Shown: one piece after another, positions 1 to 64,000 of the stretch
How the letters are laid out: the number at the start of each line of letters is the position of its first letter
Numbering within the stretch: position 1 is the stretch's first letter
DNA from: Telluribacter humicola
Lineage (GTDB): Bacteria; Bacteroidota; Bacteroidia; Cytophagales; Spirosomataceae
Direction: 5' to 3'
Length of the DNA: 64,000 nt
Assembly: GCF_017355935.1 (NCBI RefSeq)
Contig: NZ_JAFIQT010000002.1
Coordinates: forward strand, 744,001 to 808,000
Program-made: the position numbers and the translations under genes
Notes under the pieces: model-generated
Database searches by the model: none
The model's input: only the letters and a program-made list of their open reading frames with translations
What the model was told of the DNA's origin: nothing

Positions 1-313
1 GGATTCCAATGGTCAGAGAAAAGGGCTAATTTATCAGTGATAGTTATTTTATCCATGGTAAAAAACGGTGTTTATAGCTTTCGGATAGCATTTTTATATA
101 CCTCCGGCTTATGACTACACAACAAAACTTAATCCAGGTATAAGTTTCAAAAATAAGGCAAAATCCGGTAAGACGGGGTTCATATCAGATTATTAGTAGG
201 TGGTAAGGTAAATACTACTCATTTTATAGTATAAAAGCCCGTATTTTAGCTCTATTATCATTAAGGTCCTGGTACTGCCCGGATCAACAAGTCTTGTATA
301 AAAGTAATCATTC
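1..313. other. Upstream intergenic stretch, no gene seen
   Basis: AT-rich stretch before the first gene. No ORF in it shows protein-like composition, and the small reverse ORF that starts inside the first gene is a shadow. It presumably carries the promoter of the propeller/cytochrome gene, but I could not pick a convincing TAnnTTTG box. Confidence 0.5.
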
Positions 314-3300
314 ATGATTTCCAAAAAAGTACTACGAAAACCGATACCCATCATGGCATTAACGGCCATGGTAGTGGTGTCATGTATGAAGCTTTCGCCT
401 TCGGGTTCGAAATCATCCGCACTCATCGTCAAGGAAGATCCCGCTCAGGCGCGTCAGCGGGCCAAAGAGATTCGGGAAAACACACCCATCAAACTGGCTG
501 ATGGTCTCAAAGTAGATCTGTGGGCGACTGACTCGCTGGCTCCGGACCCTATCGCGATGTCCATCGATGACAAGGGCAGGGTATATCTGACCCGTACCAA
601 CCGGCAGAAGAATTCAGAGTTTGATATCCGGGGACACGTCAACTGGATGACGCCATCCATCGGTCTGCAATCGGTGGAGGATCGTCGGGCATTTCTGCGC
701 AGTACCTTCGCTCCCGAAAAAAGCAAGGAGAATGAGTGGCTCAAAGACCTGAACGAAGACGGCTCCCACGACTGGCGCGATCTGGCGGTAGAGAAAGACG
801 AGGTATGGCGCCTGGATGACACCAATGGCGATGGCCTGGCCGATGTTTCCATGCGCATCCTGAGCGACTTCTTCACCGAGGTGACCGATGTGGCCGGTGC
901 TCTGCTGGTACGTGCGGAGGATATGTTTGTAGGGATAGCGCCGGATATGTGGCGACTCAAAGATACCAACGGCGACGGAGTTATAGATGAGAAAACCTCC
1001 ATCAGCCACGGGTACGGCGTACACATAGGTTTTGGTGGTCACGGTATGTCTGGTGCCATTGAAGGACCCGATGGACGTATCTACTGGGGGATCGGTGATA
1101 TCGGAGCCAACATCACCACCAAGGATGGTGTGAACCATAAGTACTCTAACGAAGGGGTCATAGTACGCTCAGAACCAGACGGTAGCAACTTTGAAGTATT
1201 TGCCCACGGTTTGCGCAACACCCACGAGTTTGTATTCGATGAATACGGCAACCTGATTACTTCTGACAACGACGGTGACCACCCCGGTGAAAGCGAGCGT
1301 CTGGTACACTTGGTGGATGGCTCGGATACCGGCTGGCGTACCAACTGGCAGTTCGGTAAGTACACCGATCCCCGTAATAACTCCTATAAGGTGTGGATGG
1401 ATGAGAAGCTGTACACTCCACGCTGGGAAGGTCAGGCAGCCTATATACTGCCTCCCATCCAGAACTTCCACAACGGCCCTACCGGTATGGTATACAACCC
1501 CGGTACTGCTTTGGGTTCGGAGTGGAAGAACAAGTTCTTCCTGGTGGAGTTCGTCGGGAATCCCGCCCGTTCGCCCATCTGGTCGTTTAGCCTGAAGCCC
1601 AAAGGAGCCTCCTTTGTGCTGGACAAAGAGAAGGAAGTACTGAGCGGTATACTGCCTACCGGTATTCGTTTCGGTCCGGATGGAGCCTTGTACGTAGCTG
1701 ACTGGCTAAACGGCTGGGATACCAAAAACGCCGGACGTGTATGGCGACTGGACGTGAGTGATACTAAAAATGATATGAAGGACCTGCGTGCTCAGACCAA
1801 ACAACTGATGCAGCAGGACTACTCAGCACAATCAGAAGACAAGCTACTTACCCTGCTTTCGTATCCGGATATGCGCATTCGTCAGAAGGCGCAGTTTGAA
1901 TTGGTGAAGCGTGGCAAGAAAGGTTCTTTGATTCTGAGCAAAGCCACCGCTCAGACCGGTGATCAGATGGCTCGTATTCATGGAGTCTGGGGCCTGGGAC
2001 AACTGGCTCGTCAGGATAAATCCTACGCGGGTACCTTACTTCCCCTGTTGAAAGATTCTGATCCTGAAATAGTAGCTCAGTCAGCTAAAGTTATCGGCGA
2101 TGCCGACATCAAAGAAGCAGGTTCGGTACTGGTATCTTTGCTATCAAGCCCTAACCCCCGGGTGAAGTTCTTCAGTGCGCAGGCTTTGGGACGTATCGAG
2201 TACAAGGATGCGGTAGCTCCCCTGTTGCAAATGATTGAAACCAACAACAATGAGGATGTATACCTGCGTCACGCGGGTGTTACGGCTCTGGCTCGTATTG
2301 GCGAAGTAGCACCTATCGTAGCTCTGTCTACTAATCCCAATAAGGCACTTCGACTGGCTGGGGTACTGGTACTGCGTCAGTTGAAGAATGACAAAGTAGC
2401 CCTGTTCCTGCAGGATAAGGACGAGTACATCGTTGCCGAAGCCGCCCGCGCTATCAACGACGATGAGTCTATCAAGGCGGCACTATCGGCCCTGGCCGCT
2501 ACGCTCAAAGAGAAGCGTTTCAGCTCGGAGCCTTTGTTACGTCGGTCTATCAATGCGGCGCTGCGCGTAGGTGGTGAAGAGCAGCTCAATGACCTGATCG
2601 CTTTTGCCAAGCGTACCGATGTGTCTAAAGAGCTTCGTGCTGAGGCCCTGGCTACCTTAGGTACCTGGGCTAACCCTTCGGTACTGGACCGTGTAGATGG
2701 TCGCTATCGGGGAGTGATAACCCGTGATCCGGTGGCCGTAAGAGGTAGGGTAATGCCGCACATCAATGACCTGCTGCAGGACAAGAGCAACGAGGTGGTA
2801 GTAGCTACGGCGCAGATGCTGGGCGAGCTCAACATTCCGGAAAGCAACACCAGTCTGGTACGGGTGCTGAATGAGCATAAGGCTCCCGAGGTACGCTCAG
2901 CCCTGCTGACTGCCCTGTACAAGCAGAAGTATAGTGATATGGAGACGGTGATTAAGAAAGGGATGAACGATGCGGACGAAGATGTACGTACAACGGCTCT
3001 GGGCCTGGTTAACGGGCTGAATCCAACGCAGGAGACGCTAACTGATGTGGTTAAGGCTATTTTTGATAAGGGGACCGTTAAGGAACAACAGCAGATGCTG
3101 CGGGTACTTAGTACCATGCCGGCTACCAAGACGGAGCGTATCCTGGAAGGTCTGGTGACCCGGATGGGTAATAAAGAGCTTTCGCCCAGCCTGAATCTGG
3201 AACTGGCCGAAGCCGTAGACTCTACGCATTCGGAAGCACTTAAGACCCGACTGGCTGCTTTTAAGCCGGCTGGTTCGGGAGTAGCGGATTATCAGGAAGC

Positions 3301-3730
3301 ACTCTTTGGGGGTAACCGTCAGCAGGGCGCCCGGTACTTCTTCACCAACTCTACCGGACAGTGTGTACGCTGTCACTCGATCGGTGGACGCGGCGGAGCC
3401 GTAGGACCTGAGCTGACTTCCATTGCCGATGTACTGACCCGTGATCAAATCCTGCAGGCGCTGATCGAGCCCAGTGCTCGTCTGGCTCCCGGATTTGGTA
3501 TGGTTACGCTTACGCTGAAAGACGGACAGAGCGTCACCGGTACGCTGATACACGAGTCGGATAAGGAGCTTGAGTTGAAGACTTCCGAAGCTGAGCCTTT
3601 GAAGATAGCCGTATCCCGTATCGCCAAGCGTGAGAACATGCCATCGAGTATGCCTCCAATGGGCTATATCATGTCCAAGCGCGAGATCCGTGATGTAGTA
3701 GAGTTCCTGTCAAGCCTGCGGAAGCAGTAG
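314..3730 (+). CDS. Secreted PVC-type propeller/HEAT/cytochrome c lipoprotein
   Basis: A 1138-residue exported protein. The N-terminus has a lipoprotein signal ending in VVSC (Cys24). Residues about 50-480 resemble the membrane-bound dehydrogenase-type beta-propeller of planctomycete and Bacteroidota proteins (NHL/glucose-dehydrogenase-like, with repeated D-N/D-G-D calcium-loop-like segments). Residues about 520-980 are HEAT repeats. The C-terminal region is a monohaem cytochrome c with C1017-V-R-C-H1021 and a plausible distal Met in the MPPMG segment around 1113-1117. The architecture matches the PVC-type haem-binding CxxCH family, thought to oxidise sugars or related substrates at the cell surface and pass electrons to the haem; the substrate cannot be read from sequence. 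It stands alone, ended by a strong hairpin. Family assignment is confident; the reaction is inference. Confidence 0.9.
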   Translation: MISKKVLRKPIPIMALTAMVVVSCMKLSPSGSKSSALIVKEDPAQARQRAKEIRENTPIKLADGLKVDLWATDSLAPDPIAMSIDDKGRVYLTRTNRQKNSEFDIRGHVNWMTPSIGLQSVEDRRAFLRSTFAPEKSKENEWLKDLNEDGSHDWRDLAVEKDEVWRLDDTNGDGLADVSMRILSDFFTEVTDVAGALLVRAEDMFVGIAPDMWRLKDTNGDGVIDEKTSISHGYGVHIGFGGHGMSGAIEGPDGRIYWGIGDIGANITTKDGVNHKYSNEGVIVRSEPDGSNFEVFAHGLRNTHEFVFDEYGNLITSDNDGDHPGESERLVHLVDGSDTGWRTNWQFGKYTDPRNNSYKVWMDEKLYTPRWEGQAAYILPPIQNFHNGPTGMVYNPGTALGSEWKNKFFLVEFVGNPARSPIWSFSLKPKGASFVLDKEKEVLSGILPTGIRFGPDGALYVADWLNGWDTKNAGRVWRLDVSDTKNDMKDLRAQTKQLMQQDYSAQSEDKLLTLLSYPDMRIRQKAQFELVKRGKKGSLILSKATAQTGDQMARIHGVWGLGQLARQDKSYAGTLLPLLKDSDPEIVAQSAKVIGDADIKEAGSVLVSLLSSPNPRVKFFSAQALGRIEYKDAVAPLLQMIETNNNEDVYLRHAGVTALARIGEVAPIVALSTNPNKALRLAGVLVLRQLKNDKVALFLQDKDEYIVAEAARAINDDESIKAALSALAATLKEKRFSSEPLLRRSINAALRVGGEEQLNDLIAFAKRTDVSKELRAEALATLGTWANPSVLDRVDGRYRGVITRDPVAVRGRVMPHINDLLQDKSNEVVVATAQMLGELNIPESNTSLVRVLNEHKAPEVRSALLTALYKQKYSDMETVIKKGMNDADEDVRTTALGLVNGLNPTQETLTDVVKAIFDKGTVKEQQQMLRVLSTMPATKTERILEGLVTRMGNKELSPSLNLELAEAVDSTHSEALKTRLAAFKPAGSGVADYQEALFGGNRQQGARYFFTNSTGQCVRCHSIGGRGGAVGPELTSIADVLTRDQILQALIEPSARLAPGFGMVTLTLKDGQSVTGTLIHESDKELELKTSEAEPLKIAVSRIAKRENMPSSMPPMGYIMSKREIRDVVEFLSSLRKQ

Positions 3731-3748
3731 TTGATTTTAGAAATCATA

Positions 3749-3790
3749 AAAAGCGGAAGTCCGGGTCGTAAGATCCGGACTTCCGCTTTT
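3749..3790. terminator. Bidirectional hairpin terminator
   Basis: Perfect 16-bp stem (arms 3749-3764 and 3775-3790) with A-tract and T-tract flanks. It lies between the converging propeller/cytochrome and PhnA-like genes and can serve both. Confidence 0.9.
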
Positions 3791-3819
3791 AAATAGTGCT
3801 TATAAAATGATTCTACTAC

Positions 3820-4029
3820 CTACGCCTTTTTCAGAAAAGCTGCTTTAAGTACCATCACGGTACGATCCACTTTGCCTTCTACCTCTTCCTCATTATCCGT
3901 GAGGCGAATATTCTTTACCATAGTACCTCTTTTCAGGACGGCCGAGGAACCTCGTACTTTCAGATCTTTGATCAGGGTTACTGAATCACCTTCTTTGAGT
4001 AGGTTGCCATTGCTATCTTTTACTTCCAT
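3820..4029 (-). CDS. PhnA/YjdM C-terminal domain protein
   Basis: A 69-residue protein matching the C-terminal domain of PhnA/YjdM (alkylphosphonate-utilisation-associated family): V-K-D-S-N-G near the start, then G-D-S-V-T-L-I-K-D-L-K-V-(R/K)-G-S-S, L-K-R-G-T, V-K-N-I-R-L, ending in a Lys-rich tail. The N-terminal four-cysteine zinc ribbon found in full-length PhnA (about 110 residues) is absent. No matching sequence precedes the start, so this is a natural short form or an old truncation. The biochemical role of this family is unsettled and there are no phosphonate genes nearby. Confidence 0.85.
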   Translation of the reverse strand: MEVKDSNGNLLKEGDSVTLIKDLKVRGSSAVLKRGTMVKNIRLTDNEEEVEGKVDRTVMVLKAAFLKKA

Positions 4030-4207
4030 TGCTTTAGAATTGGGTTTACAAATCGCTACTATACGTGCCGTTCAGAAATTAAATGCTGTTAGATTCCGGG
4101 ACGTTTGGCAAAGGTAGGTAACCCCCGGATATATCCCAGACGAATCAGGTAAGGCAATAAAGAAAATGGGAGCCGGTTTTAATTAAGTTCTTAAATTACC
4201 TGGAAGC

Positions 4208-5083
4208 CTACGATTGTAAACTCTGAATAACTGGCTTTGTGCGACTCCTCCTGAAACTGATAAAGCTGATTACAAGTACCAGTCCGGCCAGTACAAAGGG
4301 CCATACACTGATCAGGGAGAGGAGGAACGTCAGGAGGTTATCCCACCCTTTCTGAAATGCAGCTCCAACCTGAGACAGGAAGGCAAGGGATTGACCCGTT
4401 ACTACGTAATACTCGATCTGTACAGTACTGAAGGCAATTCGGTCACGGAGGTACCTGAATCGCCCTTCAATAGATTCGATTTCGGACCGTAAAGTGCCCA
4501 TTTCCTTTTCAATGGCCAGGATCTCCTGCACGTTACCTGTCCGCTGAAGAAGTACCTTATAGCGGCTTTCCAGCTCTTTCTTGGTCCTGAGCCGGGCCTC
4601 TACATCAATGTATTCTTCTGTGACATCTTCTGCATCTATACTCTTATTCACAAACAGAGAGGTACTTTTTGATATAGAGTCGAAAAATAATTCGAAGTTC
4701 TCCGATGGTATCCTGACTGTCAGTGAATAGTTAACCCTTTCCTCCCTCTTATCAACTTCATCGTTTGATATATATCCCTTAAAATCATGGATGTTCTTAT
4801 CAATGAGCTGACGGGTACGAGTGGCATCATTGGTTTCAAACCATATCCTTCCTTTACGGATTATTTTCCGCTCTATTTTTTGTGGAGCTGCCTCTTGTGT
4901 AGGGGGGAGAGCCTCAGTTGGCTGGGGATGCATTACCATTTCGTCCGTCTTGGAAGGTACTCGCATCAAGTCTACCTCTAACATTGCTTCTTCACTAGTT
5001 TCGGGTCCTTGATATTGGCTACAGGAAGTCAGGAGCATGAGGCCTGTAAGTAAGGCTAGCTGGATGTTGCGATAGGTTTTCAT
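4208..5083 (-). CDS. DUF4349 lipoprotein
   Basis: A 291-residue membrane-anchored lipoprotein. The lipobox is L-L-T-S-C around residue 21. A low-complexity P/T/E linker (about 30-70) leads into the DUF4349 domain: an extracytoplasmic alpha/beta segment with V-R-I-P-S-E-N-F, then a coiled-coil region (about 160-215, with repeated E-K-E-M and R-S-E-I) followed by one transmembrane helix near 255-280 and a short basic tail. That is the usual DUF4349 order. Function is unknown; proteins of this type are found near envelope stress and signalling genes. Monocistronic, no paired regulator. Confidence 0.85.
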   Translation of the reverse strand: MKTYRNIQLALLTGLMLLTSCSQYQGPETSEEAMLEVDLMRVPSKTDEMVMHPQPTEALPPTQEAAPQKIERKIIRKGRIWFETNDATRTRQLIDKNIHDFKGYISNDEVDKREERVNYSLTVRIPSENFELFFDSISKSTSLFVNKSIDAEDVTEEYIDVEARLRTKKELESRYKVLLQRTGNVQEILAIEKEMGTLRSEIESIEGRFRYLRDRIAFSTVQIEYYVVTGQSLAFLSQVGAAFQKGWDNLLTFLLSLISVWPFVLAGLVLVISFISFRRSRTKPVIQSLQS

Positions 5084-5237
5084 AGGTCTAGTAGGAGTAA
5101 GGATGAGACATGAAGTTTTTGTTAATATATAAATAAATTACATATTGTGTAAAAGCAGCCGAAAAATTTTGGTAGTAGCGGTAGGTAATCTTTTACTATT
5201 TTGGCTGCTTCATAGATTAACCAAGAGCCAGCATCGT

Positions 5238-6479
5238 ATGAAAGAATTAGATATATATTTCGTCAGAAAGCAATTCCCTGTATTCAATACAGAACTCGGT
5301 CGTAAAGTTGGTTTTCTGGATAATGCCGGGGGGAGCTACGTAGCCGGAGACGTTATTGATCGTCTCACCGATTTTTACACTAATTATAAAGTACAGCCCT
5401 ACGGGGCCAACCCTATTTCCAATAGGGCCGGGGTGGCGATGGATGAAGGACGAAGTACCATGGCGGCCCTATTGAATGTTTCTTCGGACTTGATTACACT
5501 GGGGGCTTCCTCCACCCAGAACTTCAATACCCTCACCATTGCCTGTACACCGCTGGTGAAGAAGGGAACCGAGGTAATTGTATCGGAGCAGGACCACGAA
5601 TCAAATATTGGTGGCTGGGAAAGGCTGTGTCAGCGGCAGGGGGCTACGCTCAAAATCTGGAAAGTAAATCCCGAAACCGGCGAGCTGGACCTGAATAGTT
5701 TGGAAGCACTGCTTACGCCTCAGACCGTGATCCTGTGCGTGACCCAAAGCTCCAATATCATTGGTACCGTTAACCCTATTAATCAGATTGCAGCGCTGGC
5801 CCGTCGTACCCATACCCGCGTGGTAGTAGATGGCGTTTCGTACGCCCCACACAGCTGGCCCAACCTGGATGAGCTGGATGTGGACGCCTACGTATTCAGT
5901 ACCTACAAGACCTACGGAACGCACCAGGGGGTGATGGTAGTACGGGAGGATTTTCTGGAAGAGCTCGAGCCACAGAGCCATTTCTTCAATGTACCTTACA
6001 AGAACAAACGCCTGGATGCGGCCGGTCCTGATCACGCGGCCATTGCTGCCCTGGCGGGCATAGGCGACTACTTCAGTACCGTCTATGAGCATCATTTCGG
6101 GGCGGACGAGGTACCGCTCCATGTGAAGGCGCGTAAGGTATCAGGCCTGATGCACCAGCACGAAATGGGGTTGTGTCAGTACCTGCTGGACCATCTGCGC
6201 GAACTACCCGTCCGGATATTTGGCCGGCCTACTACCGAACAGCGTGAAGCCAATATCGTGTTTACTTCACCCACTGTAAGTTCAAAGGCCTTAGCGGATG
6301 GACTGGTGCAATATGACATCGCTGCCAAGAACGGACACTTCTACGCTTACCGCTTATTGGAAGCAATGGGCGTGGAGGACCTGAACGACGGGGTAGTCCG
6401 CATTAGCCTATCTCACTATAATACCAGGGAGGAGGTAGAGCGGTGTATAGCAGGGTTAAGGAATTTACTTACTAGTTGA
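5238..6479 (+). CDS. Class V aminotransferase / cysteine desulfurase-like protein (VC1184-type)
   Basis: PLP-dependent fold-type I enzyme of 413 residues using the ATG at 5238. A longer reading frame begins at 5145, but its first 31 codons are not family-like, whereas M-K-E-L-D-I-Y-F-V-R-K-Q-F-P is a typical start. Visible motifs are D-N-A-G-G-S-Y, A-S-S-T-Q-N, D-H-E-S-N, D-G-V-S-Y-A-P-H, and the PLP lysine in S-T-Y-K-T-Y-G (K224 from the chosen start). It resembles the VC1184 branch of cysteine desulfurase-like proteins rather than the IscS/SufS housekeeping enzymes, and no isc/suf genes are near. The exact substrate is unknown. Confidence 0.85.
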   Translation: MKELDIYFVRKQFPVFNTELGRKVGFLDNAGGSYVAGDVIDRLTDFYTNYKVQPYGANPISNRAGVAMDEGRSTMAALLNVSSDLITLGASSTQNFNTLTIACTPLVKKGTEVIVSEQDHESNIGGWERLCQRQGATLKIWKVNPETGELDLNSLEALLTPQTVILCVTQSSNIIGTVNPINQIAALARRTHTRVVVDGVSYAPHSWPNLDELDVDAYVFSTYKTYGTHQGVMVVREDFLEELEPQSHFFNVPYKNKRLDAAGPDHAAIAALAGIGDYFSTVYEHHFGADEVPLHVKARKVSGLMHQHEMGLCQYLLDHLRELPVRIFGRPTTEQREANIVFTSPTVSSKALADGLVQYDIAAKNGHFYAYRLLEAMGVEDLNDGVVRISLSHYNTREEVERCIAGLRNLLTS

Positions 6480-6493
6480 TTATGAAATAGTTA

Positions 6494-6545
6494 ACAGGCT
6501 TCCGTTAAAGAAACTAAGCTGCTTTAACGGAGGCTTGTCTTTTAA
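6494..6545 (+). terminator. Terminator after the class V aminotransferase gene
   Basis: Near-perfect stem of about 17 bp (two G-U type changes) with loop near 6511-6521, followed by a T-rich run. It sits 15 nt after the stop codon. Confidence 0.85.
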
Positions 6546-6638
6546 GATTGGCTTATAAATGATAATCGCTGGAGCTGGGGGTCGCCTAGAAACTAGTTCT
6601 TTTTGAAGTTAGTGGCTGGACTCTTTTTTCTGTGACTA

Positions 6639-6670
6639 CCGGTGCCAAGGTTTCAACCGTGGCACCGGTC
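6639..6670. repeat. Perfect 10-bp inverted repeat
   Basis: Arms ACCGGTGCCA (6639-6648) and TGGCACCGGT (6661-6670), 12-nt spacer, no T-tract, so not a classical terminator. It lies in the 280-bp gap between converging genes. It could be a protein-binding palindrome or the remains of a second terminator. Confidence 0.6.
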
Positions 6671-6759
6671 CATACCACTACTCCTGTAACCTGGCTATTA
6701 ATTCGCTAATAAAAATTTAAATTAAAAGCAGGGCCAAACACCTTCACCGCGAACTGTTT

Positions 6760-7398
6760 TTATAGACTAGCCACAAAAGGAGACTGCTGGTAGTAACGGG
6801 TATCCGTTAGCTGGTCAGCCAGGAAGGAGGCAAGATCGGGGGCTTGCACCTTCTCTCCCGGACAATCTACCAGATCCACCTCCGTAGTTCCACGTTCTTC
6901 CGTAAATACGATGAAGGGTACCCTGACCAGTGTCCAGTCCACCGGACTTTCTGCCAGGACTTCATAAGCCTTTTGACGATCTTCATGTATAATCGGGTAG
7001 GTAGTCTTCATCCAGTCGGTAGCCATTTGAGTACGGGTGCTTTTCTGGTCGGTAGGAGTATCCAGGTTTAGTCCGGCTACGGCTATGTACCGTCGGATCT
7101 GAAACTCCTCCATCACCCGCAGTATATGATTCGTAGCCTGACTGGCTACTAGGGGCTCGTTGGGGCGTTGTCCTACTGTACTAATAATGGCATCACAGCC
7201 CTGTACCAGCTCACGTATAGACTCGTACTGGATCGCATCGCCTTTACAGATGTGTATAGAAGGGCTACTGATAGTAAAGTGGTCCGGCTGGCGGAGAAGG
7301 AGTTTGAGTTGATAATCGCGGTTGAGGAGTTCATGGACCAGGTAGGTGCCGGTTTTACCTCCACCACCCAATATGGCAATTGTAGTATGTTGTTTCAT
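6760..7398 (-). CDS. NAD(P)-binding NmrA-like reductase/epimerase family protein
   Basis: A 212-residue atypical short-chain dehydrogenase. Rossmann fingerprint I-L-G-G-G-G-K-T-G-T-Y at about residues 9-18, with a second strand ending L-L-L-R-Q-P that suggests NADP binding. The segment D-A-I-I-S-T-V-G-Q is typical of the NAD(P)H-binding (SDR a5/a6) group. The Y-x-x-x-K catalytic pair is not in canonical form. Substrate unknown; similar proteins act as quinone or flavin reductases or redox sensors. Single gene with its own 255-bp upstream region. Confidence 0.8.
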   Translation of the reverse strand: MKQHTTIAILGGGGKTGTYLVHELLNRDYQLKLLLRQPDHFTISSPSIHICKGDAIQYESIRELVQGCDAIISTVGQRPNEPLVASQATNHILRVMEEFQIRRYIAVAGLNLDTPTDQKSTRTQMATDWMKTTYPIIHEDRQKAYEVLAESPVDWTLVRVPFIVFTEERGTTEVDLVDCPGEKVQAPDLASFLADQLTDTRYYQQSPFVASL

Positions 7399-7433
7399 TA
7401 TTCTCTCTGAAAAGTATGATATAAAGATTCACG

Positions 7434-7454
7434 GCGCTTTTGGAGCAAAAGCGC
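7434..7454. repeat. Hairpin GCGCTTTTG/CAAAAGCGC
   Basis: Perfect 9-bp stem with a 3-nt loop, 36 nt upstream of the divergent reductase start and about 200 nt before the peptidase. No T-tract. Possibly a 5' UTR structure or an operator. Confidence 0.5.
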
Positions 7455-7654
7455 GAGCAGCCATTGTAGCCGCCAGATGATCGTATGTTACAGAGAGATT
7501 TTAATGGGTTAAAGGTACTAATTATTTGTTTAGATACGCAAGTACTTTGTTCAGTATATGTGGCTACATGGGTACTGATACGTTCTAAATCTATATAGAA
7601 TATGGTAGTCTCACCTGGAGCAGATATATTTAACTGTTAAATAAAATCTAACCC

Positions 7655-9193
7655 ATGTTAAAACGAAATTTCCTACTCTTAGTCCTGCTGGTCTGGCAGT
7701 CTGCTACAGTCCGGGCGCAGGATGAAACTATCAACAACATCATCAAAGAGGCTAACGCCAACTCACAACTGGAATCTATCGCGCACGAACTGATGGACGG
7801 CATTGGGCCGCGGTTAGTAGGCACTCCTCAGATGCAGAAGGCGCACGAATGGGCCGTACAGAAGTACGAAGGCTGGGGTATACCCGCCCGTAACGAAAAG
7901 TGGGGTGAATGGCGGGGCTGGCAGCGAGGCGTCACCCACATTGACCTGATCAGCCCGTGGGTGAAGACCCTGTCGGGTACCCAATTGGCATGGAGCCCGT
8001 CTACCCCTAAGGGAGGCGTAAAGGCCGAGGTAGTAATTCTGCCTGAGTTTGCCGATTCACTGGCTTTCCAGCAGTGGCTGCCCACAGTGAAGGGAAACTT
8101 TGTCATGATCTCGATGAACCAGCCTACCGGCCGCCCTGACTATAACTGGAAGGAGTACGCAACGGAGGAGTCATTTGCCAAAATGAGAAAGGAAAGGGAG
8201 GAGATGAGCCGGGACTGGTCACTGCGTCTGCAGAAAACCGGCAAGGACCGAAGAACTCTGCCACTAGCCCTGGAAAAGGCAGGAGCCGTTGGTATCGTGA
8301 CTTCATACTGGTCACAGGGCTTTGGCGCTAATAAAATATTCAGTGCCTCCACCAAAAAAGTACCTACCATAGACCTTAGTCTGGAAGACTACGGACTGGT
8401 GTACCGGCTGGCTGAAAGTGGCAGGAAGCCCACCATCAATCTGGTTGCCGAATCCAAAGAAACAGGTGTAGTACCCACCTTCAACACCATAGCAGAGATT
8501 AAGGGTAGTGAAAAGCCGGATGAATACGTGATGCTGTCGGCTCATTTTGATTCGTGGGATGGTGCCACGGGAGCTACTGATAACGGCACGGGTACTATCA
8601 TGATGATGGAGGTGATGCGCATCCTGAAAAAGGTATATCCCAATCCACGCCGGACGATCCTGGTCGGACACTGGGGAAGCGAGGAGCAGGGGCTTAACGG
8701 GTCACGCGCCTTCGTGCAGGACCACCCTGAGATGATGCCCAAGATACAGGCCTTGTTCAATCAGGATAATGGTACCGGCCGGGTGGCTAATATCTCGGGT
8801 CAGGGCTTTGTGCACGCCTATGACTTCCTGGGCCGCTGGCTATCCAAGGTACCTAATGAGATTACTAAGGATATTAAGTACACCTTTCCCGGTAATCCGG
8901 GTGGGGGAGGTTCAGACTATGCTTCCTTCCTGGCAGCAGGAGTACCGGCATTTTCGTTGAGTTCTTTGAGCTGGGCGTACTCTAACTACACCTGGCATAC
9001 CAACCTGGACACCTACGATAAGATTGTCTTTGATGACGTACGCAGCAATGTGATTCTGGCCGCCATACTGGCCTACATGGCCAGTGAAGACGAAGCTACG
9101 AACAAAGAGGTGCGGGTACCCCTAGGACCAAACGGAGCGCCGATGTCCTGGCCTTCCAAACGGGCTCCGGCTCGCAGAGGGGGGATAGAATAA
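7655..9193 (+). CDS. Secreted M28 family zinc aminopeptidase
   Basis: A 512-residue exported metallopeptidase. Signal peptide of about 21 residues ending A-T-V-R-A-Q. A PA-like insert covers about 130-270. The M28 core has H297-F-D299 and D309 in G-A-T-G-A-T-D-N-G-T-G (bridging Asp), the catalytic/ligand pair E343-E344 in G-S-E-E-Q-G-L, D370-region N-Q-D-N-G-T-G, and a late H in Y-T-W-H-T-N-L-D-T. All zinc-site motifs are present, so it is probably an active dinuclear zinc exopeptidase of the periplasm or surface, releasing N-terminal amino acids. Monocistronic, closed by a perfect hairpin. Confidence 0.93.
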   Translation: MLKRNFLLLVLLVWQSATVRAQDETINNIIKEANANSQLESIAHELMDGIGPRLVGTPQMQKAHEWAVQKYEGWGIPARNEKWGEWRGWQRGVTHIDLISPWVKTLSGTQLAWSPSTPKGGVKAEVVILPEFADSLAFQQWLPTVKGNFVMISMNQPTGRPDYNWKEYATEESFAKMRKEREEMSRDWSLRLQKTGKDRRTLPLALEKAGAVGIVTSYWSQGFGANKIFSASTKKVPTIDLSLEDYGLVYRLAESGRKPTINLVAESKETGVVPTFNTIAEIKGSEKPDEYVMLSAHFDSWDGATGATDNGTGTIMMMEVMRILKKVYPNPRRTILVGHWGSEEQGLNGSRAFVQDHPEMMPKIQALFNQDNGTGRVANISGQGFVHAYDFLGRWLSKVPNEITKDIKYTFPGNPGGGGSDYASFLAAGVPAFSLSSLSWAYSNYTWHTNLDTYDKIVFDDVRSNVILAAILAYMASEDEATNKEVRVPLGPNGAPMSWPSKRAPARRGGIE

Positions 9194-9225
9194 TCACTCT
9201 TTTTGGAAGTGTACTATTAATAGTA

Positions 9226-9264
9226 ACAACACAGGCCTGCGATATAGTCGCAGGCCTGTGTTGT
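9226..9264. terminator. Bidirectional terminator
   Basis: Perfect 17-bp stem (9226-9242 and 9248-9264) with a 5-nt loop between the converging peptidase and GMC oxidoreductase genes. Confidence 0.9.
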
Positions 9265-9286
9265 ATTCTATGTATCAGGTACTCCC

Positions 9287-11011
9287 TTACAGGTTTCCTT
9301 TACGCAGTTCTTCCACAGCATGGTTGGCTGCGCGAGCGGTGATAGCCATGAAGGTCAGCGACGGGTTCTGAGTCGAGTTGGTAGTCATACAGGCACCGTC
9401 TGTCACGAACACGTTCTTCACCTGATGGATCTGATTCCACTTGTTCAGTTGTGACGTCTTGGGGTCTTTACCCATACGTACACCACCCATTTCGTGGATA
9501 TCCAGACCCGGAGCCTTATCGGGCTTGTCGTGGGTCTTGATGTTGGTGAAGCCCGCCAGCGTCAGCATCTCGGTCATCTGCTGGTGGAAGTCCTTGATCA
9601 TCTTCTCATCGTTATCATCGTAGCCCACATTAATATGGAGCTGAGGCAGACCGTACGGATCTTTCAGGTCTTTATCGAGCGCTACAAAGTTGGTCTCTTT
9701 CGGTATAGTTTCGCCCATCATGTGCGAGCCTACGCGCCAGTTGCCGTACTTCTGCTGCATCAGGTTTGATTTCAGGTCCTCACCGAATCCTGAGCGATCG
9801 TTGTACGTGATGCGGCTACCGCTAAATCCGGCGGCATAGCCACGGATAAAGTCAGCACTATCATCCTGCTTGAACATATTGCGGAAACGCGGAATGTAGC
9901 TACCGTTAGGGCGGATACCAGCCGTGGTCGTATCCAGGAAGCCTTCGTACTCGCCCGAGATGGTGGTCCGGAAGTTATGGAAAGCGACGAACTTACCCAG
10001 CAGACCGTTGTCGTTGCCTAACCCGTTGGGGAAGCGGCTTGATATCGAGTTCAGTAGGATCAGGTTAGAGTTTAGCGTAGAAGCATTCACAAAAATGATC
10101 TTGGCGTAGTACTCGGTCATCTCCTTGGTATTCGCGTCAATCACCCGTACACCCGTAGCTTTACCTTTCTGCTCATCGTAGATGATGGAGTGTACGACTG
10201 AGTGAGGACGCAGGGTCATGTTGCCGGTCTTCTCTGCCCATGGTAGTGTTGACGAGTTACTGCTGAAGTACCCTCCGAACGGACAACCCCGCTCGCAGAT
10301 ATTGCGGTGCTGACACTGACCACGTCCCTGCTTCAGGTGAATAGGCTGCGGCTTGGTCAGGTGCGCTGCACGACCTATGATAACCGGACGAGCCCCCTTG
10401 TAGTGCTTAGCCATCTCCTTAGAGAAATGTTTCTCCACACACGACTGCTCATGCGGCGGCAGGAACTCACCGTCGGGTAGTTGAGCCAGGCCATCTTTAT
10501 TGCCAGATATACCCGCAAATTTCTCTACATAGCTGTACCAGGGTGCGATATCTTTATAACCAATCGGCCATTCAACCGCATAGCCATCCCGCGCAGGGCC
10601 ATCGAAGTCGTACTGCGACCAACGCTGGGTACCCCGCGCCCACATCAGCGACTTACCACCTACCTGATTTCCACGAATCCAGTCGAAGGGTTTGTCCTGA
10701 ATGTAAGGTTGCTCGGAGTCCTTGAGGAAGAATTGCTGCGAACCTTCGTGGAAAGCGTAGCACTTGGTGGCAATGGGATTTGCCTCCCGGACTTCGCGAG
10801 TGATCTGCCCGTTGTGCTCAAACTCCCAGGGCTGCATCATGGTAGTAGGGTAGTCGGTTACGTGGCGTACATCACGTCCACGCTCAAGTACCAGGGTTTT
10901 GAGGCCTTTGTCGCACAATTCTTTGGCTGACCAGCCTCCGCTGATGCCCGAGCCGATCACGATGGCGTCGAAGGTGCGCTCTTTTATGGAGTCTATATTG
11001 AAATAAGACAT
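9287..11011 (-). CDS. GMC family FAD-dependent oxidoreductase
   Basis: A 574-residue flavoprotein of the glucose-methanol-choline family. The FAD dinucleotide motif is G20-S-G22-I-S-G25-G, followed by L-E-R-G. The substrate region has a Cys-rich segment (C-Q-H-R-N-I-C-E-R-G-C-P-F) typical of the gluconate-2-dehydrogenase / FAD-GMC branch. The C-terminal GMC domain carries H-E-M-G-G-V-R-M-G and the late motif N-S-T-Q-N-P-S-L-T. It follows the subunit 3 gene by 98 bp on the same strand, so the two likely form a membrane-associated or periplasmic sugar or polyol dehydrogenase. No dedicated cytochrome c subunit is adjacent. Substrate unknown. Confidence 0.92.
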   Translation of the reverse strand: MSYFNIDSIKERTFDAIVIGSGISGGWSAKELCDKGLKTLVLERGRDVRHVTDYPTTMMQPWEFEHNGQITREVREANPIATKCYAFHEGSQQFFLKDSEQPYIQDKPFDWIRGNQVGGKSLMWARGTQRWSQYDFDGPARDGYAVEWPIGYKDIAPWYSYVEKFAGISGNKDGLAQLPDGEFLPPHEQSCVEKHFSKEMAKHYKGARPVIIGRAAHLTKPQPIHLKQGRGQCQHRNICERGCPFGGYFSSNSSTLPWAEKTGNMTLRPHSVVHSIIYDEQKGKATGVRVIDANTKEMTEYYAKIIFVNASTLNSNLILLNSISSRFPNGLGNDNGLLGKFVAFHNFRTTISGEYEGFLDTTTAGIRPNGSYIPRFRNMFKQDDSADFIRGYAAGFSGSRITYNDRSGFGEDLKSNLMQQKYGNWRVGSHMMGETIPKETNFVALDKDLKDPYGLPQLHINVGYDDNDEKMIKDFHQQMTEMLTLAGFTNIKTHDKPDKAPGLDIHEMGGVRMGKDPKTSQLNKWNQIHQVKNVFVTDGACMTTNSTQNPSLTFMAITARAANHAVEELRKGNL

Positions 11012-11109
11012 ATCAAAATTCTGAATTAGGAATGCTGAATTATTTATTGGATGAATGAGCGACCACTAGGATCGATTAAATATTGATCTTCACTCATTCA
11101 CTCACTGAC

Positions 11110-11643
11110 TTATGAAGCTACTGGTACGCAGCCGTGATAGAAGCCAGGAGCCATGTTGTACTTGAGTACATTGTTCATGTAGTACTCCGAGTTGGTATAG
11201 CCCTGGATAGTCAGGTTCTTGATCATATTGACGAACTGCTTTTCCGTGGCGTCAGAAGCAGTGCTCATAGCTGTCAGTACGGATACCCGCTCTTTAGGAG
11301 TCAGTGCTGTAAATGATTTGCTGTAGGTCTTGTTCGCTGCCGCGTCGATGTTTGCCAGCCCTTTCTGTAGAATCTCCTGGGCAGAAGCCGGGTAGCAATC
11401 ACTGATCATGCGTGCAGCAAACTGGTGTACTTTAAGGGATTTGGCACCCGGTGAGACTTTACCAGCGGTAGTTGTCTCCGGAATAATGGCTTCAACAATT
11501 TCAGACAGGAGCAACTCCTGATTTTCGGAAAGGGTAGTCGTACGGCCAATGGATTCGGGTGTCCAATTGGTAGCCCACGCAGGCAGACTTACCAAACCTC
11601 CCAAAGCCAGACCCATACTTTTAAGGGCTGAACGTCTTTTCAT
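11110..11643 (-). CDS. Gluconate 2-dehydrogenase subunit 3 family protein
   Basis: A 177-residue small subunit. The N-terminus M-K-R-R-S-A-L-K-S-M-G-L-A-L-G-G is a twin-arginine signal with cleavage expected after L-P-A-W-A, so the folded complex with the downstream flavoprotein is probably exported by Tat. The rest is helical, with L-L-S-E-I-V-E-A-I-I-P, the family hallmark. It sits immediately upstream of the GMC gene on the same strand, as is usual for this pair in Bacteroidota. Confidence 0.9.
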   Translation of the reverse strand: MKRRSALKSMGLALGGLVSLPAWATNWTPESIGRTTTLSENQELLLSEIVEAIIPETTTAGKVSPGAKSLKVHQFAARMISDCYPASAQEILQKGLANIDAAANKTYSKSFTALTPKERVSVLTAMSTASDATEKQFVNMIKNLTIQGYTNSEYYMNNVLKYNMAPGFYHGCVPVAS

Positions 11644-11803
11644 CTATTTATTAAAAATTTTTATTTACTAAGTAAAGAAAGATCTTCCATTTTCTAACGT
11701 TTTTTCGATAAAAAAGTGCGATAAAATTGGCTTTTTTTTAGTTGTGGCGACTTTTCTACGGTAAAAAGTAGCATTTAGCTATGATTGCAGTAGCCTAAAG
11801 CAT

Positions 11804-11832
11804 CAAGAGCCGCTCCCAAGGAGCGGCTCTTG
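11804..11832 (-). terminator. Terminator after the TonB-dependent receptor gene
   Basis: Perfect 13-bp stem (11804-11816 and 11820-11832) with a 3-nt loop, 22 nt past the receptor stop. It separates the receptor from the subunit 3/GMC operon. Confidence 0.85.
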
Positions 11833-11853
11833 AAATGAACGTAGAACTATATA

Positions 11854-14619
11854 CTATAAGCCGTATACCCACCCCAGATATACCACCCGGCCTATAGGGG
11901 CCGAGCCGTACGCATAGATGGCGTTGGAGTTGGTAAGATTAGTACCTCCTAATTTCAAAGTACTCTTTAATGAAGGAACACGGTACCCGAGTTGAGCGTC
12001 TACTGTTCCGAAAGAATCAATGTAGCCTTCGTCAAACGGCATGAAGAAGGTGTAGCCAGTCTGGCGGCGGTAGTTGACACCATACGTCAGTTGCTTGAAC
12101 TGACCATCCAGCCCCACATTAAATTTATGCTCAGGTGTATTGAAGCCCAGAATCAACCCCTGTACATCGGCTTCGTTGATGTGTGACCAGGTATAGTTGG
12201 TATACAGGTGCAGGCTTTTAGTCAGGAAATACTCCGTCGACAGCACTACGCCCTGCGTTTTAACCTGCTGGGTGGCGTTAGCCCATACCTGAATCAGTCG
12301 TCCTCGGGTACGGTCGGTAGCAGGCTTGGCAAAGTCGCCGGTTGGAGCAGGCAGAGGAGTCCCTGTCACCGGAAGTCCGTCTTCACGTCCGTAGAAACGA
12401 AGGGTACCTATAAAGTCGCGGTAGTTAGAGCGATAGTAGCTGGCATCAACGTAAAGTCCTTTAACCAGTTGAGACTTATAGCCTAGTTCCCAGGTATTTG
12501 CCTTTTCAGGGGAGAGGTTGTTAATGCGCTGTGGTTTCAGGAAGTTGGGGTTGGGCTGGCCATTAGGTAAAGTCGAAACGGCATTCAATCCTTCATATCC
12601 ATTGTCAATATTACCCTGTACCAGCAGCGAACCAAAGTCAAGGTAGATAAACTGGTCCAGCTGGGCCGGCTGGCGATACGCCTGAGCATAGCTTAGTCGG
12701 ATGTTGTGCTCACGGTTCTCTCCGAGGGAGAATACACCCGAAATACGCGGAGAAAAGCGGGCTCCAAAATTGCGGAACTGATCAATGCGTCCGGCAAATG
12801 CCAGGCGCAGGCGGTCGTTGAACAGGTCCTGACGTACCTGGGCGTAGGCACCTGCTTCCCAGTTGACGATCTTGTCGCGACGTTGAACTTCGCCGGTACC
12901 GGGGTTGATCGGTGATTTATCTCCATCCGAAAACAGTGTACCCTGCGACTGTAGAATATGGGTGCGGTAAGAGGCTCCTGCTATCAGATGGGTTTTGGTG
13001 GCTAGTTGCCATTCGCGCTGTCCGCTGATGTCCCAGAAGCGGGCCGTATTGGCGAATGCCGCTCCGCGTACCGTACGGGTACCGTTGACATCGATGGTAC
13101 CTACACCGCTCACAATCTGCTCGCGCATCCGGTTAAAGAGCGGACTATCCACCGGTAGTTGTACTCCTGCGGCGAGTTGCGAAGCCAGGCGCTGCGCTTC
13201 TTCGACACTTAGTCCGCCGGGGATGGCCTGAGGAAGCGCATAGGCAGAAGGCTGACCACCGTTAGGATTAGGTAGGTATACACCCGCTACTGGAGCACCC
13301 GAGGGCAGCCCGCCGGTACGGGCGGCGCTGAAAAGTTGGTTCCAGAGGGTAAAGTAGTTCTGGGCAAAGGTAGGGTAGCGGGTGCCATTGGCCTGGGTAC
13401 CGGCTGCTATCGGAGCGCCCATGATCCCATTGCCCAAAGAGCTCAGGTCGTAGGCCTTGCCGCCGTAGTCGAACATGGTATAGGCGCGTACGAACCAGTC
13501 TTTGCCGCTGAGCTCGGCCCGGTGCAGGTCGTACTGCATAGCGCGTTGGGCGTAACGGCTGCTGCTCTGGAAGACTCCGTTGCTGAATGAATAACGGTAC
13601 TCATAGATGGCCTTCATGCGGTCATTGATCCGCCAGTGCAGCGAAGGATTGATCCGGAAGTTACCGGCTTTGTACTGATTTCCTCCCAGGCTGAACAGGT
13701 CGCCCGGCGCATTGGCCCACAGCATTTCGGCCTCAGAATAGCCTGGAGCGTATATCCGGTAGGGTGTTCCATTATTTAACGCCGTTAATGTAGGGTTGGT
13801 AACCGTCGAACCCATATCTCCGTAACGGTTGATGGCATTCCAGCCCAGTGCGGAGCCCGTCGGGTTATTGACGGGGTCTGCTCCGGCCAGTCCACCCGAA
13901 GTAACACGTTTGATGGCCGCTTCGCTGGACGCTATAAACTCATCCGCCGTGAAGTAGTTGGCGTTTAGTTTGAAGGCCAGCCGCTCACCAAGTACCTTCG
14001 CATAGCGTACCTGTCCATCCAACAGGCTGTGACTTCCCCCCCGCACCGACACCGCCAGACCCGGTGTCTGGAAAGGATCTTTAGTATTCAGGAGGAGTAC
14101 TCCGTTGATGGCATTAGATCCGTACAGGGCTGAGTTGGCTCCGTGAATAATGTCAACACTTTCCAGATCAAGCTCCGGTACGCCCATCCAGTTGCCGTAG
14201 TACAGGGAGGCCGTAGGTGAGGTCACATCCACGTAGTCGATCAGCTGCACGACGCGCTCAGCTTTGGAGCTGTTAAAGCCACGCGTACTAAAACTGGTAA
14301 TCAACCAGCTCGACTGGTTCACATCTATCCCTTTATAGCGGGAGAGGCTTGAGATAAGCTCAGTACCCGGCAGGCGTTGTAGTTCAGCTCCACTGATGCG
14401 CTCAACGGTAACGGGTGTTTCCATCACCCGCTCCGCCGTACGCGAAGCCGATACAATTATTTCATTAAAGGTACCGCCGTCGCGGTGAACATCGTCACGT
14501 TGACCGCCGTCACGGTTAATACTGTCACGCTTTTGAGTAGTGTTTGGTAGAGTCTGCGCCCCTACTGGAGAGGACAAAGCCATTGCTACCCAAATAATCA
14601 TTTTGTAACTTTTACGCAT
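11854..14619 (-). CDS. TonB-dependent outer-membrane receptor
   Basis: A 921-residue outer-membrane protein. Signal peptide ends near S-S-P-V-G-A-Q. A short Asp/Arg/Gly-rich linker (about 30-50) precedes a TonB-box-like segment (F-N-E-I-I-V-S-A-S-R). Residues about 60-180 form the plug (R-I-S-G-A-E-L-Q, G-A-N-S-A-L-Y-G-S-N-A-I-N-G-V), and the rest is a 22-strand barrel ending in G-W-V-Y-G-L. It lacks an N-terminal carboxypeptidase-like domain and there is no SusD gene next to it, so it is not a polysaccharide-utilisation pair. The substrate could be a metal complex, vitamin or small sugar; nothing decides this. Confidence 0.92.
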   Translation of the reverse strand: MRKSYKMIIWVAMALSSPVGAQTLPNTTQKRDSINRDGGQRDDVHRDGGTFNEIIVSASRTAERVMETPVTVERISGAELQRLPGTELISSLSRYKGIDVNQSSWLITSFSTRGFNSSKAERVVQLIDYVDVTSPTASLYYGNWMGVPELDLESVDIIHGANSALYGSNAINGVLLLNTKDPFQTPGLAVSVRGGSHSLLDGQVRYAKVLGERLAFKLNANYFTADEFIASSEAAIKRVTSGGLAGADPVNNPTGSALGWNAINRYGDMGSTVTNPTLTALNNGTPYRIYAPGYSEAEMLWANAPGDLFSLGGNQYKAGNFRINPSLHWRINDRMKAIYEYRYSFSNGVFQSSSRYAQRAMQYDLHRAELSGKDWFVRAYTMFDYGGKAYDLSSLGNGIMGAPIAAGTQANGTRYPTFAQNYFTLWNQLFSAARTGGLPSGAPVAGVYLPNPNGGQPSAYALPQAIPGGLSVEEAQRLASQLAAGVQLPVDSPLFNRMREQIVSGVGTIDVNGTRTVRGAAFANTARFWDISGQREWQLATKTHLIAGASYRTHILQSQGTLFSDGDKSPINPGTGEVQRRDKIVNWEAGAYAQVRQDLFNDRLRLAFAGRIDQFRNFGARFSPRISGVFSLGENREHNIRLSYAQAYRQPAQLDQFIYLDFGSLLVQGNIDNGYEGLNAVSTLPNGQPNPNFLKPQRINNLSPEKANTWELGYKSQLVKGLYVDASYYRSNYRDFIGTLRFYGREDGLPVTGTPLPAPTGDFAKPATDRTRGRLIQVWANATQQVKTQGVVLSTEYFLTKSLHLYTNYTWSHINEADVQGLILGFNTPEHKFNVGLDGQFKQLTYGVNYRRQTGYTFFMPFDEGYIDSFGTVDAQLGYRVPSLKSTLKLGGTNLTNSNAIYAYGSAPIGRVVYLGWVYGL

Positions 14620-14805
14620 AGAATAAACACATGTTTCGAGCGGCGAAGTTAGGAGGTAAGCATCATTGTACCTCCAGTTTTATGAAATTGTGAAGAAAGA
14701 GCAGCAGGCTGTAAAAGAGCCACTGTGTAATTAGCTGGTGGTGAATAAGTAGTAGAAGTACCGCCCGTTCTTTATTCTGAAAGCTTTTCCAAAACAGCAA
14801 ACCCT

Positions 14806-15930
14806 ATGAAACACACTTTTATTGCACTGTCATATTTTCTAACAGCGATAACTACATCTGTATATGCCCAGGATGAGCTGTGTCAGGGACCTTATTTCAA
14901 CGAGGAGCAGGGGCGTTCTTTTCTGGCAAGCCATGTTCCGCATTCTCTGGCGGAATGGCAGACCCGCTCTAAGCAGGTAAAAGACCGGGTTATTGATGGG
15001 ATGGATCTGCGCACTATGCCTGCCCGACCTACCTCTGCTCCGATCATCCACAGCCGCCGGGAGATGGACGGATACACCGTAGAGAATGTAGCCTTTGAAA
15101 GTACGCCCGGTATCTATGTAACAGGCAACCTGTACCGGCCTGCTAAGAAATTAAGATCATACGCGGTGATCCTAAGCCCGCACGGTCATGGCCCTGATAT
15201 GCGCTTCCATGAGCAGACCCAGAAGCGCTGCGGTACCCTGGCCCGGATGGGAGCCATTGTATTCGCTCCTGACATGATCGGGCAGGGCGACTCAAAGCAG
15301 TGTGAACACAAACTGAGCAAGGCCCTGAAGCTGCAGACCATTAACAACATCCGGACGCTGGACTTCCTGCTGTCGTTACCTGATGTGGATAAGGAGCGGG
15401 TAGCGGTAGTGGGTGAATCGGGGGGAGGTACCCAGACGTTCGTGCTCACGGCTCTGGACCCTCGGGTGAAGGTGGCAGCGCCTACAGTGATGGTATCGTC
15501 ATACTTCTTTGGAGGCTGCGCCTGCGAGAGCGGCATGCCTATTCATAAGAAAGGCGACTTCCAGACCAACAACGTTGAGATAGCCGCCCTGGCCGCTCCC
15601 CGTCCGCTCCTGCTGATTTCCGACGGTGGCGACTGGACCAAGAATACCCCGGAAGTAGAGTACCCCCACATCCAGAATATCTACAGCCTCTACAACGCCA
15701 AGGACAAGGTCTCGAACGTACACCTAGCCAACGAGAAGCACGACTTCGGCCCCAACAAACGCGCAGCTATGTACCCCTTCATGGCAAAGTATCTCAAGCT
15801 GGACGAGAAGCAGGTAGACGAGAACAAGGTGCAAGTCCTGGACCGGAAAGTACTGGCGGTATTTGATGAAGCTCATCCTCGTCCGGCCAACGCGCTACAG
15901 GGAGATGAGGCGGTGCTGGGAGCATTGTAA
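14806..15930 (+). CDS. Secreted alpha/beta hydrolase (acetylxylan esterase/dienelactone hydrolase type)
   Basis: A 374-residue exported esterase. Signal peptide of about 21 residues ending T-S-V-Y-A-Q. Alpha/beta hydrolase core with the oxyanion-type segment S-P-H-G-H-G, the nucleophile elbow G-E-S-G-G-G (Ser about residue 207), an acid in L-L-I-S-D-G-G-D, and the late His in N-E-K-H-D-F-G. The arrangement fits the acetyl-xylan-esterase-like secreted hydrolases common in Bacteroidota. The substrate is probably an acylated sugar, but this is inference. It is divergent from the TonB receptor with about 185 bp between the starts, so a shared regulatory region is possible. Confidence 0.8.
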   Translation: MKHTFIALSYFLTAITTSVYAQDELCQGPYFNEEQGRSFLASHVPHSLAEWQTRSKQVKDRVIDGMDLRTMPARPTSAPIIHSRREMDGYTVENVAFESTPGIYVTGNLYRPAKKLRSYAVILSPHGHGPDMRFHEQTQKRCGTLARMGAIVFAPDMIGQGDSKQCEHKLSKALKLQTINNIRTLDFLLSLPDVDKERVAVVGESGGGTQTFVLTALDPRVKVAAPTVMVSSYFFGGCACESGMPIHKKGDFQTNNVEIAALAAPRPLLLISDGGDWTKNTPEVEYPHIQNIYSLYNAKDKVSNVHLANEKHDFGPNKRAAMYPFMAKYLKLDEKQVDENKVQVLDRKVLAVFDEAHPRPANALQGDEAVLGAL

Positions 15931-16043
15931 TAAAGTGATGAAGGAAAATTGTCTATCTGATGGCGTGAATCTTCCATGTTAGCCGGGGCCTAATCAGCCC
16001 ACCTTTGTGATGTCAATATCGACATCACAAGGCAACCAAAAAC

Positions 16044-16601
16044 ATGGATCATCTAACCGAAACACCAGGCATCACTTTTTCAGTACCCACCCGCGACGAA
16101 GTAAGTCCCGCTAATCAGGCTATCTTCGACAATCTGCAAAGTGCTCTGGGATTCGTCCCTAATCTGTACGCCACCATTGCCTATTCTGGCAATGGCCTGG
16201 CACGGTATCTGGCGTATCAAAATACAAAAACCTCCTTATCCAACCGGGAGAAAGAAGCCATCAATCTGGTGGTGAGCCAGGTGAATGGCTGTGTGTACTG
16301 CCAAAGTGCACATACCGTCATCGGCAAGATGAACGGGTTTACCGATGAGCAGCTTCTGGATATACGCCGGGGTAAAAGCGCCAACCCCAAGCTGAACGCG
16401 CTGGTAGCTCTGGCCGCTGATGTTACAAAAAACCGGGGCTATGTATTGCCTGATCTGGTAGCCGCTTTCTTTGAGCAAGGATACACCCGTGAACACCTGG
16501 TGGACCTCATCCTTCAGATCAGCGATAAAATAGCCATGAATTATCTGCACAACCTGACCCAGGTTCCGGTAGATTTTCCCCTGGCTCCAACACTTTCTTA
16601 A
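16044..16601 (+). CDS. Carboxymuconolactone decarboxylase / AhpD-like peroxidase-related protein
   Basis: A 185-residue helical protein of the AhpD/CMD superfamily. It contains the redox pair C-V-Y-C with the downstream S-A-H motif (about residues 84-90: [10 protein letters not shown]) and N-R-E-K-E-A-I-N-L, both hallmarks of the peroxidase-related branch (alkylhydroperoxidase activity using the two cysteines). It is followed by an NTF2-like protein and an AraC regulator on the same strand, a small set that looks like a stress or detoxification unit. Confidence 0.9.
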
Positions 16602-16668
16602 ATCTATTCGGTGCATCCGGCCTCTCATTGGGGCCGGATGCACCTTTCTACACTATATCATTACACAT

Positions 16669-17088
16669 ATGGCTACTGAAGTAAGATTTCCTGTTCCTCC
16701 TTTTACCGAAGAAACTGCTCTGCAAAAAGTTAAACTGGCCGAAGATGCCTGGAACTCCTGTGACCCTGAGCAGGTTTGTCTGGCCTACTCCGTTGATACG
16801 GAATGGCGCAACCGCGCGGAGTTTATAAACGGACGGGAAGAGGTTAAAAGATTTCTAAAAAGGAAGTGGGAGAAAGAACGGGACTACAAACTAAAGAAAC
16901 AGTTGTGGGGTTTTCGGAATAACCGGATGGCCGTCCAGTTTGAATATGAATGGCATGATGCCGACGGGCAGTGGTACCGTAGCTATGGCAATGAGTTGTG
17001 GGAGTTTGATGAGCAGGGGCTAATGACCAAACGCTACGCCAGTATCAATGATCTACCCATTCTGGAAAATGAACAAAAGCTGCACTAA
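16669..17088 (+). CDS. NTF2-like protein (DUF1348/SnoaL-type)
   Basis: A 139-residue cone-fold protein of the nuclear transport factor 2-like superfamily, DUF1348 type. Conserved segments are [22 protein letters not shown] and F-E-Y-E-W-H-D. The family is widespread with unknown substrate. It starts 67 nt after the AhpD-like gene, and the AraC regulator starts 12 nt after its stop, so all three are probably co-transcribed. Confidence 0.85.
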
Positions 17089-17100
17089 TACGCTCCCTCC

Positions 17101-17976
17101 ATGACTCACCCTACTACCTTTACGCTTATAAACAAACAGACCGGCCACCTGGCTTTCAAGTTATTTTCGTTTGATGATGGTGTCCATTTTGACCATCTGC
17201 AGCGTCTCAACTACTATTCGCTCATCTGGATAAAAGAGGGAAAGGGTACCCTTACGGCCGATTTTGCTGACTATCCGGTAAACGAGCAAATGCTCTTTGC
17301 CTTTTCACCTTATCAGCCGTTTATGCTTCAGATGGAGGGCGGAGTAAGCGGTACTGTACTCCAGTTTCATCCTGATTTTTTCTGTATCCATAAGCACCAG
17401 CAGGAAATAGCCTGCCATGGGGTGTTGTTCAACAATATCTATCAGGCGCCCTATATTTCGGTGGATGAGCAAGCCCAGCGTACATTCGAAATGGTACTTT
17501 CCCAAATCCGGGACGAGATGCAAACTCCGGCTCTGACCCACCACGACTTGTTGGTTTCGTACCTGAAGATCTTTCTGATTACAGCTACCCGTCAGAAAAC
17601 AGGTCAACGGGAAGAGTCGGCGATTGAAGGGCAGGAACCTTTCATTTTAAAAAACCTAAAAAATTATATCGAAGCACATTACAAGAGTCTCCATACGGCT
17701 AGTGATTATGCCGGGCTTCTGAATATTTCGCCCAAAGCACTCGCCAAACTGGCAAAAACGCATTTCAATAAAACCCTCACGGACTTGATTGCTGAGCGTA
17801 TCGTCATCGAAGCGAAGCGGGAGCTGTATCTTACCAATAAGCCTGTAAAGCAGATTGCCTGGGAACTGGGTTACGAGGATGAGTACTACTTTAGCCGCTT
17901 TTTCAAAAACAGGGCAGATGTCTCCCCCCAGCTTTACCGCGAAACCGTTGGCTTTTCAAGGGCATTAGCAGAATGA
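17101..17976 (+). CDS. AraC family transcriptional regulator
   Basis: A 291-residue regulator. The N-terminal cupin-like ligand domain (about 1-165) precedes two C-terminal helix-turn-helix motifs (about 195-285): Y-A-G-L-L-N-I-S-P-K-A-L-A-K-L, then K-Q-I-A-W-E-L-G-Y-E-D-E-Y-Y-F-S-R-F-F-K, the classical AraC signature. It lies 12 nt downstream of the NTF2-like gene and is likely to regulate its own small operon. The inducer is unknown. Confidence 0.92.
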   Translation: MTHPTTFTLINKQTGHLAFKLFSFDDGVHFDHLQRLNYYSLIWIKEGKGTLTADFADYPVNEQMLFAFSPYQPFMLQMEGGVSGTVLQFHPDFFCIHKHQQEIACHGVLFNNIYQAPYISVDEQAQRTFEMVLSQIRDEMQTPALTHHDLLVSYLKIFLITATRQKTGQREESAIEGQEPFILKNLKNYIEAHYKSLHTASDYAGLLNISPKALAKLAKTHFNKTLTDLIAERIVIEAKRELYLTNKPVKQIAWELGYEDEYYFSRFFKNRADVSPQLYRETVGFSRALAE

Positions 17977-18122
17977 GTAGAGAATCATACAAATATAGAA
18001 TGGACCTCCCTAACGAAAGGGCAGTACTTGGGTTATTCTAAAAGGCTTTTACTTTTAGACCTTCCGCAGTGTTCAATCCAGGAACAAGTATATTTGGCTA
18101 ATTCAACTTAGCTATACAACGG

Positions 18123-19262
18123 ATGAAGAAGTTCATTTTATGTCTCATCGCTTTAACGTCACTATCACTACGATCTCAGTCTCAAACAATAAGCCTGCCT
18201 GATTCTATCTATTCAGGTAAACAAGGCAGAATGCATGTGCAGGGAGTTGTGGTGGATAAAGCAAAGGGGTATGTTTACTTTTCCTTTACAGACAGGTTGG
18301 TAAAAACGGATCTATCGGGTAAGTTGATAGGCAGTGTAACCGGCTTTGTCGGACATCTTGGTGATTTGGATATTAGCGATGACGGGAAGATCTACGGTTC
18401 TTTGGAATACAAAAACGATGCAATAGGCAAGGGCATACATAAAGAGCTGGGAGTTGACACCGAGAATGAAGACGGATTTTATATTGCTATATTTGATGGA
18501 TCACGGATTGTACGTCCGGACATGAATGTGGAAAAAGAAGATGTGTTACGTACAGTGTATATCCAGGAGGCTGTACATGATTATGCCGCAAAGGTGAAAG
18601 ATGGTGATGAAGAAAGGCCGCATCGGTTCGCCTGTTCAGGAATTGACGGAGTGGCATTTGCTCCGGCTATCGGAAGCTCTAAGGGTACTAAGAAGTTTCT
18701 TTATGTAGCCTACGGAGTATATGGTGATACGTCAAGAACCGATAATGATAATCAGGTGATTTTAAAATACGATGTCAGTGATTGGGACCGGTATGCGCAG
18801 AAACTATCACAGGATAAGCTGCACCATTCGGGGCCGGACAAGCCATTGGAAAAATACTTTGTGAAAACAGGCAGCACTCGGTATGGCATCCAGAATCTGG
18901 CTTATGACCCATCTACCGGAAATCTTTTTGCGGCAGTGTACCAGGGATCGAAAACTCAGTTTCCTAATTATGACTTGTTTGTCATTGATGGCAAGAAGGA
19001 GCCAGTCAAAGGGTATGTAACGTCTGACAATAAAAAAGTGGAGGTGAAAACACTCTCTTTGCTGAACGCAGGTCCCAAAGATCCGGCATCAGGCATTCGG
19101 GGCTGGCATTTTAAATGGGGAGCTACCGGTCTATGTCCTTTGGGCGATGGACTATTTTATATGTCTCATAACAGCAAGGATAAAGACGGACAGCAACAGA
19201 GTACTGTCTATAAGTACAAATGGGTAGGGGATAATCAACGTGCATTTAAATTGGTGAAATAA
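18123..19262 (+). CDS. Secreted protein of unknown function, possibly a beta-propeller
   Basis: A 379-residue exported protein with a signal peptide ending near L-R-S-Q-S-Q. The body is rich in short strand-like repeats (G-V-V-V-D-K-A-K-G-Y-V-Y-F-S, D-L-D-I-S-D-D-G-K-I-Y-G, L-A-Y-D-P-S-T-G-N-L-F-A) such as are seen in propeller or lactonase-like proteins. I do not recognise a named family or catalytic motif. It has its own upstream region and a strong terminator shared with sucC. Confidence 0.75.
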   Translation: MKKFILCLIALTSLSLRSQSQTISLPDSIYSGKQGRMHVQGVVVDKAKGYVYFSFTDRLVKTDLSGKLIGSVTGFVGHLGDLDISDDGKIYGSLEYKNDAIGKGIHKELGVDTENEDGFYIAIFDGSRIVRPDMNVEKEDVLRTVYIQEAVHDYAAKVKDGDEERPHRFACSGIDGVAFAPAIGSSKGTKKFLYVAYGVYGDTSRTDNDNQVILKYDVSDWDRYAQKLSQDKLHHSGPDKPLEKYFVKTGSTRYGIQNLAYDPSTGNLFAAVYQGSKTQFPNYDLFVIDGKKEPVKGYVTSDNKKVEVKTLSLLNAGPKDPASGIRGWHFKWGATGLCPLGDGLFYMSHNSKDKDGQQQSTVYKYKWVGDNQRAFKLVK

Positions 19263-19292
19263 ATGCTCTGTCTAAAGTACCTCAGTAGGAGC

Positions 19293-19337
19293 CTACATAG
19301 AAAAAGGCGGCCCATTGGACCGCCTTTTTCTATGTAG
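19293..19337. terminator. Bidirectional terminator
   Basis: Perfect 18-bp stem (19293-19310 and 19320-19337) with a 9-nt loop and internal A/T runs, between the secreted propeller-like gene and the converging sucC. Confidence 0.95.
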
Positions 19338-19348
19338 TAATCTGGTAA

Positions 19349-20572
19349 TTATAAGCCAAGCTCCTTAAGTACCTGAGATACTTTCTCAGCGGCTTCTTTG
19401 AACTCGATGGCTGAGTATACTTTCAGACCTGACTCGTTGATGATGCGAGCTCCTTCTTCGGCGTTAGTACCCTGCAGACGAACAATGATCGGTACAGGTA
19501 TTTCACCAATTGCTTTGTAGGCTTCTACCACCCCGGCGGCTACGCGGTCGCAACGTACGATACCTCCGAAGATGTTGATTAGGATAGCTTTTACGTTAGG
19601 ATCTTTCAGGATGATACGGAAACCGGCTTCTACGGTTTTGGCGTTAGCTCCACCTCCTACGTCCAGGAAGTTGGCAGGCTCACCACCCGACAGTTTGATG
19701 ATATCCATGGTAGCCATCGCCAGACCCGCACCGTTTACCATACAGCCTACGTTACCGTCCAGTTTGACGTAGTTGAGGTTGCTGGCGCCTGCTTCTACTT
19801 CCAGAGGATCTTCCTCGTTGGTATCACGCATTTCGGCCAGCTCAGAGTGACGGAACAGAGCGTTGTCGTCCAGGTTTACCTTGGCATCTACCGCCAGGAT
19901 CTTATTGTCAGATGTTTTCAAAACCGGGTTGATCTCGAACATCGACGAATCACTTTCAATGTATGCTTTGTAAAGAGCCGATACGAACTTCACCATCTCC
20001 TTGAAAGCATCACCTTCCAGCCCCAATGCAAAAGCAATTTTGCGGGCCTGGAAGCCCTGCAGGCCTACGGTTGGGTCAATCCACTCCTTCATAATTTTCT
20101 CGGGAGTGTGCTCAGCTACTTCTTCTATATCCATACCTCCTTCGGTAGAGGCCATGATCACGTTGCAGTTCTTGGCACGGTCAAGCAGAATAGACAGGTA
20201 GAACTCCTTGGGCTCACTGGCGCCAGGGTAGTATACGTCTTCCGCTATAAGTACTTTATTAACACGCTTCCCTTCGGGACCCGTCTGGTGTGTAACAAGT
20301 ACCTTTCCCAGAATATTCTTTGAAATAGTACGTACGTCCTCAACCGATTTGGCAAGGGCTACCCCACGTTGTTCGCTACCAACTATTTTACCCTTACCGC
20401 GTCCACCCGCGTGAATCTGCGACTTTACCACGTACCATTTGGTACCGGTCTGCGAGCTAAGCTCACGGGCCACTTCTACGGCTTTATCGGGCGTATCAGC
20501 CACGACTCCTTCCTGGATACGTACGCCGTATTTCTTTAAGATGCTTTTGGCTTGGTATTCGTGAATATTCAT
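19349..20572 (-). CDS. sucC: Succinyl-CoA ligase (ADP-forming) beta subunit
   Basis: A 407-residue subunit of the TCA-cycle enzyme that couples succinyl-CoA cleavage to nucleotide triphosphate formation. It begins M-N-I-H-E-Y-Q-A-K, the family start. An ATP-grasp domain (about 1-240) includes [15 protein letters not shown] and A-V-D-A-K. The C-terminal CoA-ligase domain has [14 protein letters not shown] and N-I-F-G-G-I-V-R-C. Full length. The alpha subunit gene sucD is not adjacent, as in many Bacteroidota. Confidence 0.97.
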
Positions 20573-20826
20573 GAGTGTTATAGTAAATTGGTATTTTCAC
20601 GGCAAATTAACGAATTATTCAAAACGGCAGGTAGTTTTGCAAAGCTTTTGTCGAGAAAGCCTTTGCCGACCCATAAACAAAAGCCGGCACAACTGATTTA
20701 TTAAAGGGAAACCTGATGATAACGAGCCTATAAAGAGGCGGGTCCTTCGGGTTTGACTGATAACCTAATAGGAGCACTTATACGCTTCTGATATCGCGGC
20801 GGCGATACGCTTACTATTATTTGACT

Positions 20827-21504
20827 ATGACCTTACTCCAAGCCAACGGAATAGCCCGTAAATACGGTGAATTGCAAGTATTAAAAGGAATAGATCTGGA
20901 AATCCGGAAAGGAGAGATTGTCGCTATTGTGGGGGCTTCGGGAGCCGGTAAAAGTACTCTGCTGCATATTATAGGTACGTTGGACCGTCCGGATAAAGGT
21001 TCTGTTATGATACAGGGAACGGATGTGTCATCGCTGAATGACAAGTCGCTGGCCCTGTTCCGAAACGAGCGAATTGGCTTTGTTTTCCAGTTTCACAACC
21101 TGTTAGCTGAATTTACAGCGTTAGAAAACGTCTCTATGCCCGCATTTATAGGGGGGAAGGAGAGTGAGGATGCTATCAAAAAGCGGGCAACCGACCTATT
21201 GAAGCTTCTGGGACTACCTGACCGGATGGATCACTTACCCTCCCAATTGTCGGGTGGAGAGCAGCAGCGGGTGGCCGTAGCGAGGGCCCTGATGAATCGT
21301 CCGGCTATAGTACTGGCCGACGAACCCAGCGGTAACCTGGATTCCAAAAATGCCGAAGACCTGCACCGCCTGTTTTTCCGGCTACGCGATGAACTGGATC
21401 AGACCTTTGTCATCGTGACCCATAATGAGCACCTGGCCGAAATGGCTGACCGCCGCCTGACCATGCGGGACGGGCTCATGGAAGGGGAGATTCCCAATAA
21501 TTAG
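20827..21504 (+). CDS. ABC transporter ATP-binding protein, LolD-like
   Basis: A 225-residue ATPase using the ATG at 20827 (a TTG two codons upstream is less likely). Walker A G36-x-S-G-A-G-K-S-T44, signature L-S-G-G-E-Q-Q-R, Walker B I-V-L-A-D-E-P and the switch His in V-T-H-N-E-H. The S-G-N-L-D-S segment puts it in the LolD/MacB-type group that drives lipoprotein release or mechanotransmission. No permease gene is adjacent, so the partner must be elsewhere. Its stop codon overlaps the stop of the converging glutaminase gene by 3 nt. Confidence 0.88.
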
Positions 21505-22451
21505 AATATTGACAAACCACTTAGCGAAGTAAGCCGCTCCAGAGCCAGCATACCCAGGGCTGAGTTACCTTTCCTGTTGAGACGGGGGCTCCATACCGCT
21601 ACGCTGTACTGACCAGGATGGATGGCTACAATACCTCCGCCGACCCCACTCTTACCGGGCAAGCCTACCTTGAACGAAAATTCACCGGCTTCGTCGTAAA
21701 ACCCGCAGGTCTGCATGATGGCGTTGACACGCTTGGTATGGCTGCGGGATAGGATCCGCTCTCCCGTATCGACTAGTTTCCCACCGTTGGCGTACAGGAG
21801 GAAGGTACGTGACAGCTCGGCACAGCTCATCTCAGTGGAGCACATGTGGAAGTACAGGTCCAGTACGGTATCTATATCATTATCAACATTGCCGAATGAC
21901 TTCATCAGGTTCAGGAGGGCCGCGTTGCGGTAGCCCCAGTCTTTTTCGGACTGCGCCACCTGGTAGTTATAATGAATATCGGCACTACCGGCCAGCTTTC
22001 TGACAAAGTGCAGGAAGTCTTTCTTAGGGTCTGACAGGTGGCTCACCAGGATATCAGCAATAACCAGGGCACCGGAGTTGATCAGTGGGTTACGGGGCTT
22101 ACCGTTCTCAACTTCAAGCAGCGTCAGGGAGTTGAATGCGCTACCAGAGGGCTCAACGCCAACCCGGTCCCATACCTTGTCTCCAATCAATGAAATGGCC
22201 AGAGTCAGAGTAAGTACCTTGGTAATACTCTGCAACGAAAACTTCTCGTCGCTATCACCAATCGAGTAGCTTTCTCCATCAAGCCGGCACAGATGCATAC
22301 CAAATTTAGCTGGGTCTACCTTGGCTAGTTCAGGGATGTACTGTGCCACCTGTCCCTCGGGCTCCTCCTTCGCAATGGCTTCTTGTATCTCTTCCAGTAT
22401 TGATCCAAAATGTATCACATCAATATCGTCGTTAATCGGCAGGGGATTCAT
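21501..22451 (-). CDS. glsA: Glutaminase
   Basis: A 316-residue serine-type glutaminase (Gln to Glu plus ammonia) of the beta-lactamase-like GlsA family. Catalytic S75-I-T-K78 lies in S-L-Q-S-I-T-K-V, with later motifs [14 protein letters not shown] and the glycine-rich [11 protein letters not shown]. Full length. Its stop shares bases with the stop of the ABC ATPase on the other strand, with no terminator between the two genes. Confidence 0.95.
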
Positions 22452-22581
22452 TGGTACTTAAAAAATGAAAATGTAATGCGCTGAACTAGCAGGAAACCTA
22501 TCTGATGTAAACAGACCTAAATGAGTTCTTGGCTCCAAAAGTAGGCGAATTTTACTTTTTTGAGACTTATATACCAATAAA

Positions 22582-22611
22582 AAGAGCCGCCTGATTGTTC
22601 AGACGGCTCTT
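22582..22611 (-). terminator. Terminator after the DUF4174 gene
   Basis: Stem AAGAGCCG (22582-22589) with CGGCTCTT (22604-22611) plus inner pairs, 24 nt past the stop of the DUF4174 gene. Confidence 0.75.
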
Positions 22612-22634
22612 GCTATAAAGTATAAAGCTTAGTA

Positions 22635-23084
22635 CTACCAGAATAGCTGTGCTTTGGCTACGGCATTGGGACGCTCCTGTATATTGAGTATCTGAAGCAA
22701 CTGATTGGCCTGAGCGGGCTTGGTACCTGTCATCCGCAAAGTACCCTTTTCATCAATCACCCATACATTAAAGCGCTCGGGCTGGTAGTGTAGTTTGTGC
22801 TGAAGGTATGTACGGTCAGCTTTGCTCAGGCGGGTAGGGATTAGTACTACAACCATTTTCTCCTGATGCAGGGTTTGTATATAGGGGTGCAAGGCATCCA
22901 GTTGTTGCTTGACCAGGTGCTGCTGCTCTTCGGGAGCATAGACGATGATCAGCTTTTCATTCCATACCTGCTTTTGTTCAAGGAAGGCCGGAAGAGACGC
23001 CCGCTGTGCCATTGTACTGTTTCCTAACGCTATCAGGGCAATAACCAGGGCTGCCAGACTTTTTCGTACCATCGCTCTACGCAT
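22635..23084 (-). CDS. DUF4174 family exported protein
   Basis: A 149-residue protein with a signal peptide (cleavage near S-T-M-A-Q) and a thioredoxin-like fold pattern: a strand K-L-I-I-V-Y-A-P-E, a helix, K-M-V-V-V-L-I-P, and F-N-V-W-V-I-D-E-K-G-T. This matches DUF4174, a family that lacks the thioredoxin CxxC (no Cys pair here) and has unknown function. Single gene between glutaminase and groEL. Confidence 0.75.
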   Translation of the reverse strand: MRRAMVRKSLAALVIALIALGNSTMAQRASLPAFLEQKQVWNEKLIIVYAPEEQQHLVKQQLDALHPYIQTLHQEKMVVVLIPTRLSKADRTYLQHKLHYQPERFNVWVIDEKGTLRMTGTKPAQANQLLQILNIQERPNAVAKAQLFW

Positions 23085-23204
23085 ATCAGTATTACTATAA
23101 TGTTATCTCAATATTAAATTATTGTTAAGAATAACATAAACTGGTACTAAAAGCAAATAGTTTGGGAAGAATTTTGTAAGGGAAGGTCAGAAGGGGTACA
23201 AATA

Positions 23205-23234
23205 AAAAAGCACGGGCCATGGCCCGTGCTTTTT
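23205..23234 (-). terminator. groESL terminator
   Basis: Perfect palindrome of 15 bp per arm, with A-tract on one side and T-tract on the other, about 20 nt past the groEL stop. Confidence 0.95.
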
Positions 23235-23253
23235 GCTATGAATAGGTGCAGGA

Positions 23254-24882
23254 TTACATCATGCCACCCATGCCACCACCGTGAGGCATAGAAGGAGCAT
23301 TGCTCTCCTCAGGCTCATCAGCAATCACACACTCCGTTGTCAGCAATAAGCCAGCAATTGAAGCAGCGTTTTCTAGGGCCAGACGAGTTACTTTCTTAGG
23401 ATCAATGATACCTGCTTCCAGCAAGTCCTCGAAGGTATTGTCCTTGGCATTGTAGCCATAAGAACCTGTTCCTTCTTTCACTTTCTGGATCACTACGGAG
23501 CCTTCACCGCCTGAGTTGGCAACAATGGTACGCAGAGGTGCTTCGATAGCAACCCGAATTATGTTGATACCGGTTGTCTCATCTTCGTTTCTGCCTTTCA
23601 GATCATTCAGAGAAGCAGCAGCACGAATCAGCGCTACACCACCACCAGCTACCACACCTTCTTCAACGGCGGCGCGGGTTGCGTGCAGAGCATCGTCAAC
23701 GCGGTCTTTCTTTTCTTTCATTTCTACTTCGGTAGCAGCACCGATGTACAGGATAGCTACACCACCTGACAGCTTAGCCAGACGCTCCTGCAGCTTCTCA
23801 CGATCGTAGTCAGATGTCGTATTCTCGATCTGAGCTTTGATCTGGTTTACACGACCCTGAATATCTTCTGAGCTACCGCTACCGTTAACGATAGTAGTGT
23901 TGTCTTTGTCGATGATCAGTTTTTCGCTGGTACCGAGGTAGTCAAGCGTAGCGTTTTCCAATTTGAAACCGCGCTCTTCGCTGATAACAGTACCACCGGT
24001 CAGGATAGCGATGTCTTCCAGCATAGCCTTACGACGATCACCAAAGCCAGGAGCTTTAACGGCAGCCACTTTCAAGGCACCACGGATCTTGTTAACTACC
24101 AGAGTAGCCAGGGCCTCACCGTCAACGTCTTCAGCGATGATCAGCAGAGGACGGCCAGTCTGAGCTACCTGCTCCAATACCGGAAGAAGTTCTTTCATAG
24201 AAGATACTTTCTTCTCAGAGATGAGAATGAAAGGACGCTCCATTTCAACTTCCATTTTCTCGGTGTTGGTTACGAAGTAAGGCGACAGGTAACCGCGGTC
24301 AAACTGCATACCTTCTACAGTCTTTACTTCGGTTTCGGTACCACGAGCTTCTTCCACTGTGATAACACCCTCTTTACCTACTTTCTCCATAGCCTGAGCG
24401 ATCATCTGACCGATCTCCTCGTCATGGTTGGCAGAGATGGTAGCCACCTGGGCGATCTCTCTGGAAGTAGAGATATTTTTCTTTTGGTTTTCGAGGTCTT
24501 TTACGATAGTCGCAACAGCTTTCTCAATACCACGCTTCAGGTCCATTGGGTTGGCACCGGCGGCTACGTTCTTTACACCAATGGTGTAGATGGCCTGAGC
24601 CAGTACTGTAGCAGTAGTAGTACCATCACCAGCCTGATCAGCTGTCTTGGAAGCAACTTCTTTTACCAACTGAGCACCCATGTTCTCCATGGCGTCCTTC
24701 AGTTCAATTTCTTTAGCTACAGTCACACCATCCTTAGTAATGGTAGGTGAGCCGAATTTCTTATCAATAACTACGTTGCGACCACGGGGACCGAGAGTTA
24801 CCTTCACGGCATCAGCAAGGGTGTCAACACCACGCTTAATTTTGTCGCGGGCTTCTACATCGAAAAATATCTTCTTAGACAT
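23254..24882 (-). CDS. groL: Chaperonin GroEL (60 kDa)
   Basis: A 542-residue full-length chaperonin. Begins [12 protein letters not shown], with G-D-G-T-T-T-A-T (about 85-92), the ATP-site Asp in A-N-H-D-E-E-I-G, the apical domain, [15 protein letters not shown], and the G-G-M-rich tail G-G-G-M-G-G-M-M. Co-transcribed with groES (70-nt gap). Cytosolic folding machine. Confidence 0.99.
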
Positions 24883-24952
24883 ACTTGTAAATGTTAAAAA
24901 ATGTTAGTGTTTGAACTGGATAGTAACAAAAAATGCGGGAATCCCGTCAATC

Positions 24953-25249
24953 TTAGCCGATGATGGCATAGATGTCAGATTCACGCATAATGAGGCAGTC
25001 CTTACCGTCAACGGCAAGCTCAGTGCCGGAGTACTTTCCGTAAAGAACGGTATCACCAACTTTCACAGACATTGGCTCGTCTTTCTTACCAGGACCTACT
25101 GCGATTACAGTTCCGCGCTGTGGTTTTTCTTTGGCGGTATCAGGGATAATGATACCGAACGCTGTTTTTTCTTCGGCTGGTGCAGGTTCTACCAGAACCC
25201 GATCCGCTAAGGGTTGTACGTTCACTTGTACTTCTGTTACAGTTGACAT
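24953..25249 (-). CDS. groS: Co-chaperonin GroES
   Basis: A 98-residue co-chaperonin: L-A-D-R-V-L-V-E-P, the mobile loop [14 protein letters not shown], and the roof/C-terminal part [14 protein letters not shown]. Upstream of groEL on the same strand. A 26-bp palindrome sits 20-45 nt before its start codon (separate entry). Confidence 0.98.
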
Positions 25250-25268
25250 AGGTATAAAACGTTTTTAT

Positions 25269-25294
25269 GGTTGTCAGTAATGTATTTGACAACC
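25269..25294. promoter_or_regulatory. Palindromic operator candidate upstream of groES
   Basis: Arms GGTTGTCA (25269-25276) and TGACAACC (25287-25294) are a perfect 8-bp inverted repeat with a 10-nt spacer, in the groESL leader. It differs from the CIRCE element (TTAGCACTC-N9-GAGTGCTAA) but has similar geometry and position, so a heat-shock or stress repressor site is a reasonable inference. Confidence 0.5.
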
Positions 25295-25475
25295 TCAGTG
25301 CTACATAAGTTGTGCCAGCCGCTTTTTCTGTCATTTTTTCAGAATTAAACTGACAGTTTTGACTATTTGTGATTTTAAAAGAATAAAAGCAAGGTATAAT
25401 GAACAATCGTAAAAGAACGTTTGGCGTTTATAAAAATAATGTTATATTTTCATCATTAACCTTTTCGTATGTGTT

Positions 25476-26183
25476 ATGACAAAGCTTCATGGTGACTGGT
25501 TGACAGAAGGAATATTGGATTTCGAGTATAAAAAATATGTCTTACTGGCATACTTACAGCACGTACAGAGTCAGTTTACGGAGCACCGGTTGTTTCCGTA
25601 CCTGCCAGAACTGCGGAGCCATTATGAGAGTAGCCTCCATTTTAAAGAGAAGAAAAAGAGTATAAAGTCATCATTTCCTAAAAAGCTGACAGGCGTAGAC
25701 CTGAAAAAGCTCCGACTGCAGTACGAGGAAATGTATAAAGACGATGATTATCTGTCAGAATTAAACGGCATTCTGGAATTTGCCATTCCACGCTTTTCGA
25801 CTGCCCTGTCAGAGGGGCAGGAGCGGTTCCAGGAGGTGGAGGCCGATCTGACCTTCGCACCCGTTGGCATCATCCCACTTCGTACCGAAGAAGGATACCT
25901 GTTTATTCACCGGTCCTCTCAGCACGAAACGGCGATATTCCGCTACCAGCTGGCCCTGTACGACTCCGGCAGGCAGCGCTATATCCATACCTTCTGGGTG
26001 GACTCCGTAACTAAGGGGATAGGTACTACCTTTGAAAACCTGAAAGTGGAGCTGGCCCGGAAGTACCGCTCACTGCCCAACCCGGCAACCTACATGGTCG
26101 AGAGCCGGCACGACTATCCGCTGCACGAGACCCTGCTGCCTGTAGCCAAGCAACTAGTGGTACGGCACCTGGGGGCAGCCTAG
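25476..26183 (+). CDS. Conserved protein of unknown function
   Basis: A 235-residue cytoplasmic protein without signal peptide or membrane segment. The N-terminal half is charged and helical (K-E-K-K-K-S, L-K-K-L-R-L-Q-Y-E-E-M-Y); the C-terminal half has strand-like segments (V-G-I-I-P-L-R-T-E-E-G-Y-L-F-I, Y-Q-L-A-L-Y-D, H-T-F-W-V-D-S). It has the look of a lineage-restricted Bacteroidota hypothetical. Divergent from groES; ends with a strong bidirectional terminator. No function assigned. Confidence 0.75.
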   Translation: MTKLHGDWLTEGILDFEYKKYVLLAYLQHVQSQFTEHRLFPYLPELRSHYESSLHFKEKKKSIKSSFPKKLTGVDLKKLRLQYEEMYKDDDYLSELNGILEFAIPRFSTALSEGQERFQEVEADLTFAPVGIIPLRTEEGYLFIHRSSQHETAIFRYQLALYDSGRQRYIHTFWVDSVTKGIGTTFENLKVELARKYRSLPNPATYMVESRHDYPLHETLLPVAKQLVVRHLGAA

Positions 26184-26207
26184 TCCGGCGTCTTAGCTAT
26201 AAAAGCA

Positions 26208-26235
26208 GAAGGCCAGCCCCAATGGGCTGGCCTTC
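26208..26235. terminator. Bidirectional terminator
   Basis: Perfect 12-bp GC-rich stem (26208-26219 and 26224-26235), 4-nt loop, between the hypothetical gene and the converging secG. Confidence 0.9.
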
Positions 26236-26260
26236 TTACTTGTTACCAGTATAGTTCGTC

Positions 26261-26629
26261 TTATTGCGCGCTGTCAACCGGAGCCGGAGCAGCTGGTGTA
26301 GTAGTCGCATTAGGTACAGGAGCTACGCTACCTCCGGGAAGTGTGGTGTTCTGAGCGCGGTCAACGTTGATACTGTTGATACCTTCGCCCGCCTGTGAGC
26401 CATCACCTACCAAAATATATGAAACCAGGGAGACGAGCATAATAGCGCCAGCCAGTCCCCAGGTGATCTGCTCGAGCAGATCGGTTGTTTTCTTTACACC
26501 AAACATTTGAGAAGAGCCCATTCCGCCGAATTCGCTGGAAAGACCGCCTCCTTTTGAGTTTTGTATCAACACCACGAGAATCAACAACACAGCGATAATC
26601 GCAACTAAAATTACAAGAGCCAGATACAT
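26261..26629 (-). CDS. secG: Preprotein translocase subunit SecG
   Basis: A 122-residue inner-membrane component of the SecYEG channel. Two transmembrane helices (about 3-22 and 55-75) flank the cytosolic loop L-I-Q-N-S-K-G-G-G-L-S-S-E-F-G-G, the SecG hallmark. The extended Thr/Ala/Pro-rich tail (residues about 95-122) is typical of Bacteroidota. Last gene of the miaB/activator/lptE/TPR/secG cluster. Confidence 0.95.
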   Translation of the reverse strand: MYLALVILVAIIAVLLILVVLIQNSKGGGLSSEFGGMGSSQMFGVKKTTDLLEQITWGLAGAIMLVSLVSYILVGDGSQAGEGINSINVDRAQNTTLPGGSVAPVPNATTTPAAPAPVDSAQ

Positions 26630-26727
26630 GCGTTTACGTTAAAATAAAAAGGTGAATGATTGAAAATTATTAATATAGTACGTTGGATTTATTCTTACAG
26701 TGAGGTCTTGAAAAGCAAAGGGTTAGC

Positions 26728-27561
26728 TTACTTGTCCGTCATCAACTCGTTAATTTTTTCCGCAAAGTAATCCTTTTTTTCTGGGTTTTTCAAAACAAGT
26801 TTCTGGTATACGTCGATAGCCTTGTCAATTTTGCCCTGTCGTACCAGAATCTTCGCCATTGATTCGGTGGCCAGACAGTCCAGAGTAGCTGCCTGTGTGC
26901 GGGTTGTCAGATCTTCCGGTTCGGTTTTATCTTCCAGATTTATTCGAATAGGTCCAATACGGGGGTCATTCTGAATAAATCGTTCGATCAGTTCCTGCTG
27001 CTGACGGCGGCTATTATCACGTGGTTCGGCTGAGGGCAGGAGTTCAATCGTCGGCAGTGGAGCTACTTTCAGCCGCTTGTAGGTTAGTTCGTCTTCAATG
27101 ACCTTCTCAGTGACTACGGTATCGTCCACCGGAAGTGGTGTTATCGCGGCTGCCTGGCTCTCTTTGTCGGTAGTAGCGTCGGCAGTAGAGTTAAAACGAT
27201 CTTCGAAGCGAATGAGGGATATAGGTTTTTCCAGCCCATACGGAGCGGCTTTATCACGAGACTCGTTCCGGCCGTAAGGCAGGTCAGACAGGCGGCCAAG
27301 CAACGACTGCGACCATTCAAATTCATTCTCCACCATTCGGCGCAAGGCGCTCCGGTTTAGCGCGTATACCGCCGCACGGGGTACTACTTCGGACAGTGAG
27401 TAGGATGATTTCTGGGAGGATGCCTTGGCCAGTAGCGCGTAGGAAATCTGGCAGTACGGGTAGGCTTTTACGGTTGCTTCCAGCCGTGCTATATCCGCAG
27501 GGCTGGTATCAGCCGGACTCATGACCCAATACGAAAAGGTTTCTCTATCTACAGTACTCAT
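26728..27561 (-). CDS. Tetratricopeptide-like protein between lptE and secG
   Basis: A 277-residue protein starting at the ATG at 27561 (M-S-T-V-D-R-E-T-F); a TTG five codons upstream is less likely. It is mostly soluble and charged, with one TPR-like unit at the C-terminus (about 235-270: A-K-I-L-V-R-Q-G-K-I-D-K-A-I-D-V-Y-Q-K-L, N-P-E-K-K-D-Y-F). The N-terminal part (Y-P-Y-C-Q-I-S-Y-A-L-L-A-K) is conserved in Bacteroidota homologues at this locus, by family memory. Function unknown; the position suggests a link with envelope assembly. Confidence 0.75.
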   Translation of the reverse strand: MSTVDRETFSYWVMSPADTSPADIARLEATVKAYPYCQISYALLAKASSQKSSYSLSEVVPRAAVYALNRSALRRMVENEFEWSQSLLGRLSDLPYGRNESRDKAAPYGLEKPISLIRFEDRFNSTADATTDKESQAAAITPLPVDDTVVTEKVIEDELTYKRLKVAPLPTIELLPSAEPRDNSRRQQQELIERFIQNDPRIGPIRINLEDKTEPEDLTTRTQAATLDCLATESMAKILVRQGKIDKAIDVYQKLVLKNPEKKDYFAEKINELMTDK

Positions 27562-27620
27562 ATCAAAAGGAGGCAAATGTGTCAGAAGTATTCAATGAAA
27601 TTACAACAAAGACGTGCAAT

Positions 27621-28163
27621 TTACCAATCTGCCGCCGATTTATTAAAAATATTCTGAACAATCTGATCCAGGATCGTGGGCAGTAAACGCGCCTCGTTTT
27701 GATTGAGCGTCTGACTCTGCGGGAAGTCAGCATAGAAGGTAAAAGCCTGGTCGAAGTTCTTCGTCTCATCCAGGGTATTCACGAACCGGACCTGTACCGT
27801 CACGTTCAGGCGGTTAAAGCCGGCCTGGTCGTTGGCAGTGGGGGCTACGGGTACTACATCATAGCCTGTAACGGTGCCTTCCAGCAGCAGGTCTCCTCCC
27901 GAGGGAAGCAGGGTAAGGTTGGTATTTCGCTGAAAATATTCTTTGATTTTTTCAGTTAGCAGCAGGGGCAGGTTGGATGGACCACCGGCTGTACCCATGT
28001 TAAAGTTATTAACAGTGAACGTCTTAATATCCGGAGACAGACTGGTACCCGTAAAGGAGTAAATCCCGCAGCCACTTAGCAGGGACAGGACCAGGCAGCA
28101 GGTGAGTGTGATACCCATACTGCGGTATCTATGTAATGAACGTAAAACAGGTAACTGCCTCAT
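27621..28163 (-). CDS. lptE: LptE family LPS-assembly lipoprotein
   Basis: A 180-residue lipoprotein. The signal sequence ends L-L-S-G-C (Cys32), followed by G-I-Y-S-F-T-G-T-S-L, the Bacteroidota LptE start motif. The body alternates strands and a helix (L-L-T-E-K-I-K-E-Y-F, L-L-L-E-G-T-V-T-G-Y). The partner of LptD in placing LPS at the outer membrane. It lies just downstream of the sigma-54 activator gene (42-nt gap). Confidence 0.9.
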   Translation of the reverse strand: MRQLPVLRSLHRYRSMGITLTCCLVLSLLSGCGIYSFTGTSLSPDIKTFTVNNFNMGTAGGPSNLPLLLTEKIKEYFQRNTNLTLLPSGGDLLLEGTVTGYDVVPVAPTANDQAGFNRLNVTVQVRFVNTLDETKNFDQAFTFYADFPQSQTLNQNEARLLPTILDQIVQNIFNKSAADW

Positions 28164-28205
28164 TGATAGGGGAGAATCTTATGTCAGGTGTTATACAACA
28201 CCATT

Positions 28206-29501
28206 TTACTCTTCAATATTGTACTGTTTGATCTTCCGGTAAAGGGTCCGTTCAGAAATACCCAGTGCCTGAGCCGCATATTTGCGCTTATTATTATTCT
28301 TGCGCAGGGCCTTGATGATCATTTCCTTTTCTTTCTCTTCCAGCGAAAGTGATTCGTCCTCCTCGGTCTCGTGGATCACGTCCTCAATCTCACTACGGGC
28401 GTCGGAGTACCGATCCAGGTCTACCGTGCGGGGAGGGGGAGGAGAGAGCAGTCTGGGTGTTTCGACCGGTGGCGTGTTAACCAGGCTGTCTGGGGCGCTC
28501 AGGGTACTGAACAGCTCTTTGTGGTCATTCAGGATATCGCCGCCGTAATGCTCGTTCTGCAGTACTTCCCGGACCAGTTTCTTTAGCTCGTTTACATCCC
28601 GGCGCATATCAAAGAGTACCTTGTAGAGTAGTTCGCGCTCCGAAAAAGATGTCGTGCTTTCGTCTCCGGCTCCCAATGGTACCAAAGCCCGACGGCTCGA
28701 GTTCTGAACCGGATGGAGATAGCGGTGCAGGGTTTCGGCAGTAATCTGGGTGTCGTTGTTCGTTTCCAGAATGGTAATCTGTTCCGCGATGTTCTTGAGC
28801 TGACGGATATTACCCGGAAACTCGTAGGCCATCAGCATTTCCCGGGCGTCGGCAGTCAGGCGGACGGGCTTGGTACGGTAGCGCTCAGCAAAGTCGTTGG
28901 TAAATTTGCGGAATAGCATCAGTACATCTTCACCCCGCTCACGCAGGGGTGGTACAAAGATGGGTACAGTATTGAGCCGGTAGTAAAGGTCCTCCCTGAA
29001 TTTGCCATTGTTTACAGCCTCGCGCAGATTTACGTTGGTAGCTGCTACTACCCGCACATCGGTCTTCATGACCTTCGACGAACCCACCCGAATATACTCT
29101 CCATTTTCGAGTACCCGTAGCAGACGAGCCTGGGTACCTACGGGCATTTCACCGATTTCATCCAGAAAAATAGTACCTCCGTTGGTGGTTTCAAAGTATC
29201 CCTTACGCGCATCCAGGGCTCCGGTAAAAGCTCCCTTTTCGTGACCAAACAACTCGGAGTCAATGGTGCCTTCGGGAATAGCTCCACAGTTGATGGCAAT
29301 AAAAGGACCATGTTTGCGAGAGCTCAGGCTATGGATAATCTTGGAGAATGACTCTTTACCACTACCACTCTCCCCGGTAATAAGTACCGTGAGATCGGTG
29401 GCAGCTACCTGTATGGCTACATTGATAGCGTAATTGAGTCCCGGCGAGTTACCAATAATCCCGAACCGGTTCTTTATGGCTTGAATTTCGTTTATATTCA
29501 T
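28206..29501 (-). CDS. Sigma-54-dependent transcriptional activator (AAA+, no receiver)
   Basis: A 431-residue enhancer-binding protein. The AAA+ domain starts almost at the N-terminus: Walker A G43-E-S-G-S-G-K-E-S51, the sigma-54-contact loop G-A-F-T-G-A near 93, Walker B G-G-T-I-F-L-D-E-I-G, and R-L-N-T-V-P-I-F-V-P-P-L-R-E-R. A linker rich in Pro/Arg/Glu leads to the Fis-type HTH at the C-terminus (Y-A-A-Q-A-L-G-I-S-E-R-T-L-Y-R-K-I-K). There is no receiver, PAS or GAF domain, so it may be controlled by partner proteins or by abundance. Lies between lptE and miaB. Confidence 0.93.
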   Translation of the reverse strand: MNINEIQAIKNRFGIIGNSPGLNYAINVAIQVAATDLTVLITGESGSGKESFSKIIHSLSSRKHGPFIAINCGAIPEGTIDSELFGHEKGAFTGALDARKGYFETTNGGTIFLDEIGEMPVGTQARLLRVLENGEYIRVGSSKVMKTDVRVVAATNVNLREAVNNGKFREDLYYRLNTVPIFVPPLRERGEDVLMLFRKFTNDFAERYRTKPVRLTADAREMLMAYEFPGNIRQLKNIAEQITILETNNDTQITAETLHRYLHPVQNSSRRALVPLGAGDESTTSFSERELLYKVLFDMRRDVNELKKLVREVLQNEHYGGDILNDHKELFSTLSAPDSLVNTPPVETPRLLSPPPPRTVDLDRYSDARSEIEDVIHETEEDESLSLEEKEKEMIIKALRKNNNKRKYAAQALGISERTLYRKIKQYNIEE

Positions 29502-29606
29502 GTAATCATCCTTAAAGAATAGCCCGAATGGGTTATTCTGCTAGTACTTTCTCTGCTACGAATACACGTACCCAAACCTCGTGCAGGAAAGCTATATAAA
29601 TCTTTA

Positions 29607-29637
29607 CCGGACCCAGTGGCTTTATGCCTGAGTCCGG
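29607..29637 (-). terminator. Weak hairpin after miaB
   Basis: Imperfect 10-bp stem (CCGGAC-type arms near 29607-29616 and 29628-29637) just past the miaB stop. There is no long T-tract, so it may be only partial attenuation before the activator gene. Confidence 0.4.
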
Positions 29638-29650
29638 AATTTAATACTTA

Positions 29651-31096
29651 TTAGACAGTCGCCAGTTCAACCGCATGGCCAATCAGCGTAGCGGCGGTAC
29701 ATTCCGTAACCAGTACATAAGCGTAATCTCCTTTTCTGAAGTTTTCCTTCGAGAATACGACTACTTTATTCTGATCATTGCGGCCCTGCAGTTGCTCATT
29801 CGAGCGCTTGGAGGTACCTTCTACCAGTACTTTGTGTACCTTGCCCACAGCCCGTTGATTACGTTCCAGGGATAGTTTCTGCTGGAGAGCGATGATCTCG
29901 CTGAGCCGGCGCTTCTTGATGTCTTCCGGTACATCGTCGACTAGTTTTTTAGCGGCAGGAGTACCCGGGCGCTCCGAGTAGGCAAACATGTACCCATAGT
30001 CGTAGCGGGCATACTCCATCAGAGTAAGTGTATCCTGGTGCTCTTCTTCGGTTTCGGAGCAGAAGCCCGAAATCATGTCGTGGGATATGCCACAGTCGTC
30101 ACCCAGTATGGCGCGGATGCGGTCGATCTTCTGGATGTACCACTCCCGGTCGTAGGTACGGTTCATCAGTTGCAGGATGCGGCTGTTGCCACTCTGTGCC
30201 GGCAGGTGGATGTAGTTACAGATATTGTCGTACTTCTTCATAGTGTACAGTACTTCATCCGTAATATCCTTGGGGTGCGAGGTACTGAAGCGTACACGCA
30301 GGTCGGGACTTACCAGGGCTACCTGCTCGAGTAATTGGGCAAAGTTGACGTGCTCGGTGCCATCGGCGCTGGTCCACTTGTAGCTGTCAACATTCTGTCC
30401 CAGCAGGGTTACCTCACGATACCCGTCACGGAACAGGTCAAGAGCCTCTTTGATGATAGAGTGGGCATCGCGGCTGCGCTCACGGCCCCGGGTATAGGGT
30501 ACTACGCAGAAGCTGCACATGTTGTCACAGCCACGCATAATGGAGATAAATGCAGTAACACCGTTAGAATTGAGGCGGATGGGAGAGATATCCGCATAAG
30601 TTTCCTCACGCGACAGGAACACGTTAACGCCTTTCTGGCCGGTTTCGGCTTCTTCTACCAGGCGGGGCAGGTCGCGGTAAGCGTCTGGTCCCGTCACGAT
30701 ATCCACCATCTTTTCCTCTTCCAAAAACTTAGCCTTCAGGCGCTCGGCCATACAGCCCAGTACACCGATGAGCATGCCCGGCCTCTTCTTCTTAAGGGCA
30801 TTGAGGTGCTGCAGACGGTTACGTACCTTTTGCTCGGCATTATCACGGATGGCACAGGTATTCAGAAATATCAGGTCGGCTTCGTCCTCTGATGAGGTAG
30901 TAGCAAAGCCCGCGTTACGCATCACCGATGCCACTATCTCGCTATCCGAGAAGTTCATCTGACAGCCGTAGCTTTCGATGAACAAACGTTTTTTATTCAA
31001 AGGAGCCGGTTCATTTTCAGAAACCTTTACAATTTCGCACGCTTCTTTATCGGCTTCGGTCAGTATTTTTAATGTTTCGGTGATTCGTTGTTCCAT
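29651..31096 (-). CDS. miaB: tRNA-2-methylthio-N6-dimethylallyladenosine synthase MiaB
   Basis: A 481-residue radical-SAM methylthiotransferase, start ATG at 31096 (a TTG four codons upstream is less likely). The N-terminal UPF0004 domain has E-S-Y-G-C-Q-M-N and N-T-C-A-I-R plus a third Cys (G-C-M-A-E-R). The radical SAM motif is [20 protein letters not shown]-terminal TRAM domain ends the protein. It methylthiolates i6A37 of tRNAs reading U-starting codons. First gene of the cluster with the sigma-54 activator. Confidence 0.97.
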
Positions 31097-31303
31097 ATCA
31101 AAAGTCAACAGTAATCTATAAGCGGTAGGGAACCGTAATTAATCAGAATTAAAAATTATATAAACACCTAATCGTATGAGTGGGGCTGCTGAGGTATATA
31201 AGGACCTCTTGCTCATTAAATCAAGTCGCAAAGGTACTAATTATTGTGATAGTACTGACAAAGTGGCAGAGCGACTTCACGTAAAATTTATCAAGAAAGA
31301 AGA

Positions 31304-33769
31304 CTAGAAGGGGTAGCCAACGCCCAGGTTAAGATTCAGGAAATTGGTCTGTCGGGTGTCAAACAGCCGGCGGCGGTTCAGGTCGTCCAGCACAAACTCC
31401 TTGAGGTAGGGGTCGTATACCTTCACGCCAAAGTCAAACCGCAGTACAAAGTAGGAGAAGTCATAGCGGATACCGAAGCCGGTCCCTACGGCTATTTCGC
31501 TGGTAAAGGTACGCCAGTCGAAGTCGCCGGGTGAATCAGAGCTGGCTCGTGGGAAGTTCCAGACATTACCCGCATCTATAAAGAGGGCGTAGTTGAGATT
31601 ACCGAAAAATTCGGCCAGAAATCCCCGGTACTCCAGGTTACCTTCCAGCAGGAGTTCTCCCGGTGCCTCTACCGACAGGTTGCTGGATGTAATACGGGGG
31701 CGCGTAGAACCCGGACCCAGACGGCGTGGGAGCCACGCCCGGATGCTGTTGGAGCCCCCCGCGAAGAAGTACTTCTCATATGGAGGTACCGAGCTGACCC
31801 CGTAGCTGTGTACACTGCCGGTGTTGACCCGGGCTACAAATGAGGCACGGGAGTTGACCGGCCAGTAGCGGCGGTAGTCGGCGTTCAGACGGATGTACTG
31901 GAAGAACTGCAGATCACCAAACAGGTTCTGAATCAACTTTTGCTGGCCGGGAAATATACCCAACGTGGTACCTCCCGACTCCACCGCCAGGCGTAGGTAC
32001 TGTGCTTTGGTGGGTATGCCCAGCAGCGTATTGGTATTATAGACATATGAAAAGTTAATATCTGACACGAATGATTTCCGGAAGCTGTTGATCAGGTTGT
32101 TGCCCTGTAGCTGTAGTGTGTCCAGCAGGTTGCGGAAGCTGGGATTCAGGCGGCTGGTGTTGATGATGTTCAGGTCAATGATCGACAGATTGTAAAAGCG
32201 GGTCAGGGACGGTTGCAGGGAGTACGTCAACGCTGACTTGACACTGGTACGGGTATACTCGGGTCGATTGACATAGTTATAACCAGCACTGACCTGCGTA
32301 GTCGGACTAAACTTACCTAACTGATAGCGGATACCACCAATGGGAGCCAATAACTGCGGAAACTGCAGCGAAGAGCTGAGGCTGAACTCCTGACTGCGGT
32401 ACAGGCGGGCGTCACTAAAACCGGTTACAGCTTCGATACCCCCGCGCAGGTTAACCTCAAAGTTTTCCAGACCACTAAACACGTTTCGTATCTTGTAGGA
32501 CAGGTTAGCAAAGGGACCGGGCGTTTGCTGGATTTGAATGACGTTAAGTCCCAGATCCGCTGATAGCTGATATTTGTCTAGCGGTATGGCCCGGAAGTGA
32601 CCATGCAGGCGGTTGCCGGTTGAGTCAAAGCCGTAGTTGACAAAGCGGAACTGATCCATCAGCGACAACTGACGCTGGGTAAGCCGCTCGTCCTCCTGGC
32701 TGTACAGTTGTCCGGGGCGAATGCGAATCTTACTGTTCAGAATGCGGGGCGAAAATCTCCTGCCCGTAAATATGTAGTTGATGCCGTTCCAGGTAGTGGA
32801 GTCTTTCCGGAACAACGTATCGGGCAGCGCGGCGGGAGGGAGTACCTCAAAAGTAACCGACTCTACGGTATAGGCTGTGTGCCTGGCCTGGCTCTGCCCC
32901 GGTTGCGCGGGCGGGTTATTCACCCGTACCAGTATATCGACTACCTTATGGGAGCTATCGGGGGAGCTGATGGTATCATTGACAAGAAACGAAACGTACT
33001 GGCGCGAAAATCCGTAGTAGCCATTGTTGCGCAGAAGCGTCTCAATACGAATACGTTCCGCCTCAAACGCATCTCCGTCATACCTTTGGAGGGGCTTCAG
33101 TTCAGCCTGTTTCTTCGTATTCTGGAGTAAACTATCAATGTTAGAATCCCTAACCTGATAAGATATGGTGCGCAGGTGGGTAGGACGGTTCTCCTGTACA
33201 TGATAGTCTACCTTGATACGCTGGAAGATGGTGTCGGTCTTAAAATTTACACTAGCGTTATAAAAGCCGTTGTTGAACAGGTAGTTGCGCATCTTATCGG
33301 CGTTGCGGGCGGCTTCGTTCTCATCGAAGTACACAGGCGCTTCCCCCAGTACCCGCATCATGAAGTTACCTTCTTCCACCTTGCGCCGGGCTTTCTCTAT
33401 TCGTTTGCCGTATTTACGCTGTATTCTTTTCAATTTGTCCAGATCATCGGCGTAGAGTGCGGCCTTTTGCTGGTATTCTTGGGTGATCTCACTTAATTTG
33501 CGTTGCTTTTCCTCCCGGTTATAGGCCACCTGCCCCACCTGGTAGAGGGCCAGGTACGGAAATATAGGCAGTCCCAGGAAACGTCGGTTGGCTTTTTGAG
33601 GAATCAGAGCTTCCAGCTCATCATCTTTGATAACCTTATTTCCCTTAATGGTGGAAATACCTAACAGGTAACGTCTGGATTCGGTAACGGATTGAGGGGC
33701 ACAGCCTGACAACCCCGACAGAAACAGGGCCATAAGGCATATCAGTATTACACAACGCTTGGTATTCAA
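31304..33769 (-). CDS. tamL: TamL-type BamA/TamA-like outer-membrane lipoprotein
   Basis: An 821-residue outer-membrane protein. Lipobox S-G-L-S-G-C (Cys about 23) follows a short signal. POTRA-like domains occupy about 30-380 and a C-terminal 16-strand Omp85 barrel with a final G-V-G-Y-P-F occupies the rest. The lipidated Omp85 form (TamL) replaces TamA in Bacteroidota and works with TamB in outer-membrane assembly. The only usable start is TTG at 33769; the codon three positions upstream in frame is a stop. The start shares one base with the divergent rRNA methyltransferase start. Confidence 0.9.
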   Translation of the reverse strand: MNTKRCVILICLMALFLSGLSGCAPQSVTESRRYLLGISTIKGNKVIKDDELEALIPQKANRRFLGLPIFPYLALYQVGQVAYNREEKQRKLSEITQEYQQKAALYADDLDKLKRIQRKYGKRIEKARRKVEEGNFMMRVLGEAPVYFDENEAARNADKMRNYLFNNGFYNASVNFKTDTIFQRIKVDYHVQENRPTHLRTISYQVRDSNIDSLLQNTKKQAELKPLQRYDGDAFEAERIRIETLLRNNGYYGFSRQYVSFLVNDTISSPDSSHKVVDILVRVNNPPAQPGQSQARHTAYTVESVTFEVLPPAALPDTLFRKDSTTWNGINYIFTGRRFSPRILNSKIRIRPGQLYSQEDERLTQRQLSLMDQFRFVNYGFDSTGNRLHGHFRAIPLDKYQLSADLGLNVIQIQQTPGPFANLSYKIRNVFSGLENFEVNLRGGIEAVTGFSDARLYRSQEFSLSSSLQFPQLLAPIGGIRYQLGKFSPTTQVSAGYNYVNRPEYTRTSVKSALTYSLQPSLTRFYNLSIIDLNIINTSRLNPSFRNLLDTLQLQGNNLINSFRKSFVSDINFSYVYNTNTLLGIPTKAQYLRLAVESGGTTLGIFPGQQKLIQNLFGDLQFFQYIRLNADYRRYWPVNSRASFVARVNTGSVHSYGVSSVPPYEKYFFAGGSNSIRAWLPRRLGPGSTRPRITSSNLSVEAPGELLLEGNLEYRGFLAEFFGNLNYALFIDAGNVWNFPRASSDSPGDFDWRTFTSEIAVGTGFGIRYDFSYFVLRFDFGVKVYDPYLKEFVLDDLNRRRLFDTRQTNFLNLNLGVGYPF

Positions 33770-34530
33770 TGCTATCTAAGAATCAGATCAAGTATATAAA
33801 TTCGCTGCAAATTAAGAAGTATCGTCAGCAGCACCAATCCTTCGTGGTAGAAGGAGCCAAAAGTGTCGTAGAATTACTGGCTTCAGACTACGAAGTTGAG
33901 ACCATCTGGGCCACCAAGGAGTTTCTGCAACAACACCAGGGCACCCTGGCAATTAGTCAGGTATCCATTGAGACCGTCACTCTTTCTGAACTCGAAAAGC
34001 TGGGATCATTCCAGAGCAATGACTCCTGCCTGGCCGTAGCTAAAACAAAGGAGAACCGGTTTTTGTCTGCCGATCCGGGCGAATATGTCCTGCTTCTGGA
34101 CGATGTTCGTGATCCGGGCAACTTAGGTACCATTCTGCGGATCGCCGACTGGTACGGCATCACCAAGGTTATCTGCTCCGAAAGTACTACCGATCTGTAC
34201 AATCCCAAGGTAGTAGCCGCCAGCAAGGGCTCCTTTACCCGCATCGATACCTACTACACCGATCTGCCCGATTTTCTGAGCCAGCATGGGGCCGGAGCCG
34301 CCGTGGTGGGGGCTTTTCTGGAAGGCGAGTCGCTGTATGACTTCCGGTACCCGACGCAGGGAGGGTACCTGGTAATGGGCAACGAGTCTCAGGGAATCGG
34401 TGAAGCCGTAGGCGCATACGTCACCCATAAAGTGACGATTCCGCGCTTTGGTGGCGCGGAATCGCTCAATGTAGGCATTGCTACAGCCGTTATTTGTGAT
34501 AACCTGCGCCGACAATTACACAAAGGTTGA
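33769..34530 (+). CDS. SPOUT family RNA methyltransferase (TrmH/SpoU-like)
   Basis: A 253-residue 2'-O-ribose methyltransferase. The N-terminal substrate-binding domain starts M-L-S-K-N-Q-I-K-Y-I. SPOUT motifs are D-P-G-N-L-G-T-I-L-R (motif 1), L-V-M-G-N-E-S-Q-G-I-G (motif 2) and I-P-R-F-G-G-A-E-S-L-N-V-G-I-A-T-A-V (motif 3). The target nucleotide cannot be read from sequence. Divergent from tamL with no intergenic space; its 3' end overlaps the converging yhhQ gene by 15 bp. Confidence 0.92.
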   Translation: MLSKNQIKYINSLQIKKYRQQHQSFVVEGAKSVVELLASDYEVETIWATKEFLQQHQGTLAISQVSIETVTLSELEKLGSFQSNDSCLAVAKTKENRFLSADPGEYVLLLDDVRDPGNLGTILRIADWYGITKVICSESTTDLYNPKVVAASKGSFTRIDTYYTDLPDFLSQHGAGAAVVGAFLEGESLYDFRYPTQGGYLVMGNESQGIGEAVGAYVTHKVTIPRFGGAESLNVGIATAVICDNLRRQLHKG

Positions 34531-35307
34531 GACAGCGGCTTCTTCGGTTAGCTTTTCGGCATTCTCCTTGCCGAGGTAGCTGTCGATCACGTAGTGAGCC
34601 AGGTACAGGACTGGTGTGGCCAATATGGCGACAACTCCTTTATAGAGGTAGTTAATAACTCCTACCGATAGTACCTGCTGAATGCTCCAGTTACCAAATA
34701 CGAAGAAGGCGATGCCGAGTACCACAAAGCTATCAATCAGCTGGGAAAACAGGGTAGATCCGGTGGCGCGCAGCCAGATGTGCTTGGGGCCGGTACGCTT
34801 ACGGAGCCAGCTGAAAATAGAGATGTCAAGCAACTGCCCCAGCAGAAACGCGACGATGGAGCCAATCATGATACCCATCCCCTGACGGAATATGCGGGAA
34901 AAGGCCGAATTGATGTTGAATGCGTTGCCTGCATCATCCACATTGTTGACATCCAGCCAGAACTGAGCCGGGGGCAACAGGGTAGCCATGTAGATGACTG
35001 TGAATAGGTACACAATGAAGCCGGCCGTGAGAAAAGAAATCCGGCGAACGCCCTTTCGTCCGAAGTACTCATTGATGATGTCAGTACTCAAAAACACGAT
35101 GGGCCAGGTAACCACCCCCGCGGTCATATTAAAGTCATACAACTGTCCACCGACGGGTATCTGGGAAGGAGCAATTCCCAGCAGGTCTTCCACCGAAAAT
35201 ATCTTGGCTCCGATAATCTCGGCAATTAGGGTGTTGGTAAGGAATAAGCCACATAGAAACAGAAACAGACGTTGCCGTTTTTTTTCATAGAGGGAGTGCT
35301 GTTCCAT
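34516..35307 (-). CDS. yhhQ: Queuosine precursor transporter (VUT family)
   Basis: A 263-residue inner-membrane protein with about six transmembrane segments. The VUT/YhhQ signature includes N-T-L-I-A-E-I-I-G-A-K-I, W-P-I-V-F-L-S-T-D-I-I-N-E-Y-F-G and the later D-S-F-V-V-L-G-I-A-F. It imports preQ0/preQ1 for queuosine synthesis. C-terminus overlaps the rRNA methyltransferase 3' end on the opposite strand. Confidence 0.93.
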   Translation of the reverse strand: MEQHSLYEKKRQRLFLFLCGLFLTNTLIAEIIGAKIFSVEDLLGIAPSQIPVGGQLYDFNMTAGVVTWPIVFLSTDIINEYFGRKGVRRISFLTAGFIVYLFTVIYMATLLPPAQFWLDVNNVDDAGNAFNINSAFSRIFRQGMGIMIGSIVAFLLGQLLDISIFSWLRKRTGPKHIWLRATGSTLFSQLIDSFVVLGIAFFVFGNWSIQQVLSVGVINYLYKGVVAILATPVLYLAHYVIDSYLGKENAEKLTEEAAVSTFV

Positions 35308-35368
35308 TGCTGAAAGAAAGGGATAAATGGGAAGTGTGATGAATAATGCAATTTATAAAACTTCCACA

Positions 35369-35410
35369 TACAAAAAGCGGCCCGACTGTAGGTCCGGGCC
35401 GCTTTTTGTA
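35369..35410 (-). terminator. Terminator after the aminotransferase gene
   Basis: Perfect 16-bp stem (35369-35384 and 35395-35410) with A and T runs on both sides, overlapping the aminotransferase stop by a few nucleotides; it lies upstream of yhhQ. Confidence 0.9.
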
Positions 35411-36655
35411 TCAGGCTGTTACTTCTTCTAGAGTTCGGGACGAATGGATACGCCGGGAGTCGAGGAAGATTTCTATTTTGTCCATGGCCTGGTTTAGTTC
35501 ATCGGCCGTTGGCAGGAATACAATCCGGAAATGGTCGTCGCGGAAGTAGTTGAATCCGGTACCTGATACGACCAGTACTTTTTGCTCACTTAGTAGCTCA
35601 TACACAAACTGGTCGTCGTTCCTGAAATCAAATTTTTTGAGGTTGATCCGTGGGAACAGGTACAAAGCGCCCTTTGGCTTTACGCAGGTTATACCCGGTA
35701 TGGCCGTAAGCCTCTCGTACACCAGACTCATCTGCTTATGTAGCCTGCCAGTAGGTAGTACCAAGTCCTTGATACTCTGGTAGCCCCCCAGGGCCGTCTG
35801 TATGGCAAACTGCGTAGGTACATTGGCACAAAGGCGGGCACTGGCCAGAAACAGGATACCTTCTATATAGGATTTAGCGCGTTGCTTGGCACCACTTAGG
35901 ATCATCCATCCCCCGCGGAAGCCGGCCGCCCGGTAGTTTTTGGATAAACCACCAAAGGTCACACAAAGGGTATCGTGTACCATAGTTGCCATGGGGTAAT
36001 GTACGGCTCCATCGTAGAGGATCTTGTCGTAGATCTCGTCTGAAAACACAATCAGGTTATGCTCTTCGGCAATGCGAGCTATACGTTCCAGGATGGCCTT
36101 ATCGTATACCGCACCGGTTGGGTTGTTCGGGTTGATTAGTACCAGTCCACGTGTTTTTGGAGTAATTTTGCTTTCGAGATCATCCAGATCAGGATTCCAG
36201 TCCGACTCTTCGTCACAGATGTAGTGAACAGGCTTACCACCGCTCAACGCTACCGAGGTAGTCCAGAGGGGGTAGTCAGGCGAAGGTACCAGGATCTCGT
36301 CGCCCGGGTTGAGCAGGGCCTGCATGGATAGCAGGATCAGTTCGCTGACGCCATTCCCGATAAAAATATCGTTGATTTCGACATCCGGTATACCCAGTGT
36401 CTGCGTGTAGTGCATCACCGCCTTCCGGGCCGGAAACAAGCCCCGCGAGTCGGCATAGCCCTGCGCGTTACGGATGTTCATGATAATGTCGTGAACGATC
36501 TCGTCGGGCGCGTCAAAACCAAACGGAGCCGGATTGCCAATATTCAGATTGATAACTTTATAGCCCTGGCTTTCCAGTTCCAGTGCCTTCTGATATACAG
36601 GTCCTCTGATGTCGTATTTAAGGTGGTCAAGTCGGTGACTTTTCAAAAAATCCAT
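35411..36655 (-). CDS. Class I/II PLP-dependent aminotransferase (AlaA-like)
   Basis: A 414-residue enzyme from the ATG at 36655; the frame extends to 36712 but M-D-F-L-K-S-H-R-L is the natural start. Motifs: N-I-G-N-P-A-P-F-G-F near the N-terminus, the substrate loop N-P-N-N-P-T-G-A-V, D-E-I-Y-D-K-I, and the PLP lysine in F-G-G-L-S-K-N-Y-R. This arrangement matches alanine/glutamate-pyruvate transaminases of the AlaA/AlaC type. Full length. Confidence 0.9.
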   Translation of the reverse strand: MDFLKSHRLDHLKYDIRGPVYQKALELESQGYKVINLNIGNPAPFGFDAPDEIVHDIIMNIRNAQGYADSRGLFPARKAVMHYTQTLGIPDVEINDIFIGNGVSELILLSMQALLNPGDEILVPSPDYPLWTTSVALSGGKPVHYICDEESDWNPDLDDLESKITPKTRGLVLINPNNPTGAVYDKAILERIARIAEEHNLIVFSDEIYDKILYDGAVHYPMATMVHDTLCVTFGGLSKNYRAAGFRGGWMILSGAKQRAKSYIEGILFLASARLCANVPTQFAIQTALGGYQSIKDLVLPTGRLHKQMSLVYERLTAIPGITCVKPKGALYLFPRINLKKFDFRNDDQFVYELLSEQKVLVVSGTGFNYFRDDHFRIVFLPTADELNQAMDKIEIFLDSRRIHSSRTLEEVTA

Positions 36656-36814
36656 ACGTACGCGGGAATAGTTAATGCTTACCTGAAGCTTAGCAAATAA
36701 AACCTCTGCCAAGCAGTCATACTGCTATAAGCAAAGGTAGGGAATTTGGAGAGAATGGAAGGTATAGATGGGGCGAAATGTAGTGCTTCGTGCTCCTGAG
36801 GATTTAGCTATGGA

Positions 36815-37258
36815 TTATTCAACCAACTGGCGTAGGTGGTGCTCCATGTGCGCCAGGTAGTCTTCGGCCAGGAATAGCAGAGTATGTTCTTCGGCCAGGT
36901 CTTTTCCGATGTTGCAGGTCTTGAAGTAGTGATCCGGCGGCATGGCCCGCAGTACCCGGCAGAGGTGGTTATTCAGTCCTTCCCACAATTGCAGTAACTC
37001 CTCGGTGGGGTAGTGCTCATAATCCTGCAGGCGTACCCACTCATCCTGATTATAGATGATCCTAGGCGTAGTTTCGTACTGGCTCCGGACAAAACGCTGA
37101 ATGTTATTCTGCGCTGAGTCCACCAGATGTCCGATGGTTTCCTTCCTGCTCCATTTCAGAGGAGAGTCCTTAAAGCCTAATTTTTCTTCCGGAATGGCGC
37201 GCAGCGCCGGTAACGACTGGCGTACAGTCTGTTCAATCTTGTTGATTACCTCCTTCAT
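36815..37258 (-). CDS. DinB family protein
   Basis: A 147-residue four-helix-bundle protein of the DinB/YfiT metalloenzyme superfamily. Metal-ligand histidines are visible in E-T-I-G-H-L-V-D-S-A and near the end in L-A-H-M-E-H-H-L-R-Q-L. Members act as thiol-dependent transferases; the function of this one is unknown. Confidence 0.85.
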   Translation of the reverse strand: MKEVINKIEQTVRQSLPALRAIPEEKLGFKDSPLKWSRKETIGHLVDSAQNNIQRFVRSQYETTPRIIYNQDEWVRLQDYEHYPTEELLQLWEGLNNHLCRVLRAMPPDHYFKTCNIGKDLAEEHTLLFLAEDYLAHMEHHLRQLVE

Positions 37259-37531
37259 TGTAAATCAAAATTGCTGGATAGTAGACTACTATGGCCCTTT
37301 TCTTGATATTTTACGGTATATTCTATTAAATGTTAAAATATTGTAGGGGTATATTCTTATAGATTACGTCTCCTATACTAAAGACGCATATCCGTACAGG
37401 ATGTTTGTTTTAATAAAAATCATAGCTGTGTCGATAGTCACTTGTTAAAAAGAATGAGTACTATACTCGATGACACAGTTACATGCTAACTGAGTATTAC
37501 TGCAAGTAGAATTTTTGTTTTCATAGGTTAG

Positions 37532-37567
37532 AAAAGCCAGTTGTGTCAGATCATAGCTGGCTTTTTT
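37532..37567 (+). terminator. Orphan plus-strand terminator
   Basis: AAAAGCCAG (37532-37540) pairs with CTGGCTTTT (37557-37565) and is followed by a T run. No plus-strand gene ends before it; see the small RNA finding. Confidence 0.7.
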
Positions 37568-37605
37568 GTGTGCTATACCTTACAAAAGTATCCTATATAA
37601 ATAAA

Positions 37606-37632
37606 AAAGGCCGGGCTTAGTACCCGGCCTTT
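37606..37632 (-). terminator. Terminator after the collagen-like lipoprotein gene
   Basis: Stem AAAGGCCGGG/CCCGGCCTTT with 7-nt loop, just past the collagen-like lipoprotein stop. Confidence 0.85.
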
Positions 37633-37638
37633 CTGATA

Positions 37639-38235
37639 TTAAAGCTGCTTGGTTCTGGCTTTGTACTTCTTGATACTGCTCTCGTCAATCTGATAGTACT
37701 TCTTCACTTCCTCGTAGTTTGAAAGGTCAACCCCTTTTACCCGTAAATTTTCGGTATAACTGGCCGGGATAATAACTACCCGGAAGGTTTGATTTTGAGT
37801 CCATTCAGCACCAAGGGTAGCCCTATCAAATTGTGCGTCTATGAAGACGCTGGCATCCAGGAAGGAGTGATCAAAATTGTATTGCATAATTCCCTGCGGC
37901 ATTAATACTGTTTGGGGAAGCAGGCGCCAGACCGGTATGGGACCTGATGGATCCTCCAATTCTTCCCATAGGCGGTATACCAATACGGCATCTGTTTCAA
38001 ATACTTCAATCTCCTCAGGTGGGAAGTCAAAGTAGACACGGTAATCGTTTCCACTGTTGAGAGATCCTTCAAAATCAAAAATGGCATTAACGCCGGCTTG
38101 ACCATTCTGACCGGGTTGACCAGCCGGGCCAGCCGGTCCTTGTGGGCCGGGTACTCCCTGTGGTCCTTCGGGACCTTCACATCCTAAAAACAGGACAGAC
38201 GTGGACAGTAAGAGAGAAAAAAATAGTTTTTTCAT
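37639..38235 (-). CDS. Collagen-like lipoprotein
   Basis: A 198-residue lipoprotein: signal ending V-L-F-L-G-C (Cys19), then about nine G-X-Y triplets (G-P-E-G-P-Q-G-V-P-G-P-Q, G-P-A-G-P-A-G-Q-P-G) up to residue 47, then a globular C-terminal domain of about 140 residues with a W-x-L-L-P-Q-T-V-L-M motif and a Lys-rich tail. The collagen stretch suggests trimerisation on the cell surface; such triple-helix lipoproteins recur in Bacteroidota with unknown roles. Confidence 0.85.
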   Translation of the reverse strand: MKKLFFSLLLSTSVLFLGCEGPEGPQGVPGPQGPAGPAGQPGQNGQAGVNAIFDFEGSLNSGNDYRVYFDFPPEEIEVFETDAVLVYRLWEELEDPSGPIPVWRLLPQTVLMPQGIMQYNFDHSFLDASVFIDAQFDRATLGAEWTQNQTFRVVIIPASYTENLRVKGVDLSNYEEVKKYYQIDESSIKKYKARTKQL

Positions 38236-38378
38236 GAGTGAATGAGTTAAGGATTTTAATTGTGTATACCCTATATCTACTCATGAAGTACATAATATGT
38301 TTTATAGTTGAACATTAATATAAAGCTGTAGTTTAGTAGTGGAAATAGATCTTCAACTTTCACCTCTATTACAATCAC

Positions 38379-38801
38379 ATGATCAACCGTAAAGCTACCG
38401 CCGTCTGGAACGGCACCGGAAAAGAAGGAAAAGGAGTAATCAGTACTCAGAGTACCGTGCTTGAAAATACGCAGTATTCATTTAATACCCGTTTTGCTGA
38501 GGGCAAGGGTACCAACCCCGAAGAGCTTATCGCGGCGGCTCACGCGGGCTGCTTTGCCATGAAGCTAAGCTTTGACCTGAACGCGGCAGGATTTACGGCG
38601 GATGAGATCAATGCCACCGCTACCGTAACTCTGGACCCATCACAGGGAGCCGTTACGAAAAGTCATCTGCTAGTGAAAGCGCGGATTCCGGAGATAGATG
38701 AAAATAAATTTAAGGAACTGGCAGAAGGAGCTAAGCAAGGTTGTCCTATATCCAAGTTGCTCAACGCGGAGCTGACACTGGATGCTCAGCTGGTTTCTTA
38801 A
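38379..38801 (+). CDS. OsmC family peroxiredoxin
   Basis: A 140-residue protein with OsmC hallmarks: N-P-E-E-L-I-A-A-A-H-A-G-C-F-A-M near residue 45-60 (first catalytic Cys) and A-K-Q-G-C-P-I-S-K-L near residue 117-128 (second Cys). It reduces organic hydroperoxides in the cytoplasm. Single gene with a perfect hairpin after its stop. Confidence 0.93.
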   Translation: MINRKATAVWNGTGKEGKGVISTQSTVLENTQYSFNTRFAEGKGTNPEELIAAAHAGCFAMKLSFDLNAAGFTADEINATATVTLDPSQGAVTKSHLLVKARIPEIDENKFKELAEGAKQGCPISKLLNAELTLDAQLVS

Positions 38802-38820
38802 AATAATTAGGCATTACTAA

Positions 38821-38854
38821 CAGGAAAGGCCCGCTGCAGTGCGGGCCTTTCCTG
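38821..38854. terminator. Bidirectional terminator
   Basis: Perfect 14-bp stem (38821-38834 and 38841-38854) between the OsmC and SemiSWEET genes. Confidence 0.92.
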
Positions 38855-38861
38855 TTATAGC

Positions 38862-39119
38862 TCAGGCTACATTCCTGTATTTGTACTTAAAGAAAAGAAT
38901 GACCAGTGATAGCAACAGCGTTACGGCATTGGCGGCTACTACCGGGAAGGAGTTGGTCATCAGGCCATAGGTGAGCCACATGAATACTCCCAGCGTAAAG
39001 AGCAAAAACATCGCCAGTGAAACGTCTTTGGCCGACTTGGTTTTATAAATCTGTATAACCTGGGGTACGAAAGCCAGCGTGGTAAGGCATCCGGCCAGAT
39101 ATCCTAAAACTTCTAACAT
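38862..39119 (-). CDS. SemiSWEET sugar transporter
   Basis: An 85-residue three-helix membrane protein. The first helix carries the family motif L-A-G-C-L-T-T-L-A-F-V-P-Q-V (P-Q-loop), the third has W-L-T-Y-G-L. It functions as a dimer moving small sugars across the inner membrane. Substrate not predictable. Confidence 0.9.
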   Translation of the reverse strand: MLEVLGYLAGCLTTLAFVPQVIQIYKTKSAKDVSLAMFLLFTLGVFMWLTYGLMTNSFPVVAANAVTLLLSLVILFFKYKYRNVA

Positions 39120-39237
39120 CTACTGTGCTTGAATAGGTGGTGTTACTTGAAGCAAAGATAGCGGGATAATTATAGGATCTGGTTGTATATCTTCTATGAT
39201 TCTTTATAAAGTACAATAACTGGGCTTAAAAATGTAA

Positions 39238-39268
39238 GACCTCCTGAATCACACAGATTCAGGAGGTC
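39238..39268 (-). terminator. Terminator after the gamma-glutamyltransferase gene
   Basis: Perfect 13-bp stem (39238-39250 and 39256-39268) with 5-nt loop, 45 nt past the ggt stop. Confidence 0.8.
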
Positions 39269-39312
39269 CTAATGTAGGCGTATACCTGTATAAATAGCTG
39301 CTGTAAAAGCGG

Positions 39313-41001
39313 TTAATAGCCGGTAGCCTGTCCGTCTTTTCGGGCGTCTGAGCCACCGTAGTATACTTTTCCGTCGTATCGGATGGCCTGGTAGCCACCA
39401 AAGAATCCATAGTCAAACTGGACCACATGGCCCCGCCGCATAAGCTCACGAATGGTTTCATACGAAAAGCCCGACTCAACCGCTGTAGTACCTACGGTAG
39501 TCGTGTGTCCCTGAGCGGGGAAGGTACCGTGGTGGTTGATCCGGGGAGCGTCCCCAGCCTCCTGCACATCCATACCAAAGTCAATCATATTGGTCAGTAC
39601 CTGTACGTGCCCCTGTGCCTGCATATCGCCACCCAGTACACCGAAGCTCAGGTAGGGGAGCCCCTCTTTGGTAACGAAGCCGGGTATAATGGTATGGAAG
39701 GGACGCTTGCCCGGTGCGTAGCCATTGATATGCTTATCCTGTAGTTCAAAGCCACTGCCACGGTTATGGAGCACAAAGCCAACTCCCTGAGGTACCTCAA
39801 ACGATCCGAATACGTACGCGTTGCTCTGAATAAGCGATACCATATTGCCCTCCGCGTCAGCGGTAGTCAGGTACACGGTATGCTGAGGTCCGGGTTTGCC
39901 AGCCTGGTACACGCCAGCCTTGTCTTTGTTGATCAGCTTGCGGCGTTCGGCGGCGTATTCCTTTGAGATTAACTGTTGGGTAGGGAGCTTGGAAAAAGCC
40001 GGGTCACCGTAGTAGGTAGCCATATCTTCAAATGCCAGTTTTTTGGCTTCGGCCAGCAGGTGCAGATAATCTGCACTACCAAAGCCGGCAGCTTTCAGGT
40101 CAAAGCCCTCGAGTATATTGAGCATCTGTAGGGCGGCGATGCCCTGTCCGTTGGGGGGTAGCTCCCACACATCATACCCCCGGTAGTTGGTTGACACCGG
40201 CTCGACCCACTCAGAAGAATGACGTGCCAGATCTTCTGCTGACAGAAACCCGCCTTCTTTGAGTACATGATCGGCGATGGCTTTGGCAATGGGACCTTTA
40301 TAGAAGGCATCCCGCCCGCCCTTACTTATAGCTTCCAGCGTACGGGCCAGATCAGGATTTTGGAATAGTTCTCCTTTTACGGGAAACTTCCCGTTGGGCA
40401 TGTACACCTGCCGGAAGGTAGATCGTTTATCCAAGGCTTCTTTTTGGGCATCGTAGGTAATGCGCATCCAGTCGGCTACCTCGGCCGTTACGGGTACCCC
40501 TTCACGGGCGTAGGTAATGGTGGGGGAAAGCAGGGCCGGCATAGGGAGCTTACCAAACCGACCGTGGAGTTGATACCAGCCATCCACACAGCCGGGTACT
40601 GTTACAGACAGAGGGCCACGAATAGGTACTTGTTTGAGCCCTTTTTCCTGAAAGTACTCCATGGAGAGGGCTTGGGGAGAGCGTCCGCTGGCATTCAGCC
40701 CGAAGAGCTTCTTTTGCTTCGCGTCCCACACAATAGCGAACAGGTCCCCGCCCGGACCACACATGGCTGGGTCGGTCAGTGCCAGCATGGCGTTAATGGC
40801 AATGGCTGCGTCTACAGCGCTGCCTCCTTTTTTCAGGATTTCGATCCCTACCTGATTGGCCAGCGGATTGCTCGACGCGACCATACCGTGGGGGGCAATA
40901 ACCTCCGAGCGGGTAGCAAAGCTACGGCCAGAAAGCCGGTCCTGTGCCTGAGAAAAGAGGGAAATAAAGAGAATGGATACTACTGCTACTACTTTTTTCA
41001 T
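39313..41001 (-). CDS. ggt: Gamma-glutamyltransferase
   Basis: A 562-residue periplasmic N-terminal nucleophile hydrolase. Signal peptide ends near L-F-S-Q-A-Q. The proenzyme cleaves before the Thr of H-T-V-Y-L-T-T-A-D (about residue 370), giving large and small subunits. Other motifs: the glycine-rich G-G-D-M-Q-A-Q-G-H-V-Q near 460 and N-P-L-A-N-Q-V-G. It transfers or hydrolyses gamma-glutamyl groups of glutathione and related compounds. Confidence 0.95.
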   Translation of the reverse strand: MKKVVAVVSILFISLFSQAQDRLSGRSFATRSEVIAPHGMVASSNPLANQVGIEILKKGGSAVDAAIAINAMLALTDPAMCGPGGDLFAIVWDAKQKKLFGLNASGRSPQALSMEYFQEKGLKQVPIRGPLSVTVPGCVDGWYQLHGRFGKLPMPALLSPTITYAREGVPVTAEVADWMRITYDAQKEALDKRSTFRQVYMPNGKFPVKGELFQNPDLARTLEAISKGGRDAFYKGPIAKAIADHVLKEGGFLSAEDLARHSSEWVEPVSTNYRGYDVWELPPNGQGIAALQMLNILEGFDLKAAGFGSADYLHLLAEAKKLAFEDMATYYGDPAFSKLPTQQLISKEYAAERRKLINKDKAGVYQAGKPGPQHTVYLTTADAEGNMVSLIQSNAYVFGSFEVPQGVGFVLHNRGSGFELQDKHINGYAPGKRPFHTIIPGFVTKEGLPYLSFGVLGGDMQAQGHVQVLTNMIDFGMDVQEAGDAPRINHHGTFPAQGHTTTVGTTAVESGFSYETIRELMRRGHVVQFDYGFFGGYQAIRYDGKVYYGGSDARKDGQATGY

Positions 41002-41135
41002 GAAATGTTAGGTACCTGGAGAAATGCGGGATTAATACCAGCAGAAGTATCCGGAGCCTTGATTTTACTCTTTTGCAGCGTTCTTTCCGCCTTCTGTGCT
41101 ATGTAAATTAATCTGCCTCAGGCATGCACCGTGGT

Positions 41136-44100
41136 TTACATAGGTAAGTATATGGTAAAAGTGGCACCCTGGCCTTCTACACCCGTGGCGGTAATGTACC
41201 CGCCGTGGTTCTCGACTATCTTCTTACAAATAGCCAGTCCGATACCGGTACCACTGTACTTTTGACGGTCGTTGAGCCGCTGAAAAATGGTGAATATTTT
41301 ATCCACGTATTCCTGCGAGAATCCAATACCATTGTCTTCAAAAGTGAGCTCGAGGTAGTTGCCTTCGGCTTCCTGAGGTAGGTGGGGAGTCTCGCTGGGG
41401 GAAGCAACGGTACGGGCACTTACATTGATGACGGGGGCGCGTTCGGTAAATTTCAGCGCATTACTGATCAGATTATAAAACAGCTGGTTGAGCTGAACGG
41501 GAACCCCCATGATCGTCGGAAGTGGCGTACTGATTATTTTAGCGTTTTTCTGGCGGATCAGTACCTCAAAATCCTCCCTGATATATTCCATGATCTGATC
41601 AAGATTAACCGGTTCAAAGTGCAGTTCGGCCTTATTGACCCGCGAGTAGTTGAGCAGGTCCTTAATAAGTACTGACATGCGCTGGGCTGAGGCATTGATC
41701 TTCTGTAAGTAGCTGGTGGCGTCGAAAGCGGGATCTTTCACCTTGGCCAGTACCATGTCCGAAAACGTCTGTATCTTCCGCAGAGGCTCCTGCAGGTCAT
41801 GGCTGGACACGTAGGCAAACTGTTCGAGCTCCTGATTGGTCCGTTTCAGTTCCTGGTTTTTCTTTTCCAGTTCGGCCGTTCTTTCTTCTACTTTCTTTTC
41901 CAGCTCATGGGCACTGATTTGAGCCAGCTGTCTGGCCCGGACCAGATCCGTAATTTCATGACCAACGATCATGATGCCGGTTACCTTGCCGTTTTCGTCG
42001 CGCATGGGTTCATAAACAAACTGCGCGTAGATAGTCGTCAGGCTGCCGTTGCGCATGAGGTTGACGGGAGATTCAGCCGTTACAAAGCGTTTGCCCTCGC
42101 TGTATACCTGATTGGAAATTTCCTCGAGTGGGGTCCCCCGCAGCTCCGGAAATACAACCATCGCCGGTTTATTAAGGACCTGTTCGGCGGTTCTATCCCA
42201 TATCTCCAGCGCACGATCGTTGGCCAGTTCTATTACATGATTAACACCACGGGTAATAGCAACCGCCATCGGTACCTGCAGGAACAGGTTTCTGAGCTGG
42301 GTTTCATTGTGGCTGCGTACACGGGCTATCTTGATCTGAGACTTGATTTTTGTAATTAATTCTTTACCCGAAAATGGCTTCACCAGGTAGTCATCGGCAC
42401 CCGCTTCCAGTCCATCAAGACGGGCTTCTTCACCGGCACGCGCAGATAGCAGAATAACCGGTATACGGGCTGTTTCGGGCTTACGCTTGAGTCGGCTCAG
42501 CAGTTCCTTGCCACCCATGACTGGCATCATCACATCGCTGATGATCAGATCCGGTAGTTGACGGCCTATCCGGTCCAGAGCCGACCTGCCGTTGGCCGCC
42601 GTGCGTACCAGGAAGTGTGGCGCAAGCAGCCGCTGCAGGTACGCACGCATGTCATGGTTGTCATCCACAATCAGAATATTCGCCACCGGTTCCTGTCTGG
42701 ACAGGGTATCGTCTTCAGAGATATAACCCGGATCGGGCGCAATCCATTTTGGACTAACTGTTTCGGTTTCTACCAATGGAGCTACCTCCTGCACAAAAGC
42801 CCGCAGCAGGTAAGAGCCTTCTGTTTGTACCTGTTGCTCCGAAACCTGCTCCGGCGGCAGGTGGGCCTTTCCCAATGGAATAGATACCCTAAAGGTACTG
42901 CCCTGTCCGCTGGTACTTTGTACCTGGATCTGCCCTTGATGCAGCTTGATCAGTTCATGTACCATGGATAAGCCGATACCGGTACCTTCATGGGTGCGGC
43001 CTACTGTAGTAGGTACCCGGTGGAAGCGCTCAAACATACGGGGTAACTCTTCCTTAGGTATACCTACGCCCGTATCCTCTACGCAGAATACCGCCCAGTC
43101 ACCTTCACGTTTCAGACTTACATGAATGCTACCTTTGAGCGTATACTTAAAGGCATTGGATAGTAAATTAAGGACAATCTTCTCCCACATTTCACGATCA
43201 ACGTACACCGGGCAGCCGAGCGACTCACACTCTACTTCAAACTGTAGCCCCGCCTTCTCGATAATAGTCCGAAAGCCACTGGACAAGTCTTTGGTGAGAG
43301 CTCCCAGGTTGACTGGTACGTAACGAGCCTGAACCCTGCCCGCTTCCAGCCGGCTAAACTCAAGCAGGCTGTTGACTAACCTCTGGAGCCGTAGCGCATT
43401 GCGGTAGGAGACTTCCAGATTCTGGGAGAGTGGAGCAGGTAGCTCTTCGGCTTTACCCAGCAACTCCTCAAGTGGACCCAGGATCAGGGTGAGGGGTGTA
43501 CGGAATTCGTGGCTGACATTGCTGAAAAAGGCGGTTTTGACTTTATCAATCTCAGTCAGCGCTTCGGCGCGCCGCCGCTCTTCTTCGTACGCCCGGGCGT
43601 TGATAAAGGCGGTAGAAATATGGCTGGCTATGGATTCAATAAATCCCTGATATTCCTTGTCAAGCTCCCGGCGTGAACTGATACCGGTAATGATAAAACC
43701 CGACAGGCCGGAAGATGCCATCTTTATGGGTACAATTAGTGCTTCGTTGATCGGCTCCGGCCACACGCCTTCGGGTATTTTGCCAAAGCGGACCGACAGA
43801 TCACTCATATACTTAGGCTGACCCGTTTTTAGTACCTCCGATAGCGGCCATACCCGGTCTTCCTCACCTTCCAATAATGAAAGTGTTCTAGGACAGATAT
43901 TTTCACTCAGTGTAATACCGGTGGTCGCTATCAGATGAGCTTCCTGCTGGAATCCTGATTTTTCTCCCAACCTGTACAGCAGAAAAAAGGGTAGGTCTTT
44001 GTCTGAACCTTTGAGCGCCTTGACTACCAGCTTGCCGACCTCATTGACCGACCGGCATCTGTTCGTGCTTTCGACCAGCGTCTGCAGTATGTGCGTACGT

Positions 44101-44591
44101 CGTTCGCTGATAACGCGGTAGGTAGTTTCTATAACAGCGTTAAAAATACCTTCTACCGAGCCACCTTCGCCCCGAATGGGAGTAAAAGTATAGTCAAAGT
44201 AGCACTCTTCGGTGTAGCCATGCCGTTGCATCGGTAGCAGTTCGTCTTTTGACCGGGTAGCCTCACCAGTCTTTACAACATGCTCAAATAGGGGGCCAAT
44301 GGTATCCCACAGCTCCGGCCATACTTCCCGGGCCGGACGCCCCAGTGCCCAGGGGTGCTTCTTGCCCGGTATTGGACTCCAGGCATCATTGTATAATAGC
44401 GTCAGTTCCTGTCCCCAGTACAATGCAATCGGAAAACCTGAACCCAGGCAGATACTTAGAGCGGATCGTAAGCTTTGGGGCCAGTAATCTACCTCTCCAA
44501 GCGGAGTCATGCTCCAGTCCATGGAACGTATCAGTTCGCCTAATTCACCACCTCCCGACAGAAATTGATGCGTAGTTTCAGCCTGTTTCAT
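41136..44591 (-). CDS. Hybrid sensor kinase with two histidine kinase cores and a receiver
   Basis: An 1151-residue cytosolic multidomain signalling protein. Order: PAS-like (about 20-165), GAF (about 175-345), first HisKA with phospho-acceptor H361 in N-V-S-H-E-F-R-T-P, first HATPase, receiver with D686 in I-I-S-D-V-M-M-P, PAS (about 770-890), a Glu-rich coiled coil (about 900-925), a second HisKA with H931 in V-S-S-H-D-L-Q-E-P, and a second HATPase to the end. No transmembrane helix or output DNA-binding domain is seen. Two complete kinase cores flanking a receiver suggests an internal phosphorelay. Orphan: no cognate regulator adjacent. Confidence 0.9.
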   Translation of the reverse strand: MKQAETTHQFLSGGGELGELIRSMDWSMTPLGEVDYWPQSLRSALSICLGSGFPIALYWGQELTLLYNDAWSPIPGKKHPWALGRPAREVWPELWDTIGPLFEHVVKTGEATRSKDELLPMQRHGYTEECYFDYTFTPIRGEGGSVEGIFNAVIETTYRVISERRTHILQTLVESTNRCRSVNEVGKLVVKALKGSDKDLPFFLLYRLGEKSGFQQEAHLIATTGITLSENICPRTLSLLEGEEDRVWPLSEVLKTGQPKYMSDLSVRFGKIPEGVWPEPINEALIVPIKMASSGLSGFIITGISSRRELDKEYQGFIESIASHISTAFINARAYEEERRRAEALTEIDKVKTAFFSNVSHEFRTPLTLILGPLEELLGKAEELPAPLSQNLEVSYRNALRLQRLVNSLLEFSRLEAGRVQARYVPVNLGALTKDLSSGFRTIIEKAGLQFEVECESLGCPVYVDREMWEKIVLNLLSNAFKYTLKGSIHVSLKREGDWAVFCVEDTGVGIPKEELPRMFERFHRVPTTVGRTHEGTGIGLSMVHELIKLHQGQIQVQSTSGQGSTFRVSIPLGKAHLPPEQVSEQQVQTEGSYLLRAFVQEVAPLVETETVSPKWIAPDPGYISEDDTLSRQEPVANILIVDDNHDMRAYLQRLLAPHFLVRTAANGRSALDRIGRQLPDLIISDVMMPVMGGKELLSRLKRKPETARIPVILLSARAGEEARLDGLEAGADDYLVKPFSGKELITKIKSQIKIARVRSHNETQLRNLFLQVPMAVAITRGVNHVIELANDRALEIWDRTAEQVLNKPAMVVFPELRGTPLEEISNQVYSEGKRFVTAESPVNLMRNGSLTTIYAQFVYEPMRDENGKVTGIMIVGHEITDLVRARQLAQISAHELEKKVEERTAELEKKNQELKRTNQELEQFAYVSSHDLQEPLRKIQTFSDMVLAKVKDPAFDATSYLQKINASAQRMSVLIKDLLNYSRVNKAELHFEPVNLDQIMEYIREDFEVLIRQKNAKIISTPLPTIMGVPVQLNQLFYNLISNALKFTERAPVINVSARTVASPSETPHLPQEAEGNYLELTFEDNGIGFSQEYVDKIFTIFQRLNDRQKYSGTGIGLAICKKIVENHGGYITATGVEGQGATFTIYLPM

Positions 44592-44748
44592 AGTATGGAC
44601 TGCGTAAGGGGTTCAGAAAGAAAAAGCGGACATAGTACCCGGAAAGCCGTACTACATCGGAGCGATAGATTCAGGAAATACTTTATAGAGAAGGGCTTTC
44701 AAATTAAGTCAAATAGGTATAATAAAAAAAAGCAGGATGCCTTATGCA

Positions 44749-45204
44749 TTAGATAAATATGCCACTGCGTATCGTATTCCACTGGATTTTAGTCATCTCG
44801 TAGCGTACTTCCCCATTGGGTTGTATACCTGCCCTAGTCCAGCCAGCCCTGTTGTAGAAGACATCCGCGCGTGATCCCACTTCGGTACCAAGCCATAATC
44901 TATCAACAGGCTGCTCAAAACTCCAGTCGAGCATCAAGTCATGGAGCTTCCGGCCGATGCCTCTTTTCTCATAGTCTGGTGAGATAAATAAGGCCCAGAT
45001 GTTGTGCTGCTGCAGATCCACAATACTAAACCCTACGAGTTGTCCATCTGCTTCACAAACCCACCCTTTTCCACCGTTCCGGAGTATCGACAGGTAATGA
45101 TCTTCCGTAACCAGGCTCAGGTCAGAAAGCTGGTTCTCTTTGACAGTAAGCCGCACGACCATCATAGCAGGGAAGTCGGAAGGTAGTGCTTCGCGAAAAT
45201 GCAT
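44749..45204 (-). CDS. GNAT N-acetyltransferase
   Basis: A 151-residue single-domain GNAT acetyltransferase. The acetyl-CoA motif is I-S-P-D-Y-E-K-R-G-I-G-R-K-L-H (Q/R-x-x-G-x-G/A variant). The late strand is W-L-G-T-E-V and the final helix F-Y-N-R-A-G-W. Acceptor unknown. Confidence 0.85.
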   Translation of the reverse strand: MHFREALPSDFPAMMVVRLTVKENQLSDLSLVTEDHYLSILRNGGKGWVCEADGQLVGFSIVDLQQHNIWALFISPDYEKRGIGRKLHDLMLDWSFEQPVDRLWLGTEVGSRADVFYNRAGWTRAGIQPNGEVRYEMTKIQWNTIRSGIFI

Positions 45205-45236
45205 AGGGCTTTGGTGATGGTATGGTCAAAAACAAA

Positions 45237-45261
45237 TAAAGGAAGACAGACGCTTCCTTTA
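45237..45261 (-). terminator. Terminator after the nucleotide pyrophosphatase gene
   Basis: Stem TAAAGGAAG (45237-45245) with CTTCCTTTA (45253-45261) between the phosphodiesterase stop and the GNAT start. Confidence 0.6.
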
Positions 45262-45315
45262 CCTGTGAAAATAAACAAAGAAAATAGAGTAAAGCCCTGG
45301 GGCTATTTCCCCGAG

Positions 45316-46584
45316 CTATTTGATGATCTGCTGCAGTACCTTCTTTTTCCCATCAATTACTTTCTTCTTATACTTCAGGTCCAGGATGTTAGCTACCAGC
45401 GGGTATACGTGTATATTCTCAAAAGTGTCAATTTTGACTCCCTCCCTGAAAGATGGCCCCCAGGCGTAGAAGGTAGCATGCATGTCAGGTATCCGGGGAT
45501 CAAATCCGTGTTTACCAGGAGTAACCTTCCGGTTTGAGATGTTAAAGACCTTGGGAGGACGAGGTACCAGCAGGATATCGCCGATGCGGTTGTAGCGGTC
45601 ATCCTTCTTGCTGTAGTGCCAGTGGGCCGGTGTTGACTCGGTCAGGTACACATCATAGTCTTTAGCCTCTTTTTTAAGCGCTTCATAAGTCGACTTAACC
45701 GCTTTTTTATCCTTAGCGTACAGGTGCAGCATCACATCACCGGAGGGGATGATAAACTGGCTGGTGTCAATGGACGCTGGCAGTGACAGGGTATTTTGAG
45801 TATCCACCTGTGTCATACCATGATCGGATACAAAAATATAGTTAACCGGTAGTTGCAGGGAGTCAACCGTTGCCACCAGCTTGCCTATGCTCTCGTCCAC
45901 AAATCTGACAGCTTCGCCAGCTTCTTTGGAATCGGGACCATAAGTGTGGGCTTCGTGATCCACTTCCGGAAAGTAGAAGGTGATAAGGTGAGGGCGCTTC
46001 TCTTCCGGTAGCTGCAGCCATTCCTTCACGGTTTGAATACGGGTATCAATGGGGATCTTCTCATTGTAGATATAGTAGTAGGAGGGATGGGTGCCCTGGA
46101 TGGCACTCTCCGAGGCTACCCAGTAAAAGCTGGCACTCAGCATACGCTGCTGCTCCGCCAGTACCCACAAAGGAGTCCCCCCGTACCAGGAGCTATCCGC
46201 TACGGCCCGCTTGTTGCTCATCGAGTAGCGCATCTTTTTGCTTTCGTCGTAGAAGGTGTTGTTGACCAGGCCGTGGTGCGCCGGGTACAGCCCTGTTACG
46301 ATCGTATAGTGGTTGGGGAAGGTCAACGAAGGAAAGGAGGGAAGCATAGCCGACGCGGCTACTCCCTGTCCGCTCAGTCGCAGCAGGTTTTGAGCCCCAT
46401 ACTTTTTGGCGAAATCATGCCGGAAACCATCCGCTGAGATAAGTATAATGTAGGGTTTCTGTTGTTGCTGAGTACTGTTGGTCCGGTTAGGTACTACCTT
46501 CTGGGTCAGGTCCTGCCCATTGGCTACGCCGGTAAAGAATAGAGTAGCCAGTAAGTAGACAGAAAGTATTCGGGGTATTAGCAT
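45316..46584 (-). CDS. Nucleotide pyrophosphatase/phosphodiesterase family protein
   Basis: A 422-residue exported alkaline-phosphatase-fold enzyme. Signal peptide ends near G-V-A-N-G. The catalytic Thr lies in F-P-N-H-Y-T; metal ligands appear in I-S-A-D-G-F-R, D-H-E-A-H, and S-D-H-G-M-T with a last His in K-H-G-F-D. This is the ectonucleotide pyrophosphatase (NPP) pattern, hydrolysing phosphodiester or pyrophosphate bonds of nucleotides or lipids in the periplasm. Substrate is open. Confidence 0.9.
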   Translation of the reverse strand: MLIPRILSVYLLATLFFTGVANGQDLTQKVVPNRTNSTQQQQKPYIILISADGFRHDFAKKYGAQNLLRLSGQGVAASAMLPSFPSLTFPNHYTIVTGLYPAHHGLVNNTFYDESKKMRYSMSNKRAVADSSWYGGTPLWVLAEQQRMLSASFYWVASESAIQGTHPSYYYIYNEKIPIDTRIQTVKEWLQLPEEKRPHLITFYFPEVDHEAHTYGPDSKEAGEAVRFVDESIGKLVATVDSLQLPVNYIFVSDHGMTQVDTQNTLSLPASIDTSQFIIPSGDVMLHLYAKDKKAVKSTYEALKKEAKDYDVYLTESTPAHWHYSKKDDRYNRIGDILLVPRPPKVFNISNRKVTPGKHGFDPRIPDMHATFYAWGPSFREGVKIDTFENIHVYPLVANILDLKYKKKVIDGKKKVLQQIIK

Positions 46585-46735
46585 TATAGATGTTTTTATG
46601 ATCGGGGTTGATTATTCAAAATAACAAAAACGTTAGTAAAACAACGTTACGGGAATATTACTTTTTGTGGCTGATGATAGTGCATAATTTTCGAAGGCAG
46701 GGGCTGACACTGGAGTACCTTCAGTATGAATAACA

Positions 46736-46765
46736 AAAAAGGGAGGCTCATGAGCCTCCCTTTTT
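46736..46765 (-). terminator. gltBD terminator
   Basis: Perfect 15-bp palindrome with A and T tracts, 20 nt past the gltD stop. Confidence 0.95.
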
Positions 46766-46785
46766 CAAAAACTATATTCTATTAC

Positions 46786-48300
46786 TTACACGTGAGCGAA
46801 AGTAGGATTCAGCATAGATACGGCCTTAGCTTCCAGGAGTGACTCACCCATCAGGTACTCATCCACGGCACGGGCGGCTTCGCGTCCTTCGCTGATAGCC
46901 CATACGACCAGCGACTGACCGCGACGGCTATCACCGGCTGCAAACACTTTTTCGTTGCTGATCGTCTGGTAGCCGTTGACTTTGGTCTTGACATTACCAC
47001 GCTCGTCAAATTCCAGTCCCAGGTCATTCAGCAGGCCTTCCTGTTGTGGATGGAGGAATCCGGCGGCTAGCAGAGCCAGGTCACAAGGAATTTCTTCTTC
47101 GGTACCAGGAATCTCCTGCATACTCATACGGCCTGTCTCAGGATCTTTCTGCCAGTCGAGTTTAACGATCTTCAGGGCTTTCAGATTACCGTTTTCGTCA
47201 CCAATGAACTCTTTGGTATTGATAGCCCACTGACGCTCGCAACCTTCTTCGTGCGACGTAGAGGTACGCAGCATCATCGGCCAGTTAGGCCATGGTGTTG
47301 TGATATCACGGGTAGCAGATGGCATTGGCATCAGCTCAATCTGGGTTACGGACTTAGCTCCGTGACGGTTAGAGGTACCTACACAGTCAGAACCGGTATC
47401 ACCACCACCAATCACTACTACATGCTTGTCAGTAGCCAGTAGTTCACCATTCTGGTAGGCAGCACCCCGGTGATCTTTTACGCGGGCGATATCGGCCACC
47501 CGCTTGTTCTGCTGGCTCAGGAATTCCATTGCGAAGTACACGCCATTGAAGTGACGTCCCTGGATTTTGAGGTCGCGGGGTACGGTAGAGCCGGTAGACA
47601 GTACAATAGCATCGAAATCGCGGAGCAATTCATCAACCTTGATATCTACGCCAACGTTAACGCCGGTGCGGAATTCAACGCCTTCCTGCGCCATTACTTC
47701 CAGGCGACGGTCAATAAAGCGTTTCTCCAGTTTAAAATCAGGTATACCGTAGCGCAGCAGACCACCGATCTGATCGGCACGCTCCAGAAGCGTTACCGTA
47801 TGACCAGCCTGGTTGAGCTGCGAAGCAGCGGCCATTCCGGCAGGTCCTGAACCAATGACGGCTACTTTCTTGCCGGTGCGCTTCTTGGGAAGGCGGGGTT
47901 TTACCAGCCCCAATTCAAAGGCCTTCTCAGCGATTGATTTCTCAATGAACTCAATGGCAACCGGTGGCTTATTAATACCCAGTACACACGAAGCCTCACA
48001 CGGAGCCGGACAGATACGTCCGGTGAACTCAGGGAAGTTGTTGGTTGAAGACAGGATCTCATACGCAAGAGCCCAGTTCTGGTCGTACACAGCGTCATTA
48101 AACTCAGGAATGATGTTTCCGAGCGGACAGCCATTGTGACAGAAGGGGACACCGCAGTCCATACAGCGGGCAGCCTGCTTTTGTGACTGCTCATCGCTGT
48201 GCTGCGTTTCGATCTCCTGGTAATCTTTTACGCGTTGTTCAATACTACGCTTCTTAGGCAGTTCGCGATCAAATTCTAAAAATCCGGTGGGCTTTCCCAT
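46786..48300 (-). CDS. gltD: Glutamate synthase small subunit
   Basis: A 504-residue NADPH-dependent subunit of GOGAT. The N-terminal [4Fe-4S] cysteines lie in C-M-D-C-G-V-P-F-C-H-N-G-C-P and C-P-A-P-C-E-A-S-C. FAD motif G-S-G-P-A-G-M-A-A-A; NADPH motif V-I-G-G-G-D-T-G-S-D; the second FAD motif F-A-A-G-D-S-R-R-G is near the end. It passes electrons to GltB, encoded 61 nt upstream on the same strand, in an operon. Confidence 0.98.
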   Translation of the reverse strand: MGKPTGFLEFDRELPKKRSIEQRVKDYQEIETQHSDEQSQKQAARCMDCGVPFCHNGCPLGNIIPEFNDAVYDQNWALAYEILSSTNNFPEFTGRICPAPCEASCVLGINKPPVAIEFIEKSIAEKAFELGLVKPRLPKKRTGKKVAVIGSGPAGMAAASQLNQAGHTVTLLERADQIGGLLRYGIPDFKLEKRFIDRRLEVMAQEGVEFRTGVNVGVDIKVDELLRDFDAIVLSTGSTVPRDLKIQGRHFNGVYFAMEFLSQQNKRVADIARVKDHRGAAYQNGELLATDKHVVVIGGGDTGSDCVGTSNRHGAKSVTQIELMPMPSATRDITTPWPNWPMMLRTSTSHEEGCERQWAINTKEFIGDENGNLKALKIVKLDWQKDPETGRMSMQEIPGTEEEIPCDLALLAAGFLHPQQEGLLNDLGLEFDERGNVKTKVNGYQTISNEKVFAAGDSRRGQSLVVWAISEGREAARAVDEYLMGESLLEAKAVSMLNPTFAHV

Positions 48301-48361
48301 ACCTATATATACTTATCTCTTGGTCTAAACTTGAATAATAACTTACACAGACGGGCAATGC

Positions 48362-51300
48362 TTACTGATGGGCTACATCAACAACAATGTCTTTGTACAC
48401 CACATTCTTATCGGCTATTTGCTGAGCCAGGGTAATCCCGCGGCTTTCCAGTGCTACCTTAAAGTCAGTTGGCAGTACCTTCACAAACTGCTTCACCGCC
48501 TCGTCCCAGTTCTGCATGATCTGGAAGGCAACGTTACTGGTAGTGAGCTGGAAGTGCTTCTCAACAAACTCACGCAGAATACCTTTATCTTCGTCGGTGA
48601 GCGTTTCAAGGGTTACCATTTCAAAGTTTACCTTCTCTTTGAAATCACCAGCTTTATCCAGTACATAGGCTACACCTCCTGACATACCCGCGGCAAAGTT
48701 GCGTCCGGTTTCACCCAGGATCACCGCCACACCACCTGTCATGTACTCCAGGCCATGGTCACCTACACCTTCCACTACTACTTTGGCACCTGAGTTACGT
48801 ACGCAGAAGCGCTCGCCGGCCGTACCCCGAACATACGCTTCACCGGAAGTAGCTCCGTAGAAGGCCACGTTACCAATGATAATGTTTTCTTCGGGCTTGA
48901 ACTTCGCGTCGCGATCCGGATATACTACCAGCTCAGCACCGCAAAGACCTTTACCGAAGTAGTCGTTGGCGTCACCTTCCAGTTCCAGACGGAGACCGGT
49001 GGTGTTGAAGGCGCCAAAGCTTTGTCCGGCGGTACCTCTGAACTTGAAGTGGATCGTACCCTTAGACAAACCTGCTCCTCCGAACCGCTTCGACACCTCA
49101 TTAGAGAGCATCGTACCTACGGAGCGGTTGAGGTTGTTGATGGTGAAGTCAGCGTATACTTCTTCAGATCTTTCCAGAGCAGGCTCAGCAGCTCTCATCA
49201 GATCCCAATCCAGTACCGTTTCGATACCGTGATCCTGCTCTTCCTGCTTGAACTGAGCTACCTCGTGTCCGGCTGCTTCTTTGTGCAGCATCGCGTCGAA
49301 GTTCAGGTTCTTATATTTCCAGTGCTTCAGGTCGTTGCGTAGCTCAAGGTACTGTACCTGACCTACCATCTCGTTGACGGTACGGAAGCCAAGCTGAGCC
49401 ATGATCTCACGCAGCTCCTGGGCCATGAACGTAAACATGTTCACCACGTGCTCAGGCTTACCGGTGAAGAGAGCGCGGAGTTCTTTGCGCTGGGTAGCAA
49501 CCCCTACCGGACAGGTATTGAGATGGCACTTACGCATCATGATACACCCGGCAGCGACAAGGGCAGCGGTAGCCACACCCCATTCTTCCGCGCCCAACAG
49601 GGCTGCGATAGCCAGGTCACGACCTGTACGCAGTTGTCCGTCGGCCTGTACAGTTACGCGGCCACGTAGTTTATTCTTAACCAGAGTCTGGTGCGTCTCG
49701 GCCAGACCAAGCTCCCACGGCAGACCCGCATGACGGATTGAGCTGAGAGGTGAAGCTCCGGTACCTCCGTCGTGTCCGGCGATCAGGATATGATCAGCGT
49801 GTGCCTTAGCCACACCCGCCGCGATAGTACCTACTCCGGCTTCGGATACCAGCTTCACACTGATACGAGCCGCGCGGTTAGCGTTCTTAAGATCAAAGAT
49901 CAGCTGGGCCAGGTCCTCAATCGAATAGATATCGTGGTGAGGAGGAGGCGAAATCAAACCTACACCCGGTGTTGAGTGACGGGTACGTCCGATCCAGTCA
50001 TCTACCTTGTGGCCGGGGAGTTGTCCACCTTCACCAGGCTTGGCACCCTGAGCCATCTTAATCTGTAGTTCCTCGGCATTGGTCAGGTAGTGGCTGGTTA
50101 CCCCAAAGCGACCCGATGCTACCTGCTTGATGCGGGAGTTGAGGCTGTCGCCATTCTCCAGCGGTTTGTAACGCAGTTCGTCTTCACCACCTTCACCTGA
50201 GTTAGACTTACCGCCGATGCGGTTCATCGCGATAGCCAGGGTAGTATGGGCTTCCCACGAAATAGATCCGAAGGACATAGCACCCGTAGCAAAACGCTTG
50301 AATATATTTTCGATAGGTTCTACTTCCTCAATGGGGATAGCATTTCCTTTCTTGAAACGAAGCAGACCTCTCAACGTCATGGCCTTCTGGCTCTGATCGT
50401 CGATCAGTTTAGAGAATTTCTTGTATTGATCGTAGCTGTTCGTCTTGGTAGACTGCTGCAGCAGGTGGATTGACTGCGGGTTGAACGTATGTGCTTCACC
50501 ACGCTGCTTCCACTGGTAGAAACCACCTACCTCCAGACGAGGATTCAGTACAGGCTGCTCAGGATAAGCTACTTTATGACGAATCTGTACCTCTTTGGCT
50601 AGTTCGTCCAGTCCCATACCACCAATACGGGAGATGGTACCGGTGAAGTACTTATCAACTACTTCTTTATTCAGACCCAGACACTCAAAAATCTGAGCGC
50701 CCTGGTACGACTGGAAGGTAGAGATACCCATCTTCGAGAATATCTTCAGAAGCTCTTTGTTTACTGCCTTGATATAGTTCTTGTGCAGTTTTTCGTCGGT
50801 AAACTCGCCATCCACCAGATTCTTACGGTTCATGTAAGAAAGGGTTTCAAACGCCATGTACGGACAAACACCTGATGCACCGTAGCCAATCAGCGTAGCG
50901 ATGTGGTGGGTTTCCCAGGCATCGCCGGTTTCTACCAGGATACCTACCTTGCCACGCAGACCTTTACGGATCAGGTGATGGTGTACGGCTGATGTAGCCA
51001 GCAGCGACGGGATAGGAGCGTGGTCAGAGTCAATGGCACGATCCGACAGGATTATGATTTCAAAATCATCTTCGATGGCATCTTCGGCGTAACGACAGAT
51101 ACGCTCCAGCGCTCTCTCCAGACCTTTACCGCCTTCGTCAGCGCGGAAGTAGGTATTGATAGTTTTAGCCTGGAAATGATTTTTATCTACAAAGCGCAGC
51201 TTATCAAATTCCTGAACGGTCAGTACGGGCTGAGCAAGTTCGATTTGACGGCAGTGCTTAGGTGATTCATTTAGAATATTCTCGGTAGCTCCCACAAACG

Positions 51301-52936
51301 AGATCAAGGACATGATTGAGCGCTCACGAATAGAGTCGATGGGAGGGTTGGTTACCTGCGCAAACAGCTGCTTGAAGTAGTTGGACAGGTGCTGGCTCTG
51401 GTCAGAAAGCACGGCCAGAGGTACGTCAGTACCCATAGAACCTATGGCTTCGGCACCCGACTGGGCCATCGGCGCCAGGATCATACGAATGTCTTCCGAA
51501 GTAAATCCAAACGCCATCTGACGCTTCAGCAGGGCATGATCGTCGTACTGGCGGTACATCCGGATAGGCTGCTCCAGGTCGTCTACACGCAGTTTGTATT
51601 CGTCAAGCCACTCCTGGTAAGGCTGGCGTGAGCAGATATCTGCTTTGAGTTCTTCGTCAGGAATAATACGGCCCTGCTCCATATCCACCACGAACATACG
51701 TCCGGGCTGCAGGCGGCCTTTCATTACGACTTTGGCCTGGTCTACTTCGAGTACACCGGCTTCAGAAGCCATAATGACAGTATCATCATCCAGTACCCAA
51801 TAACGGGAAGGACGCAGACCATTACGGTCCAGGGTAGCACCTACGATCTTACCATCAGTAAATGAGATAGAAGCAGGACCATCCCATGGTTCCATGATAG
51901 CAGCGTGGTACTCATAGAATGCCTTACGTACAGGATCCATCTGCTCGTTGCCATCCCAGGCTTCGGGGATCAGCATCATCATTACGTGCGGCAGTGAACG
52001 TCCGGTCAGGTACAGAAGCTCAATGGCGTTGTCGAGGTTGGCCGAGTCAGACTGCTTGGTATCACAAATCGGAAGGATCATGTCCATTTCCTCCTTCGTG
52101 AAGTACTCCGAGCTGAATGACTTCTCTCCGGCGCGAATCCAGTTGACGTTTCCTTTTACAGTATTGATCTCTCCGTTGTGGGCGATATACCGGAAAGGCT
52201 GAGCCAGCTTCCACGATGGGAATGTATTGGTAGAGAAGCGGGAGTGTACTACGGCAAATGCCGACACCACCGATTCGTTCTCCAGATCAGGGAAGTAATA
52301 TTTAAGCTGAGCGGTTGTAAGTTGACCTTTGTAGGAAATAGTACGGCTGGAAAGCGACGAAAAGTAAAAGTATTCTTTCGCTCCTTTTACCGTGTCATTA
52401 ATCAGACGGGTAGCTACCTGACGCAGTACGAACAGCTTTCTTTCAAAGCCCATGTCGTCGAGCAGATCAGGACGCTTCACAAACAGTTGTTCTACGTGAG
52501 GCTCTACGGATAGAGAACCTTCACCCAGTGTTTCGTTCAGAGTAGGTACCTTGCGGTAGCCCAGCAGGGTTAGTCCCAGCTTCTTGATCTTGCGGTTAAG
52601 TATGTCGCGGCACTCTTCGCGTACCTTCTCATCCATTGGGAAGAAGATCATCCCAACGCCATACTCATCAGCCGCAGGTAGCTGAAAACCTAGTCGCGTA
52701 CACTCCTCCACAAAGTACTCGTGGGGGATTTGGATTAATATACCTGCCCCGTCACCAGTATTGGGATCACAGCCACAAGCACCACGGTGGTCCATGCGTT
52801 CCAGCATATGGATCGCATCGGCAACAATCTGGTGTGACTTGCGACCTTTCATATTGGCACGGAAGCCGATTCCGCACGCGTCGTGCTCAAATTCTGACCG
52901 ATAGAGGCCTGGTTGGTCTACTACTACTTCTGACAT
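48362..52936 (-). CDS. gltB: Glutamate synthase large subunit
   Basis: A 1524-residue subunit that makes two glutamates from glutamine and 2-oxoglutarate. A 20-residue propeptide precedes the nucleophile C21 in H-D-A-C-G-I-G-F. Class II glutamine amidotransferase domain (about 21-430), central domain, FMN-binding domain (about 800-1200) with the [3Fe-4S] cysteines C-I-M-M-R-K-C-H-L-N-T-C-P, and the C-terminal right-handed beta-helix (about 1260-1490, G-x-x-x-G repeats). Full length. First gene of the gltB-gltD operon. Confidence 0.98.
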   Translation of the reverse strand: MSEVVVDQPGLYRSEFEHDACGIGFRANMKGRKSHQIVADAIHMLERMDHRGACGCDPNTGDGAGILIQIPHEYFVEECTRLGFQLPAADEYGVGMIFFPMDEKVREECRDILNRKIKKLGLTLLGYRKVPTLNETLGEGSLSVEPHVEQLFVKRPDLLDDMGFERKLFVLRQVATRLINDTVKGAKEYFYFSSLSSRTISYKGQLTTAQLKYYFPDLENESVVSAFAVVHSRFSTNTFPSWKLAQPFRYIAHNGEINTVKGNVNWIRAGEKSFSSEYFTKEEMDMILPICDTKQSDSANLDNAIELLYLTGRSLPHVMMMLIPEAWDGNEQMDPVRKAFYEYHAAIMEPWDGPASISFTDGKIVGATLDRNGLRPSRYWVLDDDTVIMASEAGVLEVDQAKVVMKGRLQPGRMFVVDMEQGRIIPDEELKADICSRQPYQEWLDEYKLRVDDLEQPIRMYRQYDDHALLKRQMAFGFTSEDIRMILAPMAQSGAEAIGSMGTDVPLAVLSDQSQHLSNYFKQLFAQVTNPPIDSIRERSIMSLISFVGATENILNESPKHCRQIELAQPVLTVQEFDKLRFVDKNHFQAKTINTYFRADEGGKGLERALERICRYAEDAIEDDFEIIILSDRAIDSDHAPIPSLLATSAVHHHLIRKGLRGKVGILVETGDAWETHHIATLIGYGASGVCPYMAFETLSYMNRKNLVDGEFTDEKLHKNYIKAVNKELLKIFSKMGISTFQSYQGAQIFECLGLNKEVVDKYFTGTISRIGGMGLDELAKEVQIRHKVAYPEQPVLNPRLEVGGFYQWKQRGEAHTFNPQSIHLLQQSTKTNSYDQYKKFSKLIDDQSQKAMTLRGLLRFKKGNAIPIEEVEPIENIFKRFATGAMSFGSISWEAHTTLAIAMNRIGGKSNSGEGGEDELRYKPLENGDSLNSRIKQVASGRFGVTSHYLTNAEELQIKMAQGAKPGEGGQLPGHKVDDWIGRTRHSTPGVGLISPPPHHDIYSIEDLAQLIFDLKNANRAARISVKLVSEAGVGTIAAGVAKAHADHILIAGHDGGTGASPLSSIRHAGLPWELGLAETHQTLVKNKLRGRVTVQADGQLRTGRDLAIAALLGAEEWGVATAALVAAGCIMMRKCHLNTCPVGVATQRKELRALFTGKPEHVVNMFTFMAQELREIMAQLGFRTVNEMVGQVQYLELRNDLKHWKYKNLNFDAMLHKEAAGHEVAQFKQEEQDHGIETVLDWDLMRAAEPALERSEEVYADFTINNLNRSVGTMLSNEVSKRFGGAGLSKGTIHFKFRGTAGQSFGAFNTTGLRLELEGDANDYFGKGLCGAELVVYPDRDAKFKPEENIIIGNVAFYGATSGEAYVRGTAGERFCVRNSGAKVVVEGVGDHGLEYMTGGVAVILGETGRNFAAGMSGGVAYVLDKAGDFKEKVNFEMVTLETLTDEDKGILREFVEKHFQLTTSNVAFQIMQNWDEAVKQFVKVLPTDFKVALESRGITLAQQIADKNVVYKDIVVDVAHQ

Positions 52937-53253
52937 TCCTGTAATGTTATTGGTATATTACTTACAAATGTTCTAATTGAAAAAATCATAAATCAGTTCA
53001 CCTGAAAAGCGAAAATCAATATAAGGTGAAACTGATAACGAGGATGCGGATGAGGTAAACTGATGCAAGATAATAATAAAAAATATTTGGCTAAATAGGC
53101 CAAACACGAAATATTATAGATATAGTTAAAAGTTGCTAGTTAATTTATACTATATATCGAAATATTGATAAAGTATTAACTAGTAACTTTATTTGATAGC
53201 AATTCCATAATCAGAAATGCTTTCTGAAGCCCAAAAAAGTGATGAAAAGTTGA
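52937..53253. other. Long upstream region of gltB with an AT-rich inverted repeat
   Basis: A 317-bp gap between the gltB start and the rnz stop. The only clear structure is a long inverted repeat (53129-53190, separate entry). Contains the gltB promoter, which I could not resolve to a TAnnTTTG box. Confidence 0.5.
53129..53190. repeat. Long AT-rich inverted repeat upstream of gltB
   Basis: Left arm AAAGTTGCTAGTTAA followed by TTTATACT (53129-53151) pairs with right arm AGTATTAACTAGTAACTTT (53172-53190) with one mismatch and a short bulge. The loop itself contains TATC/GATA. It lies downstream of rnz and about 200 nt upstream of gltB, so it could be the rnz-side boundary or a regulatory cruciform. 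Confidence 0.55.
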
Positions 53254-54174
53254 CTATTGGGCAGCGATTTCGAAGGTAACTCCTTCGGCAGCCATGAAGG
53301 TATTGGGGAATACGGAGCGTGCTTCCAGTAGTGAGGCATCACTATCGAGGTAGCGGGAGGAGAGGTGTCCGATCAGTAACTTACCGATGTTGGACTGCTC
53401 CGCTATGCGTGCAGCCTGTGCGGCCGTAGAATGAAAGGTTTTGTTAGCGCGTTCGGTCAGATCATCCAGAAAGGTAGCTTCGTGATACAGCAGATCTACA
53501 TCCTGTAAGTAAGGGACCAGGTCGGGCAGGTAAGCCGTATCCGAGCAGTAGGCGTAGGAGCGGGGCTTGGGGGGAGCAAGGGTATACTCTTCGTAGGTGT
53601 ATAGCAGCTTACCTTCCTTGTCGTATACATCCTGCCCTTCCTTGAGTAGGCGCATATGCTCATAGGTCATGTCCAGGGTGATCTTCTCCTTAATGATCCG
53701 ACGAGCCCGGCTTTTCTCACGAAACACAAAACCCGTGCAGGGCACCCGGTGCCGGAGTGTTAAAGTATGTATGGTTAGGGTAGGTGTAGACCAGATGGGC
53801 CCGGGATTGTCAGCATCCAGATCGTGGTAGTGAAGGGGATAGCTGAGGCGGGTACTGGAGTGCCGGAATACCTCGGTAAGGATATCTCCCAGGCCTTTGG
53901 GGCCGAACAGGTACAACTCCTCGGTACGCTTGCCCAGACTCAGGGTATTGAGCAGCCCGAAGAGGCCGAAGTAGTGGTCACCGTGGAGATGCGATATAAA
54001 AATAGCCCGCAGGCGGCTGGGGCGAAACTTTTGTTCAAGCAGACGGTATTGGGTACCTTCTCCGCAGTCAATCAGGAAGCACTCGTGCCCAGCCGTTAAT
54101 AACTGCGAAGAAAAATGACGCCCCGGCTGGGGTAAAGCCGAGCCGGAGCCTAATATGGTAACCTGAAATGTCAA
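53254..54174 (-). CDS. rnz: Ribonuclease Z
   Basis: A 306-residue metallo-beta-lactamase-fold tRNA 3' processing endonuclease. Zinc motif S-H-L-H-G-D-H-Y-F-G near 60-70; later ligands in Y-C-S-D-T-A-Y (about 215), H-E-A-T-F and the final G-H-L-S-S-R-Y. The exosite arm is short, as in bacterial short RNase Z. The only in-frame start that fits is TTG at 54174 (M-T-F-Q-V-T-I-L-G-S-G), with no upstream ATG. Confidence 0.94.
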   Translation of the reverse strand: MTFQVTILGSGSALPQPGRHFSSQLLTAGHECFLIDCGEGTQYRLLEQKFRPSRLRAIFISHLHGDHYFGLFGLLNTLSLGKRTEELYLFGPKGLGDILTEVFRHSSTRLSYPLHYHDLDADNPGPIWSTPTLTIHTLTLRHRVPCTGFVFREKSRARRIIKEKITLDMTYEHMRLLKEGQDVYDKEGKLLYTYEEYTLAPPKPRSYAYCSDTAYLPDLVPYLQDVDLLYHEATFLDDLTERANKTFHSTAAQAARIAEQSNIGKLLIGHLSSRYLDSDASLLEARSVFPNTFMAAEGVTFEIAAQ

Positions 54175-54285
54175 TGCTGTGCAGCTGGTTTGTAATTATA
54201 TCTTCTAAGAAAATTGAAGTTCGACGATCCAGTGGGTTGACTTACGTGCTATGGCAGAGATGAGTTATGGCTTTCTGCTAGATTC

Positions 54286-54708
54286 TTACGGCTCTTTGCT
54301 TTCGCTTACTCCACCGTAGTCGTCTTCGTCATAGTCGTCATCGCCTGAGCCGAATTCATTTTCAAGATCATTCATGAATACAGCATCTACCGCTTCTTCG
54401 AGGGTAGGCATTATAGTCAGGTCCGGGATCTTGGAGTCTTCCAGCAGATCTATAAAATCATCATCCTTGGTTACTACTACTAAAAGGCCCAGGTCGTTGA
54501 TACACAAACGATTGACTTTTCTAAGTACACCGGCACCTGTGGTGTCAATAGATTTGGTTTCGTTCATGTTAACGATCAGGTTATGATAACCTTCCCGGAA
54601 TAATTTACGAGCCAACTCCTCAAAAGAAGTGGGTATCTCATCCGCGAAAGAATTTTCTTTCAGATCGATTAGTGCGTATTGCTCGCTTCGTTCCAGTTTG
54701 TAGTTCAT
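54286..54708 (-). CDS. STAS domain protein (anti-sigma factor antagonist-like)
   Basis: A 140-residue protein with a STAS fold (about 5-105) and an acidic C-terminal tail ([16 protein letters not shown]). In the phosphoacceptor loop, the usual D-S-x-G is D-T-T-G, so a Thr replaces the classic Ser. No anti-sigma kinase gene is adjacent. Role unknown. Confidence 0.85.
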
Positions 54709-54774
54709 CCGTTAGTAGAGTTGATTGTTTTCGTGGATCTATTTCTTTAAGAATCCGGTTCAAAAGTGTTTGTA

Positions 54775-55716
54775 TCAATGCGAATTTAATGAACGAAGAA
54801 TATTTTCTTCGATTCGTTGCAAAATATCTCCACTTTCCGTTCTTACAAAAGCAGTACCCGTTACCTTCTCAAACAGCTCTATGTAGCGCTCGGTAATGGT
54901 GTTGATCCAGGCGTCGTCCATAGCAGGTACCTGCTGACCCTCTTTGCCTTGAAAGCCATTTTCGATGAGCCATTCCCTGACAAATTCTTTCGAAAGCTGT
55001 CTTTGGGGAGCTCCTTTTGCCTGATTTTCTTCGTAGGTATCTTTATAAAAATATCTTGAAGAATCAGGTGTATGTATTTCATCAATCAAATAAATCATGC
55101 CATTCAGTTTTCCAAACTCGTACTTAGTATCTACCAGGATTAATCCCTGCTCAGCCGCCATCTGTGTACCCCGTTCAAACAGCGCCAGGGCGAATCGTTC
55201 CAGTTGTTCGTAGTCTTGAGCTTCCACAATGCCCTGGGCCAGTATTTCTTCCCGTGAGATATCTTCATCGTGTCCCTCGTGGGCTTTGGTCGTTGGTGTA
55301 ATGATCGGAGTAGGCAGTTTATCATTTTCCTTCAAGCCTTCGGGTAGGTCTACACCACACAGGGTACGCTTGCCGGCCCGGTACTCACGCCAGGCGTGGC
55401 CCGCCAGGTAGCCGCGAACGACCATTTCTACCGCAAAAGGCTCGCAACGCAGTCCAACACCAACATTAGGATCAGGAGTATCCTGCAGCCAGTTGGGAAG
55501 TATATCACTAGTGGACCGCAGAAAGTGCGCTGCAATCTGATTAAGGACCTGCCCTTTGTAGGGGATAGGGCGTGGTAGTATCACGTCAAAAGCTGATATC
55601 CGATCCGTAGCCACCATTATCAGCCGGTCTTCGAAGGCGTATACGTCACGTACTTTACCGCGGTAAAAGCCTGTCTGACCGGGAAATTGAAAATTTGTTT
55701 CTTTTAGGGCGTTCAT
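54775..55716 (-). CDS. purC: SAICAR synthase
   Basis: A 313-residue phosphoribosylaminoimidazole-succinocarboxamide synthase of purine synthesis, fungal/Bacteroidota long type. Motifs: Y-R-G-K-V-R-D-V-Y near the start, [18 protein letters not shown], the K/E[12 protein letters not shown] loop, D-T-K-Y-E-F-G and [12 protein letters not shown]. Full length. Confidence 0.97.
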
Positions 55717-55749
55717 ACAAGTTGATATGAGTAATTATAAATAATGGAG

Positions 55750-56460
55750 CTACCATTCTACATCCTCGCTTTTATCGGACTCTTTACGGTATTGGCGGCG
55801 CCGTAGCTGGTAGATATACTGCATTTCGTTGGTTTTCATTGCATCCAGGATACTTCGGGCCTGCTCTTCGGACATCCGGAGCCGGCGCAGCTGTTGCAGG
55901 AGCTGTTCACGCTGTTCGGCCAGCTCGGGTGACTGCCCTTCCTGCTGTGGAGGTGGGGCAGGGGCTTCCTTCGTCTCTTCCCGGGGCGGAGGTGTCGTTT
56001 CCTGCTGAGATTTGGGAGGAGGAGTACTCCCTGAATAGATTTTCTTGAGTATCTCGTAATTATAGCGGGCCGACAGATTTTCCTGATCCTGTCGTAGCGC
56101 CGTTACGAGCCGGTCCAGTGCCTGGGCTGTATCCTTTCGGGTTGCCGCTATCAGCGCTATCTGGACATTGGCCTTAGAGGCTACCTGGCGGTCCTGGACG
56201 TGGTCCAGAAGCTGGTAGTGGTGCAGGGCTTCCTGTAACCTGCCAGCCTGGTAGTAGGAGTGAGCCAGGTTAAGGCGGGCCGCAGGCTCCGAGAAAAACG
56301 AACCGTAGGTAATGCGGTAGTAGTGATTCGCCGCCTGACCATATTGCTTGTCCTGATAGGCTTGTTCGGCCTGAGTCTTGATACGATTGAACCGGCTGAT
56401 CGCTTCATACGAGCGATTGTCCCAGATCCAGAGTAACAAGTAAAGCAGGAAGGCAGTCAT
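55750..56460 (-). CDS. TPR protein of the Bat type
   Basis: A 236-residue protein with one N-terminal membrane segment (F-L-L-Y-L-L-L-W-I-W) and three or so tetratricopeptide units (about 40-150: A-Y-Q-D-K-Q-Y-G-Q-A-A, L-A-H-S-Y-Y-Q-A-G-R-L-Q-E-A). Then a Pro/Gln/Glu-rich linker and a charged C-terminus. Next to the VWA gene on the same strand (42 nt apart), the pair resembles the BatC/BatE and BatA/BatB genes of Bacteroidota aerotolerance operons. Confidence 0.85.
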   Translation of the reverse strand: MTAFLLYLLLWIWDNRSYEAISRFNRIKTQAEQAYQDKQYGQAANHYYRITYGSFFSEPAARLNLAHSYYQAGRLQEALHHYQLLDHVQDRQVASKANVQIALIAATRKDTAQALDRLVTALRQDQENLSARYNYEILKKIYSGSTPPPKSQQETTPPPREETKEAPAPPPQQEGQSPELAEQREQLLQQLRRLRMSEEQARSILDAMKTNEMQYIYQLRRRQYRKESDKSEDVEW

Positions 56461-56502
56461 AGGCGTTGGCCGAAATCAGAGGGTAAAATTAGTAATTGAA
56501 TC

Positions 56503-57465
56503 TTAAAGTCGGAATGTTCGGACGGTAACCAGTACATCTAAGACTAATAAAAAGAGCGCTACCCCCAGAAAATAGTAGTACTTATTGGAGGTGACGGTCA
56601 CGGTACGGCTGTCGATGAGCCTGCCGGACGCGGCATTAATATCGGCGATCAAGCGAGGCATATCATTCGTTTCATTATTGACCTCATAGTAGCTGCCGTT
56701 GGTTTGTTCGGCGAGCCTTTGCAGCGTAGCGGGGTCCAGCTTCGTAACGACTACCTCATTATCCTTCGTGCGCAGTACCTTTCCGTTGTCGGGAATAGAG
56801 CTGCCATTGCGGGTTCCGACTCCTACAATAAATACACGCAGGCCAAACCGGCGGATATTGTTAAAGAGGTTGGCGCTGCAGTTGCCTGAATTTTCGCCGT
56901 CTGTTAATAGCACGATCATCTTGGCGTGGTTGGCCGCCGTAGGATCGTTGAGCATCTTCTGGTAGGCCAGCTCCAGGGCACTACACAGGTTGGTACCTGA
57001 GCGGGGAAGAAGGTCCGTCCGGAGCGACTGCACAAATAACTCCAGGGCGGGCTGGTCAAACGTAAGCGGTGCCTGGACGAAGGCATCGTTTGAAAATACG
57101 ATCAATCCGAAGCGGTTGTTGCCAGCATTGCTAAGGAGCCGCGCTGTTTCGTATTTTATTCTTTCCAGACGGGTAGGTACTACATCAGTCGCATCCATAG
57201 ATCTCGACAGATCCGTCAATAGATATATGTCTTTTCCCTCGGCCTGTACTTCACGCCCTGCCTCCCCGAAAGACGGCCCCAGTAGAGCCACCACCAGCAG
57301 CGCAAAGGCGATAGACCGCAGGAAAAATTTAAGGAAGAGGGTCCGGGTAGTGGTATTAAGTAGTCGGGTGATCCGGATCATCCGGATGAAGTAGGTAACA
57401 TAGGCAAGCAAAAACAGAAAAATGAAGATATATTCAGTCGCCCCGAGCGGGTAATTCCAGTTCAT
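56503..57465 (-). CDS. VWA domain membrane protein (BatA-like)
   Basis: A 320-residue membrane protein, ATG at 57465 preferred over the TTG one codon upstream. Two N-terminal helices (about 8-25 and 45-65), then a von Willebrand A domain (about 80-290) with an intact MIDAS D-L-S-R-S-M-D (D-x-S-x-S), T in S-G-T-N-L and D in L-L-T-D-G-E-N-S. A last helix ends near residue 315. Followed by the TPR gene. MoxR and DUF58 partners are not in the window. Confidence 0.9.
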   Translation of the reverse strand: MNWNYPLGATEYIFIFLFLLAYVTYFIRMIRITRLLNTTTRTLFLKFFLRSIAFALLVVALLGPSFGEAGREVQAEGKDIYLLTDLSRSMDATDVVPTRLERIKYETARLLSNAGNNRFGLIVFSNDAFVQAPLTFDQPALELFVQSLRTDLLPRSGTNLCSALELAYQKMLNDPTAANHAKMIVLLTDGENSGNCSANLFNNIRRFGLRVFIVGVGTRNGSSIPDNGKVLRTKDNEVVVTKLDPATLQRLAEQTNGSYYEVNNETNDMPRLIADINAASGRLIDSRTVTVTSNKYYYFLGVALFLLVLDVLVTVRTFRL

Positions 57466-57541
57466 CAAAAAAAAGTTTATCAGTAAAGTGCCTCAAAAAT
57501 AGGGAATAGCGATTTCTGTTGAAGTTTTTTTTAGAGCAATG

Positions 57542-57574
57542 TTTGTTTTAATGAGAATTAACCCTCTATATTTG
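57542..57574 (+). promoter_or_regulatory. Bacteroidota-type promoter of tRNA-Ser
   Basis: TTTG at 57542-57545, 21-nt spacer, and a perfect TAnnTTTG (TATATTTG) at 57567-57574; the tRNA begins 14 nt later. Confidence 0.75.
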
Positions 57575-57587
57575 TGGCACGAAAGGA

Positions 57588-57674
57588 GGAGAGATGGGTG
57601 AGTGGCTGAAACCAGCAGTTTGCTAAACTGCCGTACTCGTAAGGGTACCGCGGGTTCGAATCCCGCTCTCTCCG
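57588..57674 (+). tRNA. tRNA-Ser (GCU)
   Basis: Acceptor GGAGAGA (57588-57594) pairs with TCTCTCC (57667-57673), discriminator G. Anticodon stem GCAGT/ACTGC with loop TTGCTAA gives anticodon GCT. A long variable arm as expected for serine. No encoded CCA. Confidence 0.97.
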
Positions 57675-57676
57675 CT

Positions 57677-57707
57677 GATAAACGTGCATGACCCGCAAGC
57701 GTTTATC
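57677..57707 (+). repeat. Hairpin after tRNA-Ser
   Basis: GATAAACG (57677-57684) pairs with CGTTTATC (57700-57707); no T run, so probably a processing or weak terminator structure. Confidence 0.5.
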
Positions 57708-57745
57708 CCGGGAAGTTGAAAATCCTGGTTCGGTTATACAAGTCT

Positions 57746-57820
<75 letters not shown>

Positions 57821-57828
57821 ACAAAAAG

Positions 57829-57863
57829 AAAATCCTGTAAGAGCAATCTTGCAGGATTTTTTG
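57829..57863 (+). terminator. Terminator after tRNA-Pro
   Basis: AAATCCTG and CAGGATTT arms followed by a T run. A decayed copy of this stretch follows the pseudo-tRNA at 58011-58042. Confidence 0.85.
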
Positions 57864-57902
57864 CTTTATACACTTTACCAAACAAGGGCTGGTATTGACT
57901 AG

Positions 57903-58002
57903 GTATCCCATCTGGACTGGGACCAGAGGATCGCAGACGGTCGGCTGGAGGGCCACCATGGCATCGACGCCTCCCGCTGTCGTTCGAACCCTGTCTCCCG
58001 AT
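57903..58002 (+). pseudogene. Decayed tRNA-Pro copy with an inserted segment
   Basis: TCTGG-ACTGGGA-CCAGA (57911-57927 region) duplicates the tRNA-Pro anticodon arm and GTTCGAA-CCCTGTCTCCCGA its 3' end, but about 45 nt (near 57936-57982) interrupt the variable/T-arm junction and the 5' half has decayed. The following bases repeat the tRNA-Pro terminator context. Confidence 0.8.
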
Positions 58003-58010
58003 ACAAAAAG

Positions 58011-58042
58011 AAAACCTGTAAGAGCAACCATACAGGTTTTTG
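58011..58042 (+). terminator. Copy of the tRNA-Pro terminator
   Basis: AAAACCTGTA/TACAGGTTTT stem (58011-58020 and 58031-58040) then TTGC. It matches the terminator after the intact tRNA-Pro in sequence and context, marking the duplication. Confidence 0.75.
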
Positions 58043-58086
58043 CTTTACAGAGCTGTCTTTACAAGAATCTGTAATATCTCTATATT

Positions 58087-58180
58087 ATCTGCCTTCTAAG
58101 TAGGCGGCCGGAGGAGCCACTGTGTTGAAGCGGCAGCGGCCACCATGGCAGCGGCGCCTTCTGATTCCGTTCGAATCCTT
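58087..58180 (+). pseudogene. Decayed tRNA-Arg copy with an inserted segment
   Basis: ATCTGCCTTCTAAG at 58087-58100 copies the tRNA-Arg anticodon arm (TCT) and GTTCGAATCC at 58169-58178 its T loop. Between them lies about 65 nt including GCCACCATGGC, the same hairpin found in the decayed tRNA-Pro copy. The 5' acceptor half is not recognisable. Confidence 0.7.
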
Positions 58181-58479
58181 TAAAAGAAATCTCACAGGTG
58201 TTTCACTATACAGCTTTCAACAGTAGTGAGTATTTGAAGTGTAGTGACGTATCAGGTCATAGGTCTATGTAGTGCAGACGGCGGAATGGTAGATTCTAAA
58301 ATTAACAATGCTAGCAGGAGGTACTGGGGAAGTAATCTATAAAAGAGTAAGGGCTCGGGCCGCTTTATAACCCTGTAACATTCACTCTATTTCGTCGTTC
58401 TGACGATGTTTATTTGTTAAAAAGATGCATTAATACAGCTCTGATCTGCCTTAGGGTTTTCAAAATTGATTTAATGTAT

Positions 58480-58487
58480 TACTTTTG
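58480..58487 (+). promoter_or_regulatory. -7 box of the tRNA-Arg promoter
   Basis: TACTTTTG fits TAnnTTTG perfectly, 55 nt upstream of tRNA-Arg. The -33 region is T-rich (TTTT) rather than TTTG. Confidence 0.55.
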
Positions 58488-58541
58488 TGCGCAGTTAAGA
58501 CGCCTTAGCTTCCTTAGTTAGAAAGCCAAAGCACTCAATGG

Positions 58542-58615
58542 GGTCCCGTAGCTCAGCTGGATAGAGCATCTGCCTTCTAAGCAGACGGTCACAGGTTCGA
58601 ATCCTGTCGGGATCA
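58542..58615 (+). tRNA. tRNA-Arg (UCU)
   Basis: Acceptor GGTCCCG (58542-58548) pairs with CGGGATC (58608-58614) with one G-U, discriminator A. Anticodon stem TCTGC/GCAGA with loop CTTCTAA, anticodon TCT. T arm ACAGG-TTCGAAT-CCTGT. The phage-type genes begin directly after it, so its 3' end is the probable attachment site. Confidence 0.97.
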
Positions 58616-58629
58616 CAAACAGATAAACA

Positions 58630-58670
58630 AATGGCCTGTAAATCAATAGATTGCAGGCCATTCTTGTTTT
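58630..58670 (+). terminator. Terminator after tRNA-Arg
   Basis: AATGGCCTGTAA (58630-58641) pairs with TTGCAGGCCATT (58651-58662) with one wobble, followed by CTTGTTTT. Confidence 0.85.
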
Positions 58671-58801
58671 ATTACTGAAACATGACTGAAACATTTCTCC
58701 AAAAGGTCAGTCATTTGTCCGATTCAGGCAGCCATTTCCCCTCTTTTGTTGCTCAATGGCAAATCAGCCACTTTATCAAAATTTTAAATCCTGTTAATTT
58801 T

Positions 58802-59851
58802 TTAGTTCAGCGAAAATTTCAGCGAAGTAGACAGATCGGCAGAAACCGGGATGATCCGTTCCGGTTCGGCCATCAGGCCCAGGGCCGTTTCCATCCGGTC
58901 GGCTTCCTTGCCCCAGAGCAGGCCGGTCATACGCCGCTCCTCCGACTTGTATTCATAGAAGTTGTTTAGGTAGGAGGTGATCCCGTTGTAAGCCCACCAG
59001 GCAGACATTTCGGGAGCTATGTCCTGACCTACCCCCTGATGGCAGTAGGCTATGACGTCCGTGACCATTTTCTTTTTCTGGGTACTGAGCAACTCCTTAT
59101 GACTGACACCCTGGGCGGCCTGTTTGATCTCGTCCGAGTCAAAGAATACATTACCTATATAATCGTAGAACTGCTTCTGGGTAAGACGGGTCTTTGCCAT
59201 CCTATTATATATATAGGTAGCGCGCTCTTCATTCTGTGGCAGCGCTCCCAGTATTCGGAGGGCTTCGTAGTATTTGGACTGGACCTGTGGGGTATGGCGG
59301 ATGACAATCTTCTGCGTGAACTTTCCCTTTCGTAAGCTCAGATTCAGGGTATTGTTGCAGACTACACGAACGGTGGTAAAGTAAGCCATGGCCGAAAGGT
59401 GACCGTCGTGGCCGTTGGCCATGACCATATACTGATAGACTTCATCCTGCTTGCCGATCACCATTGGGGTTTTGCGCCGGCAGCAGACAAATACCTTGGC
59501 GCCGCCTTCCAGGCAGCCCGCCGTTTCAATGATTAGTTCGCCTTTCTCCACGACTTCATCGATCAGCCCGAAAGCTTCCCGATTCTGCAGGGGGGTGTAC
59601 TTGCGTCCCAGCTGATCACCCAGTATCCGTTCGTTGTCGGTCCGGAAGGAAAAGAAGCTGGTAGTACTCTCTACGATCTCTCCCGAAGGCAAATGGTGGT
59701 GGTTGGGGAGCTTTTCGACGGTGAAGTCCAGATTCGACAGCAGCAGGGCTTCGTTGATACTCATTTCCTGCTCGACGATGGTACCGAGGTTGTGCCACGG
59801 CTTTTCCCTCAGCGACACGAAGTCACTGTTTCGTTCAATGTTGTGTCCCAT
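58802..59851 (-). CDS. DUF932 phage/plasmid protein
   Basis: A 349-residue protein using the ATG at 59851 (M-G-H-N-I-E-R-N); a frame to 59884 exists but the family normally starts like this. It carries the DUF932 pattern: R-E-K-P-W-H-N-L-G-T-I-V at the N-terminus, G-R-K-Y-T-P-L-Q-N, V-V-C-N-N-T-L and R-H-T central, and a C-terminal W-W-A-Y-N-G-I-T-S-Y segment. This TIGR03299-type family is widespread in phages, plasmids and integrative elements; its biochemical role is unknown. It is divergent from the ParB-like gene with a perfect inverted repeat in its leader. Confidence 0.92.
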   Translation of the reverse strand: MGHNIERNSDFVSLREKPWHNLGTIVEQEMSINEALLLSNLDFTVEKLPNHHHLPSGEIVESTTSFFSFRTDNERILGDQLGRKYTPLQNREAFGLIDEVVEKGELIIETAGCLEGGAKVFVCCRRKTPMVIGKQDEVYQYMVMANGHDGHLSAMAYFTTVRVVCNNTLNLSLRKGKFTQKIVIRHTPQVQSKYYEALRILGALPQNEERATYIYNRMAKTRLTQKQFYDYIGNVFFDSDEIKQAAQGVSHKELLSTQKKKMVTDVIAYCHQGVGQDIAPEMSAWWAYNGITSYLNNFYEYKSEERRMTGLLWGKEADRMETALGLMAEPERIIPVSADLSTSLKFSLN

Positions 59852-59860
59852 ATTCTTTCT

Positions 59861-59891
59861 ATTAATTTTGATTTGACTTATCAAAATTAAT
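59861..59891. promoter_or_regulatory. 31-bp inverted repeat between divergent phage genes
   Basis: Perfect arms ATTAATTTTGA (59861-59871) and TCAAAATTAAT (59881-59891), 9-nt spacer, 10 nt upstream of the DUF932 start and 56 nt from the ParB-like start. Geometry of a repressor operator controlling the divergent pair. Confidence 0.6.
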
Positions 59892-59946
59892 ACTATATTT
59901 AATAAAGAAAAAAGTTATCTGTTCTTTTTTTTGGTGTAATTATCAA

Positions 59947-60504
59947 ATGACCATAACATTACCCCAAAAACAGTATATGGAACTTACCATTGATCAGAAG
60001 CTACTTGATAGTTTACCGACCCTTCGGCTTTCGGAGATGGAGTGGCTACAGGGGAAGTTAAAAGAGCTCCTGCCTAACGAACGGCAAAAGCTCAAAGAGA
60101 GTCTGGAAAAGCGCGGCTTTAAGGTACCCTTCTTTATCTGGCAGGACGGTCAGTACAACTGGATCGTAGACGGTCACCAGCGTCATCTCCTGCTGTCGGA
60201 GGAGGGGTTCGCCGAGACAGCCTTCCCGGTGGTCTTCGTGCAGGCTGCCACGTTGAAAGAAGCCAAAGAGCTGGTCCTGCTGATATCCTCCAGGTACGGG
60301 ACCGAAAGCAAGGATGGTTTTGCCGAGTTCATGGCCGGTCTGGACGCCGAGTTTATCAAGTTGGCTACCACGTTTGATGGCCTGCTGGATCTGGATATAC
60401 CGGATGATTTAGATATCATAGAGGAAGACCCCAAAGAAACCAAAGAACTTGATGATGACATCGAAACCAAACACCGTTGCCCCGAATGTGGATACGAATG
60501 GTAA
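59947..60504 (+). CDS. Phage ParB-like nuclease-domain protein
   Basis: A 185-residue protein with the ParB/Srx fold core: F-I-W-Q-D-G-Q-Y-N-W-I-V-D-G-H-Q-R-H-L at about 67-85 (the D-G-x-x-R motif), followed by helices (A-T-L-K-E-A-K-E-L-V-L-L-I-S). An acidic stretch (about 150-172) leads to a half zinc ribbon, C-P-E-C-G-Y-E-W, at the end. Such proteins stand next to DNA methyltransferases in many phages. Its last about 50 nt overlap the start of the next gene in another frame, implying translational coupling. The role in the cassette, perhaps DNA binding or nicking, is inference. Confidence 0.85.
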   Translation: MTITLPQKQYMELTIDQKLLDSLPTLRLSEMEWLQGKLKELLPNERQKLKESLEKRGFKVPFFIWQDGQYNWIVDGHQRHLLLSEEGFAETAFPVVFVQAATLKEAKELVLLISSRYGTESKDGFAEFMAGLDAEFIKLATTFDGLLDLDIPDDLDIIEEDPKETKELDDDIETKHRCPECGYEW

Positions 60505-61162
60505 GGACTTTTCGTTCGATCGCATTGAAGGCTTTGACGAGCACATTGCCCTGTCGGTACCGGCCTATAAGGATATTCAGCGGGCGGTGCGGGGCATTGT
60601 CTCTTACTTTCTGGATCAGCAGGGGTCGGTGGTCTATGATCTGGGATGCTCCACTGGTGAAACACTTCGCCGCCTGGCCGAGCGATTTGGTGCTGATCAT
60701 CATTACGTGGGATTCGATATAAGTCAGAACCTGCTGCCTGCCAGATCGGAGCCGCCGATTACTTACCATTGCCAGGACATTACCCAGCCTGGTATTTTTA
60801 TGACGGGGCGGGTGAACGTCATCATCTCCCTGTTCACGTTGCAGTTCCTTTCGATTGAAGCCCGGCCCAAAGTACTCAAAGCGGCTTATGATGCCCTGAA
60901 GCCCAATGGCGCCCTGATCGTGACCGAAAAGGTATACCTGCCGATGGGCTTGTTTCAGGAGATATTTACCTTCTCTCACTACGATATGAAGGCCGAGCAC
61001 TTTACCCATGATCAGATTCTGGAAAAGCAGTTTGTCCTCCGTCAGATCATGAAGCCCCTGAGTGAGGCCGAGAACCTGCAGATGTTCTACGCGGCCGGAT
61101 TCACGAAGGTGGAGACCTTCTATCAGAACCTGAATTTTAAGGGTTGGCTATGCGTCAAATAA
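60452..61162 (+). CDS. CmoA-like carboxy-SAM synthase homologue (phage)
   Basis: A 236-residue class I SAM-fold enzyme whose closest recognisable relative is CmoA, which uses prephenate to turn SAM into carboxy-SAM (CxSAM). By hand alignment to E. coli CmoA: F-D-E-H-I then S-V-P-A-Y39, V-Y-D-L-G65-C-S67, F-D89-I, D109-I110, F-T-L-Q-F-L, L-K-P-N-G-A-L-I-V-T-E-K, and F-Y-Q-N-L-N-F at the end. Odd: the Asn132 and the carboxylate-contacting Arg199 positions appear as L127 and Q193, with R197 four residues on. An ATG at 60455 is the alternative start. It overlaps the ParB-like gene upstream by 53 nt and the DNA methyltransferase downstream by 13 nt. CmoA homology is strong; CxSAM production is inference. 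CmoB, its usual partner in tRNA modification, is not in the window. Confidence 0.8.
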   Translation: MMTSKPNTVAPNVDTNGKDFSFDRIEGFDEHIALSVPAYKDIQRAVRGIVSYFLDQQGSVVYDLGCSTGETLRRLAERFGADHHYVGFDISQNLLPARSEPPITYHCQDITQPGIFMTGRVNVIISLFTLQFLSIEARPKVLKAAYDALKPNGALIVTEKVYLPMGLFQEIFTFSHYDMKAEHFTHDQILEKQFVLRQIMKPLSEAENLQMFYAAGFTKVETFYQNLNFKGWLCVK

Positions 61163-62226
61163 CACCACAAGGATACGGATACGTACCCAGCATGGCCGAG
61201 GTGAATGCGCTACCCAAATCCGGAAAGGTCATTTCTTTATTCAGTGGGGTGGGGGGCAGCTCCCTGGGCTACAAAATGGCGGGATGGCAGGTACTGGCTT
61301 CGGTAGAGTTTCTGGATTACCAGGCGCGGACCTACCGAAAGAATCATATCGGTACCCGGGTCTATGAGCAGGATATCCGGAAGATGGATCCAAACAAGGT
61401 AATGGCGGAGCTGGGGCTGAGGCCGGGGGAGCTGGATATTCTGGATGGCTCCCCTCCCTGCTCCAGCTTCTCGACGGCCGGCAAGCGGGAGAAGCTGTGG
61501 GGAAAGAAGAAAAGCTACGGCAACCGGACGCAACGGACGGATGACCTTTTCTTTGAGTACACCCGCTTCCTGAGGATCATGCAGCCGAAGGCCTTTGTGG
61601 CGGAGAACGTAAAGGGTCTGGTGATGGGGAAAGCGAAGGGATACTTTAAGAAGATATTCCGGGAGCTGGAAAGCTGTGGGTATGTGGTGAAGGCCCGGGT
61701 ACTGAACGCCAAGTACTACGGTGTTTCCCAGGGGAGGGAGCGTCTGATCTTTATCGGCTATCGGAAGGACCTGGGCATGGTACCCAAACATCCTGCGCCC
61801 AGCCGGTATGTCATTCCGCTCGGCAAAGTCATGCATGGGCTGCCTCTACCTGGTGAACCGCTCAAACCTCTGCGGGGGAAGGGGTTGACTGTATACGAGC
61901 TTACGAAGGTGGGGGATAAGTTTGATACAGCCTACCTGAAAGCGTTTGGGAAGCGGAACATGTACACCCACTACCGGCTCTCCCCCTTCAAGCCAGCACC
62001 CACGCTGACCACCAGCCCGACCTACTACCACTGGGACCGGCCGCGGGTACTGACTGTATCGGAAATGAAGCGTATCACTACCTTCCCGGATGATTTTATT
62101 CTGCTGGGTACGTTGGCAAACCAGTACGAAGCCTGTGGCAGGACCGTGCCTCCCCTGATGATGAAGGCGATTGCGGAGGGGATCAGGAAGGATATTGGGG
62201 AAACTATCAAAAGGAATGATAATTAG
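61150..62226 (+). CDS. Phage DNA cytosine-C5 methyltransferase with Arg in motif X
   Basis: A 358-residue Dcm-type enzyme from the ATG at 61150 (a TTG at 61144 is the alternative). Motif I F31-S-G-V-G-G, motif IV P-P-C104-S-S-F-S with the catalytic Cys, motif VI E152-N-V, motif VIII Q194-G-R-E-R, then a short target-recognition region (about 215-290), and motif X G-R331-T-V-P-P. In the family this last motif is nearly always G-N-x-V-P-P; here the Asn is Arg (codon AGG at 62140-62142). The start lies inside the last codons of the CmoA-like gene. Lone methyltransferase: no restriction endonuclease adjacent. The cofactor may be CxSAM rather than SAM. Confidence 0.93.
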   Translation: MRQITPQGYGYVPSMAEVNALPKSGKVISLFSGVGGSSLGYKMAGWQVLASVEFLDYQARTYRKNHIGTRVYEQDIRKMDPNKVMAELGLRPGELDILDGSPPCSSFSTAGKREKLWGKKKSYGNRTQRTDDLFFEYTRFLRIMQPKAFVAENVKGLVMGKAKGYFKKIFRELESCGYVVKARVLNAKYYGVSQGRERLIFIGYRKDLGMVPKHPAPSRYVIPLGKVMHGLPLPGEPLKPLRGKGLTVYELTKVGDKFDTAYLKAFGKRNMYTHYRLSPFKPAPTLTTSPTYYHWDRPRVLTVSEMKRITTFPDDFILLGTLANQYEACGRTVPPLMMKAIAEGIRKDIGETIKRNDN

Positions 62227-62239
62227 ATAAAAATATAAT

Positions 62240-62270
62240 TTTGATAATTGAAAATACTGCCCTATACTTG
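62240..62270 (+). promoter_or_regulatory. Promoter of the phage tRNA array
   Basis: TTTG at 62240-62243, exactly 19 nt spacer, TATACTTG at 62263-62270 (one mismatch to TAnnTTTG). The first tRNA begins 13 nt after it. It fits the Bacteroidota primary sigma consensus. Confidence 0.75.
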
Positions 62271-62282
62271 TTGCATAAACAA

Positions 62283-62354
62283 TGCGGGGTGGAGCAGTAG
62301 TAGCTCGTCGGGCTCATAACCCGAAGGTCAATGGTGCAAATCCATTCCCCGCAA
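62283..62354 (+). tRNA. Phage tRNA-Met (CAU), initiator-like
   Basis: Acceptor TGCGGGG (62283-62289) pairs fully with CCCCGCA (62347-62353), discriminator A, no encoded CCA. Anticodon arm TCGGG-CTCATAA-CCCGA gives CAT, with the three consecutive G-C pairs of initiator tRNAs, and D-stem GAGC/GCTC has the initiator A11-U24 pair. Unlike E. coli fMet, positions 1-72 form a U-A pair. T loop TGCAAAT is unusual. Confidence 0.9.
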
Positions 62355-62399
62355 CAGAAGTCCTTCGGACTTGGTCCGTACGCCCTAAGGGCAGGCAGG

Positions 62400-62472
62400 G
62401 GTGGAGATAGCTTAACGGTAGAGCACTGGGCCGGGAGATGCCTGGAGGTTAGGTTCGAATCCAGCTCCACTA
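62400..62472 (+). tRNA. tRNA-like gene with abnormal anticodon and T arms
   Basis: D arm GCTTAACGGTAGAGC and T loop GGTTCGAATCC are clear, and GTGGAG pairs with CTCCAC of the 3' end. The anticodon stem CTGGG/CCTGG closes a 10-nt loop and the T stem keeps only two G-C pairs. Isotype cannot be assigned. May be decayed or phage-specific. Confidence 0.55.
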
Positions 62473-62528
62473 CAATCATTCAAATGTGAGTGGTTTACGC
62501 TTATAATGATATTGGGTTTGTAATGGTT

Positions 62529-62561
62529 AAATTGTCTCGGTAAGTAGCCGAGGCAATTTTT
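62529..62561 (+). terminator. Terminator inside the phage tRNA array
   Basis: AAATTGTCTCGG (62529-62540) pairs with CCGAGGCAATTT (62548-62559) with one wobble, followed by T residues. It ends the first two tRNA units. Confidence 0.85.
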
Positions 62562-62579
62562 AATAGTTTGGACAACACG

Positions 62580-62649
62580 GCGGAGATAGCTCATTTGGTA
62601 GAGCGCTAGACAGCTAATCTAGAGGCGTAGGTTCGAATCCAGCTCCGCA
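62580..62649 (+). tRNA. tRNA-like gene, anticodon loop GCU, short variable arm
   Basis: GCGGAGA (62580-62586) pairs with six bases of GCTCCGC (62642-62648). Anticodon stem CTAGA/TCTAG closes the 7-nt loop CAGCTAA, giving GCT at 34-36 but with A rather than U at 33. The variable arm is short, unlike tRNA-Ser. The T stem is two bases short, as in the preceding tRNA-like gene. Confidence 0.6.
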
Positions 62650-62768
62650 ACTACTCCGAAACCCAGAGCAGGGGGGCTGACGGGCCGTCCGAACCCTGCA
62701 AAGGAAGACGCAGTCAAGGCCAGCTGCCGAGGAGTATGAGTAGGTTAAAGGTTTAGGAATAGTCAGAA

Positions 62769-62797
62769 TGTCCCGGCTTTTTGTCGGGACAGTTTTT
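62769..62797 (+). terminator. Terminator after the third phage tRNA
   Basis: TGTCCCGGC (62769-62777) pairs with GTCGGGACA (62783-62791) with one wobble, then GTTTTT. Confidence 0.9.
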
Positions 62798-62969
62798 AAA
62801 CCTGAAAGGCAACACTTTTTGACAGACCGAACGCCCTGGTGAACCGAGCTTGGTAGTGATTGCAAGCACTACGAATCTTTTTCCAAGAACTGAGTGATCA
62901 TAGGTAGGCGGATAGCTAGGGCTATTTTTCGAATCCAGGAGTTTTATATAGTGTGTGTATAGTATTGGT

Positions 62970-63024
62970 AAAATGCCCGGCAACTCAACTTCCACATGGT
63001 TAATCAACTAATGCCGGGTATTTT
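62970..63024 (+). terminator. Terminator with long loop
   Basis: AAAATGCCCGGCA (62970-62982) pairs with TGCCGGGTATTTT (63012-63024) across a 29-nt loop, with one wobble; T-rich continuation. Likely marks the end of another small RNA-type unit. Confidence 0.75.
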
Positions 63025-63121
63025 CTTCCCTTTGATGCCCGTTTGTTTTTGATAGATAGCAACACCCCCGATCCAGGAGAGGACGGGGGTAATAAGATTA
63101 AGTCCCGGCTACTATTTTGCG

Positions 63122-63361
63122 GTGGTAGGTTTTCCGGGCAACCCTAGGAGGTTTGCGCATAAAGCAAAGCGGATGATGTCTTATCGCTCAAGCCCGATCA
63201 TAGGTACAGTAGCTAGCCTCAATGCTTTTGGTTTACTGTATGGTAGTGCATGGTGCGCAACGCAAGGAAAGCAAGTGCATGATCGGGAAAGACTGACAGC
63301 CTGGAAAGACAGGCAGCTGACTTCCATCGGCAATCACATAAAGAGGAGGGTTTACTTCTGA
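63122..63361 (+). CDS. Possible small phage protein
   Basis: A 79-codon frame from a GTG, or 62 codons from the ATG at 63173 (M-M-S-Y-R-S-S-P). A hydrophobic stretch (I-I-G-T-V-A-S-L-N-A-F-G-L-L-Y-G) is followed by a basic tail. Its stop codon adjoins a strong plus-strand terminator, which is the only support besides length. I recognise no family; it may be a non-coding transcript instead. Confidence 0.3.
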   Translation: MVGFPGNPRRFAHKAKRMMSYRSSPIIGTVASLNAFGLLYGSAWCATQGKQVHDRERLTAWKDRQLTSIGNHIKRRVYF

Positions 63362-63393
63362 AAAGCTTCGGACGGTTGTCTGAGGCTTTTTTT
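63361..63393 (+). terminator. Terminator before the terminase-like gene
   Basis: AAAAGCTTCGGAC (63361-63373) pairs with GTCTGAGGCTTTT (63378-63390), two wobbles, followed by a T run. Confidence 0.9.
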
Positions 63394-63492
63394 ATACCCA
63401 TCCGTGAAAAAAGTGGAGGAGGGGGGTGTTTTCTGTATTACCCATAGTGCTAACTTTGATAAGTTTACTTGCAACCCATAACAACTTGCAAC

Positions 63493-63993
63493 ATGCCGTT
63501 CAGTACTGAAGAAGAATTAGAGGTCCGATTGAATCAGGTATCTGCCCTGTATCTGAAAGGAATGCCTCAATATAAGATCGCCGAGAAGGTGGGGGTATCG
63601 CCCTCCCAGGTGAGTCGTGATCTGGATATGTTGCGGGATAGGTGGAGGCAGGTGAATATGGATAATATGAACGACATTATTCTCGAGCAGCTCAATAAGC
63701 TCGATGTAATGGAGAAGGAGCTTTGGGAGGCATGGGACCGTAGTAAGCTTGATTATAAGGAGACGCGAATTAAGGGGAAAGGAAAGGCGAAGAAGAAGGA
63801 AGGGGAGGAGGAAGGAAGAGAGGAGACCCAGAATTCCTTACAGGGGGAGGTGACCAAGATTACCAAGGAAAAGGAACCGAATGTGGGCTTTATGGTCGCA
63901 CTCTTACAGCTGATGGAGCGACGATCCAAGTTACTTGGAATGGATGCCGGCCTGCAGACCAATGAGAAGATTACCGTGACGATCAAAGCCTGA
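63493..63993 (+). CDS. Terminase small-subunit-like phage protein
   Basis: A 166-residue protein from the ATG at 63493; the frame is open from a TTG at 63469, less likely. An N-terminal HTH (Y-K-I-A-E-K-V-G-V-S-P-S-Q-V-S-R-D-L) is followed by a helical segment with E-K-E-L-W-E-A-W-D-R-S-K, a Lys/Glu-rich linker and L-L-Q-L-M-E-R-R-S-K-L-L-G-M-D-A, a combination seen in small terminase subunits that bind the packaging site. The repeat CTTGCAAC occurs twice just upstream (63468-63492). Its TGA overlaps the next start codon. Confidence 0.65.
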   Translation: MPFSTEEELEVRLNQVSALYLKGMPQYKIAEKVGVSPSQVSRDLDMLRDRWRQVNMDNMNDIILEQLNKLDVMEKELWEAWDRSKLDYKETRIKGKGKAKKKEGEEEGREETQNSLQGEVTKITKEKEPNVGFMVALLQLMERRSKLLGMDAGLQTNEKITVTIKA

Positions 63994-64000
63994 TGGAAAT
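63993..64000 (+). CDS. Start of the next phage gene (cut by the window)
   Basis: The TGATG overlap at 63991-63995 joins the stop of the terminase-small-like gene to an ATG. By context this should be the large terminase, but only two codons are visible. Confidence 0.35.

Follow-up and report, generated by a model that had tools for sequence, protein, structure and literature searches.

A CmoA–CmoX cassette in a Cytophagales prophage that probably writes 5-carboxymethylcytosine into DNA

Introduction

Since natural 5-carboxymethylcytosine (5cxmC) was published in December 2025 (PMC12783734), the chemistry itself is no longer new; this paper is the only one on a natural carboxymethylcytosine system that our literature search found. 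Its main text describes the CmoA–CmoY–CmoX system of Synechococcus phage S-B43. SpCmoA is an assayed synthase of carboxy-SAM (Cx-SAM), and SpCmoX (PDB 8YF3), an assayed DNA C5-carboxymethyltransferase, accepts only Cx-SAM and makes 5cxmC in the assay. In SpCmoX the position of M.HhaI Asn304 is taken by Arg350, which holds the carboxymethyl group. The R350N exchange abolished both activities, and thus the Arg alone is no proof of function. The AsnB-like CmoY amidates the acid with glycine, and it was this amide, not 5cxmC, that was detected in DNA of phage S-B43. According to the same source, S-B43 lacks CmoB; ParBc proteins are mentioned there too, their role being left open. The words prophage, temperate and Bacteroid are absent from its main text, although the paper's 5,615 CmoX candidates may well include the branch described here.

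Two further systems are close enough for comparison. The engineered methyltransferase M.MpeI N374K uses Cx-SAM owing to a basic residue at the motif-X Asn (PMC12783734). In the tRNA cmo5U pathway of Escherichia coli, in which CmoA and CmoB act, Arg199 of CmoA forms a salt bridge to the Cx-SAM carboxylate (PMC3663124).

Results

The window, a stretch of 64,000 nucleotides (G000:C17:744001-808000), comes from a genome of 6.56 Mb. Just inside the left end of a prophage it contains three overlapping genes on the same strand, for a ParB-like protein, a CmoA-like protein and a cytosine-C5 methyltransferase (C5-MTase), followed by genes for tRNA-Met and tRNA-Ser. Positions within the window, strand and supporting evidence are:

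58604..58616, plus strand: probable left attachment core CTGTCGGGATCAC, 13 bases, the 3′ end of the host tRNA-Arg(TCT) gene (58542-58616)
58802..59884, minus strand: DUF932/TIGR03299 phage-plasmid protein (PF06067, E 1.2e-40; TIGR03299, E 1.6e-48)
59947..60504, plus strand: ParB-like protein, 185 aa (phrog_498, E 2.4e-10; phrog_620, ParB-like, E 8.4e-9)
60452..61162, plus strand: CmoA-like protein, probable Cx-SAM synthase, 236 aa (TIGR00740, phrog_4752, PDB 1im8/4gek/4iwn, predicted fold)
61028..61042, plus strand: CmoA codons Q193 to R197 (alignment, codon check)
61150..62226, plus strand: CmoX-like probable DNA cytosine C5-carboxymethyltransferase, 358 aa (8yf3 by sequence and fold; SpCmoX)
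61459..61461, plus strand: codon of the catalytic Cys104 (SPPC), aligned with SpCmoX C98
62140..62142, plus strand: codon of Arg331 in motif X (GRTVPP), at the position of SpCmoX R350 and M.HhaI N304
62283..62355, plus strand: phage tRNA-Met(CAT) (ARAGORN, Rfam)
62401-62471: tRNA-like stretch, below the Rfam gathering score
62579..62651, plus strand: phage tRNA-Ser(GCT) (ARAGORN, Rfam)
63469..63993, plus strand: HTH protein encoded directly ahead of the large terminase gene (HTH matches; best PHROG named RNase E)

When frames and codons were rechecked, both reading frames, their lengths and the 13 nt shared by cmoA and the C5-MTase gene proved to be as given in an earlier note on this DNA, and the same was true of the CmoA residues listed there (G65, C66, S67, D89, D109, I110, FTLQFL from 128 and FYQNLNF from 223). 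The overlapping ParB-like gene, the integrated prophage and the motif-X Arg were not part of that note. The ParB-like frame overlaps the start of cmoA by 53 nt, and its product, which ends in HRCPECGYEW (a CxxC tail), gave no Pfam match at 0.01. The DUF932/TIGR03299 gene is divergent from the cassette, and whether it belongs to it is not known.

A second exact copy of the core CTGTCGGGATCAC lies at C17:872732-872744; these are the only two copies in the 120 kb examined, one of them in the window. The gene of a tyrosine integrase ends approximately 140 nt before the right copy, and terminase-, portal-, holin- and peptidase-like genes lie downstream of the cassette. The HTH protein might, by its position only, be the small terminase subunit; the gene after it matches the terminase large subunit phrog_9 weakly (E 7.2e-7), with a Pfam match below cut-off. 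The cassette thus sits in a prophage of about 70 kb integrated at tRNA-Arg, and the window ends inside this prophage. The earlier note had spoken of a phage system; it should read prophage. Although it has a U34, the tRNA-Arg(TCT) gene at the left end belongs to the host and serves as the attachment site.

The assignment of the third gene to the cytosine-C5 methyltransferases was upheld by PF00145 (E 9.5e-60) and by the catalytic motifs, with Cys104 in SPPC, ENV at 152-154 and motif X. Its best solved relative by sequence is 8yf3 (E 1e-71), and the identity to SpCmoX is 42%. A predicted model (mean pLDDT 84.5) gave 8yf3 as the top fold match as well (E 7.4e-30; next match 4.3e-22); structure models were used for fold ranking only. 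Residues F25, E47, F48 and D69, which contact Cx-SAM in SpCmoX (PMC12783734), align with F31, E53, F54 and D75 of the window enzyme. F31, E53, F54, C104 and R331 are invariant in all nine rows of alignment A3, which includes SpCmoX, and the D75 column is Asp in eight of the nine. The enzyme is therefore very probably a CmoX that would use Cx-SAM to make 5cxmC, as judged from sequence and fold. The motif-X Arg (R331) is the strongest single piece of evidence. M.MpeI N374K resembles the window enzyme in having a basic residue at this position and differs in being engineered, in carrying Lys rather than Arg, and in its CG target (PMC12783734).

The earlier note had proposed a search for the same gene pair in other genomes. 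IMG/VR scans with single window proteins or with the second C5-MTase of the prophage gave no matches, and alignments were needed. With alignment A3 at least 594 relatives were found in IMG/VR, and the best 80 of these were examined. The motif-X column was Arg in all 80 (79 GR, one AR), and CmoA was encoded in the fetched stretch of 78, the exceptions being L102 and L122. As a control we took the best 80 of 550 relatives of the C5-MTases of Flavobacterium phage tooticki6-1 and Bacteroides phage LoVEphage, which are of a related type; here the motif-X column was Met in 80/80 and CmoA was found in 0/80. The counted loci are top-scoring and related, with many contigs breaking off nearby, and cannot be taken as independent trials; a crude clustering at 70% identity put the 80 CmoX loci into 45 groups and the 80 controls into only 13. 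Genome contigs yielded 68 loci, for which a script called the motif as Arg-type (39), Met-type (20) or other/unreadable (9). CmoA was present in the fetched stretch of 35, 0 and two of these, respectively, which leaves four Arg-type loci without it. Arg is thus no constant feature of C5-MTases linked to CmoA: in two staphylococcal phages, the C5-MTase that accompanies CmoA has Gly at the motif-X position. ParB-like matches occurred in 65 of the 80 related viral loci vs none of the 80 controls, and 63 of these 65 carry a CxxC within the last 20 aa.

A linkage to terminase genes as a special trait of the Cytophagales loci was considered and dropped, since TerL matches were equally frequent in CmoX loci and controls (22/80 each). 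Within 3.5 kb downstream they were found in 11/44 CmoX loci vs 6/53 controls, which is not clearly special (seven TerL queries, mostly assigned by eye). We also set aside 'Bacteriophage sp.' MT835562 from the gut, the first-ranked CmoA match in the phage collection; its cluster is not phage-like by eye, and no C5-MTase is among the ORFs listed.

For the CmoA-like protein, TIGR00740 gave 91.8 bits (E 5e-26), below the curated cut-off of 193.3, and phrog_4752 matched with E 6.6e-55. The best PDB chains, 1im8, 4gek and 4iwn, are all CmoA/YecO, and entries of these three also made up the six best folds for the predicted model (mean pLDDT 78.1). The likeness to CmoA claimed in the earlier note is not due to chance. 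SpCmoA (115.6 bits) is also under the TIGR00740 cut-off, and so are eight more CmoA proteins that were scanned, all from phages or prophages or linked to CmoX; the chromosomal protein of genus g178, in contrast, passes it with 251.4 bits. Because the assayed SpCmoA fails the cut-off too, the window protein is filed by sequence as SpCmoA-like and not as a TIGR00740 equivalog. We use SpCmoA-like phage CmoA here as a grouping of our own, defined by a CmoA fold, CmoX linkage and Arg in the column of E. coli Glu203; all three are found in the window CmoA. Its identity to SpCmoA is 31-32%.

The column of E. coli Arg199 holds Gln193 in the window CmoA and Glu in SpCmoA, and the Glu203 column, four residues on, holds Arg in both (R197 in the window). 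Of 94 aligned CmoA rows, 18 carry Arg in the first column and Glu in the second; 19, including the window, SpCmoA and S-CRM01, have a residue other than Arg in the first and Arg in the second; 54 have Glu and then Ser/Ala/Gly/Cys/Val; two have Lys and then Glu, and one row is cut off. The moved Arg is thus not general, as the commonest CmoX-linked type, with 54 rows, has Arg in neither column. In the alignment R197, like R331 of CmoX, would be placed beside the cofactor, and R197 may take over the salt bridge to the carboxylate; the helix with Q193 and R197 has a pLDDT of only about 54-57 in the model. The window CmoA would make Cx-SAM from SAM and prephenate. The only TIGR00740 match above 30 bits in the host genome is the window CmoA, which suggests that the host has no Cx-SAM synthesis of its own. 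It does have a gene for prephenate dehydratase, and prephenate is therefore presumably available. As the earlier note had stated, CmoB appears to be absent: the best match in the host genome reached 69.5 bits against a cut-off of 275, which only one of 14 control genomes exceeded.

Similar pairs occur in Spirosoma arboris (G576; loci L073/L240), Larkinella terrae (G534; L074/L277), Hymenobacter fodinae (L239) and the IMG/VR loci L087 and L094. As in the window, CmoA precedes CmoX with overlapping frames and motif X carries Arg (the L094 contig begins inside cmoA). S. arboris and L. terrae, both of the order Cytophagales, belong to the same family as the host by the kinship listing. In a FastTree tree, the window CmoX formed a clade with those of L087, L094, S. 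arboris and L. terrae (support 0.986; L239 was outside the sampling), whereas, as rooted here, the support for the whole Arg group was just 0.353. CmoX identities between the window and these pairs are only 46-53%. An upstream ParB-like gene like that of the window was identified by search in L087 and L239, and by visual inspection alone in L044 and L045; two ParB queries gave no match in L240 and L277. Terminase-like genes follow the cassette in L073, L074, L087 and L094 (by eye); the two tRNA genes that separate CmoX from the terminase genes in the window are a difference from these pairs.

S-B43 shares with the window a homologous CmoX with the Cx-SAM contacts named in PMC12783734, including R350, a CmoA with the same moved Arg, the arrangement of the genes in one overlapping run and the lack of CmoB (for the window host, no match above cut-off). 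Unlike in the window, CmoY lies between CmoA and CmoX, and no ParB-like gene is annotated within 6 kb of cmoA in S-B43. The window cassette, in contrast to that of S-B43, is part of an integrated prophage of a Cytophagales bacterium. The E. coli CmoA–CmoB pathway has the CmoA fold in common with the window and presumably the CmoA reaction; it differs in that the window host has no CmoB above cut-off and in that Arg199 is not conserved in the window CmoA.

Discussion

Taken as a CmoA–CmoX cassette, the locus would work as follows. CmoA would turn host SAM and prephenate into Cx-SAM, whose carboxylate would be bound by CmoX through the Arg that replaces the motif-X Asn. Cys104 would attack C6 of cytosine and the carboxymethyl group would go to C5, so that 5cxmC would be written into DNA at a short motif. 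We put the probability of this reading at roughly 0.87, with the activities, the choice of cofactor and the modification of phage DNA all inferred. Among the readings considered, a supply of CmoA-made Cx-SAM to a C5-carboxymethyltransferase has by far the most support, because 8YF3 is closest in both sequence and fold, the Arg is conserved, CmoA co-occurs with the enzyme and not with the control, and no CmoB above cut-off was found. The core proposal of the earlier note, that Cx-SAM leads to 5cxmC, is supported on the same grounds. The cassette may protect phage DNA from host restriction.

What the final base would be is less clear. An unrecognised ligase of the prophage or the host could amidate 5cxmC, making it only an intermediate, as CmoY does with glycine in S-B43, whose phage DNA contained the amide (PMC12783734). 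Ligase-like genes in 29 of the 80 related viral loci and the many prophage proteins without a Pfam match would suit such a route. On the other hand, PF00733 (Asn_synthase) had no match in the whole host genome, the control search being positive in 11 of 14 genomes, and SpCmoY as a query gave none either (without a positive control). The prophage has 87 ORFs of at least 70 aa; Pfam scans of 64 of them gave no match to an ATP-dependent ligase family, and of the other 23, 16 are shorter than 100 aa and seven longer. Gene order points weakly in the same direction. With CmoA upstream, as in the window, a ligase-like gene was found in 0/8 loci vs 28/70 with CmoA downstream (Fisher p 0.045, which is too small since three pairs among the eight are 84-100% alike), and in 1/2 loci without CmoA; only 21 of the 80 loci have more than 3 kb on both sides, and a ligase-like gene is present in ten of these 21. 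Nor was one found within 4 kb at L239, L240 or L277, which are Cytophagales loci. We regard later amidation as less likely than not at this locus. As an AsnB-type ligase was not found, 5cxmC itself may be the end product, and the bare acid as final base is plausible. A wider proposal is tentative, at somewhat less than even odds: that temperate Cytophagales phages carry a ligase-free ParB–CmoA–CmoX lineage in which bare, negatively charged 5cxmC is the finished base and not a handle, and whose CmoA class has moved the carboxylate-binding Arg by one helical turn.

Membership in PF00145 and matches to PADLOC type II methyltransferase models would also fit an ordinary 5-methylcytosine enzyme with CmoA as an unrelated neighbour. 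This is improbable, given the Arg in place of the motif-X Asn, common to SpCmoX, which accepts only Cx-SAM (PMC12783734), and given the strong co-occurrence with CmoA, found in none of the control set. A role of CmoA in tRNA wobble modification (cmo5U) during infection, as homology to a tRNA pathway enzyme and the nearby phage tRNA genes could suggest, is highly improbable and was rejected for want of a CmoB above cut-off in the genome; moreover, neither of the two phage tRNAs that were found, Met-CAT and Ser-GCT, has a U34, as the earlier note had argued, and the cmoA gene overlaps that of CmoX.

With the CmoA–CmoX reading, a carboxymethylcytosine system is now placed in a temperate phage integrated into a Cytophagales chromosome, where no amidating ligase of the S-B43 type was found. 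This raises the questions of whether bare 5cxmC is ever the final base in nature and whether the chromosome of the lysogen, in which the cassette may not be expressed, is itself marked. For annotation, the comparison of Arg with Met over 160 viral loci provides a rough guide based on this single residue, which at least two CmoA-linked enzymes do not follow. The same prophage also encodes a second C5-MTase with the ordinary Asn in motif X, a further difference from S-B43.

CmoA-linked methyltransferases in Verrucomicrobia and staphylococcal phages

Three metagenome-assembled genomes of Verrucomicrobia each carry several CmoX genes of the Arg type, i.e. with the motif-X arginine that contacts Cx-SAM in SpCmoX, together with CmoA. 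The repetition of CmoX within each genome may reflect either a multi-copy element or many related prophages.

Arg-type CmoX and CmoA loci in Verrucomicrobia
First genome: L251, L253, L256
Second genome: L254, L260, L262, L263, L266
Third genome: L258, L264, L265, L268, L270, L271

Two staphylococcal phages encode CmoA-linked C5-methyltransferases with Gly-Gly in place of Gly-Arg in motif X, so that any use of Cx-SAM by these enzymes must depend on other residues.

L023, 6512-7519: C5-methyltransferase, Staphylococcus phage vB-SscS-F1
L024, 5648-6646: C5-methyltransferase, SPbeta-like Staphylococcus phage

CmoA-like genes in other contexts

Matches to a chromosomal CmoA-like gene were present in 47 genomes of genus g178, and two of the loci were read.

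L048, G453:C3:307077-307757: chromosomal CmoA-like gene
L050, G486:C1:442452-443132: chromosomal CmoA-like gene

The L048 protein scored 251 bits against the CmoA model TIGR00740, over the cut-off, and retains Arg199, which bridges the Cx-SAM carboxylate in E. coli CmoA. At both loci the gene is flanked by fatty-acid-hydroxylase-like and ICMT-like membrane methyltransferase-like genes (named by eye). No match to the C5-methyltransferase model was obtained in the 27 family loci (L046-L072, flanks of about 1.5 kb), and CmoB was under the cut-off in all five genomes searched. Possibly, an undescribed Cx-SAM user is involved.

CmoA-like genes were also located in two further records.

L025, 4917-5669: Alcaligenes phage Afa-NA1
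L017, 6001-6795: MT835562, 'Bacteriophage sp.'

Genes annotated near the former code for a NUDIX hydrolase, a dTMP kinase and a DNA adenine methylase, and the record annotates no C5-methyltransferase within 5 kb. The latter lies in a cluster where two genes are ABC-transporter-like and two dehydrogenase-like (named by eye); MT835562 does not resemble a phage.

Other features of the T. humicola prophage

The prophage that carries the CmoA-CmoX pair also contains the following.

G000:C17:856183-858342: second C5-methyltransferase, 719 aa
G000:C17:863543-864742: AbiH-like abortive infection gene (PF14253, E = 2.6e-28)
Window 62401-62471: a third tRNA-like sequence, flanked by the two phage tRNAs

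The 719-aa enzyme has the ordinary motif-X asparagine, and by eye its long middle region contains repeated segments. The tRNA-like stretch scored 26 bits with Rfam, below the gathering score of 29.
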